Below are positions 1-64,000 of a stretch of 64,000 nucleotides of DNA, in pieces. The stretch is from Sulfuritalea hydrogenivorans sk43H (GTDB lineage: Bacteria > Pseudomonadota > Gammaproteobacteria > Burkholderiales > Rhodocyclaceae). The stretch is from positions 3,410,001-3,474,000 of the forward strand of contig NZ_AP012547.1 in NCBI RefSeq assembly GCF_000828635.1, read 5' to 3'. Made by a program: the position numbers and the translations under genes. Positions within the stretch are counted from its first letter, which is position 1, and each line of letters starts with the position of its first letter. The notes under the pieces are model-generated. The model made no database searches. It saw only the letters and a program-made list of their open reading frames with translations, and was not told where the DNA came from.

Positions 1-404
1 TGCCAGGCGTCGGTGTTGATGCCCAGCGCCACCGGGCGGCAGACGTAGTTCTTCCTGGCCAGTTCCCGGCGCAGGATTGCCGCCGCATCGGCCTTGTACG
101 CAATTTTCGTTTCGAAATCGAGTCCCGGCGACAAACCCAGGTAAGCATGCGACGGTCGCGCAAAACAGTACGCACAGCCGTGTTCGCAACCGCGATAGGG
201 ATTGATCGTGCGGTCGTAGGGAATGTCGGGCGAGGTGTTGTAGGTGATCACCGATTTCGCCGTATCGACCATCAGCTCGGTGGCCGGCGCCGCCTCGTCC
301 TCGTTCCACCACCCGTCGTCCGCCGCCTCCCGCCGCCAGGCGTCGAAGCGGCCATCGGGCGAGATCACCGCGCCGCGGCCTTTGCGGAGAGTGCCGGCTT
401 TCAT
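1..404 (-). CDS. PA0069-type radical SAM protein, N-terminal part
   Basis: The gene runs off the left edge, so only about the first 134 residues are present. Starting from the ATG at 404 the protein begins MKAGTLRKGRGAVISPDGRF and reaches a CEHGCAYCF motif near residue 79, a CxxxCxxC cluster that would bind the radical SAM 4Fe-4S centre. The RG-rich start, the 'TINPYRGCEHGC' context and the following 'ARPSHAYLGLSPGLDFETKI' segment match the PA0069/Rv2578c radical SAM family, which is related to spore photoproduct lyase. The substrate of this family is not settled. The gene is divergent from the alpha-2-macroglobulin gene. Confidence in the family is high, in the function low. Confidence 0.85.
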   Translation of the reverse strand, partial: MKAGTLRKGRGAVISPDGRFDAWRREAADDGWWNEDEAAPATELMVDTAKSVITYNTSPDIPYDRTINPYRGCEHGCAYCFARPSHAYLGLSPGLDFETKIAYKADAAAILRRELARKNYVCRPVALGINTDAW

Positions 405-465
405 GCTGTGATTATATACAGTTATATCGGTCGTTTGCCAGATCCCGCAACCCGCCTGGCCCGCC

Positions 466-489
466 GAAAGTCGGTGCCGGCGACACGCC
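466..489 (-). repeat. dispersed VGAGDTA/SPAPTL repeat, divergent copy
   Basis: The core reads GTCGGTGCCGGCGACACGCC, about 19 of 24 positions like the family consensus. It lies in the divergent gap between the radical SAM gene and the alpha-2-macroglobulin gene, just upstream of a TATAAT at 511-516. Confidence 0.6.
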
Positions 490-516
490 GACGCCCCGCA
501 TCCCGCTGGCTATAAT
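488..516 (+). promoter_or_regulatory. possible promoter of the alpha-2-macroglobulin gene
   Basis: A perfect TATAAT lies at 511-516, 16 bases before the ATG at 532. The -35 position (488-493, CCGACG) is poor and falls in the tail of the dispersed repeat. This is a -10 element with weak support for the rest. Confidence 0.4.
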
Positions 517-531
517 CCCCCGACGTCATTC

Positions 532-3500
532 ATGCGGAATACGACCATGCCCAAGCGCGCCGCAGCCCTGCTTTGCCTCACCCTTTCCTTCGCCGCGGAT
601 GCCGCCTGGGTACAGCAATTCACGCCGCAGGAACTGGTCGACCAGCAGACGCGCGCCACGGTGGTGTTCAGCACCGACATGGTGCCGCTGGGCCGGCCGG
701 ACGCGGCGGCGCCCTTCCGCGTCGATTGCGGCGCGGTGAAGGGCAGCGGCCGCTGGGCCGATCCCCGCACCTGGACGTGGCAACTCGAACGCGCCCTGCT
801 GCCGGGCGAGCGCTGCCAGTTCGAGGTGAAGGCGGATTTCAGGGCGGTCAACGGCGAGGACATCAACGGCAAGACCGGCTATCGCTTCTTCGCGCCGGGA
901 CCGTGGCCGCGCGCCATCCATCCCGCGCCCGGCGGCGGCATCGAGGAGGATCAGGCCTTTGTCATCACGCCGGCCGGACCGGTCAAGGCGGCATCGGTGG
1001 AACAGAACGTCTGGTGCGAGGCCGACGGCGTCGGCAACCGGATTCCGGCGCGCCTGGTGCCCGAGCCGCAGCGCCGGGAAATATTTGCCGCGACGCATCG
1101 CGGCGGCAGGAACGAGATCGTGGTGGCTTGCAGCGAACGCCTGCCGGCCGGTGTGAAGATGAAGCTGGTGTGGGGCAAGGGTGTCGAAGCGGAGAATGGC
1201 GCGAAGTCGACCAAGGAAGAGAGCTTCATCTATCCGGTGCGCGAGCCCTTCCGCGCCACGCTGAGTTGCGAACGCGAGAAGGCCGGCGCGCCCTGCTCGC
1301 CGCTGTCGAACATCACGCTGGAATTCTCGGCTCAGGTCGATGCAACGCTGCGCGGCAAGATGCGCCTGATCACCCCCGAGGGCGAACGCCTGCCGGTCGA
1401 TACCGACAAGAGCGACAGCCGGCGCCAGAACACGGCGCGCAGCTTCGTCTTTGCCCGGCCCTTCGCGCAGAACGCCGAACTGCGCCTGGAACTGCCCGCC
1501 GGCATCAAGGACGAGGCCGGGCGGCCGCTGGCCAACGCGACGAGCTTCCCGCTCAAATTCACCACCGCCACGCTGCCGCCGCTGGCGAAGTTTCCCGGCG
1601 ATTTCGGCATTGTCGAACTCAAGGAAGGCGGCGTGCTGCCGGTCACTTTGCGCAACATCGAAGCGAAGCTCGATTTGCGCGAACGGCGCCTGACCGAGGA
1701 CGCCGAAGTGATTGCCGCGATGCAGGCCATCGTCCGCTTCAACAAGCAGACGAAGAAAGTAAAGCTGCTGCGCGACGGCAAGCCGGAGGACTACGAAGAC
1801 CCCCACTACGCCCGCGAATTGAGCTATCTGGCGCAGCAGCCCGGCGTCGGCAAGCGCGAGCTGCCCAAACCCGGCGGCAGTGCCGAATTCGAAGTGGTCG
1901 GCATTCCGCTGGCGAAGCCCGGTTACCACATCGTCGAAGTCGAAAGCCGGCTGCTCGGCGCGGCGCTGCTCTCCAGCGCCAGGCCGATGTATGTGCGCGC
2001 CGCCGCGCTGGTGACCAACATGGCGGTGCACTTCAAGAGCGGCCGCGACAACGCGCTGGTCTGGGTCACGGCGCTGGACAGCGGCAAGCCGGTGGCGAAC
2101 GCCGAGGTGCGCGTGTCGAGCTGCAAGGGCACGCTGCTCTGGAGCGGCAAAACCGACACGCAGGGCCGGGCGCTGGCGGACCGTGCACTCGCCGAACAGA
2201 ACTGCGACGGCGCCAGCTTCCTGTTCATATCGGCGCGACAGAACGACGACTACAGCTTCGCGCGCAGCGACTGGCACGAGGGCATCGAACCCTGGCGCTT
2301 CGGCGTCAATACCTGGGGCGAGGGCTCCGGCCCGCGCCTGATCCACACCGTGTTCGATCGCACGCTGCTGCGCCCCAGCCAGACCGTGTCGATGAAGCAC
2401 ATCGCGCGCGAACGCGGCAGCCGCGGCATGAGCCTGCCCGATCCGGCGACGCTGCCCGAACGCGCCGTGATCCGCCACGACAGCGGCGCCGAGTACAAGC
2501 TGGCGCTGGTCTGGGACGCCCAGGGCGTGGCCTTGAGCCAGTGGAAGATTCCCGACGCCGCCAAGCGTGGCAGTTATGCGGTGACGCTCGAAGGCGGCAA
2601 GGGCGGCAGGGGCGGTCGCGAGACGGGCGAATTCCGCGTTTCCGACTTCCGCCTGCCGGTGTTCACCGGCAGCGTGCAGGGCGTCACGTCGCGCCATGTC
2701 GCACCGAAAAGCGTGCCGCTGGCGCTGGGCCTGTCCTTCATCAACGGCGGCGCGGCGAAGGCACATCCGGTGCAGGTCTCGGCCACGCTGCGGCCGACCT
2801 GGCCGAGTTGGCCGGGCCACGACGGCTATCGCTTCAGCGTCGATTTCAGCGAGGCCGGGCTCGCCGCCTTCGGCATCGACAACGGCCGCGAGCGCGAACA
2901 GCTGATCCTCGACAAGCGGGAACTGACGCTCGACCGCGCCGGCGCCGGCAAGCTCGATGTGGCGATCGCCAACAAGCCGCGCGGCCCGGCCGAGATCTAC
3001 GCCGAGATGAGCTTCAACGATCCCAACGGCGAGATCCAGACCATTCGCGGCACGGTGCCGCTGTGGCCGGCCGCCGTGGCATTGGGCATGAAGATTCCCG
3101 ACTGGAGCTCGCCCAGCGACAAGGGCCGCGTTGATCTGCTGACGCTCGACCTCGACGGCAAGCCGCTGGCCGGACAGGAACTCAGCGTCACGGCCAAGCG
3201 GCGCATTTCGCATTCGCACCGGCGCCGCATCGTCGGCGGCTTCTATGCCTACGAGAACCGCGAGGAGTTCGCCGACCTCGGCACGGTTTGCAGCGGCAAG
3301 AGCGACGCACGCGGCATCCTGCGCTGCGAGCCGAAGGTGGCCGGCTCCGGCGAAATCTTCCTGCTGGCGGAAACCCGCGACGGGCAGGGCAACGTCACGC
3401 GCAGCGGCGCCAGCTATTGGGCGACCGGCAATGGCGACGATCCGTGGTTCACCGCCGGCAACCAGGACCGCATCGACGTCGTGCCCGAGCAGCGCGGCTA

Positions 3501-6210
3501 CAAGGCCGGCGATACGGCAAGATTCCGTGTGCATACGCCCTTCCGCGACGCCACCGCCTTGATCTCGGTCGAGGCCGGCGGCGTCATCGAGACCTTCGTC
3601 CGCCCGCTGTCGCGTTTCAAGCCGGTGATCGAAATCCCGGTCAAGGGCGAATGGGCGCCCAACGTGTTCGTTTCGGTGCTGGTGGTGCGTGGCCGCGTCG
3701 AGCCGCTCAAGTGGTATTCGCTGTTCCAGTGGGGCTGGCGCGAACCGGCGGCGTGGTTCCGCGAATGGTGGAACCCGCAGCAACCGACGGCGATGGTCGA
3801 CCTGGCCAAGCCGGCCTGGCGCATCGGCCTGGCCGAACTCAACGTCGGCACCGAGAGCCTGCGCCTCAAGGTCGACGTGCTGCCCGAGCGCGCCGACTAC
3901 CGGCCGCGCGAAGAAGCCACGGTGCGCCTCAAAGTGACGGCGCCGGAAGGCAAGCCGCTGCCCGCAGGCACCGAGCTGGCCTTCGCCGCCGTCGATCAGG
4001 CGCTGCTCGAACTGCGACCCAACGAGAGCTGGAAGTTGCTGGAAGCCATGACGCCGCGCCGCGGCTACGAGGTCATCACCTCGACCGCGCAATCGCAAGT
4101 GCTGGGCAAGCGCCACTACGGCCGCAAGGCGGTGCCGCCCGGCGGCGGCGGCGGCCGGGCGCCGGCACGCGAGCTGTTCGACACGCTGCTGAGTTGGCAG
4201 CCGCGCGTGAAAGTCGGCGCTGACGGTACGGCGATGGTGAAGCTGCCGATCAACGATTCGCTTACCGAATTCAAGCTGGTCGGCATCGCCAGCGCCGGCG
4301 CAAGCCTGTTCGGCACCGGCTCGGCCGCCGTGCGCACACGGCAGGATTTGCAACTGATCTCCGGCCTGCCGCCGCTGGTGCGCGAGAAAGATCGCTACCA
4401 GGCGCTCTTGACGGTGAGGAACGGCACGGCAAGGGCGATGACGGTGAATGTCACGGCACGTGCCGGCATGCAGGCGCTGGAAGCAAAGGAAGTGAAACTC
4501 GACGCCGAAGGCGCTGCGGAAATCAACTGGAGCGCGCAGGCGCCCGAGAACGCAACCAGCCTGGCATGGGAATTCGAGGCCAGCGAGAAAACCGACAGTA
4601 ACAAAAACCCGGGCCGCGACCGCCTCAAGATCACCCAGCGCATCGAACCCGCCGTACCCGTCACCGTGCAACAGGCCAGTTTCGCCCGCGTCGACGGCAG
4701 GCTGGAAATGCCCGTCGCCATGCCGCAAGGCGCGCTGCCCGGCCGCGGCGGCATCGAGGTCGGCCTCTCGCCGAAACTGTCGACCCCGCCGCCGGGGCTT
4801 AAGCGCTACTTCGAGGACTACCCGTTCTCCTGCCTCGAACAGAAAGCCTCGATCGCCGTCGGCCTGAAGGACGAAAAGCGCTGGAAGGAAGTCGTCGAAA
4901 GCCTGCCGGCCCTGCTCGACGGCAACGGCCTGGCGCGCTATTTCGCCAGCGAGTCGGCGACCAGCGCCGGCAGCGTCACGCTCACCGCCTATCTGCTCGA
5001 TGTGTCGCAGGCCAGCGGACTGGCCCTGCCCGCCGAGTTGAAGACGCGCATGGAAGACGGCCTCACCGGCTTCGTCGAGGTGCGCTTCAAGGCGCCGGTC
5101 TGGTCGCCGGCGCAGACCGACGCCCAGCTTGCCGCCAAGCTGCTCGCGCTCGAAGCGCTGACGCGTGGCGGCAGAAAACCGGTCAAGGCCGCCGCCGCAC
5201 TCGACGTGGAATTGCTGCGCCTGCCGACTTCGGCGCTGATCGACTGGTACCTGGTGGTCAAGCGCCTCGCCGACCTGCCGCAGCGCGCCGAAAAGCTCGC
5301 CGCCTCCGAGCGTGAGCTGAGGAACCGCCTGTCATACGGCGGCGGGCGCCTGACATTCACCACGGAAAAAGGCGACTACTGGTGGTGGATGATGGTTAGC
5401 GGCGACTCCAATACCTTCCGCCTGATCGAAGCCGTGATGGACGACGCCGGCTGGCGCGACGACCTGCCCAAGCTGCTGCGCGGCGCGCTGGAACGCCAGG
5501 TGCGCGGCCGCTGGTTCACCACCACCGCCAACGCTTGGGCCGCCATCGCGCTCGACCAGTACGGCCGCCGCTTCGAGAAGGAAGCCGTCGCCGGCACCAC
5601 GCGCGGCAGCCTCGGCGCGGCGAGCGCCGAGCATCGCTGGAAGGGCTCCGACGACAAACCGCTGCTGGCGCTGCCCTGGCCAACTGGCGAAGGCAAACTG
5701 GCCGTGACCCACGAAGGCAGCGGCAAACCCTGGGCCAGCATCCAGGCCCTGGCCGCGATCCCGGCCGACGAACCGCGCGCCTTCGGCTACCGCGTCACAA
5801 GACACGTGACGCCGCTGCAGGAAAAGGAACAAGGCAAAGTCAGCCGCGGCGACCTCTGGCGCGTCACGCTCAGCGTCGAGGCCGAACAGGACATGACCTG
5901 GGTCGTCGTCAGTGACCCGATCCCTGCCGGCAGCCGCATCCTCGGCGAAGGCGACGGCCGCGATTCGCGCATCGCGACGATGGACGAAGACCTGCGTTCG
6001 CGCCGCGTCTGGCCCAGTTTCATCGAACGCACCTTCGCCAACTTCCGTGCCTACTACGAAGTCGCCCCGCGCGGCCGCTTCCAGATCGACTACACCCTGC
6101 GCATCAACAACGCCGGCGAGTTTGCCCTGCCGCCGACGCGGGTCGAGGCGATGTATGCGCCGGATGTGTTCGGGGAAGTGCCGAACGGGAAGGTGGTGGT
6201 GGGGAATTGA
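532..6210 (+). CDS. alpha-2-macroglobulin family protein (YfhM-like), periplasmic
   Basis: This 1892-residue protein is a bacterial alpha-2-macroglobulin, a thioester protease trap thought to protect the cell envelope and usually paired with PbpC. A signal peptide is visible (hydrophobic AAALLCLTLSFAADAA; start at 532, or at Met6, position 547). No proper lipobox follows, unlike the E. coli lipoprotein, so it is probably soluble in the periplasm. MG-type beta-domain stretches fill the first two thirds. The thioester motif CLEQ lies at about residues 1434-1437 and is intact. A glycine-rich stretch near residue 1205 (PPGGGGGRAPARELFD) may belong to the flexible part before the thioester domain. 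The partner pbpC lies 4.7 kb downstream, separated by an accessory insert. Confidence 0.93.
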   Translation: MRNTTMPKRAAALLCLTLSFAADAAWVQQFTPQELVDQQTRATVVFSTDMVPLGRPDAAAPFRVDCGAVKGSGRWADPRTWTWQLERALLPGERCQFEVKADFRAVNGEDINGKTGYRFFAPGPWPRAIHPAPGGGIEEDQAFVITPAGPVKAASVEQNVWCEADGVGNRIPARLVPEPQRREIFAATHRGGRNEIVVACSERLPAGVKMKLVWGKGVEAENGAKSTKEESFIYPVREPFRATLSCEREKAGAPCSPLSNITLEFSAQVDATLRGKMRLITPEGERLPVDTDKSDSRRQNTARSFVFARPFAQNAELRLELPAGIKDEAGRPLANATSFPLKFTTATLPPLAKFPGDFGIVELKEGGVLPVTLRNIEAKLDLRERRLTEDAEVIAAMQAIVRFNKQTKKVKLLRDGKPEDYEDPHYARELSYLAQQPGVGKRELPKPGGSAEFEVVGIPLAKPGYHIVEVESRLLGAALLSSARPMYVRAAALVTNMAVHFKSGRDNALVWVTALDSGKPVANAEVRVSSCKGTLLWSGKTDTQGRALADRALAEQNCDGASFLFISARQNDDYSFARSDWHEGIEPWRFGVNTWGEGSGPRLIHTVFDRTLLRPSQTVSMKHIARERGSRGMSLPDPATLPERAVIRHDSGAEYKLALVWDAQGVALSQWKIPDAAKRGSYAVTLEGGKGGRGGRETGEFRVSDFRLPVFTGSVQGVTSRHVAPKSVPLALGLSFINGGAAKAHPVQVSATLRPTWPSWPGHDGYRFSVDFSEAGLAAFGIDNGREREQLILDKRELTLDRAGAGKLDVAIANKPRGPAEIYAEMSFNDPNGEIQTIRGTVPLWPAAVALGMKIPDWSSPSDKGRVDLLTLDLDGKPLAGQELSVTAKRRISHSHRRRIVGGFYAYENREEFADLGTVCSGKSDARGILRCEPKVAGSGEIFLLAETRDGQGNVTRSGASYWATGNGDDPWFTAGNQDRIDVVPEQRGYKAGDTARFRVHTPFRDATALISVEAGGVIETFVRPLSRFKPVIEIPVKGEWAPNVFVSVLVVRGRVEPLKWYSLFQWGWREPAAWFREWWNPQQPTAMVDLAKPAWRIGLAELNVGTESLRLKVDVLPERADYRPREEATVRLKVTAPEGKPLPAGTELAFAAVDQALLELRPNESWKLLEAMTPRRGYEVITSTAQSQVLGKRHYGRKAVPPGGGGGRAPARELFDTLLSWQPRVKVGADGTAMVKLPINDSLTEFKLVGIASAGASLFGTGSAAVRTRQDLQLISGLPPLVREKDRYQALLTVRNGTARAMTVNVTARAGMQALEAKEVKLDAEGAAEINWSAQAPENATSLAWEFEASEKTDSNKNPGRDRLKITQRIEPAVPVTVQQASFARVDGRLEMPVAMPQGALPGRGGIEVGLSPKLSTPPPGLKRYFEDYPFSCLEQKASIAVGLKDEKRWKEVVESLPALLDGNGLARYFASESATSAGSVTLTAYLLDVSQASGLALPAELKTRMEDGLTGFVEVRFKAPVWSPAQTDAQLAAKLLALEALTRGGRKPVKAAAALDVELLRLPTSALIDWYLVVKRLADLPQRAEKLAASERELRNRLSYGGGRLTFTTEKGDYWWWMMVSGDSNTFRLIEAVMDDAGWRDDLPKLLRGALERQVRGRWFTTTANAWAAIALDQYGRRFEKEAVAGTTRGSLGAASAEHRWKGSDDKPLLALPWPTGEGKLAVTHEGSGKPWASIQALAAIPADEPRAFGYRVTRHVTPLQEKEQGKVSRGDLWRVTLSVEAEQDMTWVVVSDPIPAGSRILGEGDGRDSRIATMDEDLRSRRVWPSFIERTFANFRAYYEVAPRGRFQIDYTLRINNAGEFALPPTRVEAMYAPDVFGEVPNGKVVVGN

Positions 6211-6220
6211 ACGCCGTATC

Positions 6221-6244
6221 GCCGTGTCGCCAGCGCCGACTCTT
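6221..6244 (+). repeat. dispersed VGAGDTA/SPAPTL repeat, consensus copy
   Basis: The copy is identical to the family consensus (reverse strand core GTCGGCGCTGGCGACACGGC). It is the outermost part of the left inverted arm, 10 bases after the alpha-2-macroglobulin stop codon. Confidence 0.8.
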
Positions 6245-6292
6245 GGGGTTTCCTTCGAAGGGAAATGCCGGGTCTCGCCCCGGCGGGCGAGA

Positions 6293-6320
6293 TACTTTCT
6301 TGCTGCGCGGCAAGAAAGTA
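6293..6320. terminator. hairpin in left arm, possible bidirectional terminator
   Basis: An 11-base perfect stem (TACTTTCTTGC / GCAAGAAAGTA) closes a 6-base loop. It is flanked by A/T rather than by a clear U-run. It could end transcription of the alpha-2-macroglobulin gene, but it is first of all part of the repeat. Confidence 0.4.
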
Positions 6321-6537
6321 TCCAAAGAAACGCGCCCCGCCTCCCCGGCCCTGCGGGCTACCCTCGCTGCGGAAGGCCCGCCGGGCCGGTCGCTAAACTA
6401 GCCGGCCAAAAAACGGCCGTCGTCGGACAACGCGACCGGACTACCCCCGGCGAACCTTCCTCGCTCGGCGGGTCAGAGGGGAAGGCAAAGCGTCGCGCGT
6501 GATTGGTTGGGGCGAAAGAAAACTCGAAGCCGACCTA

Positions 6538-7524
6538 TTACCGCTCCTTATAGATCGTCATTTCGTCGCACTCTCTGACCATTTTCGCAAATTCCAATGT
6601 ATCAGGAAGGCCATCGTTGCCAAGTCTCAAACGTTTATAGCCTTCCATTTGACATTTCTTAGATTGTGCTTTTCTCGACAAGTACTCTCCTTTCGTTACA
6701 CGAGCTAAGTGGGCTTCACTATTGTCATTCAATTCAGAAAAGACAGGATCGCTGTCATATAGTCCGAATGTTTTTAACTCAGAGTAACTGAGTACCCTGA
6801 TCGTTTCCGGAGGTATCTGCTTCATGTTTTCGTAGAGAGATTCGGGGATATTCATTTCACGAAGATATGCGGAGACATCTGCTCCCAATTTTGTAGTCTT
6901 GGTCTGCAATGCTTCGAATGAAATGGCATTGGTATCTATCGAATATGGTCGATGGATTCCCACGGGGCCACCGTCGAACGTCGACCGCTTCACAGCCCCA
7001 GCCAAGAGTATGACGCAAGAACTCATACATTTGCCTGACCACCCCACCTGTGCCCATACGCGCGCCTTGCGAAACATGCGTCCGATAGCCATAGCGGCAT
7101 ACAAATCACCCCCTTCACTATCAAGGCTGACCAAGTATCCAATATCGTGAGGCTTGGGTTTGTACCACTGTGGCTTTGGGTTGCTATTGAAATAGTTCTT
7201 GTCCAAATAAGGCGCCAGTAGTTTCTGGAAAATGGCCACATCGTTGCTTGTAATCGATCCACGCAGCACGACGCCTAGTACGCCAGATGGCAGCTCCCCT
7301 TGCGTCATTAAGTTATCGTGGGCAGATTTCCATATCCAGATTGATGAGTTTCCAATTCGAACTTGATTTCTCCGAATTTCTCGATTTGCTTCTTGTTGGG
7401 CGGCTGTGACAATAGGGGGTTGCCAAGCGTCGCCAGGGTAAGCATTTATTGACCAAGTCAGAGTTGAACTCCACAAAAGCCATCGAAGTATCAGAACATG
7501 ACTTTTCTTGCGAAAGTGTGACAT
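6538..7524 (-). CDS. COG3904-like exported protein with ClpP/crotonase fold
   Basis: The 328-residue product begins with a signal peptide or membrane anchor (HVLILRWLLWSSTLTWSINA, residues 9-28). From about residue 110 the sequence VSLDSEGGDLYAAMAIGRMF, then GKCMSSCVILLAGAVKRS and GPVGIHRPYS, follows the pattern of COG3904 periplasmic proteins, distant relatives of ClpP-type serine peptidases. The Ser in MSSC and the His in GIHRP are candidate active-site residues. The base composition is clearly richer in A/T than that of its neighbours, and the gene sits between inverted repeat arms, which suggests transfer. Its ATG at 7524 directly abuts the stop codon of the upstream small gene, so the two are probably translationally coupled. 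Function unknown. Confidence 0.75.
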   Translation of the reverse strand: MSHFRKKSHVLILRWLLWSSTLTWSINAYPGDAWQPPIVTAAQQEANREIRRNQVRIGNSSIWIWKSAHDNLMTQGELPSGVLGVVLRGSITSNDVAIFQKLLAPYLDKNYFNSNPKPQWYKPKPHDIGYLVSLDSEGGDLYAAMAIGRMFRKARVWAQVGWSGKCMSSCVILLAGAVKRSTFDGGPVGIHRPYSIDTNAISFEALQTKTTKLGADVSAYLREMNIPESLYENMKQIPPETIRVLSYSELKTFGLYDSDPVFSELNDNSEAHLARVTKGEYLSRKAQSKKCQMEGYKRLRLGNDGLPDTLEFAKMVRECDEMTIYKER

Positions 7525-7821
7525 CTATCTGTCCTTGCCGAACTCGCAGTCAACCTCACGAACGCCCGTCTCGCTGAGAAACAACCAGCGAGATTTCGGT
7601 GAGCTACGAAACGCCTCCGAGATATTCCATGAGACAAGACTTGTTACCAACTCTTCTTCCGTGTGGTCTTCTGCGAACTCACGAGAGATGTAAAGCCAAA
7701 ACGTAGGGCCTTCATGGTCAATACGGAACTTGTGAAGTTGCGCCTCGAACCGATATTCAACGTGACCATCTGCGAAGACGTCGGATAGTTTTCGCACCAG
7801 TATTCTTACCTTGGAGTCCAT
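7525..7821 (-). CDS. hypothetical protein of the inverted-repeat cassette
   Basis: I do not recognise this 98-residue protein. It starts MDSKVRILVRKLSDVFADGH, has no signal peptide or membrane segment, and is acidic in the middle (EFAEDHTEEELV). It shares the lower GC content of the following exported ClpP-fold gene, and its stop codon (7525-7527) is immediately followed by that gene's ATG. The pair therefore looks like one small transcription unit carried between the repeat arms. A plain alpha/beta fold is likely but unproven. Confidence 0.65.
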   Translation of the reverse strand: MDSKVRILVRKLSDVFADGHVEYRFEAQLHKFRIDHEGPTFWLYISREFAEDHTEEELVTSLVSWNISEAFRSSPKSRWLFLSETGVREVDCEFGKDR

Positions 7822-7837
7822 AGGCGAGTCCCTTGTG

Positions 7838-8050
7838 TTAGCGATAAAGGGTCAGCTTCGAGTTTGGTCTCGTTATAGCCTATCACGCGCGACGGTTTGT
7901 ATTCCCCTCTGACCCGCCGAGCGAGGGAGGTTCGCCGGGGGTAGTCCGGTCGCGTTGTCCGACGCCGGCCGCTTTTTGGCCGGCTAGTTTAGCGACCGGC
8001 CCGGCGGACCTTCCGCAGCGAGGGTAGCCCGCAGGGCCGGGGAGGCGGGG
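7838..8050 (-). repeat. right arm of long inverted repeat, inner part
   Basis: The reverse complement matches 6333-6545 with only a few differences from 7880 to 8050, and more weakly inward to about 7838. The arm is cut at 8050 by the IS481-family element; the rest of the arm resumes at 9363. Confidence 0.8.
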
Positions 8051-9362
8051 TGTACGGTTCACACTCATCGGTAACACAAGAGTTCAAGGACATGGGTAAC
8101 AGTTCTTACCCTGCATGGATGTCTTCAAAAGGAGATAGCCATGCCTTGGAAGGATGTGCGACCGATGGACGAGAAGATACTTTTCATTGCTGACTACCTG
8201 CGCGAAACCGACTGCTTCAGTCGCCTGTGTGAGCGCTACGGCGTCAGCAGGAAGACAGGGTACAAATGGGTGGCCCGCTACCGCCAAACAGGCGCCGAAG
8301 GCCTGGGGGAACAGAGCAGGCGGCCCCGTCATGCGGCAGGAGAAACACCCTACGCCGTGCAGCAGGCGATCCTGGAGCTACGTCATGATCGACACGGACC
8401 GCCAGGGCCGAAGAAGATACAAGCCTTGCTGGCCAGTCGGTTCGACGCCGCACTCATCCCGTCGAAGACCACCATCTACAACATCCTGCGCCGGGCCGGA
8501 CAGATCGAACCCCAGCGCCGGGTCCGCCGCGTCAAGGGTGTCCAGCACACCCTGAAATCCGCCGCACAGCCCAATGAACTGTGGAGCGCCGACTACAAAG
8601 GCCAATTCAAGACGGGTGACGGCCGCTGGTGCTATCCCCTGACCGTGATGGATCACGCCAGTCGCTACTTGCTGGTGTGCCAGGGTTTGCCTGGAACACG
8701 CTTTACCGAGACACGCGCCTTCTTTGAACAGGCGTTCCGGCACTACGGCCTGCCGGAGCGACTACGCACCGACAACGGCGTTCCGTTCGCCAGCCTCGGT
8801 GTCGGGGGTCTGTCGCAACTCTCCGTCTGGTGGATTCGACTGGGCATTCTTCCCGAGCGCATCACACCGGGGCGGCCCCAACAGAACGGACGCCATGAGC
8901 GCATGCACCGCACCCTCAAGCAGACACTCAGCCATCCGCCGGCTGCCAACCTCAAGGCGCAGCAGATTCAGCTTGACGGGTTTCGTACTCACTACAACGA
9001 CCAGCGTCCGCATGAGGGCTTGGCACAGCAAAACCCGAGTACGTGCTACACGCCCTCGCTTCGCTCCTACCCGGCACGCCTGCCGGAGGTGGAGTATCCC
9101 GGCTATTTCGAGCGGCAGCGGGTCAGCCAGAATGGATTGATCTACTGGCGCGCACTCCGTGTGTATATCGGCTACTTGCTGGCCGGTGAATGGGTAGGCA
9201 TGGAGCCGGTAGCCGATGGCTTATGGGATGTCTATTTCGGCCCCGTTCGTATCGGCGGCTTCGATGAGCGGGAAACCAAGGGGCAGCGTAACGACTACCT
9301 CACCCTGAAAATGTAACCCATGTCCTTGAACCGATCTGTTACCGATGTGCTTGACTCGTACA
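8051..9362 (+). mobile_element. IS481-family insertion sequence, complete
   Basis: The 1312-bp element starts TGTACGGTTCACACTCATCG and ends with the inverse of TGTACGAGTCAAGCACATCG. The terminal repeats match imperfectly over about 50 bases, including a shared TTCAAGGACATGGGT block. TGT ends and a single DDE transposase frame are typical of IS481. Comparison with the intact left arm shows insertion into a GGGG run, with GGG present on both sides (8048-8050 and 9363-9365). This implies a target duplication of about 3 bp. The element looks intact. Confidence 0.92.
8141..9316 (+). CDS. IS481-family transposase
   Basis: The 391-residue protein has an N-terminal helix-turn-helix (CFSRLCERYGVSRKTGYKWV, about residues 27-46) followed by an rve/integrase catalytic domain. 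The acidic triad is visible as WSADYKGQF (about 149), LRTDNGVPF (about 208) and RPQQNGRHERMH (about 245). Together with the TGT termini this places it in IS481. The ATG follows an AGGAG at 8129-8133. No frameshift or stop interrupts it, so the element may still be active. Confidence 0.93.
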   Translation: MPWKDVRPMDEKILFIADYLRETDCFSRLCERYGVSRKTGYKWVARYRQTGAEGLGEQSRRPRHAAGETPYAVQQAILELRHDRHGPPGPKKIQALLASRFDAALIPSKTTIYNILRRAGQIEPQRRVRRVKGVQHTLKSAAQPNELWSADYKGQFKTGDGRWCYPLTVMDHASRYLLVCQGLPGTRFTETRAFFEQAFRHYGLPERLRTDNGVPFASLGVGGLSQLSVWWIRLGILPERITPGRPQQNGRHERMHRTLKQTLSHPPAANLKAQQIQLDGFRTHYNDQRPHEGLAQQNPSTCYTPSLRSYPARLPEVEYPGYFERQRVSQNGLIYWRALRVYIGYLLAGEWVGMEPVADGLWDVYFGPVRIGGFDERETKGQRNDYLTLKM

Positions 9363-9453
9363 GGGCGCGTTTCTTTGGGTACTTTCTTGCCGCGCAGCAA
9401 GAAAGTATCTCGCCCGCCGGGGCGAGTCCCGGCATCTCCCATGAGTGCACTGC

Positions 9454-9475
9454 ATTCCCGCCTACGCAGGAATGA
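9454..9475. repeat. short palindromic repeat of ATTCCCGC...GGAATGA type
   Basis: The sequence ATTCCCGCCTACGCAGGAAT is an imperfect inverted repeat resembling the ATTCCCGCC-NNN-GGAAT elements scattered through many proteobacterial genomes (dRS3-like). Only one copy is seen in this window. Confidence 0.6.
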
Positions 9476-9484
9476 TGGAAAATG

Positions 9485-9508
9485 AAAAGTCGGCGCCGGC
9501 GACACGGC
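9485..9508 (-). repeat. dispersed VGAGDTA/SPAPTL repeat
   Basis: The core GTCGGCGCCGGCGACACGGC differs from consensus at about two of 24 positions. It marks the outer end of the right inverted arm, mirroring the copy at 6221-6244. Confidence 0.75.
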
Positions 9509-9534
9509 GATTCAGACACACCACGAAGGATGAA

Positions 9535-9852
9535 ATGAAAATACTGCTGCTCTGCCACGACCTCACCACGCTGCTGCGCCTCGAACACGCCTGGACCGCC
9601 GCCGGCGCGATCGTGCTGAAGAAAACCAGCAGCGAAACCCCCGATTGCATCGTCATCGACCTCGGCCGCAACGACGCGCTGACCGAGATCGCGCGGCTGC
9701 GCGCGCTGCATCCGGCGGTCGACATCGTCACCTGCGCCGTCACCTTCGATGGCGAAGCGATAGAGGCGGCGAAAGCTGCCGGCGCCACCGATTTCGCCGC
9801 GCGCGACCACGTCGACCGGCGCGTTGCGCGTCGCCTCAAACTCGGTAGCTGA
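9535..9852 (+). CDS. receiver-like (CheY-fold) small protein
   Basis: The 105-residue product starts at the ATG at 9535, five bases after a GAAGGA ribosome site (9525-9530). The frame is open further upstream, but that part is repeat sequence. MKILLLCHDL, then TPDCIVIDLGRN (about residues 36-47) and AAGATDFAARDHV resemble the beta/alpha pattern of a response-regulator receiver. The Asp of VIDLG stands where a phospho-acceptor would be. No output domain follows. Its stop codon directly precedes the ATG of the next gene, so it is probably co-transcribed with the glycosyltransferase-like gene and pbpC. The role is not known. Confidence 0.6.
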   Translation: MKILLLCHDLTTLLRLEHAWTAAGAIVLKKTSSETPDCIVIDLGRNDALTEIARLRALHPAVDIVTCAVTFDGEAIEAAKAAGATDFAARDHVDRRVARRLKLGS

Positions 9853-10929
9853 ATGCATCTGCTGGTCGACATCTCGGCCCACGGGCTGGGCCATCTGGCG
9901 CAGACGGCGCCGGTGCTGGATGCGCTCCATGCGCTGGCGCCCGGCCTGCGCCTGACGGTGCGCAGCGCGCTGCCGCGTGAACGCCTGGCGCGTCGCATCG
10001 CAGCGGATTTCGCGCACATCGAGGAGGCACGCGACTTCGGCTTCGCCATGCACAACGCGGTGGATATCGACCTCGCCGCCAGCGCACAGCGCTATCGCGA
10101 ATTCCACGCCGACTGGTCGCAACGCGTCATCGCCGAGGCGGACTGGCTGCGACACCACCGGATCGATGCGCTGCTGAGCAATGTCGCCTACCTGCCGCTG
10201 GCCGCCGCCGCGCAAGCCGGCATTGCCGCTACCGGACTGTCCTCGTTGAACTGGGCGGAGCTGTTCGCCCGTTATTTCGGCGGCGAGCCATGGGCGGCCG
10301 AAATCCACGGCCAGATGCTTGCGGCCTACAACGCAGGCAAGGGCTTTCTGCGCGTCACGCCGGGACTGCCCATGCAGGACATCCCGCGCAGGCGCGAGAT
10401 CGGCCCGATTGCGCATATCGGCCGCCGCGACCGTACTCGGGTTGCGCGCTTGCTGAACCTGAAGCAAGGCGAGCGCTGGGTGCTGCTGGCGATGGGCGGC
10501 ATGGAGTTTCGCCTGCCGGTGGAAGACTGGCCACCGATCTCCGGCCTGAACTGGCTGGTGCCGGGGGAATGGCAAATCGAGCGCGACGACGTGCGCAGCT
10601 TCGATGTTGCGGCATTGCATTTCAGCGACCTGCTGGCCAGTGTCGACGCCGTCGTCACCAAACCGGGCTACGGCACCTTCGTCGAGGCGGCCTGCGGCGG
10701 CATTCCCATCCTGTATCTGGAGCGCGACGACTGGCCGGAGACGCCGCACTTCGCGGCATGGCTCGCGACGCATGGCCGCGCCCAGGTGCTGACGCGCGAG
10801 CGGCTGCTGGCGGGCGACTTCATCGCCGCATTGCAAACGCTCTGGCGGGCGCCACCACCCGCCGTGCCGCAAGCCAATGGCGCCGACGAAGCGGCGCGCT
10901 GGCTCGTGCGGGAACTCGGCTTGGCCTGA
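9853..10929 (+). CDS. glycosyltransferase-like protein (GT-B / UDP-glycosyltransferase fold)
   Basis: This 358-residue protein opens with MHLLVDISAHGLGHLAQTAP, the glycine-rich donor-side start seen in GT-B proteins of the MurG/UGT type. A C-terminal half with SVDAVVTKPGYGTFVEAACG (about residues 259-278), followed by YLERDDWPETPHFAAWL, matches the nucleotide-sugar binding region. It follows the receiver-like gene with no gap, and its stop overlaps the leader of pbpC, so a cell-envelope role is plausible. The acceptor cannot be deduced. A second GT-B protein of the same general kind lies in the ruv cluster. Confidence 0.65.
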   Translation: MHLLVDISAHGLGHLAQTAPVLDALHALAPGLRLTVRSALPRERLARRIAADFAHIEEARDFGFAMHNAVDIDLAASAQRYREFHADWSQRVIAEADWLRHHRIDALLSNVAYLPLAAAAQAGIAATGLSSLNWAELFARYFGGEPWAAEIHGQMLAAYNAGKGFLRVTPGLPMQDIPRRREIGPIAHIGRRDRTRVARLLNLKQGERWVLLAMGGMEFRLPVEDWPPISGLNWLVPGEWQIERDDVRSFDVAALHFSDLLASVDAVVTKPGYGTFVEAACGGIPILYLERDDWPETPHFAAWLATHGRAQVLTRERLLAGDFIAALQTLWRAPPPAVPQANGADEAARWLVRELGLA

Positions 10930-10930
10930 G

Positions 10931-13132
10931 ATGAGCCGCCACCGGCACGGACTCGTCGCACTCGCGCTGCTGCTGGCCAGCCTGCCGGCGCTGGCCCTGC
11001 CTTCCTTCACCGAGGTGCGCGCCGCGCACAGGCCATCGGATGCCTGGCTGCTGGCGCGCGACGGCACGCCGCTGGCGACGCGACGCATCGACCGCACGGT
11101 GCGGCGCCTGCCCTGGGTGCCGCTGCGCGAGATTGCGCCGACCCTGCGCCGCGCGGTGCTGATCTCGGAGGACAAGCGCTTCCTCGAACACGCCGGGGTG
11201 GACTGGCAGGCCGCCGCCGCCGGCGCCTGGAACAACCTGCGCAACGAAAGGACGCGCGGCGCCAGCACGCTCTCCATGCAGCTGGTCGGCCTGCTCGATG
11301 CCGAATCGCGCCGCAAGGGGCGCCGCAACCTGCTGGAGAAAATCGACCAGACCGCCACCGCCCTGCGCCTGGAACGCAGTTGGAGCAAGGACCAGATCCT
11401 CGAGGCCTATCTCAACCTGGTGCCGTTTCGCGGCGAACTCGAAGGCGTGGCGGCGATGAGCCGCGCCCTGTTCGGCAAATGGCCGGAGGGGCTGGACGAG
11501 CAGGAGGCCGCGCTGGCCGCCGCCCTGCTGCGCGCGCCGAATGCGAAGCCCGATGTCGTCGCCCGGCGCGCCTGCGGCTTGCTGAAGGAAATGCGGCGCG
11601 AAACCCTGTGCGGCGACATCGATGCCGTCGCCGCCGTGACGCTGGGCAGTGTGCTGCATCGTGTCGACCAGACATCGCAACTGGCGCCGCATCTGGCGGT
11701 GAAGCTGCTGACGCAGCCGGGCCAGCGCGTGAAGTCGACGCTCGACGCCGAGTTGCAGCGCGTTGCCGGCGAGTCCTTGCGCCGCCATCTTGGCGCGCTG
11801 GAAAAGCGCAATGTCGAAGACGGTGCCGTCGTGGTGCTGGACAACGCGACGGGCGAAATCCTCGCCTGGGTCGGCTCCAGCGGCGACCTCTCGGAAGCCG
11901 GCGAAGTGGATGGCGTCACCGCGCTGCGCCAGGCCGGATCGACGCTGAAGCCCTTCCTTTATGGCATGGCCTTCGAGCGCCGTGACCTGACCGCCGCGTC
12001 GCTGATCGAGGACGCACCGCTGACATTGGCCACCGGCAACGGACTCTATGCGCCGCAGAATTACGAGCCCGACTATCGCGGCTGGGTCAGCGCGCGCACG
12101 GCGCTGGCCGGTTCGCTCAACGTGCCGGCGGTGAAGACGCTGGTACGCATCGGCGCCGACGACTTCGCCCAACGCCTGCGCCGCTTCGGTTTCGACAGCC
12201 TGACCGAGCGCGGCGACTGGTACGGCTACAGCCTGGCGCTGGGCTCGGCCGACGTCTCGCTCCTGATGCTGGCCAACGGCTACCGCACGCTGGCCAATCA
12301 GGGGCGCTGGACCCATGTGCGGGCCACGCCGGACGGCAAGGTGGCCCCCTGTCGCGGCGGCGCTTGCGGGACGTTTTCCGGCAAGCCGCAACGGGCCATG
12401 TCGGCCGCCGCCAGCTTCCTGATCGGCGACATCCTCGCCGACCGCGCCGCGCGCGCCGGCACGTTCGGTCTTGAATCCTGGCTCGCCACGCCCTACTGGA
12501 GCGCGGCCAAGACCGGCACCAGCAAGGACATGCGCGACAACTGGTGCGCCGGCTACTCGCGCCGCTTCACGGTGGCGGTGTGGGTGGGCAATGCCTCGGG
12601 CGCGGCGATGCACGATGTTTCCGGAATCTCCGGCGCGGCCCCGGTGTGGCGCGAGGTGATGGACTGGTTGCTCCGGGGTGACGTCGCCGGACGCGGCCGG
12701 TTAAGCAGCGTCGCGCCAAGCCCGCCGGCCGAAGTGATCGCACGCACCGTTCGTTTCGACCCGGTGGCGGGCGGCACTGCCGAGCCGTCGCGTCGCGAGT
12801 GGTTTCTGGCCGGCACCGAACGCAACGTGGTGCGCGCGGCGCAGGCCAAATCACTGGCGCGCATCGGCTACCCGGCGGCGGGCACGGTGATCGCGCTCGA
12901 CCCCGACATTCCGCCGGGCCGCCAGCGCCTGCCGCTGCAACTGACAGCCAGGGGCGAAGCCGGCTGGCAATGGCACATGGACGGCAAACCCATCGGCCGC
13001 GCCGACCGCCCCGGCCGCTGGCTACCGCAACCCGGAAAGCACCGCCTGGCGCTGGTGGATGAGAAGAACGTCGAACTCGACGCCGTCGCCTTCGAGGTGC
13101 GGGCCCTGCGCGGACGGCGTCAAAACAATTGA
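10931..13132 (+). CDS. pbpC: penicillin-binding protein 1C (peptidoglycan glycosyltransferase/transpeptidase-like)
   Basis: The product (733 residues from the ATG at 10931, one base after the previous stop) has a signal-anchor ([15 protein letters not shown]), a GT51 domain with ISEDKRF (catalytic Glu about residue 80) and GASTLSMQL, and a transpeptidase domain with STLK (Ser about 337), SLN and KTGT (Lys about 527). A C-terminal BiPBP_C-type beta domain follows from about residue 640. PbpC builds or modifies periplasmic glycan and pairs genetically with alpha-2-macroglobulin in many proteobacteria. Here the pair is split by the accessory insert and two extra genes. Confidence 0.93.
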
Positions 13133-13156
13133 CTTCAATGCCAAAGCGTTTAGAAT
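13129..13156 (+). promoter_or_regulatory. sigma-70 promoter of rpsU
   Basis: TTGACT (13129-13134) and TAGAAT (13151-13156) are spaced by 16 bases, directly after the pbpC stop codon and about 33 bases before the rpsU ATG. This is the best-formed promoter in the window and should drive the macromolecular synthesis block. Confidence 0.75.
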
Positions 13157-13188
13157 GCGCGCCTTTCCGCCTCTCCAGGATAATTGCA

Positions 13189-13401
13189 ATGCCGGGTATT
13201 CGCCTCAAGGAAAACGAGCCGTTTGAAGTCGCGATCCGTCGCTTCAAGCGCGCCATCGAGAAGACTGGCCTCCTCACCGAACTGCGCGCGCGCGAGTTCT
13301 ACGAGAAGCCCACGACCGAGCGCAAGCGCAAGGCCGCCGCCGCCGTCAAGCGCCATCACAAGCGCATTCGCAGCCAGCTTCTGCCGCCGAAGATGTATTG
13401 A
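13189..13401 (+). CDS. rpsU: 30S ribosomal protein bS21
   Basis: The 70-residue basic protein [20 protein letters not shown]...SQLLPPKMY is a typical bS21, which helps the small subunit pair with the Shine-Dalgarno region of mRNA. The frame is open upstream to 13129, but the -10 promoter element lies there, so the ATG at 13189 is the start. It heads the classic rpsU-dnaG-rpoD block, followed by an intrinsic terminator. Confidence 0.97.
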
Positions 13402-13452
13402 TCCGGGTGGCGGTTCACCGCCACTGGCAGTACGTCGTACCGTTTCAGCATG

Positions 13453-13475
13453 AAAACCGCCGTTGGGCGGTTTTT
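13453..13475 (+). terminator. intrinsic terminator or attenuator after rpsU
   Basis: AAAACCGCC-GTT-GGGCGGTTTTT forms a compact GC stem followed by five Ts. It lies 50 bases after the rpsU stop and 24 bases before the yqeY-like start. It probably makes bS21 mRNA far more abundant than the downstream dnaG-rpoD message. Confidence 0.85.
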
Positions 13476-13498
13476 GTACTTCTGCAAAGGAAGATTCG

Positions 13499-13948
13499 AT
13501 GAGCCTCGAAACACGTATCGACGACGACTGGAAAGCCGCCATGAAGGCCGGCGACAAGGCGAAGAAAGACGCCCTGAGCCTGCTGCGCGCGGCGATCAAG
13601 CAGAAGCGTGTGGATGACAAGGTCGAGATCACCGATGCGGTGGTGGTCGCCGTGATCGAGAAAATGCTCAAGCAGCGCAAGGATTCGATCACCCAGTACG
13701 AAGCCGCCAAACGTCAGGATCTGGCCGATGCCGAGAAGTTCGAGGCCGGCGTGCTGGCGGGCTACATGCCGCAGGGCCTCTCCGCCGCCGAAGTCGAGGC
13801 CATCGTCGCCGCGGCCGTCGCCGAGTCGGGCGCCAAGGGCCCCGCCGACATGGGCAAGGTGATCGCGCTGGTCAAGCCCAAAGTCGCCGGCCGCGCCGAC
13901 ATGGGCGAGGTCTCGAAGCTGGTCAAGGCAAAACTCGCGGGGGCATAA
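13499..13948 (+). CDS. GatB/YqeY domain protein
   Basis: The 149-residue protein MSLETRIDDDWKAAMKAGDK... with the repeated GxADMGxVxxLVKxK pattern near its end is a YqeY-type protein, homologous to the tRNA-binding tail of the GatB amidotransferase subunit. Start at 13499 is supported by an AAAGGAAG ribosome site about 10 bases upstream. The gene often sits between rpsU and dnaG. Its exact role is not established. Confidence 0.93.
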   Translation: MSLETRIDDDWKAAMKAGDKAKKDALSLLRAAIKQKRVDDKVEITDAVVVAVIEKMLKQRKDSITQYEAAKRQDLADAEKFEAGVLAGYMPQGLSAAEVEAIVAAAVAESGAKGPADMGKVIALVKPKVAGRADMGEVSKLVKAKLAGA

Positions 13949-13955
13949 TCGCCCC

Positions 13956-15707
13956 GTGATCCCAGAAAGCTTCGTCCAGGAACTACTTGCCCGCGTCGAC
14001 ATCGTCGACGTGGTCGAACGTTACGTCCCGCTGCGCAAGTCGGGCGCCAATTACAGCGCCTGTTGCCCGTTCCACTCGGAAAAATCCCCGTCCTTCACGG
14101 TCAGCCCGTCCAAGCAGTTCTATCACTGCTTCGGCTGCGGCGCGCACGGCAGCGCCATCGGCTTCCTGATGCAGCACGCCGGCATCGGCTTCATCGAGGC
14201 GGTGGAAGATCTCGCCTCCTCGGCCGGCCTGCAGGTGCCGCACGAAGAGCGCAACCGGGCGGAGCGGGCGAAGAAGGCGCCGCTGACGGAAGTGATGGGG
14301 CGCGCCATGATGTTCTACCGCGAGCAGCTGAAGACCTCGCCGAAGGCCGTCGACTACCTCAAGGGCCGCGGCCTCACTGGTGAAGTCGCGGCGAAGTTCG
14401 GCCTCGGCTACGCGCCCGACGGCTGGCAAGGGCTGCAACAGGTCTTCCCCGACTACAACGACGCGGCGCTGGTCGAATGCGGCCTGGTCATCGTCAATGA
14501 ACAGGGCCGCCGCTACGACCGCTTCCGCGACCGGGTGATGTTTCCCATCCTCGACCAGCGCGGCAACGTCATCGGCTTCGGCGGCCGTGTGATCGGCCAG
14601 GGCGAACCGAAATACCTGAATTCGCCCGAAACACCGCTGTTCGAGAAGGGCCGCGAACTCTACGGCCTGACCCAGGCGCGACAGGCGATCCGCGACAGCG
14701 ACACGGTGATCGTGGTCGAGGGCTACATGGACGTCGTGGCGCTGGCGCAGCACGGGGTCGGCAATGCCGTGGCAACGCTGGGCACGGCCTGCACCCCGAC
14801 CCATGTGCAGAAGTTGCTGCGCCAGGCCTCGAAAGTGGTGTTCTGCTTCGATGGCGATGCGGCCGGGCGCAAGGCCGCCTGGCGCGCGCTGGAAGCCAGC
14901 CTGGAACAGCTGTCCGACGACAAGTCGGCCGGCTTCCTGTTCCTGCCGCCGGAGCATGACCCCGACAGCTTCGTCCGCGCCGAAGGAGCGGAAACCTTCA
15001 GGCGGCTGGTGGCCCATCCCACCACGCTGACCGAATTCCTGCTGCGCGAGCTCAAGGCCGGCGTCGACCTGTCCAGCGCGGAAGGTCGCGCCCGACTGGT
15101 GCACGAGGCCAAGCCGCACCTGCAAAAGCTCGCCGCGCCCATCCTGCGCGTGCAACTGGTCAAGGCCGTGGCCGAGGTGGCGGCACTGACCCAGGCCGAG
15201 GTCGAAACGCAATGCGACCTGAAGCCGGCCGCCCGCGGACGCCCCGCGCCGCCACGGACAAGGCAGCGGCCAACGCCCTCTTCGGTCGAATACAAACTGC
15301 TGCAGATCGTGCTGCACAAACCGGAATGGGCAGCGCGCCTGCCGCTGGAACTGATCGACCGGGATCGGGTGGAAGGCGAGGCGCTCAACGCCATCGCCGA
15401 CGCCATCGAGCACGGCGAACTGCCGGCCGGCGGCTTCGGCCTGCTGCTGGAGTTCTTCCGCAACACGCCGCATGAGGCCCTGATCGCCGGCATTGCGGCG
15501 AACATGGTGGATGAAGCGGATTTCGGAACCCTGGAGAACGTCTTCAACGACAGCGTCGCGCACCTGCGGCAAACGGCGATCACCGATGAAATCAAGCGGC
15601 TGAGCGCCCGCGCCCGGGATTTGACGGCCGAAGAGCGGCAACGGCTGGCCGAACTGCTGGCAAAGAAGCGCCCCGCGCCGCCCTCGACGGCAGGGACCTC
15701 GATCTGA
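13956..15707 (+). CDS. dnaG: DNA primase
   Basis: The 583-residue protein starts at a GTG (13956), seven bases after the YqeY stop. It has the N-terminal CHC2 zinc-binding domain ([11 protein letters not shown] ... FYHCFGCG, about residues 37-65), the central catalytic core with a Toprim segment ([13 protein letters not shown], about residue 255, and [17 protein letters not shown]), and a C-terminal helical domain for DnaB interaction. It makes RNA primers at the replication fork. Length is normal for the family. Confidence 0.97.
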
Positions 15708-15713
15708 TATACT
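15684..15713 (+). promoter_or_regulatory. possible promoter before rpoD
   Basis: TCGACG (15684-15689) and TATACT (15708-15713), 18 bases apart, lie at the end of dnaG and about 107 bases before the rpoD ATG. An internal rpoD promoter here is common in other bacteria. The -35 fit is only moderate. The gap 15714-15819 holds no gene. Confidence 0.4.
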
Positions 15714-15819
15714 TAATGGTTCCGCAGCGCTTTCACGGCGCGCCGAGTCGGTTGCCCGCGCCAGTCGCGGCGTTCCCGTCTACGCCAGCGCCGCCATCGC
15801 GTTCCAGCCGAGGATAGTC

Positions 15820-18039
<2,220 letters not shown>

Positions 18040-18089
18040 TAACGCATTACCAGCGGCCCGGAGCAACGGAAGCCGTTCCAAGCAAACAA

Positions 18090-18165
18090 GGGCCTGTAGC
18101 TCAATGGTTAGAGCAGAGGACTCATAATCCTTTGGTTGCGAGTTCGAGTCTCGCTGGGCCCACCA
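18090..18165 (+). tRNA. tRNA-Ile2 (CAU anticodon, lysidine type)
   Basis: The 76-base cloverleaf folds fully: acceptor GGGCCTG/TGGGCCC, anticodon stem GAGGA/TCCTT with loop CTCATAA, T arm GCGAG/CTCGC, and encoded CCA. The CAT anticodon could mean elongator Met, but the GGGCCTG acceptor with C4-G69/C5-G68, GACTCATAATC around the loop and its place after rpoD favour tRNA-Ile2, which TilS converts to lysidine and which reads AUA. Confidence 0.85.
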
Positions 18166-18294
18166 GCATTTGAAAGCGGGTGGCAGAAAGTGGTGGATAG
18201 CCTTCCCGCCGTTTTCGAAGGCAGGCAATGGCAAGCTGTTTTGATGAATGGGAGTGGTGATTCTGTGATTTCACCTTCAAGCGGAGCATTTGAT

Positions 18295-18543
18295 ATGCAA
18301 GAGATAATGCAATACCTGAAAAACAACGGTCAGCGTTTCGACTCGGAAATTGCTGCCGCAACGGGTCTCTCGCTGGCGAAAGTGCGCCGCTCGATTTCCG
18401 ACCTGTCGGCGCGCGGCGAGATTTCAAAGTGCAGCGTGACCCGCTTCAACACCGACGGCCAGAAAGTCGAAGCCGTGCTGTGCCGCGTGGCCGGATACAT
18501 ACCGCCCAAGAGCCCCGGCCGCAAACCCGGCGCGTCGAGCTGA
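18295..18543 (+). CDS. small winged-helix protein, hypothetical
   Basis: The 82-residue protein starts at the ATG at 18295, preceded by GGAG. MQEIMQYLKNNGQRFDSEIA, then GLSLAKVRRSISDLSARGEI, fits a winged helix-turn-helix, the second helix being recognition-like; the tail (PPKSPGRKPGASS) is basic. The frame is open upstream into the tRNA gene, so the later start was chosen. It may regulate transcription, but no target is visible. It lies between tRNA-Ile2 and the patatin gene. Confidence 0.65.
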   Translation: MQEIMQYLKNNGQRFDSEIAAATGLSLAKVRRSISDLSARGEISKCSVTRFNTDGQKVEAVLCRVAGYIPPKSPGRKPGASS

Positions 18544-18596
18544 CCGGATCACCGGCATTCCTGAAACCGGGCAACCCCATCATAGGGCACCGGCTC

Positions 18597-19493
18597 ATGC
18601 CCTTTGATCTTCGCCTGCTGCTGACCGTTCTCGTTGCAGCATCTCTCTCCGGCTGTGCCTTGCTCGGCGAAAAGCCGGCCCCGCCGCCGGCACCCGTGCC
18701 AGTCAAGATCGGCCTCGCGCTAGGCGGCGGCGCGGCGCGCGGCTTCGCCCACATCGGCGTCATCAAGGCACTGGAAGCGCAGGGCATCGTGCCCGACATC
18801 GTGGTCGGCACCAGCGCCGGCGCCGTGGTTGGCGCGCTGTATTCTTCAGGGCTTTCGGGCTTCGACCTGCAAAAGACCGCAATGGACATGGACGAGGGCC
18901 AGATCGGCGACTGGACCCTGCCCGATCGCGGCGTGTTCAAGGGCGAAGCGCTGCAGAACTTCGTCAATCGCGCGGTCGCCAACCGGCCGCTGGAAAAGCT
19001 GCCGCGCAGCTTTGCCGTGGTCTCCACGGATTTGAAGAGCGGCGAATCCGTGCTCTTTCGTACCGGCAATACCGGCATGGCGGTGCGCGCCTCGTCCGCC
19101 GTACCCGGCGTGTTCCAGCCGGTCAGCATCAACGGCCGCGACTATGTCGACGGCGGACTGGTCAGCCCGATCCCGGCGCGGGCCGCGCGCAGCCTGGGCG
19201 CCAACTTTGTGATCGCGGTCGATATTTCCGTCAAGCCGCGCGATGCGCGCACCTCGAGCACGCTCGACGTGCTGCTGCAAACCTTCGCCATCATGGGCCA
19301 GTCGATCAGTCGCTACGAAACAGCCGAGGCCGACATCGTGATCCGCCCGATCACGGCCGAGCTGCCCGCCACCGATTTCGCCGGCCGCCACCGCGCCGTG
19401 CTCGAAGGCGAAAAGGCCGCCGCCGCAGCCATGCCGGAAATCAAGGATCGACTGGCGCGGCTGCGCGGCAAGCCCGCCGCAGAAATGCGCTAG
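18597..19493 (+). CDS. patatin-like phospholipase, lipoprotein (RssA-like)
   Basis: The product (298 residues) has a lipoprotein signal with lipobox LSGC (Cys about residue 20) and a Pro-rich linker. The patatin fold follows, with the oxyanion loop GGGAARG (about residues 44-50), nucleophile motif GTSAG (about 73-77) and the Asp of VDGG (about 184). These Ser-Asp dyad enzymes cleave acyl esters of lipids. The lipobox suggests it is tethered to the envelope rather than cytoplasmic as in E. coli RssA. The ATG at 18597 was preferred over the upstream frame because the signal peptide begins there. It ends convergently, overlapping the next gene by 4 bases. Confidence 0.85.
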   Translation: MPFDLRLLLTVLVAASLSGCALLGEKPAPPPAPVPVKIGLALGGGAARGFAHIGVIKALEAQGIVPDIVVGTSAGAVVGALYSSGLSGFDLQKTAMDMDEGQIGDWTLPDRGVFKGEALQNFVNRAVANRPLEKLPRSFAVVSTDLKSGESVLFRTGNTGMAVRASSAVPGVFQPVSINGRDYVDGGLVSPIPARAARSLGANFVIAVDISVKPRDARTSSTLDVLLQTFAIMGQSISRYETAEADIVIRPITAELPATDFAGRHRAVLEGEKAAAAAMPEIKDRLARLRGKPAAEMR

Positions 19494-20866
19494 ACCCGTC
19501 TCGCCGCCAGCGGCGTCAAGCGATCAATCGCCTTGAGCAGGATCCGATAGCTGTCGCGATCAAAGGGCGGCGGCTCCGTGTCGAGCAGGGCATGCAGGTC
19601 CGCTTCATCGTGCGCCGTACCCAGATGGCGCCAGTGATCGATCAGATGCACCTCATCGCCCTCCCGCAGCCACGCCGGCCCCGCGAAAGGCCATGCAGCC
19701 AGTTGCAAGCGTCCGAGCGCCGCCATCAGGCGCGCGCTGTGGAAGGACACCGGCTCCTTGCCGACGCAAGCGCCCTTGCATTGCTGCAACTGGTGCGCAA
19801 AGCAGGGCTTGCCCGGCTTCACCTTCTCCAGCCCGAGCAAGGAGTGACAAAGCCGATGTTCCTTCGCCAATTCGGTCAGCGTGCGCCTGGCTTCCCGCGC
19901 GGTCTTGAACGGTCCGTACAGGTGTTCCAGCCGGCGGAATTCGAGATCGCTCGCGAGCATCAGCACCGGCCGCCACTCGCCTGTCTGCGTTTCGACGAGT
20001 TGCCAGAAACAGAGGTCCTCGTTGGGGCGCAGGGTCCGGTTGTGGATCGGCTGCAAGCGCTTGATCAGGGCCGCTTCCTTCAGCAGCGCGCCGATCTCGC
20101 CGCCGGTTTCGATGCACGCGATGCGTCGCACCTGCTGCGCCAGGTCCATCTCCCTGGCCGCCGCATGGTCGGCGGCGAAGTGGGCCAACACGCGCTTCTT
20201 CAGTTCCTTGCTCTTGCCGACATACAGCGGCAGGTCGTTCCCGCCATAAAACAGATACACCCCCACACCTTCCGGCAGATCGTCGATCGCCGCCGGATCG
20301 AGCCCGACGGGCAGGCTGGGGCGTGCCGTCAGCACCCTGACCGTCTCGGCCAGAAGCTCAGGCGCGATCTCGGCCTGCAAGCGGCCCCAGAACTGGTGGA
20401 TCAGCCGCGCATCGCCGAGCGCCCGGTGCCGGCTGCTGACGGTGAGATCGTGGCGTTCGATCAGGCTGTCCAGGTTGTGCTTGTGGTGCTGCGGATACAG
20501 CTTGCGCGAGAGCTTCACGGTGCACAAGACCGTGGCGCGAAAGTCGTGCCCGGCGCGCTTGAATTCGTTCTTCAGGAAACCGTAGTCGAAGCGCGCATTG
20601 TGGGCGATGAACAGCCGCCCTTCGAGACGCGCCTTGACCTCTTCCGCAACCTCCTCGAACGGCGGCGCATCCGCCACCATCGCGTTCGAAATCCCCGTCA
20701 AGCGCTCGATGAAGCCGGAAATCGGCGTGCCTGGATTGACCAGGCAGGACCACTCGCGCACGCCCTGCTCATCGACTTCGACAATGCCGATTTCGGTGAT
20801 GCGGTCGGCCGTCGCCGTGGCGCCGGTAGTTTCAAGGTCGACAAAGGCCAGGGTGGGAAAAGGCAT
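19490..20866 (-). CDS. DnaQ-type 3'-5' exonuclease fused to GIY-YIG nuclease domain
   Basis: The 458-residue protein joins two nucleases. Residues 1-175 form a DEDDh exonuclease: FVDLETTG (Asp9, Glu11), HNARFDYGF and HRALGDARL carry the metal and catalytic residues, as in the DNA polymerase III epsilon subunit. Residues 205-290 hold a GIY-YIG domain (GVGVYLFYGG..LPLYVGKSKELKKR, with Glu in GALLKEAALIK), as in UvrC and Cho. The last 160 residues are conserved in this family but lack a named domain. Such fusions are thought to act in DNA repair. The substrate of this one is not known. Confidence 0.85.
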   Translation of the reverse strand: MPFPTLAFVDLETTGATATADRITEIGIVEVDEQGVREWSCLVNPGTPISGFIERLTGISNAMVADAPPFEEVAEEVKARLEGRLFIAHNARFDYGFLKNEFKRAGHDFRATVLCTVKLSRKLYPQHHKHNLDSLIERHDLTVSSRHRALGDARLIHQFWGRLQAEIAPELLAETVRVLTARPSLPVGLDPAAIDDLPEGVGVYLFYGGNDLPLYVGKSKELKKRVLAHFAADHAAAREMDLAQQVRRIACIETGGEIGALLKEAALIKRLQPIHNRTLRPNEDLCFWQLVETQTGEWRPVLMLASDLEFRRLEHLYGPFKTAREARRTLTELAKEHRLCHSLLGLEKVKPGKPCFAHQLQQCKGACVGKEPVSFHSARLMAALGRLQLAAWPFAGPAWLREGDEVHLIDHWRHLGTAHDEADLHALLDTEPPPFDRDSYRILLKAIDRLTPLAARRV

Positions 20867-20933
20867 GGGTAAGGAGCAGCGGTTGCGGAAGGCGACGGAT
20901 CATACTCCGCGCCGCCCTGCCATAATTGGGTAC

Positions 20934-21833
20934 ATGAACGCCGGCTTCCCGATCCGCTATGTCGATCCCGTATTCCGCCCGCCCAGCGAGGCGGAATCGC
21001 TGATCCTGCCCGTGACCGACGGCTGCTCGTGGAACCACTGCACCTTTTGCGAGATGTACACCGCGCCGCAGAAAAAATTCCGCGCCCGTGATGTCGCGGA
21101 AACGCTGGAGACCCTGCGCCGCTGCGGCGAACGCTTCGGCAGAGACATCCGGCGCGTGTTTCTCGCCGACGGCGATGCGCTGGTGCTGCCGACCCGGCGC
21201 CTGCTCGAAATCCTCGGCGCGATCCGCGAACACCTGCCGGCGGTGCGCCGCGTCTCCAGCTACTGCCTGCCGCGCAACCTGCGCAAGAAGTCGGTCGACG
21301 AACTCAAGGAACTGGCAGCCGCCGGCCTCACCATGGCCTACGTCGGCGCCGAATCGGGCGACGACGAAGTGCTGGCGAAGGTAAACAAGGGCGAAAGCTT
21401 CGCCAGCACCTGCGAAGCACTCGACAAATTGCAGCAAGCCGGCATCCGGCGCTCGGTGATGATCCTCAACGGCCTCGGCGGCAAGGCCCTGTCGGCGCAG
21501 CACTCGGTGAACTCGGCCCGCCTCGCCAATGCCATGCAACCGGAATACCTGGCCACGCTGGTGGTGAGCTTCCCGCAGGGTGAAGAACGCTTTCGCGCTG
21601 CCTTTCCGGAATGGCAGCCCTGCGATCAGCGCGAACTGTTTACGGAAATGGAAACCTTCATCGCGGCACTGGAGCTGAAGCGCACCGTGTTCCGCAGCGA
21701 CCACGTCTCCAATCGCCTGGTACTGAAAGGCACGCTGGGCGCAGAAAAGCCGCGCCTGCTGGCCGAGATTCGCGCCGCCATCGCAGCCCCGGAGACAGCC
21801 AAACTGCGCCCGGTGTGGATGCGAGGCTTGTAG
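20934..21833 (+). CDS. radical SAM protein
   Basis: This 299-residue protein has the CSWNHCTFC cluster motif (CxxxCxxC, about residues 32-40), followed by a TIM-barrel-like pattern (VFLADGDALVLPTRRLLEIL; MAYVGAESGDDEVLAKVNKG). The ESGDDEVL segment is typical of B12-independent radical SAM enzymes of the HemN/Elp3-like branch. The reaction is unknown. The ATG at 20934 lies 67 bases from the divergent exonuclease gene; the upstream open frame is antisense shadow. Confidence 0.85.
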   Translation: MNAGFPIRYVDPVFRPPSEAESLILPVTDGCSWNHCTFCEMYTAPQKKFRARDVAETLETLRRCGERFGRDIRRVFLADGDALVLPTRRLLEILGAIREHLPAVRRVSSYCLPRNLRKKSVDELKELAAAGLTMAYVGAESGDDEVLAKVNKGESFASTCEALDKLQQAGIRRSVMILNGLGGKALSAQHSVNSARLANAMQPEYLATLVVSFPQGEERFRAAFPEWQPCDQRELFTEMETFIAALELKRTVFRSDHVSNRLVLKGTLGAEKPRLLAEIRAAIAAPETAKLRPVWMRGL

Positions 21834-21843
21834 CCGGCGACGG

Positions 21844-22300
21844 CTATTTCATCTTCGACGGCAGCTTGATCGTCTCGCCGGCCACGGCGAAAACACCCCG
21901 TCCCCGATGATGGAGCGTTCGTGGCTCCTTGCAGGCCGGGTCGATCCAGGCTTTCAGCACCTCCAACACGAAGAAATTGTAGCGATTCACCGGCCGCGTA
22001 TCGGCGACGCGGCATTTCCAGATTGGCGTAGCACTCGGCGATCAGCGGCGCATCGACCAAAGTCCCCGGGATCGCCGTCAGGCCGAAGGCCTTGAACTTG
22101 TCCACGCGCCGCCCGCTGGTGTTGCCGCAGGCCACCACCTTGGCCGCCAGGTCCGCGGTCGGAATGTTGAGCACGCATTGCTTCGTCGCCTTGAGCGCAT
22201 CAAAGCTGAAGTCGCGGCCCCTGACCACGCACCCCACCAGCGGCGGCCCCGGTTCGAGCAGGCCATACACTTTCGACAGGGGATAAGTTCGCCGGGCCTT
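21844..22300 (-). pseudogene. flavin reductase family gene, decayed
   Basis: Reading minus strand from about 22300, RRTYPLSKVYGLLEPGP is followed at once by PLVGCVVRGRDFSFDALKAT and NTSGRRVDKFKAFGLTAIPG, a flavin reductase (FMN-binding split barrel) pattern. About 27 residues normally between LLEPGP and PLVGCV are missing. After CYANLE the frame breaks: one extra base in the T-run 22015-22017 must be skipped to continue as CRVADTRPVNRYNFFVLEV..., ending ETIKLPSKMK and a TAG at 21844-21846. No start codon is found in frame. So the gene has lost its start, part of its core and its frame. Confidence 0.8.
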
Positions 22301-22578
22301 TGCGCTATCTGCGTTCGGCGTCTCAGGCCTTGACGAACGGCGTCGCCAAAGGCCGGTCGCTACCGGTATGAAGGATCACGCTGGTGAAAGTAGGCATGAT
22401 GGGTCTCCGGGTGTCCCGCGTAGACCAATCCCGTTTGCCGACTCTCGTGATGGCAAGACCCAAACCGTGTGGTGATCAGGGCTGCTGAAGTAATGGCAGC
22501 GGCAGTCGAATAGTCGGCGCTGGCGACACGGCGCCGTAGCAAGAAAATCGGTCTTCACACTGCCCGCAACACAAAGAC
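22301..22578. other. gap with gene remnant and dispersed repeat
   Basis: A short minus frame at about 22324-22398 (MPTFTSVILHTGSDRPLATP, then a stop) may be the remnant of another gene but I cannot name it. The rest holds a dispersed repeat at 22509-22532 and no other recognisable feature. Confidence 0.4.
22509..22532 (-). repeat. dispersed VGAGDTA/SPAPTL repeat
   Basis: The core GTCGGCGCTGGCGACACGGC is perfect; one base differs in the flank. It is intergenic, between the flavin reductase remnant and the tRNA-fMet terminator. Confidence 0.8.
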
Positions 22579-22604
22579 AAAGGCCCATCCGAAGATAGGC
22601 CCTT
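22579..22604 (-). terminator. intrinsic terminator of tRNA-fMet
   Basis: On the minus strand, AAGGGCCTATC-TTCG-GATGGGCCTTTG forms a stem with a UUCG tetraloop followed by a T-rich run (TTTGTCTTTG), just downstream of the tRNA. Confidence 0.8.
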
Positions 22605-22611
22605 GAATTTG

Positions 22612-22689
<78 letters not shown>

Positions 22690-22750
22690 TCAGAGAACGG
22701 CGATTATAGATGGATTTGCGGCGGTGCGCAACGCAATTGCCGGAAATAGA

Positions 22751-22756
22751 TATAAT
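22751..22756 (+). promoter_or_regulatory. -10 element of ahcY promoter
   Basis: A perfect TATAAT at 22751-22756 lies 8 bases before the SAH riboswitch. The -35 site is weak (GCAACG at 22728). The riboswitch would begin almost at the transcription start. Confidence 0.55.
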
Positions 22757-22763
22757 GCCTGGC

Positions 22764-22835
22764 TTCCGAGGAGCGCTGCAAGGGTAGTTTCCGCTTACCC
22801 CCCAGGCTCGGGCCATCTTCAAACTGCGCTCACCT
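22764..22835 (+). promoter_or_regulatory. SAH (S-adenosylhomocysteine) riboswitch
   Basis: The motif order CCGAGGAGCGCTGCAA ... CCCAGGCTCGG ... AAACTGCGCTCACC matches the ahcY-leader SAH riboswitch: P1 pairs CCGAG with CTCGG, and the 3' GCGCTCA pairs back onto GAGCGC as the pseudoknot. It lies about 60 bases before the ahcY ATG. In this class SAH binding turns on ahcY, so the toxic by-product of methylation induces its own hydrolase. Confidence 0.88.
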
Positions 22836-22893
22836 AACCCGTACCGGGCAGGGTGAGTTCGCCTCCCTCCCGGTCACAGTTCAAGGAGCTTTC

Positions 22894-24303
22894 ATGAACG
22901 CCGTGACTGACAAAAAAGATTACGTTATCGCCGACCTTGGCCTGGCCGATTGGGGCCGCAAGGAAATCCGCATCGCCGAAACCGAGATGCCGGGCCTCAT
23001 GGCGATCCGCGAGGAATTCGCCAGGAGCCAGCCGCTCAAGGGCGCGCGCATCACCGGCAGCCTGCACATGACGATCCAGACTGCGGTGCTGATCGAAACG
23101 CTGACGGCGCTGGGCGCCGAAGTGCGCTGGGCTTCGTGCAACATCTTCTCGACCCAGGACCACGCTGCCGCCGCCATCGCCGCCGACGGCGTGGCCGTGT
23201 TCGCCGTGAAGGGCGAGTCGCTGGTCGACTACTGGGATTACACCCACCGCATTTTCGAATGGCCCGACAACGGCTACAGCAACATGATCCTCGATGACGG
23301 CGGCGACGCGACGCTGCTGCTGCATCTGGGTAGCCGCGCCGAGAAGGACATCTCGGTGCTGGACAATCCGGACAGCGAGGAAGCCACCGTGCTGTTCGCT
23401 TCCATCAAGGCCAAGCTCGCCAAGGACAAGACCTGGTACTCGACCCGCCTGGCCAAGATCAAGGGCGTGACGGAAGAGACCACCACCGGCGTGCACCGTC
23501 TCTACCAGATGCACGAGCGCGGCGAACTGAAGATTCCCGCGATCAACGTCAATGATTCGGTCACCAAGTCGAAATTCGACAACCTCTACGGCTGCCGCGA
23601 GTCGCTGGTCGACGGCATCAAGCGCGCCACCGACGTCATGATCGCCGGCAAGGTCGCGCTGATCGCCGGCTACGGCGACGTCGGCAAGGGCTCGGCGCAG
23701 GCCATGCGCGCGCTGTCGGCGCAGGTCTGGGTCACCGAAATCGATCCGATCTGCGCGCTGCAGGCGGCGATGGAAGGCTACCGCGTCGTGACCATGGACT
23801 ATGCCGCCGACAAGGCCGACATTTTCGTCACCTGCACCGGCAACGTGCATGTCATCGACCACGGCCACATGGCGAAGATGAAGGACCAGGCCATCGTCTG
23901 CAACATCGGCCACTTTGATTCCGAGATCAATGTCGCCTCGCTCGAAAAGTACCAGTGGGAGGAAATCAAGCCGCAGGTCGACCACGTGATCTTCCCCGAC
24001 GGCAAGCGCATCATTCTTCTTGCCAAGGGTCGCCTGGTTAACCTCGGCTGCGGCACGGGGCACCCCAGCTACGTGATGTCGTCGTCGTTTGCCAACCAGA
24101 CCATCGCGCAGATCGAGCTGTTCACCCGCAATGCCGACTATCCGGTCGGCGTCTACACCCTGCCCAAGCACCTCGACGAAAAAGTGGCGCGCCTGCAGCT
24201 GAAGAAGTTGAATGCGCAGCTGACGGAACTGACCGACGAGCAGGCCGCCTACATCGGCGTGCCGAAGAACGGGCCGTACAAGGCCGATCAGTACAGGTAC
24301 TAA
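22894..24303 (+). CDS. ahcY: adenosylhomocysteinase (SAH hydrolase)
   Basis: The 469-residue enzyme hydrolyses S-adenosylhomocysteine to adenosine and homocysteine using bound NAD. Seen here are [15 protein letters not shown] and [16 protein letters not shown] at the substrate end, the NAD-binding Rossmann turn [14 protein letters not shown] (about residue 258), and the conserved C-terminal [10 protein letters not shown]...[11 protein letters not shown] good AAGGAGC ribosome site precedes the ATG. An SAH riboswitch in the leader controls it. metF follows after one small gene, so the unit recycles homocysteine through the methyl cycle. Confidence 0.98.
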
Positions 24304-24340
24304 GCCGCACGCTCGCCCCGCCCACCGCAAGGAGACCGTC

Positions 24341-24691
24341 ATGCGCCTGCTCGCTGTCTGGCTGATCAACGCACTTGCCCTGCTGGCCTTGCCTTATCTG
24401 CTGCCCTCGATCCACGTCGCCAGTTTCACGACGGCTTTGGGGGTGGCGGTGGTGCTGGGGTTGATCAATGCCGTGATCCGGCCCGTGCTGCTGTTGCTCA
24501 CGCTGCCCGTGACGCTGCTGACGCTGGGGCTGTTCATCTTCGCCATCAACGGCATGATGTTCATGCTGGCGGCGTGGCTGCTCGAAGGCTTTGTGGTGGA
24601 CGGATTTCTCGTCGGCGTCATCGGTTCGGCGCTCTATAGCGTGATCTCCTGGCTGCTGACCAAGCTGCTGCTGAGCTCGCCCAAGTCGTGA
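24341..24691 (+). CDS. small four-helix membrane protein (phage holin family 4 / YvlD-like)
   Basis: The 116-residue protein is nearly all hydrophobic, with about four membrane helices (residues 4-22, 27-50, 53-80, 86-110). The NAVIRPVLLLLTLPVTLLTLG signature is that of the YvlD/'phage holin family' membrane proteins, which despite the name are ordinary bacterial proteins of unknown role. A strong AAGGAG precedes the ATG. It commonly sits between ahcY and metF in betaproteobacteria. Confidence 0.85.
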   Translation: MRLLAVWLINALALLALPYLLPSIHVASFTTALGVAVVLGLINAVIRPVLLLLTLPVTLLTLGLFIFAINGMMFMLAAWLLEGFVVDGFLVGVIGSALYSVISWLLTKLLLSSPKS

Positions 24692-24706
24692 CCCGAGGAA
24701 TCCCGA

Positions 24707-25534
24707 ATGACTTTTGAACTTTCCATCGAGTTTTTCCCTCCGCAAACTGCCGAGGGCATGGAGAAGCTGCGCGCGACGCGGGCTCGCCTCGCCGTGCTGA
24801 AGCCCGAGTTTTTCTCGGTCACCTACGGCGCCGGCGGCTCGACACGCGAGCGCACGCTGGCAACGGTGATGGAGATCGCCGCCGAAGGCCACAACGCCGC
24901 GCCGCACCTGTCCTGCATCGGCTCCACGCGCGAGGGAATCCGCGAGATGCTGAATACCTTCATCGAGCGCGGCATCCGCCGCATCGTCGCCCTGCGCGGC
25001 GACCTGCCCTCGGGCATGGCCGATGCCGGCGAGTTCCGCTATGCCAACGAGCTGGTGGCGTTCATCCGCGGCGAAACCGGTGATCGCTTCCACATCGAGG
25101 TGGCGGCCTATCCCGAATGGCATCCGCAGGCAAGGAGCCCGCGCGAGGACCTGCTGAACTTCAAACGCAAGGTCGATGCCGGCGCCAACTCGGCCATCAC
25201 GCAGTATTTTTACAACACCGATGCCTACGAGCATTTCGTCGCCGAGGCGCGGACACTCGGCGTCGAGGTGCCGATCGTGCCGGGCATCATGCCGATCGCC
25301 AGCTTCTCGAAACTGGCGCGTTTTTCCGATGCCTGCGGGGCCGAAATTCCGCGCTGGATGCGGCGCAAGTTCGAAAGCTTCGGCGACGATACGGACTCGG
25401 TCCGGGCCTTCGGCCTCGATGTGGTGACCGAGCTCTGCCAGCGCCTGATCGAACGCGGCGCTCCGGGCCTGCACTTCTACAGCATGAACCAGGCGGGCCT
25501 CACGCTGGAGCTTTGCCGCCGCCTGGATCGCTGA
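24707..25534 (+). CDS. metF: 5,10-methylenetetrahydrofolate reductase
   Basis: The 275-residue flavoprotein reduces methylene-THF to methyl-THF, the methyl donor for homocysteine methylation. The start FELSIEFFPPQTAEGMEKL, the FSVTYGAGGSTRERTL segment and the later SAITQYFYNTDAYEHFV are family signatures. It lies 15 bases after the small membrane gene and in the same unit as ahcY. Confidence 0.97.
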   Translation: MTFELSIEFFPPQTAEGMEKLRATRARLAVLKPEFFSVTYGAGGSTRERTLATVMEIAAEGHNAAPHLSCIGSTREGIREMLNTFIERGIRRIVALRGDLPSGMADAGEFRYANELVAFIRGETGDRFHIEVAAYPEWHPQARSPREDLLNFKRKVDAGANSAITQYFYNTDAYEHFVAEARTLGVEVPIVPGIMPIASFSKLARFSDACGAEIPRWMRRKFESFGDDTDSVRAFGLDVVTELCQRLIERGAPGLHFYSMNQAGLTLELCRRLDR

Positions 25535-25538
25535 ATTC

Positions 25539-27455
25539 TCAGGCACCCACTCCGAGCAGGTGCCGCAAGGCGGCGCGCAGCCTGCCCGGCGGCACCGGTT
25601 CCTTCAGCAGCGCCAGGCCGGCGCTTCGCGCCGCCGCCTGGGCTTCTTCGCTGACATCGGCGCTGACCAGCAACACGCCCAGGTGTTCATATTCGCGCTG
25701 CAATTCCTGTGCAAGCCTGATGCCGCTGACCAGCCCCGGCAGGCGGATATTGCAGATCATCAGGTCAGGGGCCTGATCGCTCTCGCGGCAGAGGCGCAAC
25801 GCCTCCTCGCGACTGTCGGCAAGCAATACGTTGCCGCCCCAACCCAGGATGGCCTGCTCCATGCCGGCACGTACCAGTGCGTCGCCCTCCACCACCAGAA
25901 CCGTGCCCGCTATCCGCGCGGAATCGGCTATTTGCTCTGCCTGCCGAGCTTGCGCGGAGCGCGGGTTGCCGGAAACTCCCTTTTGCGCCACGGGAAGCTC
26001 GATCCAGAATACCGAGCCACGCCCCGGTTGCGAGCGCACCATGATCGGGATTGACAGCACGCCTGCAAGGCGGCGGCAAATCGCCAGGCCAAGCCCCAGC
26101 CCCTTGGCGCGATCGCGTTCCGGATTGCCCAATTGCACGTAATCCTCGAAGATTTCCTCGCGCGCATCCTCTGCAATGCCCTCGCCGGTATCCCAGACCT
26201 CGACCCGCACCGAGTTCCCGCGGCGGCGGCAACCCACCAGCACGCCACCTGCCTGGGTGTAGCGCAAGGCGTTGCCGACCAGATTGAGCAGGATGCGCTC
26301 GACAATCTTCTGGTCGCTCTGTACCCAGACCTGGGTCGGCCTTACCTTGAGCCGCAAACCCTTCTGTTCCGCCGGCAGCGAAAGATCATTGGCCAGCCGC
26401 TCCAGCACGCGGCCCAGGGGGAAACCTTCAATTTGCGGAACCACGTTGCCGCCATCAAGGCGTGAAATGTCGAGGATGGCGTCGAGCAGGTTCTGCAGGG
26501 TATCCACCGACGACTGGATATGCGCCACCAGTCGCGGTTCCAGCCGTGCCGCTTCGGACTGCCCCAGTCCGGAAACAAACAATCCGAGCGCGTGCAGGGG
26601 TTGCCGCAAATCGTGGCTGGCAGCGGCCAGGAAATGCGACTTGGCGATGGTCGCATGCTCCGCCGCGTCCTTCTCGCGCTTCAGGTCCAGAGTGGCTTCC
26701 GCGACCCGCGCGCGCAATTCCTCCTGCGTCACCCCGATGCGCCCGGCCATGTCGTTGATGCCGGCCGCCAGGGAACGCAAGGCGCCGGTCGACTCCGGCT
26801 CCATGCGCGCCGCGAGATCGCCCTCGCCGATGCGCGCCACGACCTCGCTGGCCTCCAGCAGGGGTTTGGTCACCGCGCGCGCAATGCGCAGCGCCAGCCA
26901 GCCACCAAGCGCCGATCCCAGCAGCGCGATCACCGCACCGATGGCGATCAGCCGTTCGCTCCTGGCGGAAATGTCCCGCAATGACAACTCGACCACGACA
27001 TGGCCGATGAGCTTCGATTCGGCCGCGCGCGCGACTTCCGCCCCGGCATAGATATCGTCCACCGGCAAGGTGCTGCGCACCACCGGTTCGACGAACAGCA
27101 GGACGTCCGACCCCAAACGATGGCCGTCAATCCGGCCGAGCACCGGCCAACGGGAAGGGTTCAGGTCGCCGCTGCGCGCCATGGTGACGCCCTGCATATC
27201 GACGATGGCAGCACCCCGCGCATCCGCGTCGATATGCAGCGTCGACTCGGTGAGCGCCGAAAGACTGGCGCGCTGCCCCGAAAAAATCCCGAACTCGGCC
27301 ACGGTGGCCATTTGCCGCGAAATTGCCGCACCCCGGGTGCGCAGCCCCTGCTCCAGATCGTCGATCGCGCGCAACACGAAGACGGTAGTCAGCAGGGCCG
27401 CCACCAGCGTTACCGGCAGCAGCGCCAGCAGCAGCATGCGCGCGCGCAAACTCAC
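25539..27455 (-). CDS. hybrid sensor histidine kinase with receiver lacking the phospho-acceptor Asp
   Basis: The 638-residue protein has an N-terminal membrane helix (about 5-28), a periplasmic domain (about 30-165), a second helix (168-190), HAMP, and a HisKA domain with HFLAAASHDLRQP (His281). The ATPase domain follows, with NLVGNALRY, DTGEGI and GLGLGLAI. A C-terminal receiver (about 515-638) begins VLVVEGDALVR, but the usual acceptor Asp is replaced by Asn (about 569, in LMICNIRLPG); the switch Lys (LLKEP) is kept. It ends a minus-strand unit with a TonB-dependent receptor and a periplasmic binding protein, which suggests it senses the same ligand. No separate response regulator is adjacent. 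Confidence 0.9.
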   Translation of the reverse strand: MSLRARMLLLALLPVTLVAALLTTVFVLRAIDDLEQGLRTRGAAISRQMATVAEFGIFSGQRASLSALTESTLHIDADARGAAIVDMQGVTMARSGDLNPSRWPVLGRIDGHRLGSDVLLFVEPVVRSTLPVDDIYAGAEVARAAESKLIGHVVVELSLRDISARSERLIAIGAVIALLGSALGGWLALRIARAVTKPLLEASEVVARIGEGDLAARMEPESTGALRSLAAGINDMAGRIGVTQEELRARVAEATLDLKREKDAAEHATIAKSHFLAAASHDLRQPLHALGLFVSGLGQSEAARLEPRLVAHIQSSVDTLQNLLDAILDISRLDGGNVVPQIEGFPLGRVLERLANDLSLPAEQKGLRLKVRPTQVWVQSDQKIVERILLNLVGNALRYTQAGGVLVGCRRRGNSVRVEVWDTGEGIAEDAREEIFEDYVQLGNPERDRAKGLGLGLAICRRLAGVLSIPIMVRSQPGRGSVFWIELPVAQKGVSGNPRSAQARQAEQIADSARIAGTVLVVEGDALVRAGMEQAILGWGGNVLLADSREEALRLCRESDQAPDLMICNIRLPGLVSGIRLAQELQREYEHLGVLLVSADVSEEAQAAARSAGLALLKEPVPPGRLRAALRHLLGVGA

Positions 27456-27564
27456 GGAACAGCCCTCCCCCCAACCCCCTGCCCTGGGCAGGGGGTGACG
27501 ACGGTTCGCCGCTGCGCAGCTCCGTGCAAGGATTTGCGCCCCTTCGGACGGCCGTGCGGGGCGC
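27456..27564. repeat. gap with CCCCCTGCC/GGCAGGGGG palindrome
   Basis: CCCCCTGCCCTGGGCAGGGGG (palindrome at 27475-27495) is followed by TGACG. Related palindromes occur at 36139-36159 and 60970-60991, all in gaps between genes. No gene is seen here; the hairpin separates the binding-protein gene from the kinase gene. Confidence 0.7.
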
Positions 27565-28503
27565 TCATGGCCGCTCCCTCTGTCGCAGCTGTTCGCCCAG
27601 TCGCGGCTCGTTCAATACCAGACCCAGCGAGCGGGCCACGTCCTGGTTGACCCCGACGACGAACTCGCGCGGCCACTGTGGCGGTGGCAAGGATTTTCCC
27701 GCCAGGGCCTGCCGCAGAATTTCTCCGCCGCGAACTCCGACTTGCGTTGGCGTCGAATACAGCGCCAGCAAGGCCCCGGCCTTGACATAGGCGGGAGAAA
27801 AACCGATCAGCGGCACTTGCCGCCGGTAGGCCGCCATCAGGATGTTGGCGGCTGTCTGGCTGTTGAACACCGCCGGGTCGGGCAGCGCCAGCAGGACTTC
27901 GGCATCGGCCAGCACCGCCTGCAAGGCGACAAATAATCCGCTTGGCCCGACCAGCGAAGTCACCAGCTGCATGTCGCGCTCCTTTGCCGCCTTCTCCAGC
28001 CCCGCGGCATGCCCCCTGGATTCTCCGCTGACCAGTATCCCGACACTGCGAACGGCTGGCAGCGCCAGCCGGATCAGATCCAGCTGGCGCCCTCGCGGCT
28101 GATCGAGATACACCGCGGAAACCGTGCCGGACTGCACACGCGCCGGATCGGCAATCCGCTCAAACGCCAGGCGCGGCACCAGAATGGCCAGCAACGGAGG
28201 CGGAGTGCTGTCACCGGCAAACAGGTCCTGCATGCCTCGTTGCGCTGCATGGCCGACGGCAACCACAAACTGCGGTTCGGGTTTCGCGCTGGTGAAATGG
28301 CTCCAGTGTGCCACATGCCAGACGATGCGCCCCGGTTGTGCCTGCTCGACTTCCGCACGCAGCGCCTCGGCTGTCTCGGCGTGGGCTCCGCCGGCATCGG
28401 ACAGCGCCACCCACACCGAAACCGCTCCCGCCGCCCACGCCGATCCATATGTCATTAGACATAGGCAGGCGGTGGCGAGAAGGGAGAGAAACCGGCGCCG
28501 CAT
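27565..28503 (-). CDS. orphan periplasmic binding protein (ABC substrate-binding / TrpX-like)
   Basis: The 312-residue protein has a signal peptide (FLSLLATACLCLMTYGSAWA, cleavage near residue 25). It is built of two Rossmann-like lobes, e.g. PRGRQLDLIRLALPAVRSVG and ANILMAAYRRQVPLIGFSPA, as in DUF534/TrpX-type substrate-binding proteins. No ABC permease or ATPase gene is nearby. It lies 3 bases from the end of the TonB-dependent receptor gene and upstream of a membrane histidine kinase. It may therefore present a ligand to the kinase instead of a transporter; that is inference. Confidence 0.8.
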   Translation of the reverse strand: MRRRFLSLLATACLCLMTYGSAWAAGAVSVWVALSDAGGAHAETAEALRAEVEQAQPGRIVWHVAHWSHFTSAKPEPQFVVAVGHAAQRGMQDLFAGDSTPPPLLAILVPRLAFERIADPARVQSGTVSAVYLDQPRGRQLDLIRLALPAVRSVGILVSGESRGHAAGLEKAAKERDMQLVTSLVGPSGLFVALQAVLADAEVLLALPDPAVFNSQTAANILMAAYRRQVPLIGFSPAYVKAGALLALYSTPTQVGVRGGEILRQALAGKSLPPPQWPREFVVGVNQDVARSLGLVLNEPRLGEQLRQRERP

Positions 28504-28506
28504 TGC

Positions 28507-30528
28507 TCAGAAATCCAGCCGCAGGGTAGCGAAAGCGCGGCGATCGAGGCGCTGGTTGATCTTGTAGATCTGATGCCCGCCGTTGATGCCCTGCACGGTC
28601 AGGCTCACCTCGGCGCGGGTCGCGCCCACGGCAAATCGCTTGCCAAGACGCACATCGAGCTGGCGCGGCGTGCTGATGACCTGACCGCCGGCCGCCCACT
28701 TGAAAGGCGTCGAGGATGTCGAAATCGCACTGAACTCAAACCCGCCCGGCAGTGTCTGCAGCCATGTCAGAGATGTGTTGCGGTAGGGCGCTTCCTGCTC
28801 CTCGTCGACCACCGAACCCCTCGCGATTCGCATGTGCATCTCGGCCAGCATCAGACGCGTATCCGGCAGCGGCCGCCAATCGAACTGGTATTCGAAGCCA
28901 TGCAGATGAGGTCCGGGGCGATTGACGAAGTCCTTCGAGTCATAGGGAAACGCCGGAAACGCCGGATTCGGGATCGACAGCCCCTGCACGGTGACGCGAT
29001 GGTTCATGCGCTCGACAAAAGCGCGGGCGTCCACCTTCAGATTCACCGAACGGAAATTCCCCAGATAGCCGATCTCGTTGGTGATCAGGGTTTCCGGCTT
29101 GATCGTGCCCGATGACCTGTAGAGCCAGCCGTAAACGGGTATCTGCCCGCCGATCGCCACCAGGGGATTCCCCGGCGAAAGGTTGTACAGGCGGGTATCT
29201 GCGCGCAACTCATAGAACGTCGGCGCGCGCTGCGACTTGGTCACGCCAAAGCGCAAGGTGTGGTCCGGCGTTGCGTGGAAGCTGGCCGAAACGCGTGGCG
29301 AAAATGCGCTGCCGGTGTAACTGTGCCCCTCCTGCATGCCGCTGGCCTGCAACAGCCACTGCCGGTGCGGGCGCCATTCGATCGTGCCGAAACCACGCCA
29401 TTGGTGCAGTGAGATGCTGTCCGTCGTCGCATAGAGGGGAGGTGAAGTCAGCGACTCATGGCGCCATTCGCCGCCCCAGACGAAACGCAGTCCCTGATTC
29501 AATACCAGGGAATGCTGGAGCCCCAGTTCCTGCCGCGTTACGCTGCCGCTGTTGTCCTGCATGGCGCTGATCGGATTGCCGCCAAGCGTGCCCGTCACCC
29601 GCGCAATGTCGGAAAACGCTTCGCGCTCGTAGCTCGCGCGCAGCTCCAGTTTCTCGTCAGGGCTGATCTGGTGCCGCCAGCGCAGCAAGGCGCGTGCATC
29701 GCTCTGATTCGTCGTCCTGAACGGGTTGCCTGCCGTGCCTTCGCCGTCGCCACGAGCGGTCTGGCCGGCACCCAGCTGGAACATCACTTCGTCGTTCGGC
29801 GTGGGTACGAAGTCGCCGCGAAACTGGACGCTTGAGATATGGCTCTCGTCATACACCCGGTCAAGGCCGTGATCTACGCGGCGCGCCCCTGTGATCCGGA
29901 AGCTGGCTTTATCGTTGCCCCAGCCGACACGCGCGACATTGTCGTCGATCCCCTTGTCGCCGACGGTGGCCGACAGCGTCACGCCATGACTGTCGGCGGC
30001 GTTGCGCGTGATGATATTGACGACGCCGAGAAAGGCGTTGGCGCCGTAGGAAGCGGAATTCGACCCGCGCAGCACTTCGATGCGCTCGATATCCTCAAGC
30101 ACGATTCCGCGCAGACCCAGATGCGTATCGCCAAACAGATAGGACGAATACAGGGAGCGGCCATCGACATAGACCTGCATCCGCGAGCCGAAGACATCCA
30201 TTCCCGAGTGATACGCGGCCTGGGGATTGGCGCCATTGCGTGAAGTGAACAGGAAGCCCGGCACCAGCCTCAATACTTCCGCCACCTCGCGCGCGCCGGA
30301 ACGGCGGATCAGATCCCGATCGATGACCGTCACCGAGCCCGGAACTTCGCTGAGTGGCTGTTCCAGCCGGCTGACGGAGAGGACCACGGGCAGATCGCCG
30401 AAGTAGTCGCTTTCGGTCACATGGTCGGCGGCATGGTCCGCCGCCGCCGGCAGGACGATCAAGGCGAAGCAAAGCGGAGCGCCGCGGCGCCGCGCAATCT
30501 CGCTGATTCGAAATGAAATTCCGCCCAT
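28507..30528 (-). CDS. TonB-dependent outer-membrane receptor
   Basis: Starting at the ATG at 30528 the product has 673 residues, with a signal peptide (APLCFALIVLPAAADHAADH). The plug domain follows (SRLEQPLSEVPGSVTVIDRD, RIEVLRGSNSASYGANAFLGVVNIITR) and then a 22-strand barrel ending in the aromatic RRAFATLRLDF. It would import a scarce ligand through the outer membrane, powered by TonB. The plug resembles vitamin/iron-type and 'ligand unknown' receptors; nothing fixes the substrate. It is first in a three-gene minus unit with a binding protein and a hybrid kinase. Confidence 0.92.
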   Translation of the reverse strand: MGGISFRISEIARRRGAPLCFALIVLPAAADHAADHVTESDYFGDLPVVLSVSRLEQPLSEVPGSVTVIDRDLIRRSGAREVAEVLRLVPGFLFTSRNGANPQAAYHSGMDVFGSRMQVYVDGRSLYSSYLFGDTHLGLRGIVLEDIERIEVLRGSNSASYGANAFLGVVNIITRNAADSHGVTLSATVGDKGIDDNVARVGWGNDKASFRITGARRVDHGLDRVYDESHISSVQFRGDFVPTPNDEVMFQLGAGQTARGDGEGTAGNPFRTTNQSDARALLRWRHQISPDEKLELRASYEREAFSDIARVTGTLGGNPISAMQDNSGSVTRQELGLQHSLVLNQGLRFVWGGEWRHESLTSPPLYATTDSISLHQWRGFGTIEWRPHRQWLLQASGMQEGHSYTGSAFSPRVSASFHATPDHTLRFGVTKSQRAPTFYELRADTRLYNLSPGNPLVAIGGQIPVYGWLYRSSGTIKPETLITNEIGYLGNFRSVNLKVDARAFVERMNHRVTVQGLSIPNPAFPAFPYDSKDFVNRPGPHLHGFEYQFDWRPLPDTRLMLAEMHMRIARGSVVDEEQEAPYRNTSLTWLQTLPGGFEFSAISTSSTPFKWAAGGQVISTPRQLDVRLGKRFAVGATRAEVSLTVQGINGGHQIYKINQRLDRRAFATLRLDF

Positions 30529-30563
30529 CGTCGCGCGATTATAGGTGTGAACCCGCCCGGGGG

Positions 30564-31466
30564 CTACCGGCGACTCACCGCCGCCACACCGACAATAACC
30601 AGCGCGGCGCCGACCATCTGCGCGGTCGAGAAGCCCTCGTCGAGCAGCAACCAGGCGAAGGCGATGGTCAAGAGCGGCCCCACCATGCCGACCAGCGCCG
30701 CCTGCCCGCTGCCGATGCGGCGAATCGCGGCCGACTGGGCGAATACCGGCAGCACGGTGCAGAACAATCCCATCGCGGCGCCCAGCGCATACACCGGCCA
30801 GGGCTGGACCAGCGCCGTCAAGGGCTGCGTCGCCAGGAAGTGCCCGCCGGTGGCGGCTGTCGACACCAGCATGGCCAGCGCGGTGAAACGCGCCGCGCCC
30901 AGTTTGGCGATCATGCCGGCGCTGCCGGAAAGATAGAGCGCGTAGCTGACGGACGAAGCGAAGACGAAGCCGCCGCCGATCCACACCGCAGCGGTGTCTG
31001 CGGAAAATTGCAGGTCGTGCGCGAAGGCCGCCGCAATGCCGATGTAGCACAACACCAGGGCCAGCGCTTCGCGTCGCGTGACGGCGCGACCGTGCAAGGC
31101 CATACCGAACAGCAGGGTCAGCGTCGGATAGGTGAACAGGATCAGCCGCTCCAGGCCCGCCGAGATGTACTTGAGCCCGAGAAAATCCAGAATGCTGGCG
31201 CCGTAGTAGCCGAGCACGCCCAGTGCCACAACCGCAGCCCAGTCGCGCAGGCTCAAGGCCGGCGCGTTCTTCGACGCGGAAAACCCCACCCACAGGAACA
31301 CCGGCAGGGCGAAGGCCATGCGCAGTGCCAGAAGCGTCACCGCATCGACACCGTACGGGTAGGCCAGCTTGACCAGGATTGCCTTGAAGGAAAAGCCCAG
31401 GGCGGCAACAATCGCCAGGGCCACTCCGATGCGATGCGCGGCGCCCGGGCCGGCGGCAAGGATCAC
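30564..31466 (-). CDS. DMT-family transporter (EamA repeats)
   Basis: The 300-residue protein has ten predicted membrane helices in two EamA halves ([20 protein letters not shown] at the start; [20 protein letters not shown] and [20 protein letters not shown] near the end). Such proteins export or import metabolites. The substrate is not predictable. Its start at 31466 overlaps the stop of the upstream HerA-like gene by 4 bases, so the two are co-transcribed. Confidence 0.9.
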
Positions 31467-33004
31467 CGGCGGCGACCGCCCATGATGGAACCGAGCACGC
31501 CGCGCACGATCTCGCGGCCGAGCGAAGAACCGATGGCGCGCACGGTGCTGCTGACGGCCGCTTCGACCACCGTCTGCCGACCGCGCGAACCGGAACGCGC
31601 ACCGCCGCCCAGCATGCCCCCCAGCGCGCCGCCGATGCCGCCCAGAAAGCCGCCACCGGCCGGCTCCGCCGTCCCGGTCGCCGTGCCGCCAGCGCCGACT
31701 GCCGGGGCCGTACCGCTAGCGGTCGCCTGCGCCGCCGCGCCTTGCAGCTTTTCATAGGCCGATTCGCGGTCGAGCAGCTTCTCGTAATGCCCGGCGATCG
31801 GCGAGTCGGCGATGGCGGCACGGCGTTCTTCCCCCGTCAGCGGCCCGATGCGCGAGGCGGGCGGCAGCACCATGCCGCGCTCGACCACGGTCGGCCGGCC
31901 CTGCTCGTCGAGGAAGGACACCAGCGCCTCGCCGACGCCGAGTTCGGTGATCACGGTCGCGGCATCGAAGGCCGGGTTGGCGCGCAGCGTGTCCGCCGCC
32001 GCCTTGACCGCTTTCTGGTCGCGCGGCGTGAAGGCGCGCAGCGCATGCTGGACGCGGTTGCCGAGTTGGCCAAGCACCGCGTCGGGAATGTCGAGCGGGT
32101 TCTGCGTCACGAAATACACGCCGACGCCTTTCGAACGGATCAGGCGCACCACCTGTTCGACCTTCTCCAGCAGGGCCGGAGGCGCATCGCTGAACAGCAG
32201 GTGGGCTTCGTCGAAAAAGAAGGCCAGCTTCGGCTTGGGCAGGTCGCCCGCCTCGGGCAGTTGCTCGAACAATTCGGCCAGCAGCCAGAGCAGGAAGCAG
32301 CCATAGAGCCGCGGCGAGTTCATCAGCTTTTCGGCGGCCAGCACGTTGATCACGCCGCGGCCATCCTGCGCCTGCATCAGGTCCTCGATGTCGAGCATCG
32401 GCTCGCCGAAGAAGCTCGTGCCGCCCTGCTCTTCCAGGGTCAGCAGGCCGCGCTGGATGGCACCAATCGAGGCCGCCGAGACGTTGCCGTATTGGGTCTT
32501 GTACTGCGCCGCGTTCTCGCCGACGTGCTGCACCATGGCGCGCAGATCCTTCAGGTCGAGCAGCAGCAGGCCCTGGTCGTCGGCGACCGAGAACACCACC
32601 TGCAGCACGCCGCCCTGGGTGTCGTTGAGATTGAGCAGGCGCCCCAGCAGCAGCGGGCCCATGTCGGAAATCGTCGCGCGCACGGGATGGCCGCTCTCGC
32701 CGAACACGTCCCAGAACACGATCGGATTCGACTTTGGCTGCCAGTCCTTGATGCCAAGTGCATCGAGGCGCTTTTGCAGCTTTTCCGAAACGGTGCCAGC
32801 GGCACCCAGACCGGACAGGTCGCCCTTGGCATCGGCGAGGAACACCGGCACGCCGGCGTTCGAGAGTTGCTCGGCCATGCGTTGCAGGGTCACCGTCTTG
32901 CCGGTGCCGGTGGCGCCGGTGATCAGGCCGTGGCGGTTGGCGAGCTGCGACAACAGGGTCAGTTCGGTCTCGCCGCTCTTGGCGATGGGCAGGGCTTGGC
33001 TCAT
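31463..33004 (-). CDS. HerA-like ATPase, DUF853 (YjgR family)
   Basis: The product is 513 residues from the ATG at 33004 (the upstream open frame overlaps the divergent gene's leader). The Walker A GATGTGKT (about residue 32) and Walker B-like [12 protein letters not shown] (about 265) define a HerA/FtsK-type P-loop ATPase. The family is YjgR/DUF853, whose role is unsettled although linkage to DNA processing is often proposed. A Gly/Ala-rich linker near residues 430-455 includes VGAGGTA, encoded by a copy of the dispersed repeat. The C-terminus is basic and rich in Gly/Arg (GGRRR). Confidence 0.88.
31680..31703 (+). repeat. dispersed repeat inside the HerA-like ATPase gene
   Basis: About 21 of 24 positions match. 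On the coding strand it reads VGAGGTA in a Gly/Ala linker, which is itself low complexity, so chance similarity cannot be excluded. Confidence 0.5.
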
Positions 33005-33095
33005 GGCTGGGATTCCCGAGGTGCTAAAATTTATGATTGTACGTAACAAACTCGTGACAACTACGCGGCAAACCCGCGCAACCAGGGAAACAACT

Positions 33096-33821
33096 ATGGC
33101 CGGCCATTCCAAATGGGCCAATATCCAGCATCGCAAGGGACGTCAGGACGCCAAGCGGGGCAAGGTATTCACCAAACTGATCAAGGAAATCACCGTCGCC
33201 GCCAAGATGGGCGGGGGCGACGTCAGCGCCAATCCGCGGCTGCGGCTGGCGATCGAAAAAGCCAAGGCGCAGAGCCTGCCCAAGGACAACATCGACAACG
33301 CGGTCAAGCGCGGCACCGGCCAGCTTGAAGGCGTGAACTACGAGGAAATCCGCTACGAGGGCTACGGCATCAACGGCGCGGCGGTGATGGTGGATTGCCT
33401 CACCGACAACAAGGTGCGCACCGTCGCCGAAGTGCGCCACGCCTTCGCCAAGCACGGCGGCAACATGGGCACCGACGGCAGCGTCGCCTTCCTGTTCACC
33501 CACTGCGGCCAGATGATCTTCGCGCCCGGCACCGACGAGGCGGCATTGATGGACGCGGCGATCGAGGCCGGCGCCGACGACATACAAAGCAATGAAGACG
33601 GCTCGATTGAAGTCATCACGCCGCCCAACGACTTCGCCGCGGTCAAGGATGCGCTGGAGAAGGCCGGCTTCAAGCCCGAGTTCGGCGAAGTGACCATGAA
33701 GCCGCAGAACGAAACCGGATTCGCCGGCGAGGATGCGCTGAAAATGCAGAAACTGCTTGATGCGCTCGAGGCGCTGGACGACGTGCAAGAGGTTTACACG
33801 ACAGCCGTAATAGAAGAATAG
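33096..33821 (+). CDS. yebC: YebC/PmpR-family protein
   Basis: The 241-residue protein begins [20 protein letters not shown], the invariant start of the YebC family, and keeps the [20 protein letters not shown] and [10 protein letters not shown] blocks. Members act as transcription regulators, and recent work links them to translation of proline-rich stretches. In many genomes yebC sits directly before ruvC; here four genes intervene. TAAAAT at 33025-33030 may be its -10 element. Confidence 0.95.
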
Positions 33822-33842
33822 GCATCCCGGCACCGGGATGCC
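33821..33842. terminator. hairpin after yebC
   Basis: GGCATCCCGG-CA-CCGGGATGCC is a perfect 10-base stem starting at the last base of the yebC stop codon. No T-run follows, so it may stabilise the mRNA end or act with Rho rather than be a classical terminator. Confidence 0.45.
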
Positions 33843-33861
33843 GCTGCAGGAGTTCCCGGCC

Positions 33862-34632
33862 ATGATGAAGCTTCGCCGCCCACCGCAAGCCGTCCTGATC
33901 GACCTCGCCGGCGTCCTGCACACCGGCGACCTGGCCCTGCCGGGCGCGGTCGACGCGCTGAAGCGGCTGCGGCGCAGCGGATTGCCGCTGCGCTTTCTCA
34001 CCAACACCACGCGCTCGCCGAGTGCAACCGTCATCGCCAAGCTGCGACGGATGGGCTTTGACCTCCATCCGGGCGAAGTCCAGACCGCCGTCCTGGCCAC
34101 CCGCCGCCTGGTCGCAATGCGCGGCCTGAAACCCCACTACCTGGTACATCCCGACATTGCCGGGGAAATCGGTCCGAGCAACCCGAATCCCGACTGCGTC
34201 GTGCTCGGCGACGCCGGTGCCTATTTCAGCTACGCCGCGCTGAACACCGTTTTCCGGCTGCTGATGCAGGGCCTGCCCCTGCTGGCGATGGCGCGCAACC
34301 GCTACTTCATGGAAGAGGACGGCCTGTCGCTGGACATGGGCGCCTACGTCGCCGGCCTCGAATACAGCACCGGCACGCAAGCCGAGATCGTCGGCAAGCC
34401 GGCACGCCCCTTCTTCGAAACCGCGCTGGCCGATCTCGGCGTCGCGGCCGAAGATGCCGTGCTGATCGGCGACGACCTCGCCGACGACATCGGCGGGGCA
34501 CAGGAAGCCGGCATCCCGGGCATCCTGGTGCGCACGGGCAAGTTCCGCCCCGAGGACGAACGCCACGCGACGATCCGGCCGGACCGGGTGGTCGACGACT
34601 TCGCTGCGGCGGTCGCCGCGTTGTCCGTCTGA
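33862..34632 (+). CDS. HAD-type hydrolase, TIGR01458/LHPP-like
   Basis: The product is about 256 residues from the ATG at 33862, chosen because AGGAG lies at 33848-33852; an in-frame ATG at 33838 sits in the yebC hairpin. HAD motif I appears as VLIDLAGVLHTG, in which the second Asp is changed to Gly-Val, motif II as FLTNTTRS, and motif IV as LIGDDLADDIGGA. The CAP domain of NagD-like size lies between. Members are phosphatases of phospholysine or sugars; the substrate here is unknown. Confidence 0.85.
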   Translation: MMKLRRPPQAVLIDLAGVLHTGDLALPGAVDALKRLRRSGLPLRFLTNTTRSPSATVIAKLRRMGFDLHPGEVQTAVLATRRLVAMRGLKPHYLVHPDIAGEIGPSNPNPDCVVLGDAGAYFSYAALNTVFRLLMQGLPLLAMARNRYFMEEDGLSLDMGAYVAGLEYSTGTQAEIVGKPARPFFETALADLGVAAEDAVLIGDDLADDIGGAQEAGIPGILVRTGKFRPEDERHATIRPDRVVDDFAAAVAALSV

Positions 34633-34647
34633 CTGTCCGCCCGAGTC

Positions 34648-35184
34648 TTAGCGGCCCGCCGCCCTGCCCTGCAGCAGCTTCAGATCGGCGACGATCTCCG
34701 CCGAATGGCGCGAGGTGTCGACCGACTGATAGACCTTCGCAATGCGGCCCGCCGGATCGATAAGGAAGGTGTAGCGCTTCGCCAGCTTCATCACCAGCCA
34801 GTCCGACAAGGCGCCGTATTGCCGCGCCACCTCGGCGGTGGCGTCGGAAAGCAGCGGAAAGGGCAGGCTGTACTTCGCGGCGAAAGCCCTGTGCGAAGCA
34901 GTGTCGTCCACGCTGACGCCCACCACCTGGGCGCCCAGCGCCGTGAGTTGGGCCAGATCATCGCGGAAGGCGCAGGCTTCCGCCGTGCAGCCCGGCGTGT
35001 CGTCCTTGGGATAGAAGTAGAGCACCACCCAGCGGCCGCGCCACTCCGCCAGACGCCGCGTCGCACCGTTCTGGTCGGACAGCGAGAATCCCGGCGCGAC
35101 AGTCCCCACCGCCGGCACCTCCGCATTTGCCGCGCCACCCAGGACCAACAGGCTTGACAGTACGGCGACAAGTTTGCGGATCAT
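34648..35184 (-). CDS. peroxiredoxin (PrxQ/Bcp type) with signal peptide
   Basis: The 178-residue protein has a signal peptide (LVAVLSSLLVLGGAANA, cleavage near residue 21), then the peroxiredoxin core GFSLSDQNGATRRL and YFYPKDDTPGCTAEACAF. The peroxidatic Cys is in PGCT and the resolving Cys follows five residues later, the Bcp/PrxQ spacing. It reduces peroxides with thioredoxin-like partners. Export to the periplasm is unusual compared with cytoplasmic Bcp but known in betaproteobacteria. Confidence 0.9.
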   Translation of the reverse strand: MIRKLVAVLSSLLVLGGAANAEVPAVGTVAPGFSLSDQNGATRRLAEWRGRWVVLYFYPKDDTPGCTAEACAFRDDLAQLTALGAQVVGVSVDDTASHRAFAAKYSLPFPLLSDATAEVARQYGALSDWLVMKLAKRYTFLIDPAGRIAKVYQSVDTSRHSAEIVADLKLLQGRAAGR

Positions 35185-35277
35185 GGCGGCTCCTTGGTCA
35201 TTCGAGATGCATCATAGCGCGGCGCGGGGGTGACGAATGGGTTACCCTTGCGAGCTGGATTTTCGACCGCGCTTTTC

Positions 35278-36123
35278 ATGAATCGTTTCGCCCCCCTGCT
35301 GTTCGTCGTGCTCTGGAGTACCGGCTTCATCGGCGCCAAGTTCGGCCTGCCGCATGCCGAACCGCTGAGCTTCCTGCTGACCCGCTACCTGCTGGTGATC
35401 TCGCTGATGACCCTGGTCGCGCTGGCCATGCGCGCGCCCTGGCCCAGGGATGCGCGGCACTGGTTCCATATCGGCGTCTCCGGCCTGCTGGTGCATGGCG
35501 TGTACCTCGGCGGCGTCTTCATCGCCATCTCGAAGGGCCTGCCGGCCGGAGTCACCAGCCTGGTAGTCGGCATCCAGCCATTGCTGACCGCCGTCGGCGC
35601 CGGCTGGTTGCTGCGCGAGGCGGTGCTGGCGCGACAGTGGGCCGGACTGGCACTCGGCTTCGTCGGCGTCGCCCTGGTGGTGTCGGGCAAGCTCGGCAGC
35701 GCCTTCGGCATGGAGGCCCTGTGGCCGGCGCTGGCAGCCCTGGCCGGGATCACGGTCGGCACCTTGTACCAGAAACGCTTCTGCCCCAGCTTCGACTGGC
35801 GCACCGGCGCCATCGCGCAGTTCCTGCCGACGGCAATCGCCACCGCCGTGGTTGTCAGCCTGACCGAAAACTTCCGCATCGAATGGGTGCCCGACTTCAT
35901 CTTTGCCCTGGCCTGGCTGGTGCTGGTGCTGTCGGTAGGCGCGATTTCGCTGCTCAACATGCTGATCCGCCGCGGCAGTGCGGTGAACATGGCCAGCCTG
36001 TTCTATCTGGTGCCGCCCTGCACCGCGCTGATCGCCTGGCTGCTGTTCGACGAAAAGCTGGCCGGCATGGCGCTGGTCGGCATGGCGCTCGCCGTGTGGG
36101 GCGTGTATCTTGCGCGGAAATGA
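35278..36123 (+). CDS. DMT-family transporter (EamA repeats), second
   Basis: The 281-residue protein starts at the ATG at 35278 (FAPLLFVVLWSTGFIGAKFG). It has two EamA halves with about ten helices, and ends VALMVGMALAVWGVYLARK-like. The WSTGFIGAKFGLPHAEPLSF opening is typical of the family's amino-acid/metabolite exporters. The substrate is unknown. It is divergent from the peroxiredoxin gene. Confidence 0.9.
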   Translation: MNRFAPLLFVVLWSTGFIGAKFGLPHAEPLSFLLTRYLLVISLMTLVALAMRAPWPRDARHWFHIGVSGLLVHGVYLGGVFIAISKGLPAGVTSLVVGIQPLLTAVGAGWLLREAVLARQWAGLALGFVGVALVVSGKLGSAFGMEALWPALAALAGITVGTLYQKRFCPSFDWRTGAIAQFLPTAIATAVVVSLTENFRIEWVPDFIFALAWLVLVLSVGAISLLNMLIRRGSAVNMASLFYLVPPCTALIAWLLFDEKLAGMALVGMALAVWGVYLARK

Positions 36124-36235
36124 GGACCATCCCCCCTTCCCCCTGCCCATGGCAGGGGGTGACTGCAGTTCAGCGGCTATCGCCGCTTCCGTATTTTGGC
36201 TCGCCACCTCCTTGAGGCGGCCCGGCTGAGGTGGC
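36124..36235. repeat. gap with CCCCCTGCC/GGCAGGGGG palindrome
   Basis: The palindrome CCCCCTGCC-CAT-GGCAGGGGG lies at 36139-36159 and is followed by TGAC, as in the copy at 27475. It precedes ruvC by about 75 bases. No gene in the gap. Confidence 0.7.
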
Positions 36236-36781
36236 ATGAAAGCTCCTGCTTCGACTCCATTGCGCATTCTCGGCATTGATCCTGGCCTCAGGAGTACCGG
36301 GTTTGGCGTCATCGACAAGACCGGTAACACGCTGAGTTATGTGGCAAGCGGCTGCATCAAGTCGGATGCGGAAAACAGCCTGCCGCAGCGAATCAAGACC
36401 CTGCTCGACGGCATTGCGGAAATCATCGCCACCTACGGGCCACAGCAGGCGGCGGTCGAAATCGTGTTCGTCAACGTCAATCCGCAATCCACGCTGCTGC
36501 TCGGCCAGGCACGCGGCGCTGCGATTTCCGCGCTGGTGACGGCCGACCTGCCGGTAGCGGAATACACCGCGCTGCAAGTCAAGCAGGCCGTGGTCGGCCA
36601 CGGCAAGGCGGCCAAGGAGCAGGTGCAGCAAATGGTGGCACGCCTGCTCAAGCTGCCGGGCGTGCCGAGCGCCGACGCCGCCGACGCGCTGGCCTGCGCC
36701 ATCGCCCACGCCCATGGCGGGCAGGGCCTGGGCGCCTTGGCCACACTGGGCAGACGAGTGCGCGGCGGGAGGATAGTCTGA
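36236..36781 (+). CDS. ruvC: Holliday junction resolvase RuvC
   Basis: The 181-residue nuclease cuts Holliday junctions. Catalytic acids are visible: [14 protein letters not shown] (Asp15), [15 protein letters not shown] (Glu about 75), and the C-terminal [16 protein letters not shown] with the paired Asp/His. Its stop codon overlaps the ATG of the following glycosyltransferase by one base (TGATG), so translation is probably coupled. ruvA and ruvB follow after that inserted gene. Confidence 0.97.
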
Positions 36782-37989
36782 TGGCATCCATCCTGTATGC
36801 GTGGGAATTCGGCGCGGGACTGGGCCACATGGGAGTATTCCTGCCCCTGGCGCGCGAACTGCGGGACGCCGGACACGAGGTCCACTGGATGGTGACGCAA
36901 CCGACGGTGGCAGGCGACCTCCTCGCCAACGAAGGTTTCACCTGGATCGCGGCCCCGACCGTGCAGGAGAGCATCCGGCCGGGCCCGCCCCTCACGTATG
37001 CCGATATCCTGCTGCGCTTCGGCTACGCCGATCCACGCGCCCTGTTCGGCCTGGTCGGAGCCTGGCGCGAAGCCATGCGCCTGACCGGCGCCGAACTGGT
37101 GCTGGCGGACCACGCACCGACGGCAGTGCTCGCGGCGCGTACCCTGGGCCTCCCCGTCATGCTGTTCTCCAATGGCTTCACGGCCCCGCCGCGGCGCAGC
37201 CCCCTGCCCAACATGCGACCATGGAGCCCGGTGCCGGAGCAAACGATCAGCCAACTCGACTTCGCCGCGCTCGCTGCCGTCAATACGGTGCTGGCGCGCC
37301 ACCATTGCGCCCCGATGAAACAACTGGCCGACCTGTTCGACGTCGCCGAGGAAGCGCTGGTGACCTTCCCCGAACTCGACCACTACGCCGACCGCGGGCC
37401 GGCCCGCTACTGGGGCAGCCTGCCCAGCGCGGGCGCCGGCCGGCCGGTCGAATGGCCGACGGGCGAAGGCAAACGCGTGTTCGCCTATCTGCGTCCCGAA
37501 TGCATGCACCACGAAGCGCTGCTGGTCGCATTGCATGCACTTGGCCAGTCGACCGCCATCTATTTCCCCGGCATGAACCCGGCCTTGCAGTCGCGCTTTG
37601 CAGCACCGCACATGCGCTTTCTCGACCATCCCGCCGACATGGAACAGATGACGCGGGAAGCCGACATCGGCATCACCTACTCCAGCCTCGCGACCACCAC
37701 GGCCTTCCTGCTTGCCGGCAAGCCCTTGCTGCTGCTGCCCTGGCATCTCGAACAGTTCATGCTGGCGCGCCGTGTCGAGGAAATGGGCGCAGGACGCCTG
37801 GTCAATCCGGAACAGCCGCCGGGCGATCTGCGCGCCGTGCTCGCCGACCTGATCGATAATCCGGTTTGGCGCGGCAACGCCCGGGCCTTTGCCGCCAAGT
37901 ACGCTGCGTTCGACCAGCAGGCAGTCACCGGCAATCTTGTACGCCGCATTGCTGAAATGCTCGATGACACAACCAGGACAACGCCATGA
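36781..37989 (+). CDS. glycosyltransferase (GT1/GT-B) inserted between ruvC and ruvA
   Basis: The 402-residue protein opens [20 protein letters not shown], the Gly-rich start of GT-B/UDP-glucuronosyltransferase-like enzymes. A C-terminal donor-binding part follows ([58 protein letters not shown]), where the HLEQ/LARR pattern is the usual UGT motif. It overlaps ruvC by one base and ruvA by four (ATGA), so it sits within the ruv operon. No repair function is expected; the reason for this linkage is unknown. The acceptor cannot be inferred. Confidence 0.8.
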
Positions 37990-38582
37990 TCGGTCGCATC
38001 ACCGGAACCCTCATTGAAAAGAATCCGCCCGCCATCACGGTGGATGTGCACGGACTCGGCTACGAAGTCGATGTGCCGATGAGCACTTTCTACAACCTGC
38101 CGGCCAGCGGCGAGAAAGTCTCGCTGCACACGCACCTGATCGTGCGCGAGGACGGCCACTTCCTCTACGGCTTCGCCTCGGAAGCGGAGCGCGCCGCCTT
38201 TCGCCAGTTGCTGAAGATCTCCGGCATCGGCGCGCGCACGGCGCTCGCGGTGCTCTCCGGCATGTCGGTGACGGAACTGGCGCAGGCGGTCACGCTGCAG
38301 GAAGCCGGACGGCTGACCAAGGTGCCGGGCATCGGCAAGAAGACCGCCGAGCGCCTGCTGCTGGAACTGCGCGACCGGCTGCCGAAGACATTGTCGAGCG
38401 GAGGTGCAAGAGTCGGCGCTGGCGACACGGCGACCGATGCCGCCTCCGACATCATGAACGCCCTGCTGGCGCTGGGCTACAACGAACGCGAGGCGCTCGC
38501 GGCCATGAAGGGACTGACTCCCGAGGTTTCCGTCTCCGACGGCATCCGCGCGGCGCTGAAACTGCTGTCTAAGTCGTCGTAG
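37986..38582 (+). CDS. ruvA: Holliday junction branch-migration protein RuvA
   Basis: The 198-residue protein tetramerises on Holliday junctions and loads RuvB. Domain I starts [20 protein letters not shown]; the two helix-hairpin-helix motifs are [19 protein letters not shown] and [19 protein letters not shown]; domain III ([20 protein letters not shown]) contacts RuvB. The linker between domains II and III, about residues 141-149, is encoded by an exact copy of the dispersed repeat and reads ARVGAGDTA. Such a linker tolerates inserts. Confidence 0.97.
38408..38431 (-). repeat. dispersed repeat inside ruvA (exact copy)
   Basis: All 24 positions match the consensus. It is read on the coding strand as RVGAGDTA within the flexible linker of RuvA. 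Confidence 0.85.
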
Positions 38583-38605
38583 GTCGGGTCGGCTAAACTG
38601 TCCGC

Positions 38606-39670
38606 ATGAGCATCCAGACCGACAAATTCGCCGAGCCCTCGCCCGAGCGCCTGATCTCGGCAGGCCGCGAATCGACGCAGGAAGACGCGCTCGAACGCGC
38701 CCTGCGGCCCAAGCAACTGGCCGATTACGTCGGCCAGCAGAAAATCCGCGGCCAGCTCGAAATCTTCATCGAGGCCGCCAAGCGGCGCGCCGAATCGATG
38801 GACCACGTGCTGCTGTTCGGCCCGCCGGGCCTGGGCAAGACCACGCTGGCGCACATCATCGCCCGCGAGATGGGTGTCAACCTGCGCCAGACCTCGGGGC
38901 CGGTGCTGGAGCGCGCCGGCGATCTGGCCGCGATGCTGACCAACCTCGAGCCGAACGATGTCCTGTTCATCGACGAAATCCATCGCCTCTCGCCGGTAGT
39001 CGAGGAAATCCTCTACCCCGCGCTGGAGGATTTCCAGATCGACATCATGATCGGCGAAGGGCCGTCGGCGCGTTCGGTCAAGCTCGACCTGCCGCCCTTC
39101 ACCCTGATCGGCGCCACCACCCGCGCCGGCATGCTGACCAACCCGCTGCGCGACCGCTTCGGCATCGTCGCCCGGCTGGAGTTCTACACGCCGGAAGAAC
39201 TCGCCCTCATCGTGCGCCGCTCGGCCCACCTGCTCAACTGCGACATCGTCGAAGAAGGCGCGGTCGAGATCGCCAAGCGCAGCCGCGGCACGCCGCGCAT
39301 CTCCAACCGCCTGCTGCGCCGCGTGCGCGATTTCGCCGAGGTCAAGGCCGATGGCACCATCACGCGCGCCGTGGCCGACGCAGCACTGACCATGCTCGAC
39401 GTCGACCACCTCGGCCTCGACGTCATGGACCGCAAGCTGCTCGGTGCCATGCTGGAGAAATTCGGCGGCGGCCCGGTCGGCGTGGACAACCTCGCCGCCG
39501 CCATCGGCGAGGCGCGCGACACCATCGAGGACGTGCTGGAGCCCTACCTGATCCAGCAGGGCTACCTGCAGCGCACGCCGCGCGGACGGGTGGCGACGGC
39601 CAGCATCTGGCGGCATTTCGGGCTGACGTCGCCGAACACCAATCCGAATGGCGCCCTCTGGGAGCCCTGA
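38606..39670 (+). CDS. ruvB: Holliday junction helicase motor RuvB
   Basis: The 354-residue AAA+ ATPase drives branch migration with RuvA. Seen are [20 protein letters not shown], Walker [13 protein letters not shown], Walker [12 protein letters not shown], sensor-1 and the Arg finger segment [18 protein letters not shown], and the C-terminal winged helix ([26 protein letters not shown]). Length is normal. It ends the ruv unit; a glycan-synthesis gene starts one base later at a GTG. Confidence 0.98.
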
Positions 39671-39671
39671 G

Positions 39672-41183
39672 GTGAAACCGTCAGGCACCGCCGACGCTGC
39701 TCCCGCGATCTGCTTCATCGTCACCTGCAAAGGGCGTCTGCATCACCTGCGGCAGACGCTTCCGACACTCGTGACACAGGCCGGGGCCGAGTGTGTCGTA
39801 GTGGACTATGACTGCCCCGACCATGCCTATCTCTGGGTGAGCGAGCACTTCCCGAATGTGCGGATAGCTCGCGTTCTTGACGCACCGACGTTCAACCTGT
39901 CGCGGGCGAGGAACATTGGTGCCATGGTGGCCAAGGCACCCTGGCTCTGCTTTATCGATGCCGACATCGCGCTCGCAGGCGATTTTTCCGTCCGCGTCAT
40001 CCCGATGCTGCTCGCTGACCACTTTTATCGTCCGCAGCCGATGCCCTGGGATGCCTGTGGAACAGTGATCTGTCCGCGCGACCGTTTCATGGCGGTCGAG
40101 GGCTACGACGAAGCGATCGAGGGCTGGGGCGGGGAGGACGATGATCTGTATCGTCGACTGATGTTGGCCGGTTGCCCGTCAGGCGCATTCCCCGGTGAAC
40201 TGCTGGCGACGCTGACCCATCACGACAGCGAGCGAGTCGAGCACTATGCAATCAAGAACCGCTGGCTCAATCAGCGCGTCAATTTTCTCTACCTGCACAT
40301 CAAGTACGACCTCGAACGCCAAGTCGGGCCGCAAGCTCTGACTCTCGCCGCGCGCCGCAACATTCACGCCGAAGTGGCGCGCACGCTGCTCGCGGATGCC
40401 GAGCGTGGCGCGACGAGTTCGCGCATCGAGGTCAACATCCCCGATCGGATCGAAGTGCCGCTCGACCCCCGCTGGCGGCTCAAGCGCCAATGGGTCTACA
40501 CGATCGAAAGCAACGCCGAGGCAGCGGCGCCGATACCACCGCTCGCGCCAGACTTGACCGCCTCCGCCTTCCCGGCCTCGGCGTACCTGGCTGCCCATGC
40601 CGTGGCCAAGCTGCACCTCGGCTGTGGCACGCGCGTGCTCGATGGATGGCTGAACGTCGACATTGAACCTTGCTCACCACAAGTGCTGCGCCTGGACGCG
40701 ACGCAGCCATTTCCATTCGCCGATGCCTCCTTCGACTATCTGTTCAGCGAACACATGATTGAGCATCTGAGCTATCCGCAAGGGCTGCAAATGCTCACCG
40801 AATGCCGGCGCGTGCTCAAGCCCGGCGGCGTGTTGCGCATTGCCACGCCCGACCTGGCCTTTCTTGTCGCCCTCTACGGTACCGGGAAATCAGCACTGCA
40901 GAATGCATACCTTGAATGGGCGCGCGCGCGTTTCATCGCCTGGGCACCGGAAGCCAGCGATACCTTTGTCATCAACAACTTCGTCCGCGACTGGGGGCAC
41001 CAGTTCGTTTACGACGCCAAGACGCTGCATCGTGCCTTGCACGATGCCGGTTTCACCGCCCCCGTCGCCTGTGAAATCAATACCAGCAGCCACGATGCAC
41101 TGTGCGGGCTGGAGCATCTGGAGCGCATGCCCGAGGGCTTTCTCCGCCTGGAGACAATGATCTTCGAGGCCGCCAGAGGCTGA
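39672..41183 (+). CDS. fused family-2 glycosyltransferase and SAM methyltransferase
   Basis: The product is about 503 residues from the GTG at 39672, one base after the ruvB stop; an in-frame ATG at 39648 would overlap ruvB by 23 bases. Residues 15-220 are GT2-like (CFIVTCKGRLHHLRQTLPTL, a DADIALAGDF metal motif, and WGGEDDDLYRRLMLAG, as in galactosyl/GalNAc transferases). From about residue 310 a class I methyltransferase follows (KLHLGCGTRVLDGWLNVDIE, FDYLFSEHMIEHL, RRVLKPGGVLRIATPD). It would add and methylate sugars of a surface glycan. It is the first of three genes inserted between ruvB and ybgC. Confidence 0.85.
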   Translation: MKPSGTADAAPAICFIVTCKGRLHHLRQTLPTLVTQAGAECVVVDYDCPDHAYLWVSEHFPNVRIARVLDAPTFNLSRARNIGAMVAKAPWLCFIDADIALAGDFSVRVIPMLLADHFYRPQPMPWDACGTVICPRDRFMAVEGYDEAIEGWGGEDDDLYRRLMLAGCPSGAFPGELLATLTHHDSERVEHYAIKNRWLNQRVNFLYLHIKYDLERQVGPQALTLAARRNIHAEVARTLLADAERGATSSRIEVNIPDRIEVPLDPRWRLKRQWVYTIESNAEAAAPIPPLAPDLTASAFPASAYLAAHAVAKLHLGCGTRVLDGWLNVDIEPCSPQVLRLDATQPFPFADASFDYLFSEHMIEHLSYPQGLQMLTECRRVLKPGGVLRIATPDLAFLVALYGTGKSALQNAYLEWARARFIAWAPEASDTFVINNFVRDWGHQFVYDAKTLHRALHDAGFTAPVACEINTSSHDALCGLEHLERMPEGFLRLETMIFEAARG

Positions 41184-41192
41184 CGCGCGCGC

Positions 41193-41900
41193 ATGTTCTC
41201 CTCGACGCTGAACAAGCTGGCAAACCATCATGGCTCCGACAAGGGCAGCACGGTGGCCGACCGGCATCGCTATGCGCAGTTATACGATGTGCTGTTTCAC
41301 AATGAGCGCGACAGCGCCCGCAAGGTCGTAGAACTCGGACTGGCGCGAGGCGGCCCGGAGGCGCCGATAGGCGGCGCGGTAGAGCGGCATTGCGGCTCGC
41401 CCAGCGTGGCGATGTGGATCGAGTACTTTCCAAAGGCAGCGATCTACGGCTTCGACATCACCGACTTTGCCCACCTTGAAAAACATTTCGAGCGCTTCCG
41501 CTTCCTCCGCGGCGACTGTGGAAATCCTGTCGATCTTGCGCGCCTTGCGGCGCTGACGGGCAATGACGTCGATATCATCATCGACGATGCCTCCCATGCT
41601 TCGTTTCACCAGCAGCTGGCACTGCGCGAGCTGTTCGGCTCCCTGCGCAGCGGTGGCCTCTACGTGATCGAGGATCTACACTGGCAACCGCCGCACATCG
41701 AATCGCGGTTGCCTCCGACACCCAAAACCATGGACTGGCTGGCGGCATTTCGCGAAGGCACCGGCCTGCTGTCGAGCGTATGGACCAAAGAGGCGATACA
41801 TGCGCTGTTCGGCACCGTGGCCTCGGCCGTCGTCCTCACCGACCTCCAAGTCCCGGGAAGCCGGTATCGCAACGCCTTGGCGCTGCTGCGCAAGGCCTGA
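41193..41900 (+). CDS. class I SAM methyltransferase (CmcI/MycE-like O-methyltransferase)
   Basis: The 235-residue protein has KVVELGLARGG as its SAM-binding glycine loop (about residues 48-58), then AAIYGFDITDF, DVDIIIDDASHAS (about 128-140) and GGLYVIEDLHWQPP, the layout of sugar O-methyltransferases related to CmcI and MycE, with Asp residues that could bind Mg. It lies 9 bases from the GT2-methyltransferase gene, so a role in glycan methylation is likely. Confidence 0.8.
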   Translation: MFSSTLNKLANHHGSDKGSTVADRHRYAQLYDVLFHNERDSARKVVELGLARGGPEAPIGGAVERHCGSPSVAMWIEYFPKAAIYGFDITDFAHLEKHFERFRFLRGDCGNPVDLARLAALTGNDVDIIIDDASHASFHQQLALRELFGSLRSGGLYVIEDLHWQPPHIESRLPPTPKTMDWLAAFREGTGLLSSVWTKEAIHALFGTVASAVVLTDLQVPGSRYRNALALLRKA

Positions 41901-41908
41901 TCCAGACC

Positions 41909-43369
41909 ATGCAGAGTTTCGACGTTTTTGACACCCTGATCGCGCGCAAGTGCATCTGGCCGCAGACAATCTTCTCCCTGGTCGAACAGCGTATCGGATC
42001 GCCAGGCTTCGCTTCCCTGCGCATGAAGGCCGAAGCCGGACTGCAGGGCACGGAACACACCCTCGACGATATCTATCGCCGCATGGTCTCCGATTGCGGC
42101 GTTGGCCGCGAACTGGCTGACCATGCGCGCTCCGTGGAACTGGCTGCCGAGATGGAGAACGTCATCCCGATCGCGGCCCAGCTGCAGCTCGTGCGCGACG
42201 GCGACCTCTTGATCAGCGACACTCCGCTACCGACGGAGTTCCTGGCAATGCTGCTGGAACGAGCCGGCCTGCGCCGCACGGTGTCGATCTGGCGCAGCGC
42301 CAGAGGTAAATCCGGCGGCGAGACCTGGCGCACGCTCGCCGCCACCGGCCTCGAATTCACGCACCATGGCGACAATCCACACAGCGACGGCGCCGCGCCG
42401 CGCCAACACGGCATTCGCGCCGAAGTCATCGCCATGGCGGCCCCGACCGAGGTCGAACAATTCCTCTTGCAACGCGGGTGGACCGGCACGGCGCTCATCG
42501 CGCGGGCGCTGCGCCTGGGAATCGCGGAGCGCGACGAGACCGCCGCCAACCTGTGTCAACTCCAGGCCGGCATCAACGTGCCGATCCTGCTCATCGCCTC
42601 GATGCAGCTCGTGCAGCTCGCCACATCGGCCAAATCCGCCGCTGATCGCCTGCTGTTTTCGAGCCGCGACTGCCACGCCTGGTTGCGACTGTTCCGCAGC
42701 CTGAGCCGCGCCACGAACACTGGCGGCTCCCTGGGTTGTGAGTATTTCTATACCAGCCGGGTCGCGCGCTTGTCAGGCTCGCCGGCCTATCTGCGCTATT
42801 TCGGGGCAATCGCCAGCCCGCGCAGCGTGGTAGTGGACCTCTGCGGCACCGGTGTCTCGCTCGCCGGCCTGTATGCGCGAGCTGGAGTCGTGCCGCAGAC
42901 ATTCCTGCTGCATCGAATAACCATGGACTCCGCCCACGACTCCTATCGGCAACGCTTTGGCGGCGGCGATCTGACCCTGCACCGCCTGCTCGACAGTGGC
43001 CAGGGGCTTGGCAACGTCTCCATGGAGATTCTCAATCTGGTCAATCACGGCATGGTTACCGACGTCGTCGATGCTGGTGGAGCACGCTTCATACCGCGCT
43101 GCGGCGACAGCAATTTCAGCCTTGAACAGGCGCACTGGATCGACCGCATGTCCGAGGTCATCGACCGGGCTTGCATGTTGATCGAAGACCCCCTCCTGGC
43201 GCAGCAGTTGCGAATGCAGGATCTTCATCTCGGCTCACCGCAGGCGCAGCAAACACTTGCCCCCTTGTGGCAGATCGCCGATCGCGCGGAACTCCTCACC
43301 CGCTGCTTCGGATCGACATGCTTCGAGGAGAACCGCCGGGTCATGGCCGGTCTCGGCTGCGGCAGCTAG
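41909..43369 (+). CDS. HAD-superfamily protein, COG5610-like
   Basis: The 486-residue protein starts SFDVFDTLIARKCIWPQTIF, the HAD motif I (DxFDTL) form typical of COG5610 predicted hydrolases found in glycan biosynthesis clusters, often beside glycosyltransferases. A second motif (LLISDTPLPTEFLAMLLE, about 98-115) matches motif II; FSSRDCHAWLRLF appears later. The ATG at 41909 was chosen because the motif begins directly after it; the upstream open frame overlaps the methyltransferase gene. The substrate is unknown. Confidence 0.75.
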   Translation: MQSFDVFDTLIARKCIWPQTIFSLVEQRIGSPGFASLRMKAEAGLQGTEHTLDDIYRRMVSDCGVGRELADHARSVELAAEMENVIPIAAQLQLVRDGDLLISDTPLPTEFLAMLLERAGLRRTVSIWRSARGKSGGETWRTLAATGLEFTHHGDNPHSDGAAPRQHGIRAEVIAMAAPTEVEQFLLQRGWTGTALIARALRLGIAERDETAANLCQLQAGINVPILLIASMQLVQLATSAKSAADRLLFSSRDCHAWLRLFRSLSRATNTGGSLGCEYFYTSRVARLSGSPAYLRYFGAIASPRSVVVDLCGTGVSLAGLYARAGVVPQTFLLHRITMDSAHDSYRQRFGGGDLTLHRLLDSGQGLGNVSMEILNLVNHGMVTDVVDAGGARFIPRCGDSNFSLEQAHWIDRMSEVIDRACMLIEDPLLAQQLRMQDLHLGSPQAQQTLAPLWQIADRAELLTRCFGSTCFEENRRVMAGLGCGS

Positions 43370-43412
43370 GCAGGCCTGCAGAGCTGGCAGGCAAAGCCGG
43401 TAGAATCTTCCC

Positions 43413-43823
43413 ATGAGGTTTACCATGCAAGTCCGCGTCTACTACGAAGACACCGATGCCGCCGGCATTGTCTACTACGCGAACTACCTGCGTTTCATCG
43501 AGCGCGGACGCACCGAATTGCTGCGGACGCTGGGCCACGACCAGAATGCGCTCATGAAGGAAGGCATCGCCTTCGCGGTACGCTCGGCCAGCGTCGAATT
43601 CCTCAAGCCGGCGCGGCTCGACGACCTGCTCACGGTTGAAACCGACATTGCCTCCCTCGGGCGGGCGCAGGCGACCTTCGCCCAGCGCGTGCTGCGCGGA
43701 CATGAACTCCTGCTTGATGCGAAAATACGCGTCGCCTGCATCGACCCGACAAGCGGCAGGCCGCGAGCCATGCCGCGCCCAATGCACGATCAACTGGCTG
43801 CCCTGACGAAAGTTTCCCAATGA
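43413..43823 (+). CDS. ybgC: acyl-CoA thioesterase YbgC
   Basis: The 136-residue hotdog-fold enzyme starts MRFTMQVRVYYEDTDAAGIV and has the YYANYLRFIERGRTE signature, Asp in DTDAAG being catalytic. It hydrolyses short acyl-CoA or acyl-ACP and heads the tol-pal operon, as in E. coli. TAGAAT at 43401-43406 could be its -10. It overlaps tolQ by 4 bases. Confidence 0.95.
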   Translation: MRFTMQVRVYYEDTDAAGIVYYANYLRFIERGRTELLRTLGHDQNALMKEGIAFAVRSASVEFLKPARLDDLLTVETDIASLGRAQATFAQRVLRGHELLLDAKIRVACIDPTSGRPRAMPRPMHDQLAALTKVSQ

Positions 43824-44497
43824 ACATCACGCAAGACCTTTCCATCATCGAACTCATCATCCACGCCAGCCTGGTGGTCAAGCTGGTGATGGCGCTGCTG
43901 ACGCTGGTGTCGCTGACTTCCTGGTACTGGATTTTCCGCAAGGCCTTCGCCATCCGCGACGCGCGGACCAGGACCGACAAGTTCGAGCGTGATTTCTGGA
44001 GCGGCGGCGACCTCAACGCGCTCTACCAGAGCGCCGTCAATGACCGCCACCACAGCGGCGCGCTGGAGCGCATCTTCGAAGCCGGTTACCGCGAATTCAC
44101 CAAGCTGCGCGGACAAAAGACGATCGATCCCACTGCCGTGGTCGACGGCGCGCGGCGCGGGATGCGCGCCACCTACCAGCGCGAGATCGACGACCTCGAA
44201 GCGCACCTGGCCTTCCTCGCCTCGGTCGGCTCCGTCTCGCCCTACGTCGGCCTGTTCGGCACGGTGTGGGGCATCATGCATGCCTTCCGCGGCCTGGCCA
44301 ACATGAGCACGGCGACGCTGTCCGCCGTCGCGCCCGGCATTGCCGAAGCGCTGGTCGCCACCGCGATCGGCCTCTTCGCCGCGATCCCGGCGGTGATCGC
44401 CTACAACCGCTTCGCCCATGACGTGGATCGCCTCGCGGTGCGCTTCGAGAGCTTCATGGAAGAGTTTTCCAACATCCTGCAGCGGCAGATGCGATGA
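43820..44497 (+). CDS. tolQ: Tol-Pal motor protein TolQ
   Basis: The 225-residue inner-membrane protein has helices at about 17-40, 130-155 and 165-190, with GSVSPYVGLFGTVWGIMHAF and TALVATAIGLFAAIPAVIAY-type MotA/TolQ/ExbB signatures. With TolR it uses proton motive force to move TolA during division. It starts in a 4-base overlap with ybgC and its stop overlaps tolR by 4 bases. Confidence 0.97.
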   Translation: MNITQDLSIIELIIHASLVVKLVMALLTLVSLTSWYWIFRKAFAIRDARTRTDKFERDFWSGGDLNALYQSAVNDRHHSGALERIFEAGYREFTKLRGQKTIDPTAVVDGARRGMRATYQREIDDLEAHLAFLASVGSVSPYVGLFGTVWGIMHAFRGLANMSTATLSAVAPGIAEALVATAIGLFAAIPAVIAYNRFAHDVDRLAVRFESFMEEFSNILQRQMR

Positions 44498-44907
44498 GGC
44501 AGCGCCGGCTCATGAATGAAATCAACGTCGTGCCCTACATCGACGTGATGCTGGTGCTGCTTGTCATCTTCATGGTCACCGCGCCGATGATCCAGACCGG
44601 CAGCGTCGATCTGCCGAGCGTCGGCAAGAGCACGCAACCCCCGGTCGCGCCGCTGGAAGTCATCATCAAGGCCGATGCCTCGCTGGCCCTGCGCGACCGG
44701 TCCACGGGCGGCCCGGAGCAGGTTGTGACCCGCGCCGACCTGGCCGGCCGGATCAAGCAAGCCCAGGCCGCCAATCCCCAGCAGGCGGTGCTGATCGCCG
44801 GCGATCGCAGCGTCAAGTACGAAGCGGTACTGGGCGTCATGGACGAATTGCAGCGCCAGCAGGTGGCGAAGATCGGCCTTCTGGTGCAACCGATGGCGGC
44901 AAAATAG
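44494..44907 (+). CDS. tolR: Tol-Pal protein TolR
   Basis: The 137-residue protein has one membrane helix near its start (YIDVMLVLLVIFMVTAPM) whose Asp carries protons, followed by an ExbD/TolR periplasmic domain. Its short N-terminus (RQRRLMNEINVVP) is normal. It is translationally coupled to tolQ, and tolA starts directly after its stop. Confidence 0.97.
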   Translation: MRQRRLMNEINVVPYIDVMLVLLVIFMVTAPMIQTGSVDLPSVGKSTQPPVAPLEVIIKADASLALRDRSTGGPEQVVTRADLAGRIKQAQAANPQQAVLIAGDRSVKYEAVLGVMDELQRQQVAKIGLLVQPMAAK

Positions 44908-45648
44908 ATGGGCAACGAATCGCCGATCCTGCCGCCCGCCAACAAGGCCGGCCAGCGCGCTTCCATCGCACTGGCCATCGCGGTGCATCTGCTGCTGGCC
45001 GGCTTCCTGTTCTATGGCGTGCGCTGGCAGACCAAGGCCACCGACGTGGTCGAAGTGGAACTGGTGCGCGCGACTGCCGAGCCTGCCGCCCCCCCGCCGG
45101 TCGCCGTACCGCCAGCGCCGACTGTTGTCGAGCCACCTCCGGCACCGAAGGTGGAACCCGCGCCGCCGCCGCCCAAGCCCGACATCGCCATCAAGGACAA
45201 GGAAAAACCCAAGCCGCCGCCAAAAGTGGAGCCGCCCCGACCGCGCGTCGATCCATTCCAGGAGCAGCTCAAACGCGAGGCCGAACAGCTGACCCAGCGC
45301 AAACAGGCCGACAGCGCGGCGCAGGAGCTCTCGCAGATGAAGGCGGCGCAGGCTGCCGCCTCGCGCAACAAGGCGATTGCCGACTATCTCGGCCGCATCC
45401 GCGGCAAGATTCGCGGCAACATCGTCCTGCCGCCGGAAATCAAGGGGAATCCGGAGGCGCTGTTCGATATCACGCAGTTGCCGAGCGGCGAAGTCATCGC
45501 CGTGCGCCTCAAGCGCTCGTCCGGCAATGCCGCGCTCGACACCGCCATCGAGCGAGCCATCCTCAAATCCAGCCCGCTGCCGCAACCGCCGCAGGCCGAG
45601 TTGTTCTCGCGCCTGATCGAGCTGCGCTATCGACCGCTGGATGATTGA
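44908..45648 (+). CDS. tolA: Tol-Pal protein TolA
   Basis: The 246-residue protein has an N-terminal membrane helix (ASIALAIAVHLLLAGFLFYG), a Pro/Lys-rich then charged linker (PPPAPKVEPAPPPPKP; QEQLKREAEQLTQRKQ), and a TonB_C/TolA-like C-terminal domain (GRIRGKIRGNIVLPPEIKGN). It links the TolQR motor to TolB and Pal. The linker includes [10 protein letters not shown], encoded by a sequence close to the dispersed repeat (45103-45126). Confidence 0.95.
   Translation: MGNESPILPPANKAGQRASIALAIAVHLLLAGFLFYGVRWQTKATDVVEVELVRATAEPAAPPPVAVPPAPTVVEPPPAPKVEPAPPPPKPDIAIKDKEKPKPPPKVEPPRPRVDPFQEQLKREAEQLTQRKQADSAAQELSQMKAAQAAASRNKAIADYLGRIRGKIRGNIVLPPEIKGNPEALFDITQLPSGEVIAVRLKRSSGNAALDTAIERAILKSSPLPQPPQAELFSRLIELRYRPLDD
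45103..45126 (+). repeat. dispersed repeat-like segment inside tolA
   Basis: About 21 of 24 bases match, read as AVPPAPTV in the proline-rich linker. The Pro-rich context makes chance resemblance possible. Confidence 0.45.
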
Positions 45649-45712
45649 CGCCAGTTGGCGAAGCGTGTCGGGCAAGCGACGGATCTCGAGGCATATTCCG
45701 GCCTATTCCGGG

Positions 45713-45742
45713 TTCAAGGCAGCCGGGGCCGAGGCGTTATAA
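45713..45742 (+). promoter_or_regulatory. possible internal promoter before tolB
   Basis: TTCAAG (45713-45718) and TATAAT (45737-45742) are 18 bases apart, but the start codon of tolB lies only 8 bases after the -10, so the transcript would be leaderless. Weak support. Confidence 0.3.
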
Positions 45743-45750
45743 TCGGCGCG

Positions 45751-47034
45751 ATGCGATTCCAACGTCTTGTACTTGCCTGCGCTGCCGGCCTGACTCTGCA
45801 TTCCGTCGCCGCCCACGCGCAACTTACGGTCGAAATTACCGGTGCCGGCGCCAACCGCCTGCCCGTGGCCATTGCCGACTTCACCGGCGAACGCATCGTC
45901 GCGCAGGCCTTGGCCTCGGTGATTCGCGCCGACCTCGACCGCAGCGGCCTGTTCCGCCTGGTCGATGCCGGCAGCCCCTTGGCCGACAGCGCGACACCCG
46001 CCTTTGAAGATCTCAAGGCGAAGGGCGCCGATGCGGTCGCCGGCGGCAGCGTGACGACAAGCGCCGACGGCCGCTACGAAACCCGGGTGCGCCTGTCCGA
46101 CGTGCCCAAACAGGCCGCACTGGGCAATCCGGCCTACCTGCATACGGGCGCACAGTTGCGCGCGACGGCCCACCGCATCGCCGACTTCATCTACGAAAAG
46201 CTCACCGGCGAGCCCGGCGTGTTCTCCACGCGCATCGCCTATGTGGTGAAGAGCACCGGCCGCTACGAACTGAAAATCGCCGATGCCGACGGCAGCAACG
46301 ACCAGGCGGCGCTGGCCTCGCGCGAACCGATCATCTCGCCGGCCTGGTCACCCGATGGCGGCAAGCTCGCCTACGTCTCTTTCGAGGCCAAGAAGCCGGT
46401 GGTGTATGTGCATGATCTCGCCAGCGGCCGCCGCCACGTCGCGGCCAACTTCAAGGGCTCGAACTCGGCGCCGGCCTGGTCGCCGGACGGCAAGCAACTG
46501 GCCGTGGTACTGACCAAGGACGGCTCGTCGCAGCTGTATGTCGTCAATGCCGACGGCAGCGGCGCGACGCGGCTTGCCACCTCGTCCGGCATCGATACCG
46601 AGCCGCGCTGGTCGCCGGACGGCCAGGTCATCTACTTCACCTCCGATCGCGGCGGCAGCCCGCAGATCTACCGCATCGCCACTTCGGGCGCCGGAGCAGG
46701 AAACCCGGCCGAACGCGTCACCTTCGAAGGCAGCTACAACGTCACGCCGCGGCCCTCCCCGGACGGCAAGAGCCTGGCCTTCATCTCCCGCAACAACGGC
46801 CGTTTCCAGCTGGCGCTGATGGATCTGGCGACCAAGCAGACGCAGGTGCTCACCGACTCGGCCAAGGACGAATCGCCCAGCTTCGCCCCCAACGGCCGCA
46901 TGATTCTCTACGCCACCGAGATCGGCGGGCGCGGCGTTCTGGCCGCGGTTTCCAGCGACGGCCGGGTCAAGCAGAAACTCTCCGTGCAGGCCGCCGACGT
47001 GCGGGAACCTGCCTGGGGCCCGCTGGTACGATAA
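45751..47034 (+). CDS. tolB: Tol-Pal protein TolB
   Basis: The 427-residue periplasmic protein has a signal peptide (LVLACAAGLTLHSVAAHAQ), an N-terminal TolB domain (LPVAIADFTGERIVAQALAS) and a six-bladed propeller of SPAWSPDGGKLAY-type repeats (SAPAWSPDGKQLAV, DTEPRWSPDGQVIYF, and so on). It binds Pal. The ATG at 45751 was chosen because the signal peptide starts there; the upstream open frame is not signal-like. Confidence 0.97.
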   Translation: MRFQRLVLACAAGLTLHSVAAHAQLTVEITGAGANRLPVAIADFTGERIVAQALASVIRADLDRSGLFRLVDAGSPLADSATPAFEDLKAKGADAVAGGSVTTSADGRYETRVRLSDVPKQAALGNPAYLHTGAQLRATAHRIADFIYEKLTGEPGVFSTRIAYVVKSTGRYELKIADADGSNDQAALASREPIISPAWSPDGGKLAYVSFEAKKPVVYVHDLASGRRHVAANFKGSNSAPAWSPDGKQLAVVLTKDGSSQLYVVNADGSGATRLATSSGIDTEPRWSPDGQVIYFTSDRGGSPQIYRIATSGAGAGNPAERVTFEGSYNVTPRPSPDGKSLAFISRNNGRFQLALMDLATKQTQVLTDSAKDESPSFAPNGRMILYATEIGGRGVLAAVSSDGRVKQKLSVQAADVREPAWGPLVR

Positions 47035-47076
47035 AGTCCGATAAGACAAGATCACCGAATCCATCGAGGAACCATC

Positions 47077-47616
47077 ATGCGCGCACTCTTCATACCCCTC
47101 TCCGCCCTGACCCTGCTGCTGGCCGCCTGCGGCTCGCAGCCACCCGCACCCGAACAGCATCCGGCCGGCGTCGAATCGCGCACGCCAAGCTCGGTCAGCA
47201 CCGCGCCGGTGGCCAAGGTGCAACCGGACAGCTTCGATCCCAGCAGCATTGCCGCGCTGAAGGATCCGCGCAGCCCGCTGTCCAAGCGCAGCGTCTACTT
47301 CGATTACGACAGCTACATCGTCAAGGACGAGTTCCAGGCGCTGCTGACGGCCCACGGCAAGTTCCTTTCGGCCAACCCGAAAATGAAAATGCTGATCCAG
47401 GGCAATGCGGACGAACGCGGCAGCCGCGAATACAACCTGGCACTGGGCCAGAAACGCGCCGACGCGGTAAGAAAGGCGCTGGCCCTGCTCGGCGCCAAAG
47501 AGGACCAGCTCGAAGCCGTCAGCCTCGGCGAAGAAAAGCCGGTCTGTACCGAGTCCGCCGAAGAATGCTGGAGCAAGAACCGTCGCGGCGACATGCTTTA
47601 CTCGGGCGAGTTCTGA
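47077..47616 (+). CDS. pal: peptidoglycan-associated lipoprotein Pal
   Basis: The 179-residue outer-membrane lipoprotein has lipobox LLAACG (Cys18 or near) and an OmpA-like domain (YFDYDSYIVKDEFQALLTAH, LIQGNADERGSREYNLALGQ) that binds peptidoglycan. It anchors the outer membrane to the wall in the Tol-Pal system. Length is normal. Confidence 0.97.
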   Translation: MRALFIPLSALTLLLAACGSQPPAPEQHPAGVESRTPSSVSTAPVAKVQPDSFDPSSIAALKDPRSPLSKRSVYFDYDSYIVKDEFQALLTAHGKFLSANPKMKMLIQGNADERGSREYNLALGQKRADAVRKALALLGAKEDQLEAVSLGEEKPVCTESAEECWSKNRRGDMLYSGEF

Positions 47617-47618
47617 AC

Positions 47619-48365
47619 ATGCGAGCCGGCTTGGTCTCGCGGCTGGCCGCACCAATGTTCCTGCTGCTCGCGGGAGCACTCCCCATGTCGGCCCAGGCCG
47701 GCATGTTCGACGACGACGAAGCCCGCAACCGGATCGAACAACTGCGGGTGGAAATGACCGATCTCGGCAAGCGTGCCGACACGGTCAGTCGCAACCAGAT
47801 CGACTTTGCCAACCAGCTCGAAGCGATCAAGGGCGACATCGCCAAGTTGCGCGGCCAGATCGAAGTGCTGACCTATGAGCTCGAAGCCGCACAGAAGCGC
47901 CAGAAGGATTTCTACGTCGACCTCGACAATCGGCTGAGGAAGCTGGAACAGCCGCCCGCCGAGGCCAAGGTGGAAGCGCCCAAGGTCGATCCCGCGCAGG
48001 AGACCCGCGACTACGAGGCCGCGTTGGCCGGCCTCAAGGCTTCGAAGTTCCGGGAGGCCGGCGCCTCCTTCCTCGCCTTCATCAAGACCTACCCGAACAG
48101 CAGCCTGGCCGCGTCGGCCCACTACTGGGGCGGTTACGCCCACGCCCAGGCCAGGGACCACGCCGCCGCCGCCGAACTCTTCGGCAAGTTTGCCGCCAGT
48201 TGGTCCACCGACGATCGCGCGCCGGGAGCGCTGGAAAGCCGCGTCGCCAGCCTCGAAGCCGGCAAAGACTTCAAGGCGGCTAAAGCGACCCTCGAACAAC
48301 TGGCCGAGCGCTACCCCAACAGCGAGGCCGGCAAGCGGGCGAAGCTCAGGCTGAAGAAGAAGTAG
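47619..48365 (+). CDS. cpoB: Tol-Pal-associated protein CpoB (YbgF)
   Basis: The 248-residue protein has a signal peptide ending AQAG, a coiled-coil (ARNRIEQLRVEMTDLGKRAD...KQKDFYVDLDNRLRKLE) for trimerisation, and three TPR-like repeats (YEAALAGLKASKFREAGASF; HYWGGYAHAQARDHAAAAEL). CpoB coordinates peptidoglycan synthesis with outer-membrane constriction. It starts 2 bases after pal. Its stop codon TAG shares its last G with the GTG of queE. Confidence 0.93.
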   Translation: MRAGLVSRLAAPMFLLLAGALPMSAQAGMFDDDEARNRIEQLRVEMTDLGKRADTVSRNQIDFANQLEAIKGDIAKLRGQIEVLTYELEAAQKRQKDFYVDLDNRLRKLEQPPAEAKVEAPKVDPAQETRDYEAALAGLKASKFREAGASFLAFIKTYPNSSLAASAHYWGGYAHAQARDHAAAAELFGKFAASWSTDDRAPGALESRVASLEAGKDFKAAKATLEQLAERYPNSEAGKRAKLRLKKK

Positions 48366-49033
48366 TGTCTGCCACAAGCGACGCTCATTTGCAAAACTCC
48401 TTGCGCGTCACAGAAATCTTCCATTCCATCCAGGGCGAATCCAGCCGCGTCGGATTGCCCACGGTTTTCGTGCGGCTCACCGGCTGCCCGCTGCGCTGCG
48501 TCTGGTGCGATACCGAGTATGCCTTCAGCGGCGGCGAATCCCTGAGCATTGCCGACATCCTGCAGCGGGTTGCCGGATTCGACTGCAAAACGGTCTGCGT
48601 CACCGGCGGCGAGCCGCTGGCACAGAAGAACTGCCTGCCGCTGCTGTCCGCGCTATGCGATGCGGGCCATTCGGTATCGCTCGAAACCAGCGGCGCGCTC
48701 GACATCGGCGGCATAGATCCGCGCGTGGCGCGCATCGTCGACCTCAAGGCGCCCGGCTCCGGAGAAGAGGCGAAGAACTGCTGGGAGAATATCGGCCTGC
48801 TGACGGCCCATGACGAATTGAAGTTCGTCCTCGCCTCGCGCGAGGACTACGACTGGGCCGTATCGGCGTGCCGCCAGCGCCGACTCTTCGAGCGCTGCCC
48901 GATACTCTTCTCACCCGTGCAGGGGCAACTCGATCCGACGCAGCTCGCGCAGTGGATCCTCGACGACCGCCTGCCGGTGCGCTTCCAGCTGCAATTGCAC
49001 AAGCTGCTGTGGGACAACGCCAAGGGGCGCTGA
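48365..49033 (+). CDS. queE: 7-carboxy-7-deazaguanine synthase QueE
   Basis: The 222-residue radical SAM enzyme makes CDG in the queuosine pathway. It has RVTEIFHSIQGESSRVG, the cluster motif RLTGCPLRCVWCDTEYAF (CxxxCxxC) and CVTGGEPLAQ. It starts at a GTG overlapping the cpoB stop. queC, often next, is absent. Near residues 167-175 the sequence SACRQRRLFERC is encoded by a near-exact dispersed repeat, at a place where relatives have a similar basic stretch. Confidence 0.93.
   Translation: MSATSDAHLQNSLRVTEIFHSIQGESSRVGLPTVFVRLTGCPLRCVWCDTEYAFSGGESLSIADILQRVAGFDCKTVCVTGGEPLAQKNCLPLLSALCDAGHSVSLETSGALDIGGIDPRVARIVDLKAPGSGEEAKNCWENIGLLTAHDELKFVLASREDYDWAVSACRQRRLFERCPILFSPVQGQLDPTQLAQWILDDRLPVRFQLQLHKLLWDNAKGR
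48865..48888 (+). repeat. dispersed repeat inside queE
   Basis: About 22 of 24 bases match the consensus; read as CRQRRLF in frame. It differs from the ruvA copy in strand and frame. Confidence 0.6.
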
Positions 49034-49037
49034 CGAC

Positions 49038-49520
49038 TCAGCCTTGCAGCGGCGGGCAGGTTGGGCGCTTGGCGGAAATCACTTTCGTATCGACGCCGGC
49101 GTAGTTGAGCCCGCCGAAGAGCCGTGCGTACTCGATCTTCACGCAGCGATCCATGACCACGTCGAGCCCGGCGGCAGAAGCCTTGTCGGCGGCCTCGCGG
49201 TTGATCACGCCGAGCTGCAGCCAGAGGCACCTGGCGCCGATGCGAATCGCCTCGTCGGCGATCGGCATCACGTCCTCGGGTTTGCGGAACACATCCACCA
49301 TATCGACCTTGACCGGAATCGACGCGAGATCCGGATAGCATTTCTGGCCGAGTATTTCGGCAGGACCCGGATTCACCGGAATGATGGTGTAGCCATGCTC
49401 CAGCATGTACTTGGCGGCGAAATGGCTGGGGCGGTTCCAGTTCGCCGACAAACCGACCACCGCGATCACCCGGTTGTTCTGCAGCACGCGGCGCAGCCCT
49501 GCAACATCCTCGACAATCAT
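49038..49520 (-). CDS. CoA-binding domain protein (YccU-like)
   Basis: The 160-residue Rossmann-fold protein has VIAVVGLSANWNRPSHFAAK (about 18-37), VNPGPAEILGQKCYPDLASI and VDMVDVFRKPEDVMPI, the CoA_binding_2 pattern of E. coli YccU. Role unknown. It is convergent with queE, 4 bases away. Confidence 0.92.
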   Translation of the reverse strand: MIVEDVAGLRRVLQNNRVIAVVGLSANWNRPSHFAAKYMLEHGYTIIPVNPGPAEILGQKCYPDLASIPVKVDMVDVFRKPEDVMPIADEAIRIGARCLWLQLGVINREAADKASAAGLDVVMDRCVKIEYARLFGGLNYAGVDTKVISAKRPTCPPLQG

Positions 49521-49553
49521 GGCTTGCTTCCTTTGGTATGAGGCCTGATTATC

Positions 49554-50477
49554 TCATTGGCCGGCGTTCTGCACGCTGCCGGCCCGGGCCGGGCCGCGCG
49601 GCACGCGAACGAGTTGCCAGTTTGCGCGTGCCCACGCCCAGATCTCGGCCACCGTGGCGCCGGACAATTCCCGAGGCGGCCGCTGCCCGAGAAATTCCAG
49701 CGCCGCAAACAGCGCGAGGCCGGGCCGTGAAATGTCCACCGGCGCCGCCCGCGTCTGCTTCGACAGCTTTTCGCCCGAGGCATTGACCACCACCGGCAGA
49801 TGCGCGTAGCCCGGAGTCGGCGCGCCAAGGCATTGTTGCAGGAATATCTGGCGCGAAGTCGAGGCCAGAAGATCGGCGCCGCGCACGACATGCGTGATGC
49901 CGGCATCGGCATCATCGACCACCACCGCGAGTTGATAGGCGAACAGGCCGTCGGCGCGCAGCAGGATGAAGTCGCCCGCCTCGCCGGCCAGATCGCTGAC
50001 GATGCGGCCCTGGATCGCATCGTCGAAGCCGATCCGGGCATCACCCACCCGCAGGCGCCAGGCCCGCGCCTCGCGCCCTGCCGGCAGCCCGGCCCGACAG
50101 GTGCCGGGATAAATCGCCGCGCCGTCGGGGGCGATCGCCGAATCGGCGAGTTCGCGACGGGTGCAACCGCAGGGAAACACCCGGCCGGCGGCTTTGAGCC
50201 TTTCCAGCGCGGCGGCATAAGCTTCGGTGCGGCGGCTCTGCCAGACCACCTCGCCATCCCACGCCAACCCGCAAACCTCCAGTACGCGAAGAATTTCGTC
50301 GGCGGCGGCCATCGAGCAGCGCGGCTGATCGACATCCTCCATGCGCAACAGCCACTCGCCGCCCCGCGTCTTCGCCTCCAGATACGAACCGACGGCCGCC
50401 ACCAGCGAACCGAAATGCAATGGCCCTGTCGGCGATGGGGCGAAGCGCCCGCGATAAGCGTGTCGTGCGGTGGTCAT
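49554..50477 (-). CDS. gluQ: glutamyl-queuosine tRNA(Asp) synthetase
   Basis: The product is 307 residues from the ATG at 50477. It is a shortened glutamyl-tRNA synthetase without an anticodon domain: GRFAPSPTGPLHFGSLVAAV (HIGH-like), KLSKQTRA (KMSKS-like) and a zinc-type CGCTRREL...YPGTC pattern. It attaches glutamate to queuosine in tRNA-Asp, in line with queE nearby. Its C-terminus is rich in Ala/Arg and slightly long. Confidence 0.93.
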   Translation of the reverse strand: MTTARHAYRGRFAPSPTGPLHFGSLVAAVGSYLEAKTRGGEWLLRMEDVDQPRCSMAAADEILRVLEVCGLAWDGEVVWQSRRTEAYAAALERLKAAGRVFPCGCTRRELADSAIAPDGAAIYPGTCRAGLPAGREARAWRLRVGDARIGFDDAIQGRIVSDLAGEAGDFILLRADGLFAYQLAVVVDDADAGITHVVRGADLLASTSRQIFLQQCLGAPTPGYAHLPVVVNASGEKLSKQTRAAPVDISRPGLALFAALEFLGQRPPRELSGATVAEIWAWARANWQLVRVPRGPARAGSVQNAGQ

Positions 50478-50545
50478 CGGGCGGAGTGATAGCACGCCGC
50501 GCGGCAAAACGGTAGCATTCGTTTCATATCAAAAGGGAGCCGCCC

Positions 50546-50914
50546 ATGGCCACGCTGGAACTCAACGCCGACAATTTTCAACAGACCATCAATCAACACG
50601 CCAACGTGATCATAGACTTCTGGGCGCCCTGGTGCGCGCCCTGCCGCGCGTTTGCGCCAACATTTGAAGCGGCGTCGGAGAAACGCGCCGACGTCGTCTT
50701 CGCCAAGGTGAATACCGAGGAGCAGCAGGAAATCGCCGCCGCCTTCAGCATCCGCTCGATTCCCACGCTGATGATTTTCCGCGACCAGATCATCATTTAC
50801 TCGGAGGCCGGCTCCCTGCCAGCCGGCGCCTTTGATCAACTGATCGAACAGGCCATGGCGCTCGACATGGACACGGTGCGCGCCGAAATCGCGGGACAGG
50901 CGGGCACGGCGTAA
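50546..50914 (+). CDS. thioredoxin-family protein
   Basis: The 122-residue protein has the thioredoxin fold with a WCAPC active site (about residues 31-35) and the cis-Pro loop SIPTLMIFRDQ. WCAPC instead of WCGPC is seen in several thioredoxin-like proteins. There is no signal peptide, so it acts in the cytoplasm, probably in thiol reduction. Preceded by AAAGGGAG. Confidence 0.92.
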   Translation: MATLELNADNFQQTINQHANVIIDFWAPWCAPCRAFAPTFEAASEKRADVVFAKVNTEEQQEIAAAFSIRSIPTLMIFRDQIIIYSEAGSLPAGAFDQLIEQAMALDMDTVRAEIAGQAGTA

Positions 50915-50961
50915 GCAAGCAGGATAAGCGGTTATGATTGCAACATGATCAAAGGCCGGAA

Positions 50962-51966
50962 ATGAAATCCATGTTTTCCAGGAAGCTCAGCGACGCCGCG
51001 GAAGTTCGCCGCGTCGAGATACTTTATGAGCATATGCCGACGACCGCGGTAGCAACACTGGTCGGAATCTTTCTGTGCTTTGTCGTGCTCTTCGGCACCA
51101 TCGGGCTGGAAATCCAGAAAGCCTGGACCGCCTACATGCTTTCCGTGTTCGCCATGCGCGTCTGGATCTGGTACATCTTCGGCAAGGCCGACCGGCAGGC
51201 AGCGGGCATTCGTCGCTGGGAATGGCTGTTTGCCGCCGGCGCTTTCCTTACCAGTGCCGGCTGGGGAGCTCTGTTCGGCCCCCTCTATCCACCGGAACAC
51301 CATCACAATGCACAAGTGTTCATTCTGCTGCTGGTGGTGGTGGTCGCCTTCATCGGCTCGTTCTTTCTCGCCGTAAGCAATATCGCCTTCTGGCTTTTTT
51401 CCATCCCCGTCCTGGCGCCGGCCGGTCTGCATTACATCCTTGGTGTTGCCAATCCCGTGCAATGGCTGATCCTCAGTGCCGTATGCTGCATGGCGGTGCT
51501 GCTCCTGATCCAGCGCTCGCTCCACCGCTCCGCGATCGACGATCTTGAACGCAGCACCGAAGCCGAATCCCTGCTGGCCGAACAGCAGGCGATCTTCGAA
51601 TCGTCGCCGATGGGGATTGCCGTGATCGACAACAAACAAGTGATCAAGTGCAACGCGCGGCTCGGCGACATGCTGGGTCGCCGCATCCAGGAACTGACGA
51701 CGGCATCCTTGCAGGCGCATTTCGTCAACGCCGAAGAGGCCAGCCAGTTTCTCGCCGATCGGGCCAGCGCATTCGACAAGGGGCGCCTGGCGCAAGGCAT
51801 GTACCGCCTGCACCGCGCCGACGGTACTCAATTCTGGGCCGAGTTCTCGGGACGCCAGATGGCGGGCAGCCATGCGCGCAGCGTCTGGATGATCGCCGAC
51901 GTCACCTTGCGCGTCGCCAACGAGCGGCGCGCGCATCCGCGCGAGCAGGAGCCGACTACACGTTGA
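50962..51966 (+). CDS. membrane protein with PAS domain, no output domain
   Basis: The product is 334 residues from the ATG at 50962, with six hydrophobic helices (about 30-205, e.g. [40 protein letters not shown]), a short coiled-coil ([20 protein letters not shown]) and one PAS domain ([20 protein letters not shown]...[11 protein letters not shown], about 220-320). Relatives usually carry a GGDEF, kinase or other output after the PAS; here the gene ends soon after ([16 protein letters not shown]). It may be a truncated sensor, or signal by partner. It overlaps ychF convergently by 11 bases. Confidence 0.75.
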
Positions 51967-53047
51967 ACAGGAAGTTCAGGACGTCGCCGTCCCTGACGAC
52001 ATAATCCTTCCCCTCGGCGCGCATCTTGCCGGCTTCCTTGGCCCCGGTTTCGCCCTTGTAGGCAATGAAGTCGTCGAAGGCGATGGTCTGGGCGCGGATG
52101 AAACCCTTCTCGAAATCGGTATGGATCACGCCGGCGGCCTTGGGCGCCGTATCGCCGACATGGATGGTCCAGGCGCGCACTTCCTTGACGCCGGCGGTGA
52201 AGTAGGTCTGCAGGCCGAGCAGTTTGTAGCCGGCACGGATCAGGCGATTCAGGCCCGGTTCTTCCAGGCCCATGTCGGTCAGGAACATCTGCTTTTCGTC
52301 ATCATCGAGATCGGCAATCTCCGCTTCGATCGCGGCGCAAACCGCGACGGCTTCGGCCTTCTGGGCGGCGGCATGGGCCTTGACCGCATCAAGGTAGGGA
52401 TTGTTCTCGAAGCCGCCTTCCTTGACGTTGGCGACGTAGAGCACCGGCTTGGCGGTGATCAGGCAGAAGGGCTTGAGGCTGGCCCATTCTTCCTTCGACA
52501 GATCCAGCGCCCGCACCGGCCTGGCCTGGTCCAGTTGCGCGACGCATTTCTCCAGTACGGCGCAGAGTATCTTCGCGTCCTTGTCCCCCGCGCTGGCGGG
52601 CTTCTTGTAGCGGGCCAGCGCCTTTTCCGCCGTGGCCATGTCGGCCAGCGCCAGTTCCGTGTCGATCACCTCGATGTCATGCAGCGGATCAATCTTGCCC
52701 GCCACATGCACCACGTTGTCGTCGCTGAAGCAGCGCACCACGTGCACCACGGCATCGGTTTCGCGGATGTTGGCGAGGAACTGGTTGCCCAGCCCTTCGC
52801 CTTTGCTCGCTCCGGCGACAAGTCCGGCAATGTCCACGAATTCGACGATGGCCGGCTGAATTTTCTGCGGCTTGACGATGGCAGACAGCGCAGCCAGCCG
52901 CGGGTCCGGCACTTCGACGATGCCGACGTTCGGCTCGATGGTGCAAAAGGGATAGTTCTCCGCCGCGATGCCCGACTTGGTCAGCGCGTTGAAGAGTGTG
53001 GACTTGCCGACGTTGGGCAGACCGACGATGCCGCATTTGAGACTCAT
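51956..53047 (-). CDS. ychF: ribosome-binding ATPase YchF
   Basis: The 363-residue Obg-family protein begins [20 protein letters not shown] (G1 loop), with a G3 [17 protein letters not shown] and a TGS C-terminal domain. YchF prefers ATP and acts in translation stress. Its start overlaps pth by 4 bases (ATGA), so it is transcribed with it. Confidence 0.97.
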
Positions 53048-53643
53048 GGATTTTCTTTCTTGGCCGATTCCGGCTTGCTGTTGATTCTTTGCGTGGCGGC
53101 GGCGAAGTCGCCGCGCGCCAGCATGGGCCAGGCGAGCAGGGCGCGGTCGAGTGCCGCGTCGATCTCGGTTCGTTCTTCCTTGCGCGGCGGCTTCAGCACA
53201 TAGTCGACGACCTCGTTCCTGTCGCCGGGATGGCCGATGCCGATGCGCAGCCGCCAGTAGTCCTGGGTTCCAAGGTGCGCGGTAATGTCCTTGAGGCCGT
53301 TGTGGCCGCCGAGGCCACCGCCGAACTTGAGCCGCATCTGGCCCGGTGGCAGATCCAGCTCATCGTGCATGACCAGCATTTCGGCCGGCTCGATGCGGTA
53401 GAACTGCGTCAGCGCCCGCACCGACTGGCCGCAGCGGTTCATGAAGGTTTGCGGCAGGAGGAACCACAGGCTCTCGGCGCGCGCCTGCCCGGCCAGGCCG
53501 TGAAAGCGCGATTCGCGGGCAGGATTGACGCCAAGTTCCCGTGCCAGACGCTCACAAAGCCAAAACCCGGCGTTGTGCCGGGTTTCAGCGTATTCGGCCC
53601 CGGGGTTGCCGAGGCCGACTATCAAGCGCAAAGATGCCTGCAA
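53044..53643 (-). CDS. pth: peptidyl-tRNA hydrolase
   Basis: The 199-residue enzyme frees stalled peptidyl-tRNAs. Seen are [20 protein letters not shown] with the catalytic His in [24 protein letters not shown], and [15 protein letters not shown]. It lies 3 bases after rplY's stop and overlaps ychF. Confidence 0.97.
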
Positions 53644-53646
53644 GAA

Positions 53647-54309
53647 TTATCTCTTGTCGGTCTTCTCGGACTTCTTCTCGGCCTTCTTCTCCACCGGCGC
53701 GACAACAGGCGCGGCCTCGACCGGAACTTCTTCTTCGGCCTTGCCGCCGCGGACGATCACGGTTGCCACCACGGGATCCTCACCCTTGTGCAGCACGGCT
53801 TCGACACCGGCCGGCAGCTTGAGGTGCGAAACGTGCATCGAATGGCCGGCAACCATGTCCTTCAGATCGACTTCGATGAAGGTCGGCAGGTCTTTCGCCA
53901 GGCAACGTACGTCCAGATCGGACATGACGTGCTGCACCATGCCGCCGGAGAGCTTCACGCCAGGCGAGACATCGGCATTGACGAAGTGCAGCGGCACCTT
54001 CTGGTGCAGCTTGTGGGTCGCATCGACGCGCTGGAAATCGACGTGGAGGATCACCGGGCGGTAGGGGTGGCGCTGCACATCGCGCAGCAGGCACATTTCC
54101 TTCTTGCCGTCGAAATTGACGTTGAGCACGGAGGAATAGAAGGCCTCCTTGCGCAGCAGCTGAAACAGCTCGTTGTGGTCGATGTCGATCTGCTGCGGCT
54201 TGGCCGTGCCGCCATACAGAATGCCGGGTACCCGGCCAGTGCGACGCAGGCGGCGGCTCGCTCCAGTGCCCTGTCCATCGCGCTTGTTTGCGTTGAATTC
54301 GAGTTGCAT
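53647..54309 (-). CDS. rplY: 50S ribosomal protein bL25, CTC type
   Basis: The 220-residue protein is the long general-stress CTC form of bL25: N-terminal 5S-rRNA-binding bL25 domain (EFNANKRDGQGTGASRRLRR, GILYGGTAKPQQI) followed by the extra C-terminal beta domain, and a Lys/Ala/Glu-rich tail (PVEKKAEKKSEKTDKR). It lies between prs and pth, as in many betaproteobacteria. Confidence 0.97.
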   Translation of the reverse strand: MQLEFNANKRDGQGTGASRRLRRTGRVPGILYGGTAKPQQIDIDHNELFQLLRKEAFYSSVLNVNFDGKKEMCLLRDVQRHPYRPVILHVDFQRVDATHKLHQKVPLHFVNADVSPGVKLSGGMVQHVMSDLDVRCLAKDLPTFIEVDLKDMVAGHSMHVSHLKLPAGVEAVLHKGEDPVVATVIVRGGKAEEEVPVEAAPVVAPVEKKAEKKSEKTDKR

Positions 54310-54437
54310 GATTTACTCCAGTAAGTGCTGCTTGAAAAATCCCTCGCCCGCGACCAGGCCAGGGGGTGAAAACGAAGTTTCAGTGGAGGCTAACGTTGGC
54401 TTTATCAACGTTAAGCGCAGCGGCCGAAACTAAAAAA
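54310..54437. other. gap between prs and rplY with an 8-base palindrome
   Basis: TAACGTTG-GCTTTAT-CAACGTTA (54391-54413) is a perfect 8-base inverted repeat 24 bases after the prs stop. It has no T-run and could be a transcript hairpin or a binding site. No gene. Confidence 0.5.
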
Positions 54438-55388
54438 TCAGTCCATGAACAGCGAGGAGACGGAGGACTCGTTGCTGATGCGCAACATGGTCTCGGCCAT
54501 CAGCTCGGCGATTGAAATCTGGCGGATGCGCTTGCAGGCGCGGGCTTCGTCCGACAGGGGAATGGTGTCGGTCACGACCAGTTCGTCGAGCTCGGACTCC
54601 ATGATCCTCGATATGGCGCTGCCCGACAGCACCGGGTGGGTACAGTAGGCCAGCACGCTCTTGGCGCCATGTTCCTTGAGTGCCTGCGCCGCCTTGCACA
54701 GCGTGCCGGCGGTATCGACCATGTCGTCCATGATGACGCAGGTGCGGCCATCGACTTCGCCGATGATGTTCATGACTTCCGACACGTTGGCCTTCGGCCG
54801 GCGCTTGTCGATGATCGCCAGATCCGATTCGAGGCGCTTGGCCAGCGCACGCGCCCGCACCACGCCGCCGACGTCGGGCGAGACCACCAGCAGGTCCTCG
54901 TGGCGCTGCTTCCAGATGTCGCCGAGCAGGATCGGCGCCGCATACACGTTGTCTACCGGGATGTCGAAGAAGCCCTGGATCTGGTCGGCATGCAGGTCGA
55001 CGGTCAGCACGCGCTGCACCCCGGCCGTCTGCAGCATGTTGGCGACCAGCTTGGCCGTGATCGCGACGCGCGCGGAGCGCGTCCGGCGATCCTGGCGGGC
55101 ATAACCGAAATACGGAATGGCGGCGGTGATGCGTCCGGCGGAGGCCCGTTTCAGGGCGTCCACCATGACCAGCAGTTCCATCAGGTTGTCGTTGGTCGGA
55201 TAGCAGGTCGACTGCAGGACGAATACGTCGTGGCCGCGCACATGCTCGAGGATTTCGCAACTGACTTCGCCATCGGAAAAACGGCCGACATTGGCGCGGC
55301 CGAGCGAGATGTTCAGACGCTTGACGACATCCGCTGCCAACTTGGGATTGGCATTGCCAGTGAATACCATCAGGCTGTCGTAGGCCAT
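54438..55388 (-). CDS. prs: ribose-phosphate pyrophosphokinase
   Basis: The 316-residue enzyme makes PRPP from ribose-5-phosphate and ATP. Seen are [20 protein letters not shown], the flexible metal loop [18 protein letters not shown] and the PRPP-binding [18 protein letters not shown]. Length is normal. tRNA-Gln lies just upstream on the same strand, a common order. Confidence 0.98.
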
Positions 55389-55448
55389 GTCGGTCTGCTC
55401 AAGTGAAGCTGGAAGGAAAGAGTCCTGCCGGCGCGATCCGTGAAGGGT

Positions 55449-55525
55449 TGGCTGGGGAGGAAGGATTCGAACCTTCGCATGCTGGAATCAAAATCCAGTG
55501 CCTTAACCAACTTGGCGACTCCCCA
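55449..55525 (-). tRNA. tRNA-Gln (UUG)
   Basis: The minus strand reads TGGGGAGTCGCCAAGTTGGT at the 5' end, with CTGGATTTTGATTCCAG in the anticodon arm (anticodon TTG) and CTTCCTCCCCAGCCA at the 3' end. The U1-A72 pair and G73 discriminator fit tRNA-Gln. Length 77, CCA encoded. It sits between ispE and prs on the same strand. Confidence 0.96.
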
Positions 55526-55598
55526 ACATCGACACCCTGCCTTGAGAGCGGAGGTCGAAAGGACGCGCATTTTCGGGGTTTTCGCTCCCGCTGTCAAA

Positions 55599-56429
55599 TC
55601 ATGCGAGCGGATGCCGGTCCAGTCCGGCCGCAACAAAGCCTTTCATGCCGGGGGGCAACGCCGCCAGGGCAGCCCGCGCCTCCGGCTCCCGCGCGAACTC
55701 GACGAAACAGCAGGCACCCGAACCGCTCATGCGTGCCTCGCCGTAGTGTCGCAGCCAATCCAAATGCCGCGCCACTTCAGGATAAAGCGCGCAGGCGACG
55801 GCTTCCAGATCGTTGTGGCCGAAGCCCGGGCGCCAGTCGTCGTCGGCAATGGCCGGCGTGTCGCGGCGCAATTGCGCGGAACGAAAAATTTCAAGCGTGG
55901 GCACCGCCACGGCGGGCACCAGCACCAGATACCAGGCCGGCGGGGGAACGAGGTCGGTGAAGCGCTCGCCGATGCCTTCGGCAAAGGCCGTGCGGCCGTG
56001 GACGAAGATCGGCACGTCGGCGCCGAGGCCAAGGCCGATCCGCTGCAAGGCGGACGAATCGAGACCGGTGCGCCACAGGCGGTTCAGCGCCATCAGCGTC
56101 GTCGCCGCATCCGAGCTGCCGCCGCCCAGCCCGCCGCCCATCGGCAAGCGCTTGTCGACATGCAGCGTGACCCCCGCCGTGGCGCCGGTGGCGGCACGCA
56201 AGGCGGTCGCCGCGCGGACCGTCAGGTCGGTCTCGGGCGGTACGCCAGGCAAGGGCGTGGCCAGCGCGATGCGGCCGTCGCTGCGCGGCTCGCAACGGAT
56301 CGTGTCGCCAAAATCGAGGAAGCGGAACACGGTTTGCAGCAAATGGTAGCCGTCGGCACGGCGACCGACGACATGCAGGAACAGGTTGATCTTGGCCGGC
56401 GCCGGCCAGTCGCGATCCCAGTCATTCAT
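55599..56429 (-). CDS. ispE: 4-diphosphocytidyl-2-C-methyl-D-erythritol kinase
   Basis: The product is 276 residues from the ATG at 56429. A GHMP kinase of the MEP isoprenoid pathway: DWPAPAKINLFLHVVGRRAD at the start, PMGGGLGGGSSDAATTLMAL as the ATP loop, and ARMSGSGACCFVEF near the end. It overlaps lolB by 8 bases, the usual lolB-ispE-prs order. Confidence 0.96.
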   Translation of the reverse strand: MNDWDRDWPAPAKINLFLHVVGRRADGYHLLQTVFRFLDFGDTIRCEPRSDGRIALATPLPGVPPETDLTVRAATALRAATGATAGVTLHVDKRLPMGGGLGGGSSDAATTLMALNRLWRTGLDSSALQRIGLGLGADVPIFVHGRTAFAEGIGERFTDLVPPPAWYLVLVPAVAVPTLEIFRSAQLRRDTPAIADDDWRPGFGHNDLEAVACALYPEVARHLDWLRHYGEARMSGSGACCFVEFAREPEARAALAALPPGMKGFVAAGLDRHPLA

Positions 56430-56952
56430 TTGGGGCGTCCCAGTCATCGACGACGAGCTTGAAGTCGACATCCTCGCGGTGCGCTTCCAGCACGCGCAAG
56501 AGTCGGCGCTGGCGGAACGCCGACGTATCGCTGATCACCACGCGCCAGCCGTCAACCTCGCCGCTCAACTCCGCACGGGCACCGCGCAGCCAGTCGGCCA
56601 TGGCTTCCAGCGGCAGCGGCGCGCCAAGGACGCGCTGTGCCAGTTGCGGCAGGGTGTCGGCGGTAATCGTCGCCTGGTTCGGCTGCTTCAGCCGCGCGCC
56701 ATCCTTGTCGTGCGTCAGCTCGGCGAGGCCCTGTCCCAGCGGCGACATCAGCAGCACGACATCGCTGCCCGGCGCATGCTCCCAGCGAAAACGCAGATGG
56801 TCCCGGCGTTCGCCCTGACGCAGCGAAATGCGGCCTTCGGCGCTGACGCTCGCGAGCGGCGGGCCGAGGCGGGGCGATGAATCGGCTGGCGGTGCGAGCT
56901 CGGCGCAGGCGCCCATCAACAAGGCGGCAAGGCAAACCAGCCAGTGCTGCAT
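56422..56952 (-). CDS. lolB: outer-membrane lipoprotein assembly factor LolB
   Basis: The product is 176 residues from the ATG at 56952, with lipobox LLMGAC (Cys about residue 15). The short conserved blocks RISLRQGERRDHLRFRWEH and LPLEAMADWLRGARAELSG fit LolB, which inserts lipoproteins into the outer membrane. Near the end [20 protein letters not shown] is partly encoded by a dispersed-repeat copy. It lies between a TPR gene and ispE, as is normal for lolB. Confidence 0.88.
   Translation of the reverse strand: MQHWLVCLAALLMGACAELAPPADSSPRLGPPLASVSAEGRISLRQGERRDHLRFRWEHAPGSDVVLLMSPLGQGLAELTHDKDGARLKQPNQATITADTLPQLAQRVLGAPLPLEAMADWLRGARAELSGEVDGWRVVISDTSAFRQRRLLRVLEAHREDVDFKLVVDDWDAPNE
56498..56521 (-). 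repeat. dispersed repeat inside lolB, partial copy
   Basis: The first 17 bases match the consensus exactly (AAGAGTCGGCGCTGGCG); the rest diverges. On the coding strand it is read FRQRRLL. Confidence 0.55.
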
Positions 56953-56960
56953 CGGGGAAC

Positions 56961-58667
56961 TCAGGGTACGAATCGCTTGATGGTCGCGGCCAGCACTTCG
57001 TTGGTCGGGTGCGCCTTGGTCGCCTCGCGCCAGACCACCAATGCCTCGCTGGAACGGCCAAGCGCCCACAGCACCTCGCCGACGTGAGCGGCGATCTCGG
57101 CATCGGGTTTCTGCGAGTAGGCCTTTTGCAGGGCCTCCAGCGCCGCGGCGAAATTTCCCTGGCGGAACAGCAGCCAGCCCTTGCTGTCGAGGATGAAGGG
57201 ATCGTCCGGTGCCAGCGACAAGGCCTTCTCGAGCAGTTGCGCGGCTTCGTCAAGGCGCAGGTTGCGGTCAGCCAGCGAGTAGCCGAGCGCGTTGTAGGCC
57301 TGCGCCGAATCCGGCTTGAGGACCATCAGGCGGCGCAGGTGGCGCTCCATGACATCCACGTAACCGAGCTTCTCCGCCGTGAGCGCGGTTTCGTAGAGCA
57401 GGTCCGGCTGGTCCGGCTGGACTTCCAGGGCCTTGGCGAGGAAGGAAAAGGCTTCCGCATGGCGCCCGGCATCGCGCAGCAACTGGGACTCCGCCACCAC
57501 CAGGCGGGCGTCGCCGGGCGCACCGGCACGCGCCGCCGCCAGCCGCTCGCGCGCCTCGTCGAGCTTGTTCTGGCGCAGCAGGACCTGGGCGGCCCGCACC
57601 TTCGCCGGCAGCGCATGTTCGCCGGCCAACACCTGGTCGTACCAGCGCAGCGCCTCGTCGGGACGTCCGGACTGATCGGCGATCTGCCCCAGGTAGAAGC
57701 GCGCCGGATCCAGTTCGCCGCGCCCGATTTCGACAAAACGCCTGAGTTGCTGCTCGGCTTCGGCGGCATCATTGACTTGCAGCGCGAGTATGCCGACAGC
57801 GTAGAGCATGTCCGGATTGTCGGGACTTGTCGACAGCAGGCGGCGAAACTCGACCCGCGCCGCTTCGTAGCGCTTCTCGCTCACCAGGCCCCGGGCATAC
57901 CCCAGGCGCACATCCTTGGCATCCGGATTGGACTCCAGCCAGGTTTTCAGGAAATCAAGTTGCGCGGCTCCCTTGGGCAACAGCTCCGCCTTGAACAGGG
58001 CCGCCAGTTCCCAGCTCGGGCGCAATTCCAGTGTCCGCTCGATTTCGCTGCGCGCGCGGTCCGCATCCCCCGCGCCAACCGCTGTCTGGGCGCGCACCAG
58101 GCGGGCTTCGGCAAGGTCGAGGTAGGGCTGGGTCAGTTGATCGAACAGCCGCTGCACCGCAAGCCTGTCGGGATAACGGGCAAACGCGCGCACCATGCGG
58201 ATCAGCGCATCGCCGATCTGCGGGCCTTCCGCCGCCAGGTCGCGGGCAAGGCTGGTGGCCAGTTCCTCGATGCGTCCGCTGGCGAGCAACAGGGTCGCCA
58301 GCATCTGGCGTGCCTGCTGGGATTCCGGCTCAAGGCTCAGCCACAAGCGGGAGGCCTCCAGCGCGGAATCGTACTGCCGCGCATGAAAGGCGATCTCTGC
58401 CGCCCGGCGCACGATCCGCGGGTCGCGCGTGCTCTGCGCCAGGTCAAGGTAGGCACCGGCCGAGAGCCCGAACTGGCCGCGCTGGGCAGCGATTTCGGCA
58501 AGCAGGAACTGATAGAGGATCTGCCCCGTCAGCTCCTGCTTCGGCAGCCGATCCCCGGCTTTCGCCTGCGCCGGCGCGTCGGGTGCTTTCGCATCGGGCG
58601 CCTGCGCCCATGTCGCGGTACTGACCAGTGCCAGCGAAAGCGCAAAAACGGAGGGGGACAAGTTCAT
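56961..58667 (-). CDS. tetratricopeptide-repeat protein, exported
   Basis: The product is 568 residues from the ATG at 58667, where a signal peptide begins (MNLSPSVFALSLALVSTATW AQA). Almost the whole length consists of TPR-like helical pairs (e.g. GQFGLSAGAYLDLAQSTRDP; SAQAYNALGYSLADRNLRLD; DDPFILDSKGWLLFRQGNFA). It lies 8 bases from lolB and is probably co-transcribed with it. Such TPR proteins in front of lolB occur in many betaproteobacteria; their function is unknown, likely envelope-related. Confidence 0.9.
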   Translation of the reverse strand: MNLSPSVFALSLALVSTATWAQAPDAKAPDAPAQAKAGDRLPKQELTGQILYQFLLAEIAAQRGQFGLSAGAYLDLAQSTRDPRIVRRAAEIAFHARQYDSALEASRLWLSLEPESQQARQMLATLLLASGRIEELATSLARDLAAEGPQIGDALIRMVRAFARYPDRLAVQRLFDQLTQPYLDLAEARLVRAQTAVGAGDADRARSEIERTLELRPSWELAALFKAELLPKGAAQLDFLKTWLESNPDAKDVRLGYARGLVSEKRYEAARVEFRRLLSTSPDNPDMLYAVGILALQVNDAAEAEQQLRRFVEIGRGELDPARFYLGQIADQSGRPDEALRWYDQVLAGEHALPAKVRAAQVLLRQNKLDEARERLAAARAGAPGDARLVVAESQLLRDAGRHAEAFSFLAKALEVQPDQPDLLYETALTAEKLGYVDVMERHLRRLMVLKPDSAQAYNALGYSLADRNLRLDEAAQLLEKALSLAPDDPFILDSKGWLLFRQGNFAAALEALQKAYSQKPDAEIAAHVGEVLWALGRSSEALVVWREATKAHPTNEVLAATIKRFVP

Positions 58668-58753
58668 GGGCGCGGTACCAGGGCCAAACACTGCCGTCAA
58701 ACGCGGCGTCACATACAATGCGGCGATGTTAGCAGTTTCGTACCGGTCCCGGC

Positions 58754-59578
58754 ATGCCTGAACTTCCCGAGGTCGAAGTCACCTGTCGCGGCATTGCGCC
58801 GGCGCTGACCGGCAGCCGGGTTGTCGGCGTCATTGCGCGAACGCCGGCGCTGCGCTATCCGCTGCCGAAACACCTCGACCGAACGCTCGCCGGATCACGC
58901 CTGCTCGCGGTCAAGCGCCGCGGCAAATACCTGCTGCTGGATTTCGGCCACGGCCATCTGCTGATCCATCTCGGCATGTCGGGCAGTCTGCGGCTGGTTC
59001 CGGCCGGGCTCGCCGCCGAAAAGCATGATCATTTCGATCTGCTGTTCGCCATCAAGGGCAAATCCGTGGCCCTGCGCCTGCGCGACCCCCGCCGCTTCGG
59101 CGCCATCCTCTGGCTTGAGGCCGACCCACTGCGGCATCCGCTGCTGGCCGTGCTCGGTGTCGAACCGCTGACCGAAGAATTCAGTGCCGCATGGCTCAAA
59201 CAGGAACTTGCCGGACTCGCGGCGGCGATCAAGCCGACCCTGATGGACAGCCATCGCGTGGTCGGCATCGGCAATATCTATGCGTCGGAAAGCCTGTTTC
59301 GCGCCGGAATCGATCCGCGCACGCCGGCGGGCAAGGTCTCCCTGAAACGCCTGGAACGCCTGGTGCCGGCGATCAAGACGACGCTGGCGGCAGCGATCGC
59401 TGCCGGCGGCAGCAGCCTGCGCGACTTCATTCGTTCCGACGGCAGCTCGGGCTATTTCCAGCAGCAGTATTTCGTGTATGGCCGCGGCGGCGAGCCCTGC
59501 CGGGTTTGCGGGCACCCCATCCGGGAACTGCGGCAGGGACAGCGCGCGACATTTTTCTGCGCCCGCTGCCAGCGCTAA
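58754..59578 (+). CDS. mutM: formamidopyrimidine-DNA glycosylase
   Basis: The 274-residue enzyme removes 8-oxoguanine. The catalytic N-terminus MPELPEVEVTCRGIAP (Pro and Glu after Met), the LIHLGMSGSLRL block, the GIGNIYASESLFRAGI helix-two-turn-helix and the C-terminal zinc finger CRVCGHPIRELRQGQRATFF-CxxC are all present. It is divergent from the TPR gene and ends convergent with the ferredoxin gene. Confidence 0.98.
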   Translation: MPELPEVEVTCRGIAPALTGSRVVGVIARTPALRYPLPKHLDRTLAGSRLLAVKRRGKYLLLDFGHGHLLIHLGMSGSLRLVPAGLAAEKHDHFDLLFAIKGKSVALRLRDPRRFGAILWLEADPLRHPLLAVLGVEPLTEEFSAAWLKQELAGLAAAIKPTLMDSHRVVGIGNIYASESLFRAGIDPRTPAGKVSLKRLERLVPAIKTTLAAAIAAGGSSLRDFIRSDGSSGYFQQQYFVYGRGGEPCRVCGHPIRELRQGQRATFFCARCQR

Positions 59579-59585
59579 AGCTTGC

Positions 59586-60890
<1,305 letters not shown>

Positions 60891-61011
60891 TACGCCACCG
60901 CAGGGCCGCCCCAAGGCGGCGTCAGCAACGATGACGAAAGCGGCGCATCGCGCCGCTGAACCAGCGTCACCCCCTTCCCTGGGAAGGGGGGTGGGGGAAG
61001 GGCGGCATCGT
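60891..61011. repeat. gap with CCCCCTTCCC palindrome
   Basis: CCCCCTTCCCTGGGAAGGGG (within 60970-60991) is the third member of the C-rich palindrome family seen at 27475 and 36139, preceded on this strand by GCGTCAC. No gene in the gap. Confidence 0.65.
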
Positions 61012-62301
61012 TCAGTCAGCCGCGACGATCACCGTCATCAGGTTTTCGGCCTTTACGTGGCGGGCGAAGGCGGCTTTGACCTGCTCGACCGTGACTGCTT
61101 TCACCTTGGCCGGGAATTCGTCGAGATAGGTCAGAGGCAAGCCGTAGAAGCCTATCGCGGAAAGATAACCGAGCAGCTTGGCATTGCTGTCCATGCGCAG
61201 CGCGAGGCCGTCGACCAGGTTCTTCTTCGCCGCCGCCAGCTCCTTCGGCGTCGGGCCCTTGGCGATGTAGTCGGTGAGTACTTCATCCACCACCTTGAGC
61301 GCATCCGGAACCTGCTCGCGCTTGGTCTGCAGGCCAATCTCGAACGGTCCTTCGAGCTTGCGCGGCGCGAAGTAGGAATACACGCTGTAGGCGTAGCCGC
61401 GCTTTTCGCGGACTTCCTTCATCAGCCGCGAGACGAAGCCGCCGCCACCCAGGGTGTAGTTTCCGACCAGCAGCGGGAAGTAGTCCGCGTCGCTGCGCCG
61501 GATCGCCGGCAGGCCGATGTGGATATGGCTCTGTGCCGCCGGGTGGGCGATCTTGAGCGTGCCGCGCAGCGGCTTTTTCACGTCCGGCGGGACAAGCTTG
61601 CCGCCTCCCGCGGGAAGCACTTCGGTCAAATGCTGCGCAATGGCCTCCGCCTCCGCCCTTGATACGTCGCCGATGATCGACACGACGGCGCCCTTTGCGC
61701 CATAGTGCTGACGATGAAATGCGACGAGGTCCTCGCGCGTGATGGCGCCCACGCTGTCCACGGTCGGGCTGACGCCGTAGGGATGGTCGGGGTAGATCGC
61801 GGCGGCGAAACGCTTGCCGGCGATGGTGTCGGGACGCGTCTCGGCTTCGCGGATGCTGGCGATGGTGCGTCCCTTTTCCCGCTCCAGCACCGCTTGCGGG
61901 AAAGTCGGCGCTGACAGGACGGTGCGCATCAGGTTCAAGGCCGCCTCGCGCTCCGCCCTGGCCGAGAGCGTGCGCATGCTGACGCTGGCGCGGTCGCTGT
62001 CGACGCCGCCGCCCAGGCGCGCGCCGATGTCGACCAGGCGTCCGGCAATCTGCTCTTCATCGAGGTCCGCGGCGCCGGTCTCCAGCAGGCCGTGCGTCAC
62101 ACTGGCCAGGCCGGACTTACCCGCGGGAACGAACGCGCTGCCCGCGGCAAAATCGATCTGGACGTCGAGGATGGGCAACACGCGTGTCTCGACAAAATAG
62201 ACCTGCGCCCCGGAGGGAGCCGTCCAGTGTTCGATCTTGACGCCGGCAAAAGCGAGCGACGGGACAATGGAAGACAGCAGCAGAACAATCAGTGTACGCA
62301 T
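61012..62301 (-). CDS. M16 family peptidase homologue lacking the zinc motif
   Basis: The product is 429 residues from the ATG at 62301, with a signal peptide (LIVLLLSSIVPSLAFAG). The two-lobed M16 fold is clear (YAYSVYSYFAPRKLEGPFEI; ARHVKAENLMTVIVAAD), but the HxxEH zinc motif is absent: the place has ASVTHGLLETGAADL. It is therefore the non-catalytic subunit of a heterodimer with the neighbouring active M16 protein, whose stop it overlaps by one base. Confidence 0.9.
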   Translation of the reverse strand: MRTLIVLLLSSIVPSLAFAGVKIEHWTAPSGAQVYFVETRVLPILDVQIDFAAGSAFVPAGKSGLASVTHGLLETGAADLDEEQIAGRLVDIGARLGGGVDSDRASVSMRTLSARAEREAALNLMRTVLSAPTFPQAVLEREKGRTIASIREAETRPDTIAGKRFAAAIYPDHPYGVSPTVDSVGAITREDLVAFHRQHYGAKGAVVSIIGDVSRAEAEAIAQHLTEVLPAGGGKLVPPDVKKPLRGTLKIAHPAAQSHIHIGLPAIRRSDADYFPLLVGNYTLGGGGFVSRLMKEVREKRGYAYSVYSYFAPRKLEGPFEIGLQTKREQVPDALKVVDEVLTDYIAKGPTPKELAAAKKNLVDGLALRMDSNAKLLGYLSAIGFYGLPLTYLDEFPAKVKAVTVEQVKAAFARHVKAENLMTVIVAAD

Positions 62302-63665
62302 CAGTGCCTCGCTGCCCCGGAGGGCTTCTTCGGTTTGCTTTGTTCGATGGGCTGCGGATCGAGCACGGCGATGGAGAGCGTGTCGTCCTTGAAGTATTTC
62401 TTCGCCACGGCCTGCACCTCTTCCGCCGTAACGCTTTTCACTTTTTCGAGCAGGGTGTCGATGTCGCGCCATGACTGCCCCGCCGCCTCGGCACCGCCGA
62501 TTTCCATGGCCTGCGCCATCAGCGAATCGCGTTTATATATCTGGGCGGCAATGGACTGGGTCTTGACCCGGGCGAGCTCCTCGGCCGAGACGCCCTCGTC
62601 CTGAATGCGCTTGATTTCGCCGCGCAGGGCCGCTTCGAGATCGGCAATGGTCTTGCCTTCGGCCGGCTGTCCGTCGAGGACGAAGTTCGTCTCGCCGCGC
62701 AGCGTCGGATCGTAGCCGGCGCCGGCGGACTGGGCGACGCGACTGCCGCGCACCAGGTTTTTGGCAAAGCGCGAAGCCTCGTGCCCATCGAGCACCGACG
62801 CCAGCACATCCAGTGCATACGGGTCGCGATCCTTCTGCACATCGCGCAACTTTGGGGCCTTCCATGCCATGGCAAGGTAAGGCAGCTTGGCGGGTGCCTT
62901 GACGCTTACCCGGCGGATGCCCGCCTGCTCGGGTTCGTTCTGCGGCTTGCGTTCCGGCAGGGCGTGCGGCTTGTGCGGGCCATAGTATTTCTGTGCCAGG
63001 CGAAATACCTCGCGGTGATCGACGTCGCCCACCACCACCACGTAGGCGTTGTTCGGCGCGTACCACTGCCGATACCAGTCGCGCGCGTCCTGCCAGGTCA
63101 TGTGTTCGAGATCGTCCATCCAGCCGATGATCGGGCGCCGATAGGGATGCACCTGGAAGATCGTCGAATTCAAGGCTTCATGCACCAGGGCATGCGGATT
63201 GTCGTCGGTGCGCAACCGCCGCTCTTCCATCACCACCTTGATCTCGGCGGCGAACTCCTTGGCATCGAGAGTCAGGTTCGCCATGCGGTCCGCTTCGAGC
63301 TTCATCATGTCAGGCAGTGCGGCCTTCGGCACGATCTGGAAATACGCCGTGTAGTCGCGGCTGGTGAAGGCGTTGTCACGGCCACCGGCTTCGGCCACGC
63401 GCTTGTTGAATTCGCCCGGACGCAGGTTCTTCGTACCCTTGAACATCAGGTGCTCCAGCACATGGGCGACACCCGAGGTGCCATCCTTTTCGTCCATGCT
63501 GCCGGCGCGATACCAGACCATATGCACCGCCGTCGGCGCCCGGCGGTCTTCCTTGACGATGACGCGCAAGCCGTTGGCGAGCTTCGTTTCGAACGGGTTG
63601 GCAAGAGTCGGCGCTGGCGACACGGCGAAAGCCAGCACAACTGAGGCGGCGAGCAATGGTTTCAT
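62301..63665 (-). CDS. M16 family zinc peptidase, catalytic subunit, periplasmic
   Basis: The 454-residue protein has the zinc motif HVLEH (about residues 68-72, in SGVAHVLEHLMFKGTKNL) with a distal Glu in VMEERRLRTDDN, so it is an active pitrilysin-type peptidase. The signal peptide reads [20 protein letters not shown] with cleavage after LA near residue 22. That AVSPAPTL is encoded by an exact dispersed repeat. It pairs with the inactive M16 gene directly downstream. Confidence 0.93.
   Translation of the reverse strand: MKPLLAASVVLAFAVSPAPTLANPFETKLANGLRVIVKEDRRAPTAVHMVWYRAGSMDEKDGTSGVAHVLEHLMFKGTKNLRPGEFNKRVAEAGGRDNAFTSRDYTAYFQIVPKAALPDMMKLEADRMANLTLDAKEFAAEIKVVMEERRLRTDDNPHALVHEALNSTIFQVHPYRRPIIGWMDDLEHMTWQDARDWYRQWYAPNNAYVVVVGDVDHREVFRLAQKYYGPHKPHALPERKPQNEPEQAGIRRVSVKAPAKLPYLAMAWKAPKLRDVQKDRDPYALDVLASVLDGHEASRFAKNLVRGSRVAQSAGAGYDPTLRGETNFVLDGQPAEGKTIADLEAALRGEIKRIQDEGVSAEELARVKTQSIAAQIYKRDSLMAQAMEIGGAEAAGQSWRDIDTLLEKVKSVTAEEVQAVAKKYFKDDTLSIAVLDPQPIEQSKPKKPSGAARH
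63603..63626 (-). repeat. dispersed repeat inside the M16 signal peptide (exact copy)
   Basis: All 24 bases match the consensus. In the gene (minus) it encodes AVSPAPTL at the end of the hydrophobic core and near the cleavage site. Confidence 0.85.
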
Positions 63666-63689
63666 GTCAGGTCTGGGCGGTTGGCGCGG

Positions 63690-63717
63690 TTGGGATGAAA
63701 AGGGCTTCTGTTAAAAT
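63690..63717 (+). promoter_or_regulatory. promoter of ftsY
   Basis: TTGGGA (63690-63695) and TAAAAT (63712-63717) are 16 bases apart and 48 bases before the ftsY ATG, in the divergent gap to the M16 operon. Confidence 0.6.
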
Positions 63718-63764
63718 CCTGATCGCGCATCTTAGCGCGGCTCCCGCTTCCGACAGCATTCCGC

Positions 63765-64000
63765 ATGTTTGGTTTCCTGAAAACAAAGGACGATCCCGCA
63801 GCGCCGTCGGCAGCGGCGACAGCGGCACGCGCTCCATGGAGCGAACGCCTCAAGGCCGGCCTTTCGCGCACCCGTGAAACCCTCAACACGCCGCTGACGG
63901 AACTCTTCAGCCGGGCGAAGATCGACGACGATCTGCTCGATGATCTGGAAACCACGCTGCTGACGGCGGATTGCGGCGTCGACGCCACGCACTGGCTGCT
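63765..64000 (+). CDS. ftsY: signal recognition particle receptor FtsY, N-terminal part
   Basis: Only the first 78 residues are in the window: MFGFLKTKDDPAAPSAAATA, then SERLKAGLSRTRETLNTPLT and IDDDLLDDLETTLLTADCGV, the SRP54-N helical domain. The acidic A domain found in E. coli FtsY is almost absent here. ftsY divergent from an M16 pair with rsmD-coaD behind is the usual order in this class. Confidence 0.92.
   Translation, partial: MFGFLKTKDDPAAPSAAATAARAPWSERLKAGLSRTRETLNTPLTELFSRAKIDDDLLDDLETTLLTADCGVDATHWL

Follow-up and report, generated by a model that had tools for sequence, protein, structure and literature searches.

A dispersed genomic word in Sulfuritalea hydrogenivorans and its relatives, a probable third family of DNA uptake sequences in Rhodocyclaceae

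A word of 24–26 bases (RARAGTCGGCGCYGGCGNNACGGCGA in S. hydrogenivorans) is present in ~700 copies in the chromosome of S. hydrogenivorans sk43H, with no strand bias. Judged from the sequence, this repeat quite probably marks the genome in the way uptake sequences do and would be a third family of them. Five observations together lead to this reading: letters were replaced in place, the word is maintained at the DNA level, its dialects follow clades, it decays in some species, and it is scarce in the few foreign-looking stretches sampled. Beyond the one species, it appears probable that the Rhodocyclaceae hold a third DNA-uptake-sequence family, in which AAGTC and ACGGC stand 12 bases apart and the middle varies as dialects. 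To our knowledge, uptake tags of such a kind have been described in just two bacterial families, both different from this one.

The window is the whole stretch of 64,000 bases that was analysed (G000:C1:3410001-3474000; G000 is the S. hydrogenivorans genome, one contig of 3,802,648 bases, 3.80 Mb). The 20-base core GTCGGCGCTGGCGACACGGC matched 12 times in the window at ≤3 mismatches, compared to a mean of 0.06 and a maximum of 1 in 100 dinucleotide shuffles. The ten copies listed in the earlier note on this DNA were all recovered where it had placed them, and two more had been overlooked (cores at 4213–4232 and 31805–31824, both on the plus strand). Three copies were exact across 24 bases, as the note had said (6221, 38408 and 63603), and the one at 22513 was exact only over the 20-mer. 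The copies are as follows:

466–491, plus strand: intergenic copy with 3 mismatches, ahead of the alpha-2-macroglobulin gene 532–6210
4209–4234, plus strand: copy in the alpha-2-macroglobulin gene, sense, VGADGTA; core 4213–4232
6219–6244, minus strand: intergenic copy, exact, shortly past the stop at 6210
9485–9510, plus strand: intergenic copy with 1 mismatch
22509–22534, plus strand: intergenic copy, exact across 20 bases, preceded by AATA
31678–31703, minus strand: copy in the HerA-like gene, sense, AVGAGGTA
31801–31826, plus strand: second copy in the HerA-like gene, antisense; core 31805–31824; also in G007
38408–38433, plus strand: the flagged copy, in ruvA, exact, sense, VGAGDTA
45101–45126, minus strand: copy in the TolA-like gene 44908–45648, antisense
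48863–48888, minus strand: copy in the radical-SAM (QueE-like) gene, antisense, CRQRRL
56498–56523, plus strand: copy in lolB, antisense, FRQRRL
63603–63628, plus strand: copy at the M16 peptidase N-terminus, exact, antisense, AVSPAPTL

Pfam backed the RuvA, LolB, M16, HerA-like, radical-SAM and alpha-2-macroglobulin hosts; the name QueE comes from the earlier note, and the name TolA-like for 44908–45648 was given only from a tolB neighbour and a Pro/Ala-rich sequence. The lolB copy had been given as CRQRRL, which is corrected here to FRQRRL. All genic copies had also been placed in linkers, signal peptides or loops. This holds for the ruvA copy, which lies between the HHH and RuvA_C domains, and for the M16 copy at the N-terminus, but the copies in LolB, HerA, the alpha-2-macroglobulin and the radical-SAM protein lie inside Pfam domain limits. 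A second, rarer repeat, GCCGGGGCGAGACCCGGCAT, adjoins two of the window's word copies (6265–6281 on the minus strand and 9419–9435 on the plus strand); 444 kb of G000 contained 4 copies of it and 0 of its reversed control.

In the whole genome of G000, the core was found in 263 + 248 copies at ≤2 mismatches, and the reversed-pattern control gave 0. With positions 14 and 15 left free (GTCGGCGCTGGCGNNACGGC), there were 351 copies on the plus and 352 on the minus strand, and the control gave 4 + 6. The copy number is ~700 genome-wide, and the repeat is far from what chance would yield. A profile built from 87 copies read RARA, then GTCGGCGC(T/C)GGCG, two loose bases (the first R, the second C, T or G), ACGGCG and a preferred A; the flanks outside the motif were background. 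In 464 kb of G000, the counts at 0, 1, 2 and 3 mismatches were 37, 37, 12 and 10, compared to 0, 0, 0 and 3 for the reversed word. The counts peak at 0–1 mismatches, and the copies are therefore held near the consensus.

The distribution along the chromosome was examined in 444 contiguous kb of G000, with 53 copies on the plus and 52 on the minus strand. The coefficient of variation of the spacing was 0.86, within the simulated range of 0.82–1.19, i.e. random-like, and there was no sign in this stretch of spacing more even than random. We used our own codon-based gene finder on the 444 kb and on 18 stretches of 20 kb from G000. The majority of the 161 copies at ≤2 mismatches were genic (114), 46 were intergenic and 1 lay on an edge. 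About 90% of the sampled DNA was called coding; intergenic copies were ~3x over-represented, yet the majority was genic. All six reading frames were in use, unequally, with 47 copies in sense as VGAGDTA, 33 in antisense as AVSPAPT and 16, 9, 5 and 4 in the others. The claim of a dispersed DNA-level repeat that is tolerated within genes was borne out by this use of all six frames. As required of the uptake-sequence class, there are hundreds of near-identical copies on both strands, in genes and between them.

The centre of the repeat had been described as nearly palindromic, but the two bases that would close a hairpin are among the most variable, and this is not a feature of the family. Inverted pairs of uptake sequences act as terminators. 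Among the 105 copies in 444 kb, one perfect hairpin was found and a second facing pair stood 90 bases apart. The hairpin lies near G000:C1 3611777 (L306 ~17777–17826) and consists of two facing copies with a perfect stem and a TTCC loop. CTTGCG is a change common to both of its copies, which looks like correction of one by the other.

The genic copies are conserved at fixed positions for the DNA sequence itself. In 165 orthologous pairs with the word in both members (G010, G016 and G025 excluded as subjects and G010 as query), 18 of the 22 columns were 0.87–1.00 identical, compared to 0.47–0.85 in the flanks. The four less conserved columns were the dialect column (0.64), another at 0.78 and the two free ones (0.62 and 0.56). 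At third codon positions, the identity over all 22 columns was 0.861 in the 92 word-bearing pairs with a clear frame, against 0.657 in the flanks. Regardless of word presence (187 of the 312 comparisons described below, 20 columns), it was 0.767 against 0.626. An earlier third-codon figure of 0.929 was set aside, as it was based on 16 hand-picked conserved columns. Against the decayed genomes G016 and G025 (35 pairs), codon positions 1 and 2 showed no excess in the motif (0.68 and 0.70, with 0.70 and 0.75 in the flanks), and third positions were at 0.68 in the motif and 0.53 in the flanks.

At comparable sites, the word arose through the replacement of letters in place. The queries were 151 copies taken from eight genomes; compared with one another and with G016, they gave 312 site-spanning comparisons at 55 query sites; the comparisons are redundant, as the same site is viewed from several genomes. 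The origin comparison covers window copies other than those at 4213, 6221, 9489 and 22513, which had no orthologous stretch. The word was present in 234 comparisons and partial or absent in 78 (33 query sites). Over 52 columns, 42 of these 78 had the same length, 21 were shorter by 3–19 bases and 15 were longer; none was shorter by ≥20 bases. Most of the 36 non-zero length differences fell in two genes, the HerA-like and the TolA-like one, within linkers rich in repeats. Filled and empty site pairs, as expected of insertion, were not seen among the 78 comparisons.

Gain or loss was clearest at two sites. At window position 31804, the word was found in G000 and G007, and seven other genus genomes had a different sequence of equal length. 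At the site L198:5385 (with L201:16118), G007 and G017 had the word and six others had 10 or 11 mismatches, with a net length change of 0. In ruvA, the word was at the same place in 13 of 14 readable rows (14 of 26 rows were counted, as 12 minus-strand loci were excluded), and G016 had another sequence. The ruvA word was free of indels; G027 and G015 carry one additional codon directly before it.

The letters of the word change in concert within a clade. The exact T form AGTTGGCGCTGGCGNNACGG (AGTTGG) was found 222 times in G001, 249 times in G015 and 275 times in G027, compared to 0–6 times each in the remaining 28 genus genomes. The exact C form was found 28, 36 and 30 times in these three genomes, respectively, and 343 times in G000. 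In 100 kb of G027, 14 of the 16 copies found had AGTT. In a ruvA/ruvB tree of 24 genomes, G001, G015 and G027 formed one clade with a support of 100/99; two genomes were omitted from this tree (gene start not found), the ruvA word copy was part of the alignment, the backbone was poorly resolved and the branch of G010 was aberrant. At all ten G027 sites with a word-bearing orthologue, G027 had T and the orthologues had C, or A three times in G010 (one orthologue letter was unreadable). G010 itself was dropped as a clean dialect, since more sequence revealed a mixture; it retains 146 exact C-form copies. The concerted change in a clade around a constant inner part is what is expected of uptake-sequence dialects.

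Copies decay in place in the two genomes examined, G025 and G016. Three genomes were poor in the exact C form, with 4 copies in G016, 35 in G021 and 50 in G025; they fall apart on the ruvA/ruvB tree, with mixed support. G016 had 67 copies at ≤2 mismatches (control: 8), and 223 kb of it held a single good copy, partly N. In 220 kb of G025, 2, 3, 5, 7 and 10 copies were found at 0–4 mismatches (control: 0, 0, 0, 0 and 2), a slope that runs opposite to that of G000. The loss of the pilin operon or of ComEC was rejected as a cause of decay, as G016 and G025 still encode ComEC as well as homologues of PilE, FimT, PilW and PilX.

The word was present in each of the 30 genus relatives searched, with 67–775 copies at ≤2 mismatches. 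An exact-match search of 84,980 species genomes matched at least 120 stretches. Among the matches listed, most titles were Sulfuritalea, Rhodocyclaceae, Rhodocyclales, uncultured beta proteobacterium or Betaproteobacteria bacterium, and Propionivibrio dicarboxylicus, Proteobacteria bacterium and Pseudomonas syringae were titles of one match each. The last of these, NZ_WKEQ01000014.1 (L116), has the long word once in exact form and is the odd one among the Rhodocyclaceae-type titles listed. Plasmid records matched only through ruvA/ruvB homology. No report on uptake sequences in Rhodocyclaceae or Rhodocyclales and none on the word GTCGGCGCTGGCG was found in the open literature.

We surveyed the family with 61 genomes, two from the own genus and one each from 59 other genera. 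Six of the other genera were clearly over the control (G061 733, G091 707, G099 263, G072 212, G076 43 and G098 32) and two weakly (G109 23 vs 1; G094 16 vs 2). The G098 copies listed mostly read GTCGACGC; G072 copies mostly end in ACGGCA, and G061 reads GTCGGTG in 7 of the 11 copies shown. In G063, the G000-type word was not above background in this survey. The form in this genus is AAAGTCAGTC.CNNCRRCACGGCG (AAAGTCAGTC..ACGGCG) with identical spacing, at 17–18 copies per 100 kb; counted genome-wide by the spaced pattern alone, G063 had 485 copies against 11 in the control.

The spaced pattern RAGTC-N12-ACGGCR was well over its reversed control in G000 (507), G061 (725), G091 (639), G063 (485), G072 (184), G099 (138), G076 (119) and G098 (111). 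AAGTC-N12-ACGGC is thus enriched in 8 of the 60 family genera sampled, with one genome per genus. In the single genomes of the other 52 genera, no enrichment of RAGTC-N12-ACGGCR was found, with counts at or near the control, and there was none in single genomes of 18 further families in the same order, where G047 has four word-like copies. Several copies sat on single contigs of near-background genomes (G109:C104, G109:C66 and G047:C29), perhaps transferred or misbinned. The genus G034 has a different, REP-like repeat around CAGCGATGCCCAAC, with facing pairs at all three places seen (L347 2907–2964, L348 16685–16779 and L350 12799–12882).

The copy number in G000 climbed with GC content (80 bins of 10 kb, Spearman 0.50). 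Six bins of <58% GC, from three regions, held 1 copy in total, compared to means of 1.5–3.5 per bin in the other GC classes. One of these regions has no copy over 20 kb and encodes the conjugative-element proteins TraN and TraU along with McrBC, HipA and a macro domain protein of PARG-like type (genes at L159 5049–18218; 7 of the region's 12 long frames were scanned), and another low-GC region is a polysaccharide-type gene cluster. A GC-rich word may be rarer in such DNA for compositional reasons, so the scarcity is support and not proof. At least 120 stretches of IMG/VR contigs carried the word, which therefore also occurs in virus-labelled DNA; host flanks are conceivable. On one virus-labelled contig (L416 885–2238), the exact word stands five times, and four of these copies follow one another at intervals of 316 bases, like a tandemly repeated gene segment.

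Of the competence genes, ComEC was found in 30 of the 31 genus genomes, among them G016 with hardly any word left, and also in 10 of the 14 control genomes. An operon of G000 encodes a PilE-type pilin above the Pfam ComP_DUS cut-off, FimT (GspH), PilW and a PilX-like protein below the cut-off, followed by a frame that we take to be PilY1-like. The nearest sequences of solved structure were geopilins and major pilins. ComP_DUS, to which the Neisseria receptor belongs, was found in 56 of the 61 family genomes, word-bearing or not, and this Pfam family was ruled out as a receptor marker. It is too widespread, and the operon is therefore compatible with a receptor but not evidence for one. G016 retains the PilE-FimT-PilW-PilX cluster despite the near-loss of the word.

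If the word is an uptake sequence, a DNA receptor on the surface of the type IV pilus would prefer word-bearing fragments. A candidate is a minor pilin, e.g. the PilE/ComP-like protein or FimT of the pilin operon. Cells would take up and recombine the DNA of their kin, and word-bearing alleles would spread through more frequent uptake. A shift in the taste of the receptor would let the copies drift toward a new dialect, and the loss of specific uptake would let them decay. Several points speak against this reading. ComP_DUS and ComEC do not discriminate, G016 keeps the machinery, species with the T dialect keep 28–36 C-form copies, the density is lower than in Neisseriaceae, only one pair among 105 copies forms a hairpin and G010 is a mixture.

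Neisseria DUS contain GCCGT, are mostly genic and are scarce in foreign DNA, and the receptor in Neisseriaceae is ComP. The reverse complement of the present word has CGCCGT..., a likeness short enough for chance. Neisseriaceae DUS come in eight dialects, which track phylogeny and keep a constant core, 5'-CTG-3', with 2,245–3,603 copies in four genomes (PMC3630211). They are roughly 9–12 bases long (PMC12616744), and their distribution served to find conjugative elements (PMC7371117). The Rhodocyclaceae word is alike in its very many copies per genome and in dialects that go with phylogeny while a core stays constant. It differs in its length of 24–26 bases, in which 12 bases separate two constant parts, its GC-richness, its lower density (1 per 4–5 kb) and its family. 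It is not a short word with a CTG core, and CTG is missing from the word's strand in most G063 copies. Pasteurellaceae USS have two types, a constant core GCGG and an extended 17-position motif around a 9-mer (PMC12616744). Again, a genome-wide word, a constant core and an extended motif are shared, but the sequence is unrelated and USS occur in Gammaproteobacteria. HIP1 of cyanobacteria is an 8-base palindrome with a high copy number within genes; it is likewise a short word with many genic copies, but the Rhodocyclaceae word is longer and directional and has dialects.

As the main alternative, the copies could be sites of an intracellular DNA-binding protein that has several hundred targets, e.g. 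for chromosome organisation, segregation or the control of recombination, with dialects that track changes of the protein. The sharp motif edges and the two free positions resemble a protein site, and conservation at the DNA level and at fixed places fits as well. This explanation is nevertheless unlikely: there was no strand bias, the spacing was near-random and no KOPS- or Chi-like polarity was seen in the 444 kb, 114 of 161 copies lie within genes and none lies in the sampled conjugative element. The near-complete loss in G016 and the decay in G025 also speak against it, and concerted switching would need an added driver. We know of no mechanism by which per-site selection alone would switch ~250 sites together.

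The earlier note had favoured a nearly palindromic element, mobile or gene-converted, with in-frame entry into genes, comparable to Rickettsia palindromic elements. The latter are inserts of ~100–150 bases that are tolerated in coding frames. A dispersed repeat that is also genic and occurs in all frames would agree with this, and so much of the reading stood. Entry by insertion did not survive the orthologue alignments and is very unlikely: footprints were missing (42 of 78 comparisons of equal length, none short by ≥20 bases), clearly alignable sites show an exchange of letters for those of the word with no change in length, positions are fixed between orthologues, letters change in concert and the variable positions abolish the palindrome. 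At the sites compared, orthologues with and without the word did not differ by an insert, as those of an insertion-type palindromic repeat would. That a Y1 (RAYT) transposase moves the word as a REP-like repeat is extremely improbable. Y1_Tnp genes do occur in 26 of the 31 genus genomes, but none was found in G018 (99% complete, 525 copies) or in G006, G011 and G001 (83–90% complete), and with 114 of 161 copies genic and no insertion footprints, the word is neither an extragenic palindrome nor accompanied by the transposase in each carrier. The word is GC-rich, as chance in a GC-rich genome would have it, but the shuffles (0.06), the reversed controls at zero, the six different peptide frames and the 46 intergenic copies of 161 leave chance or a conserved peptide next to no probability.

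An uptake sequence in Rhodocyclaceae would be a third lineage, represented mostly by metagenome-assembled genomes, and would open the long-standing question of how such words come to evolve to comparative tests: a single genus contains species whose set is full, species that have switched dialect and species whose set has decayed. If the reading is true, gains, dialect switches and losses can be traced inside this genus. The word would then be a signal of sexual isolation in free-living bacteria in which no discrimination of self-DNA had been recognised previously, and it would make it possible to predict natural transformability among them, and the donors whose DNA they admit.
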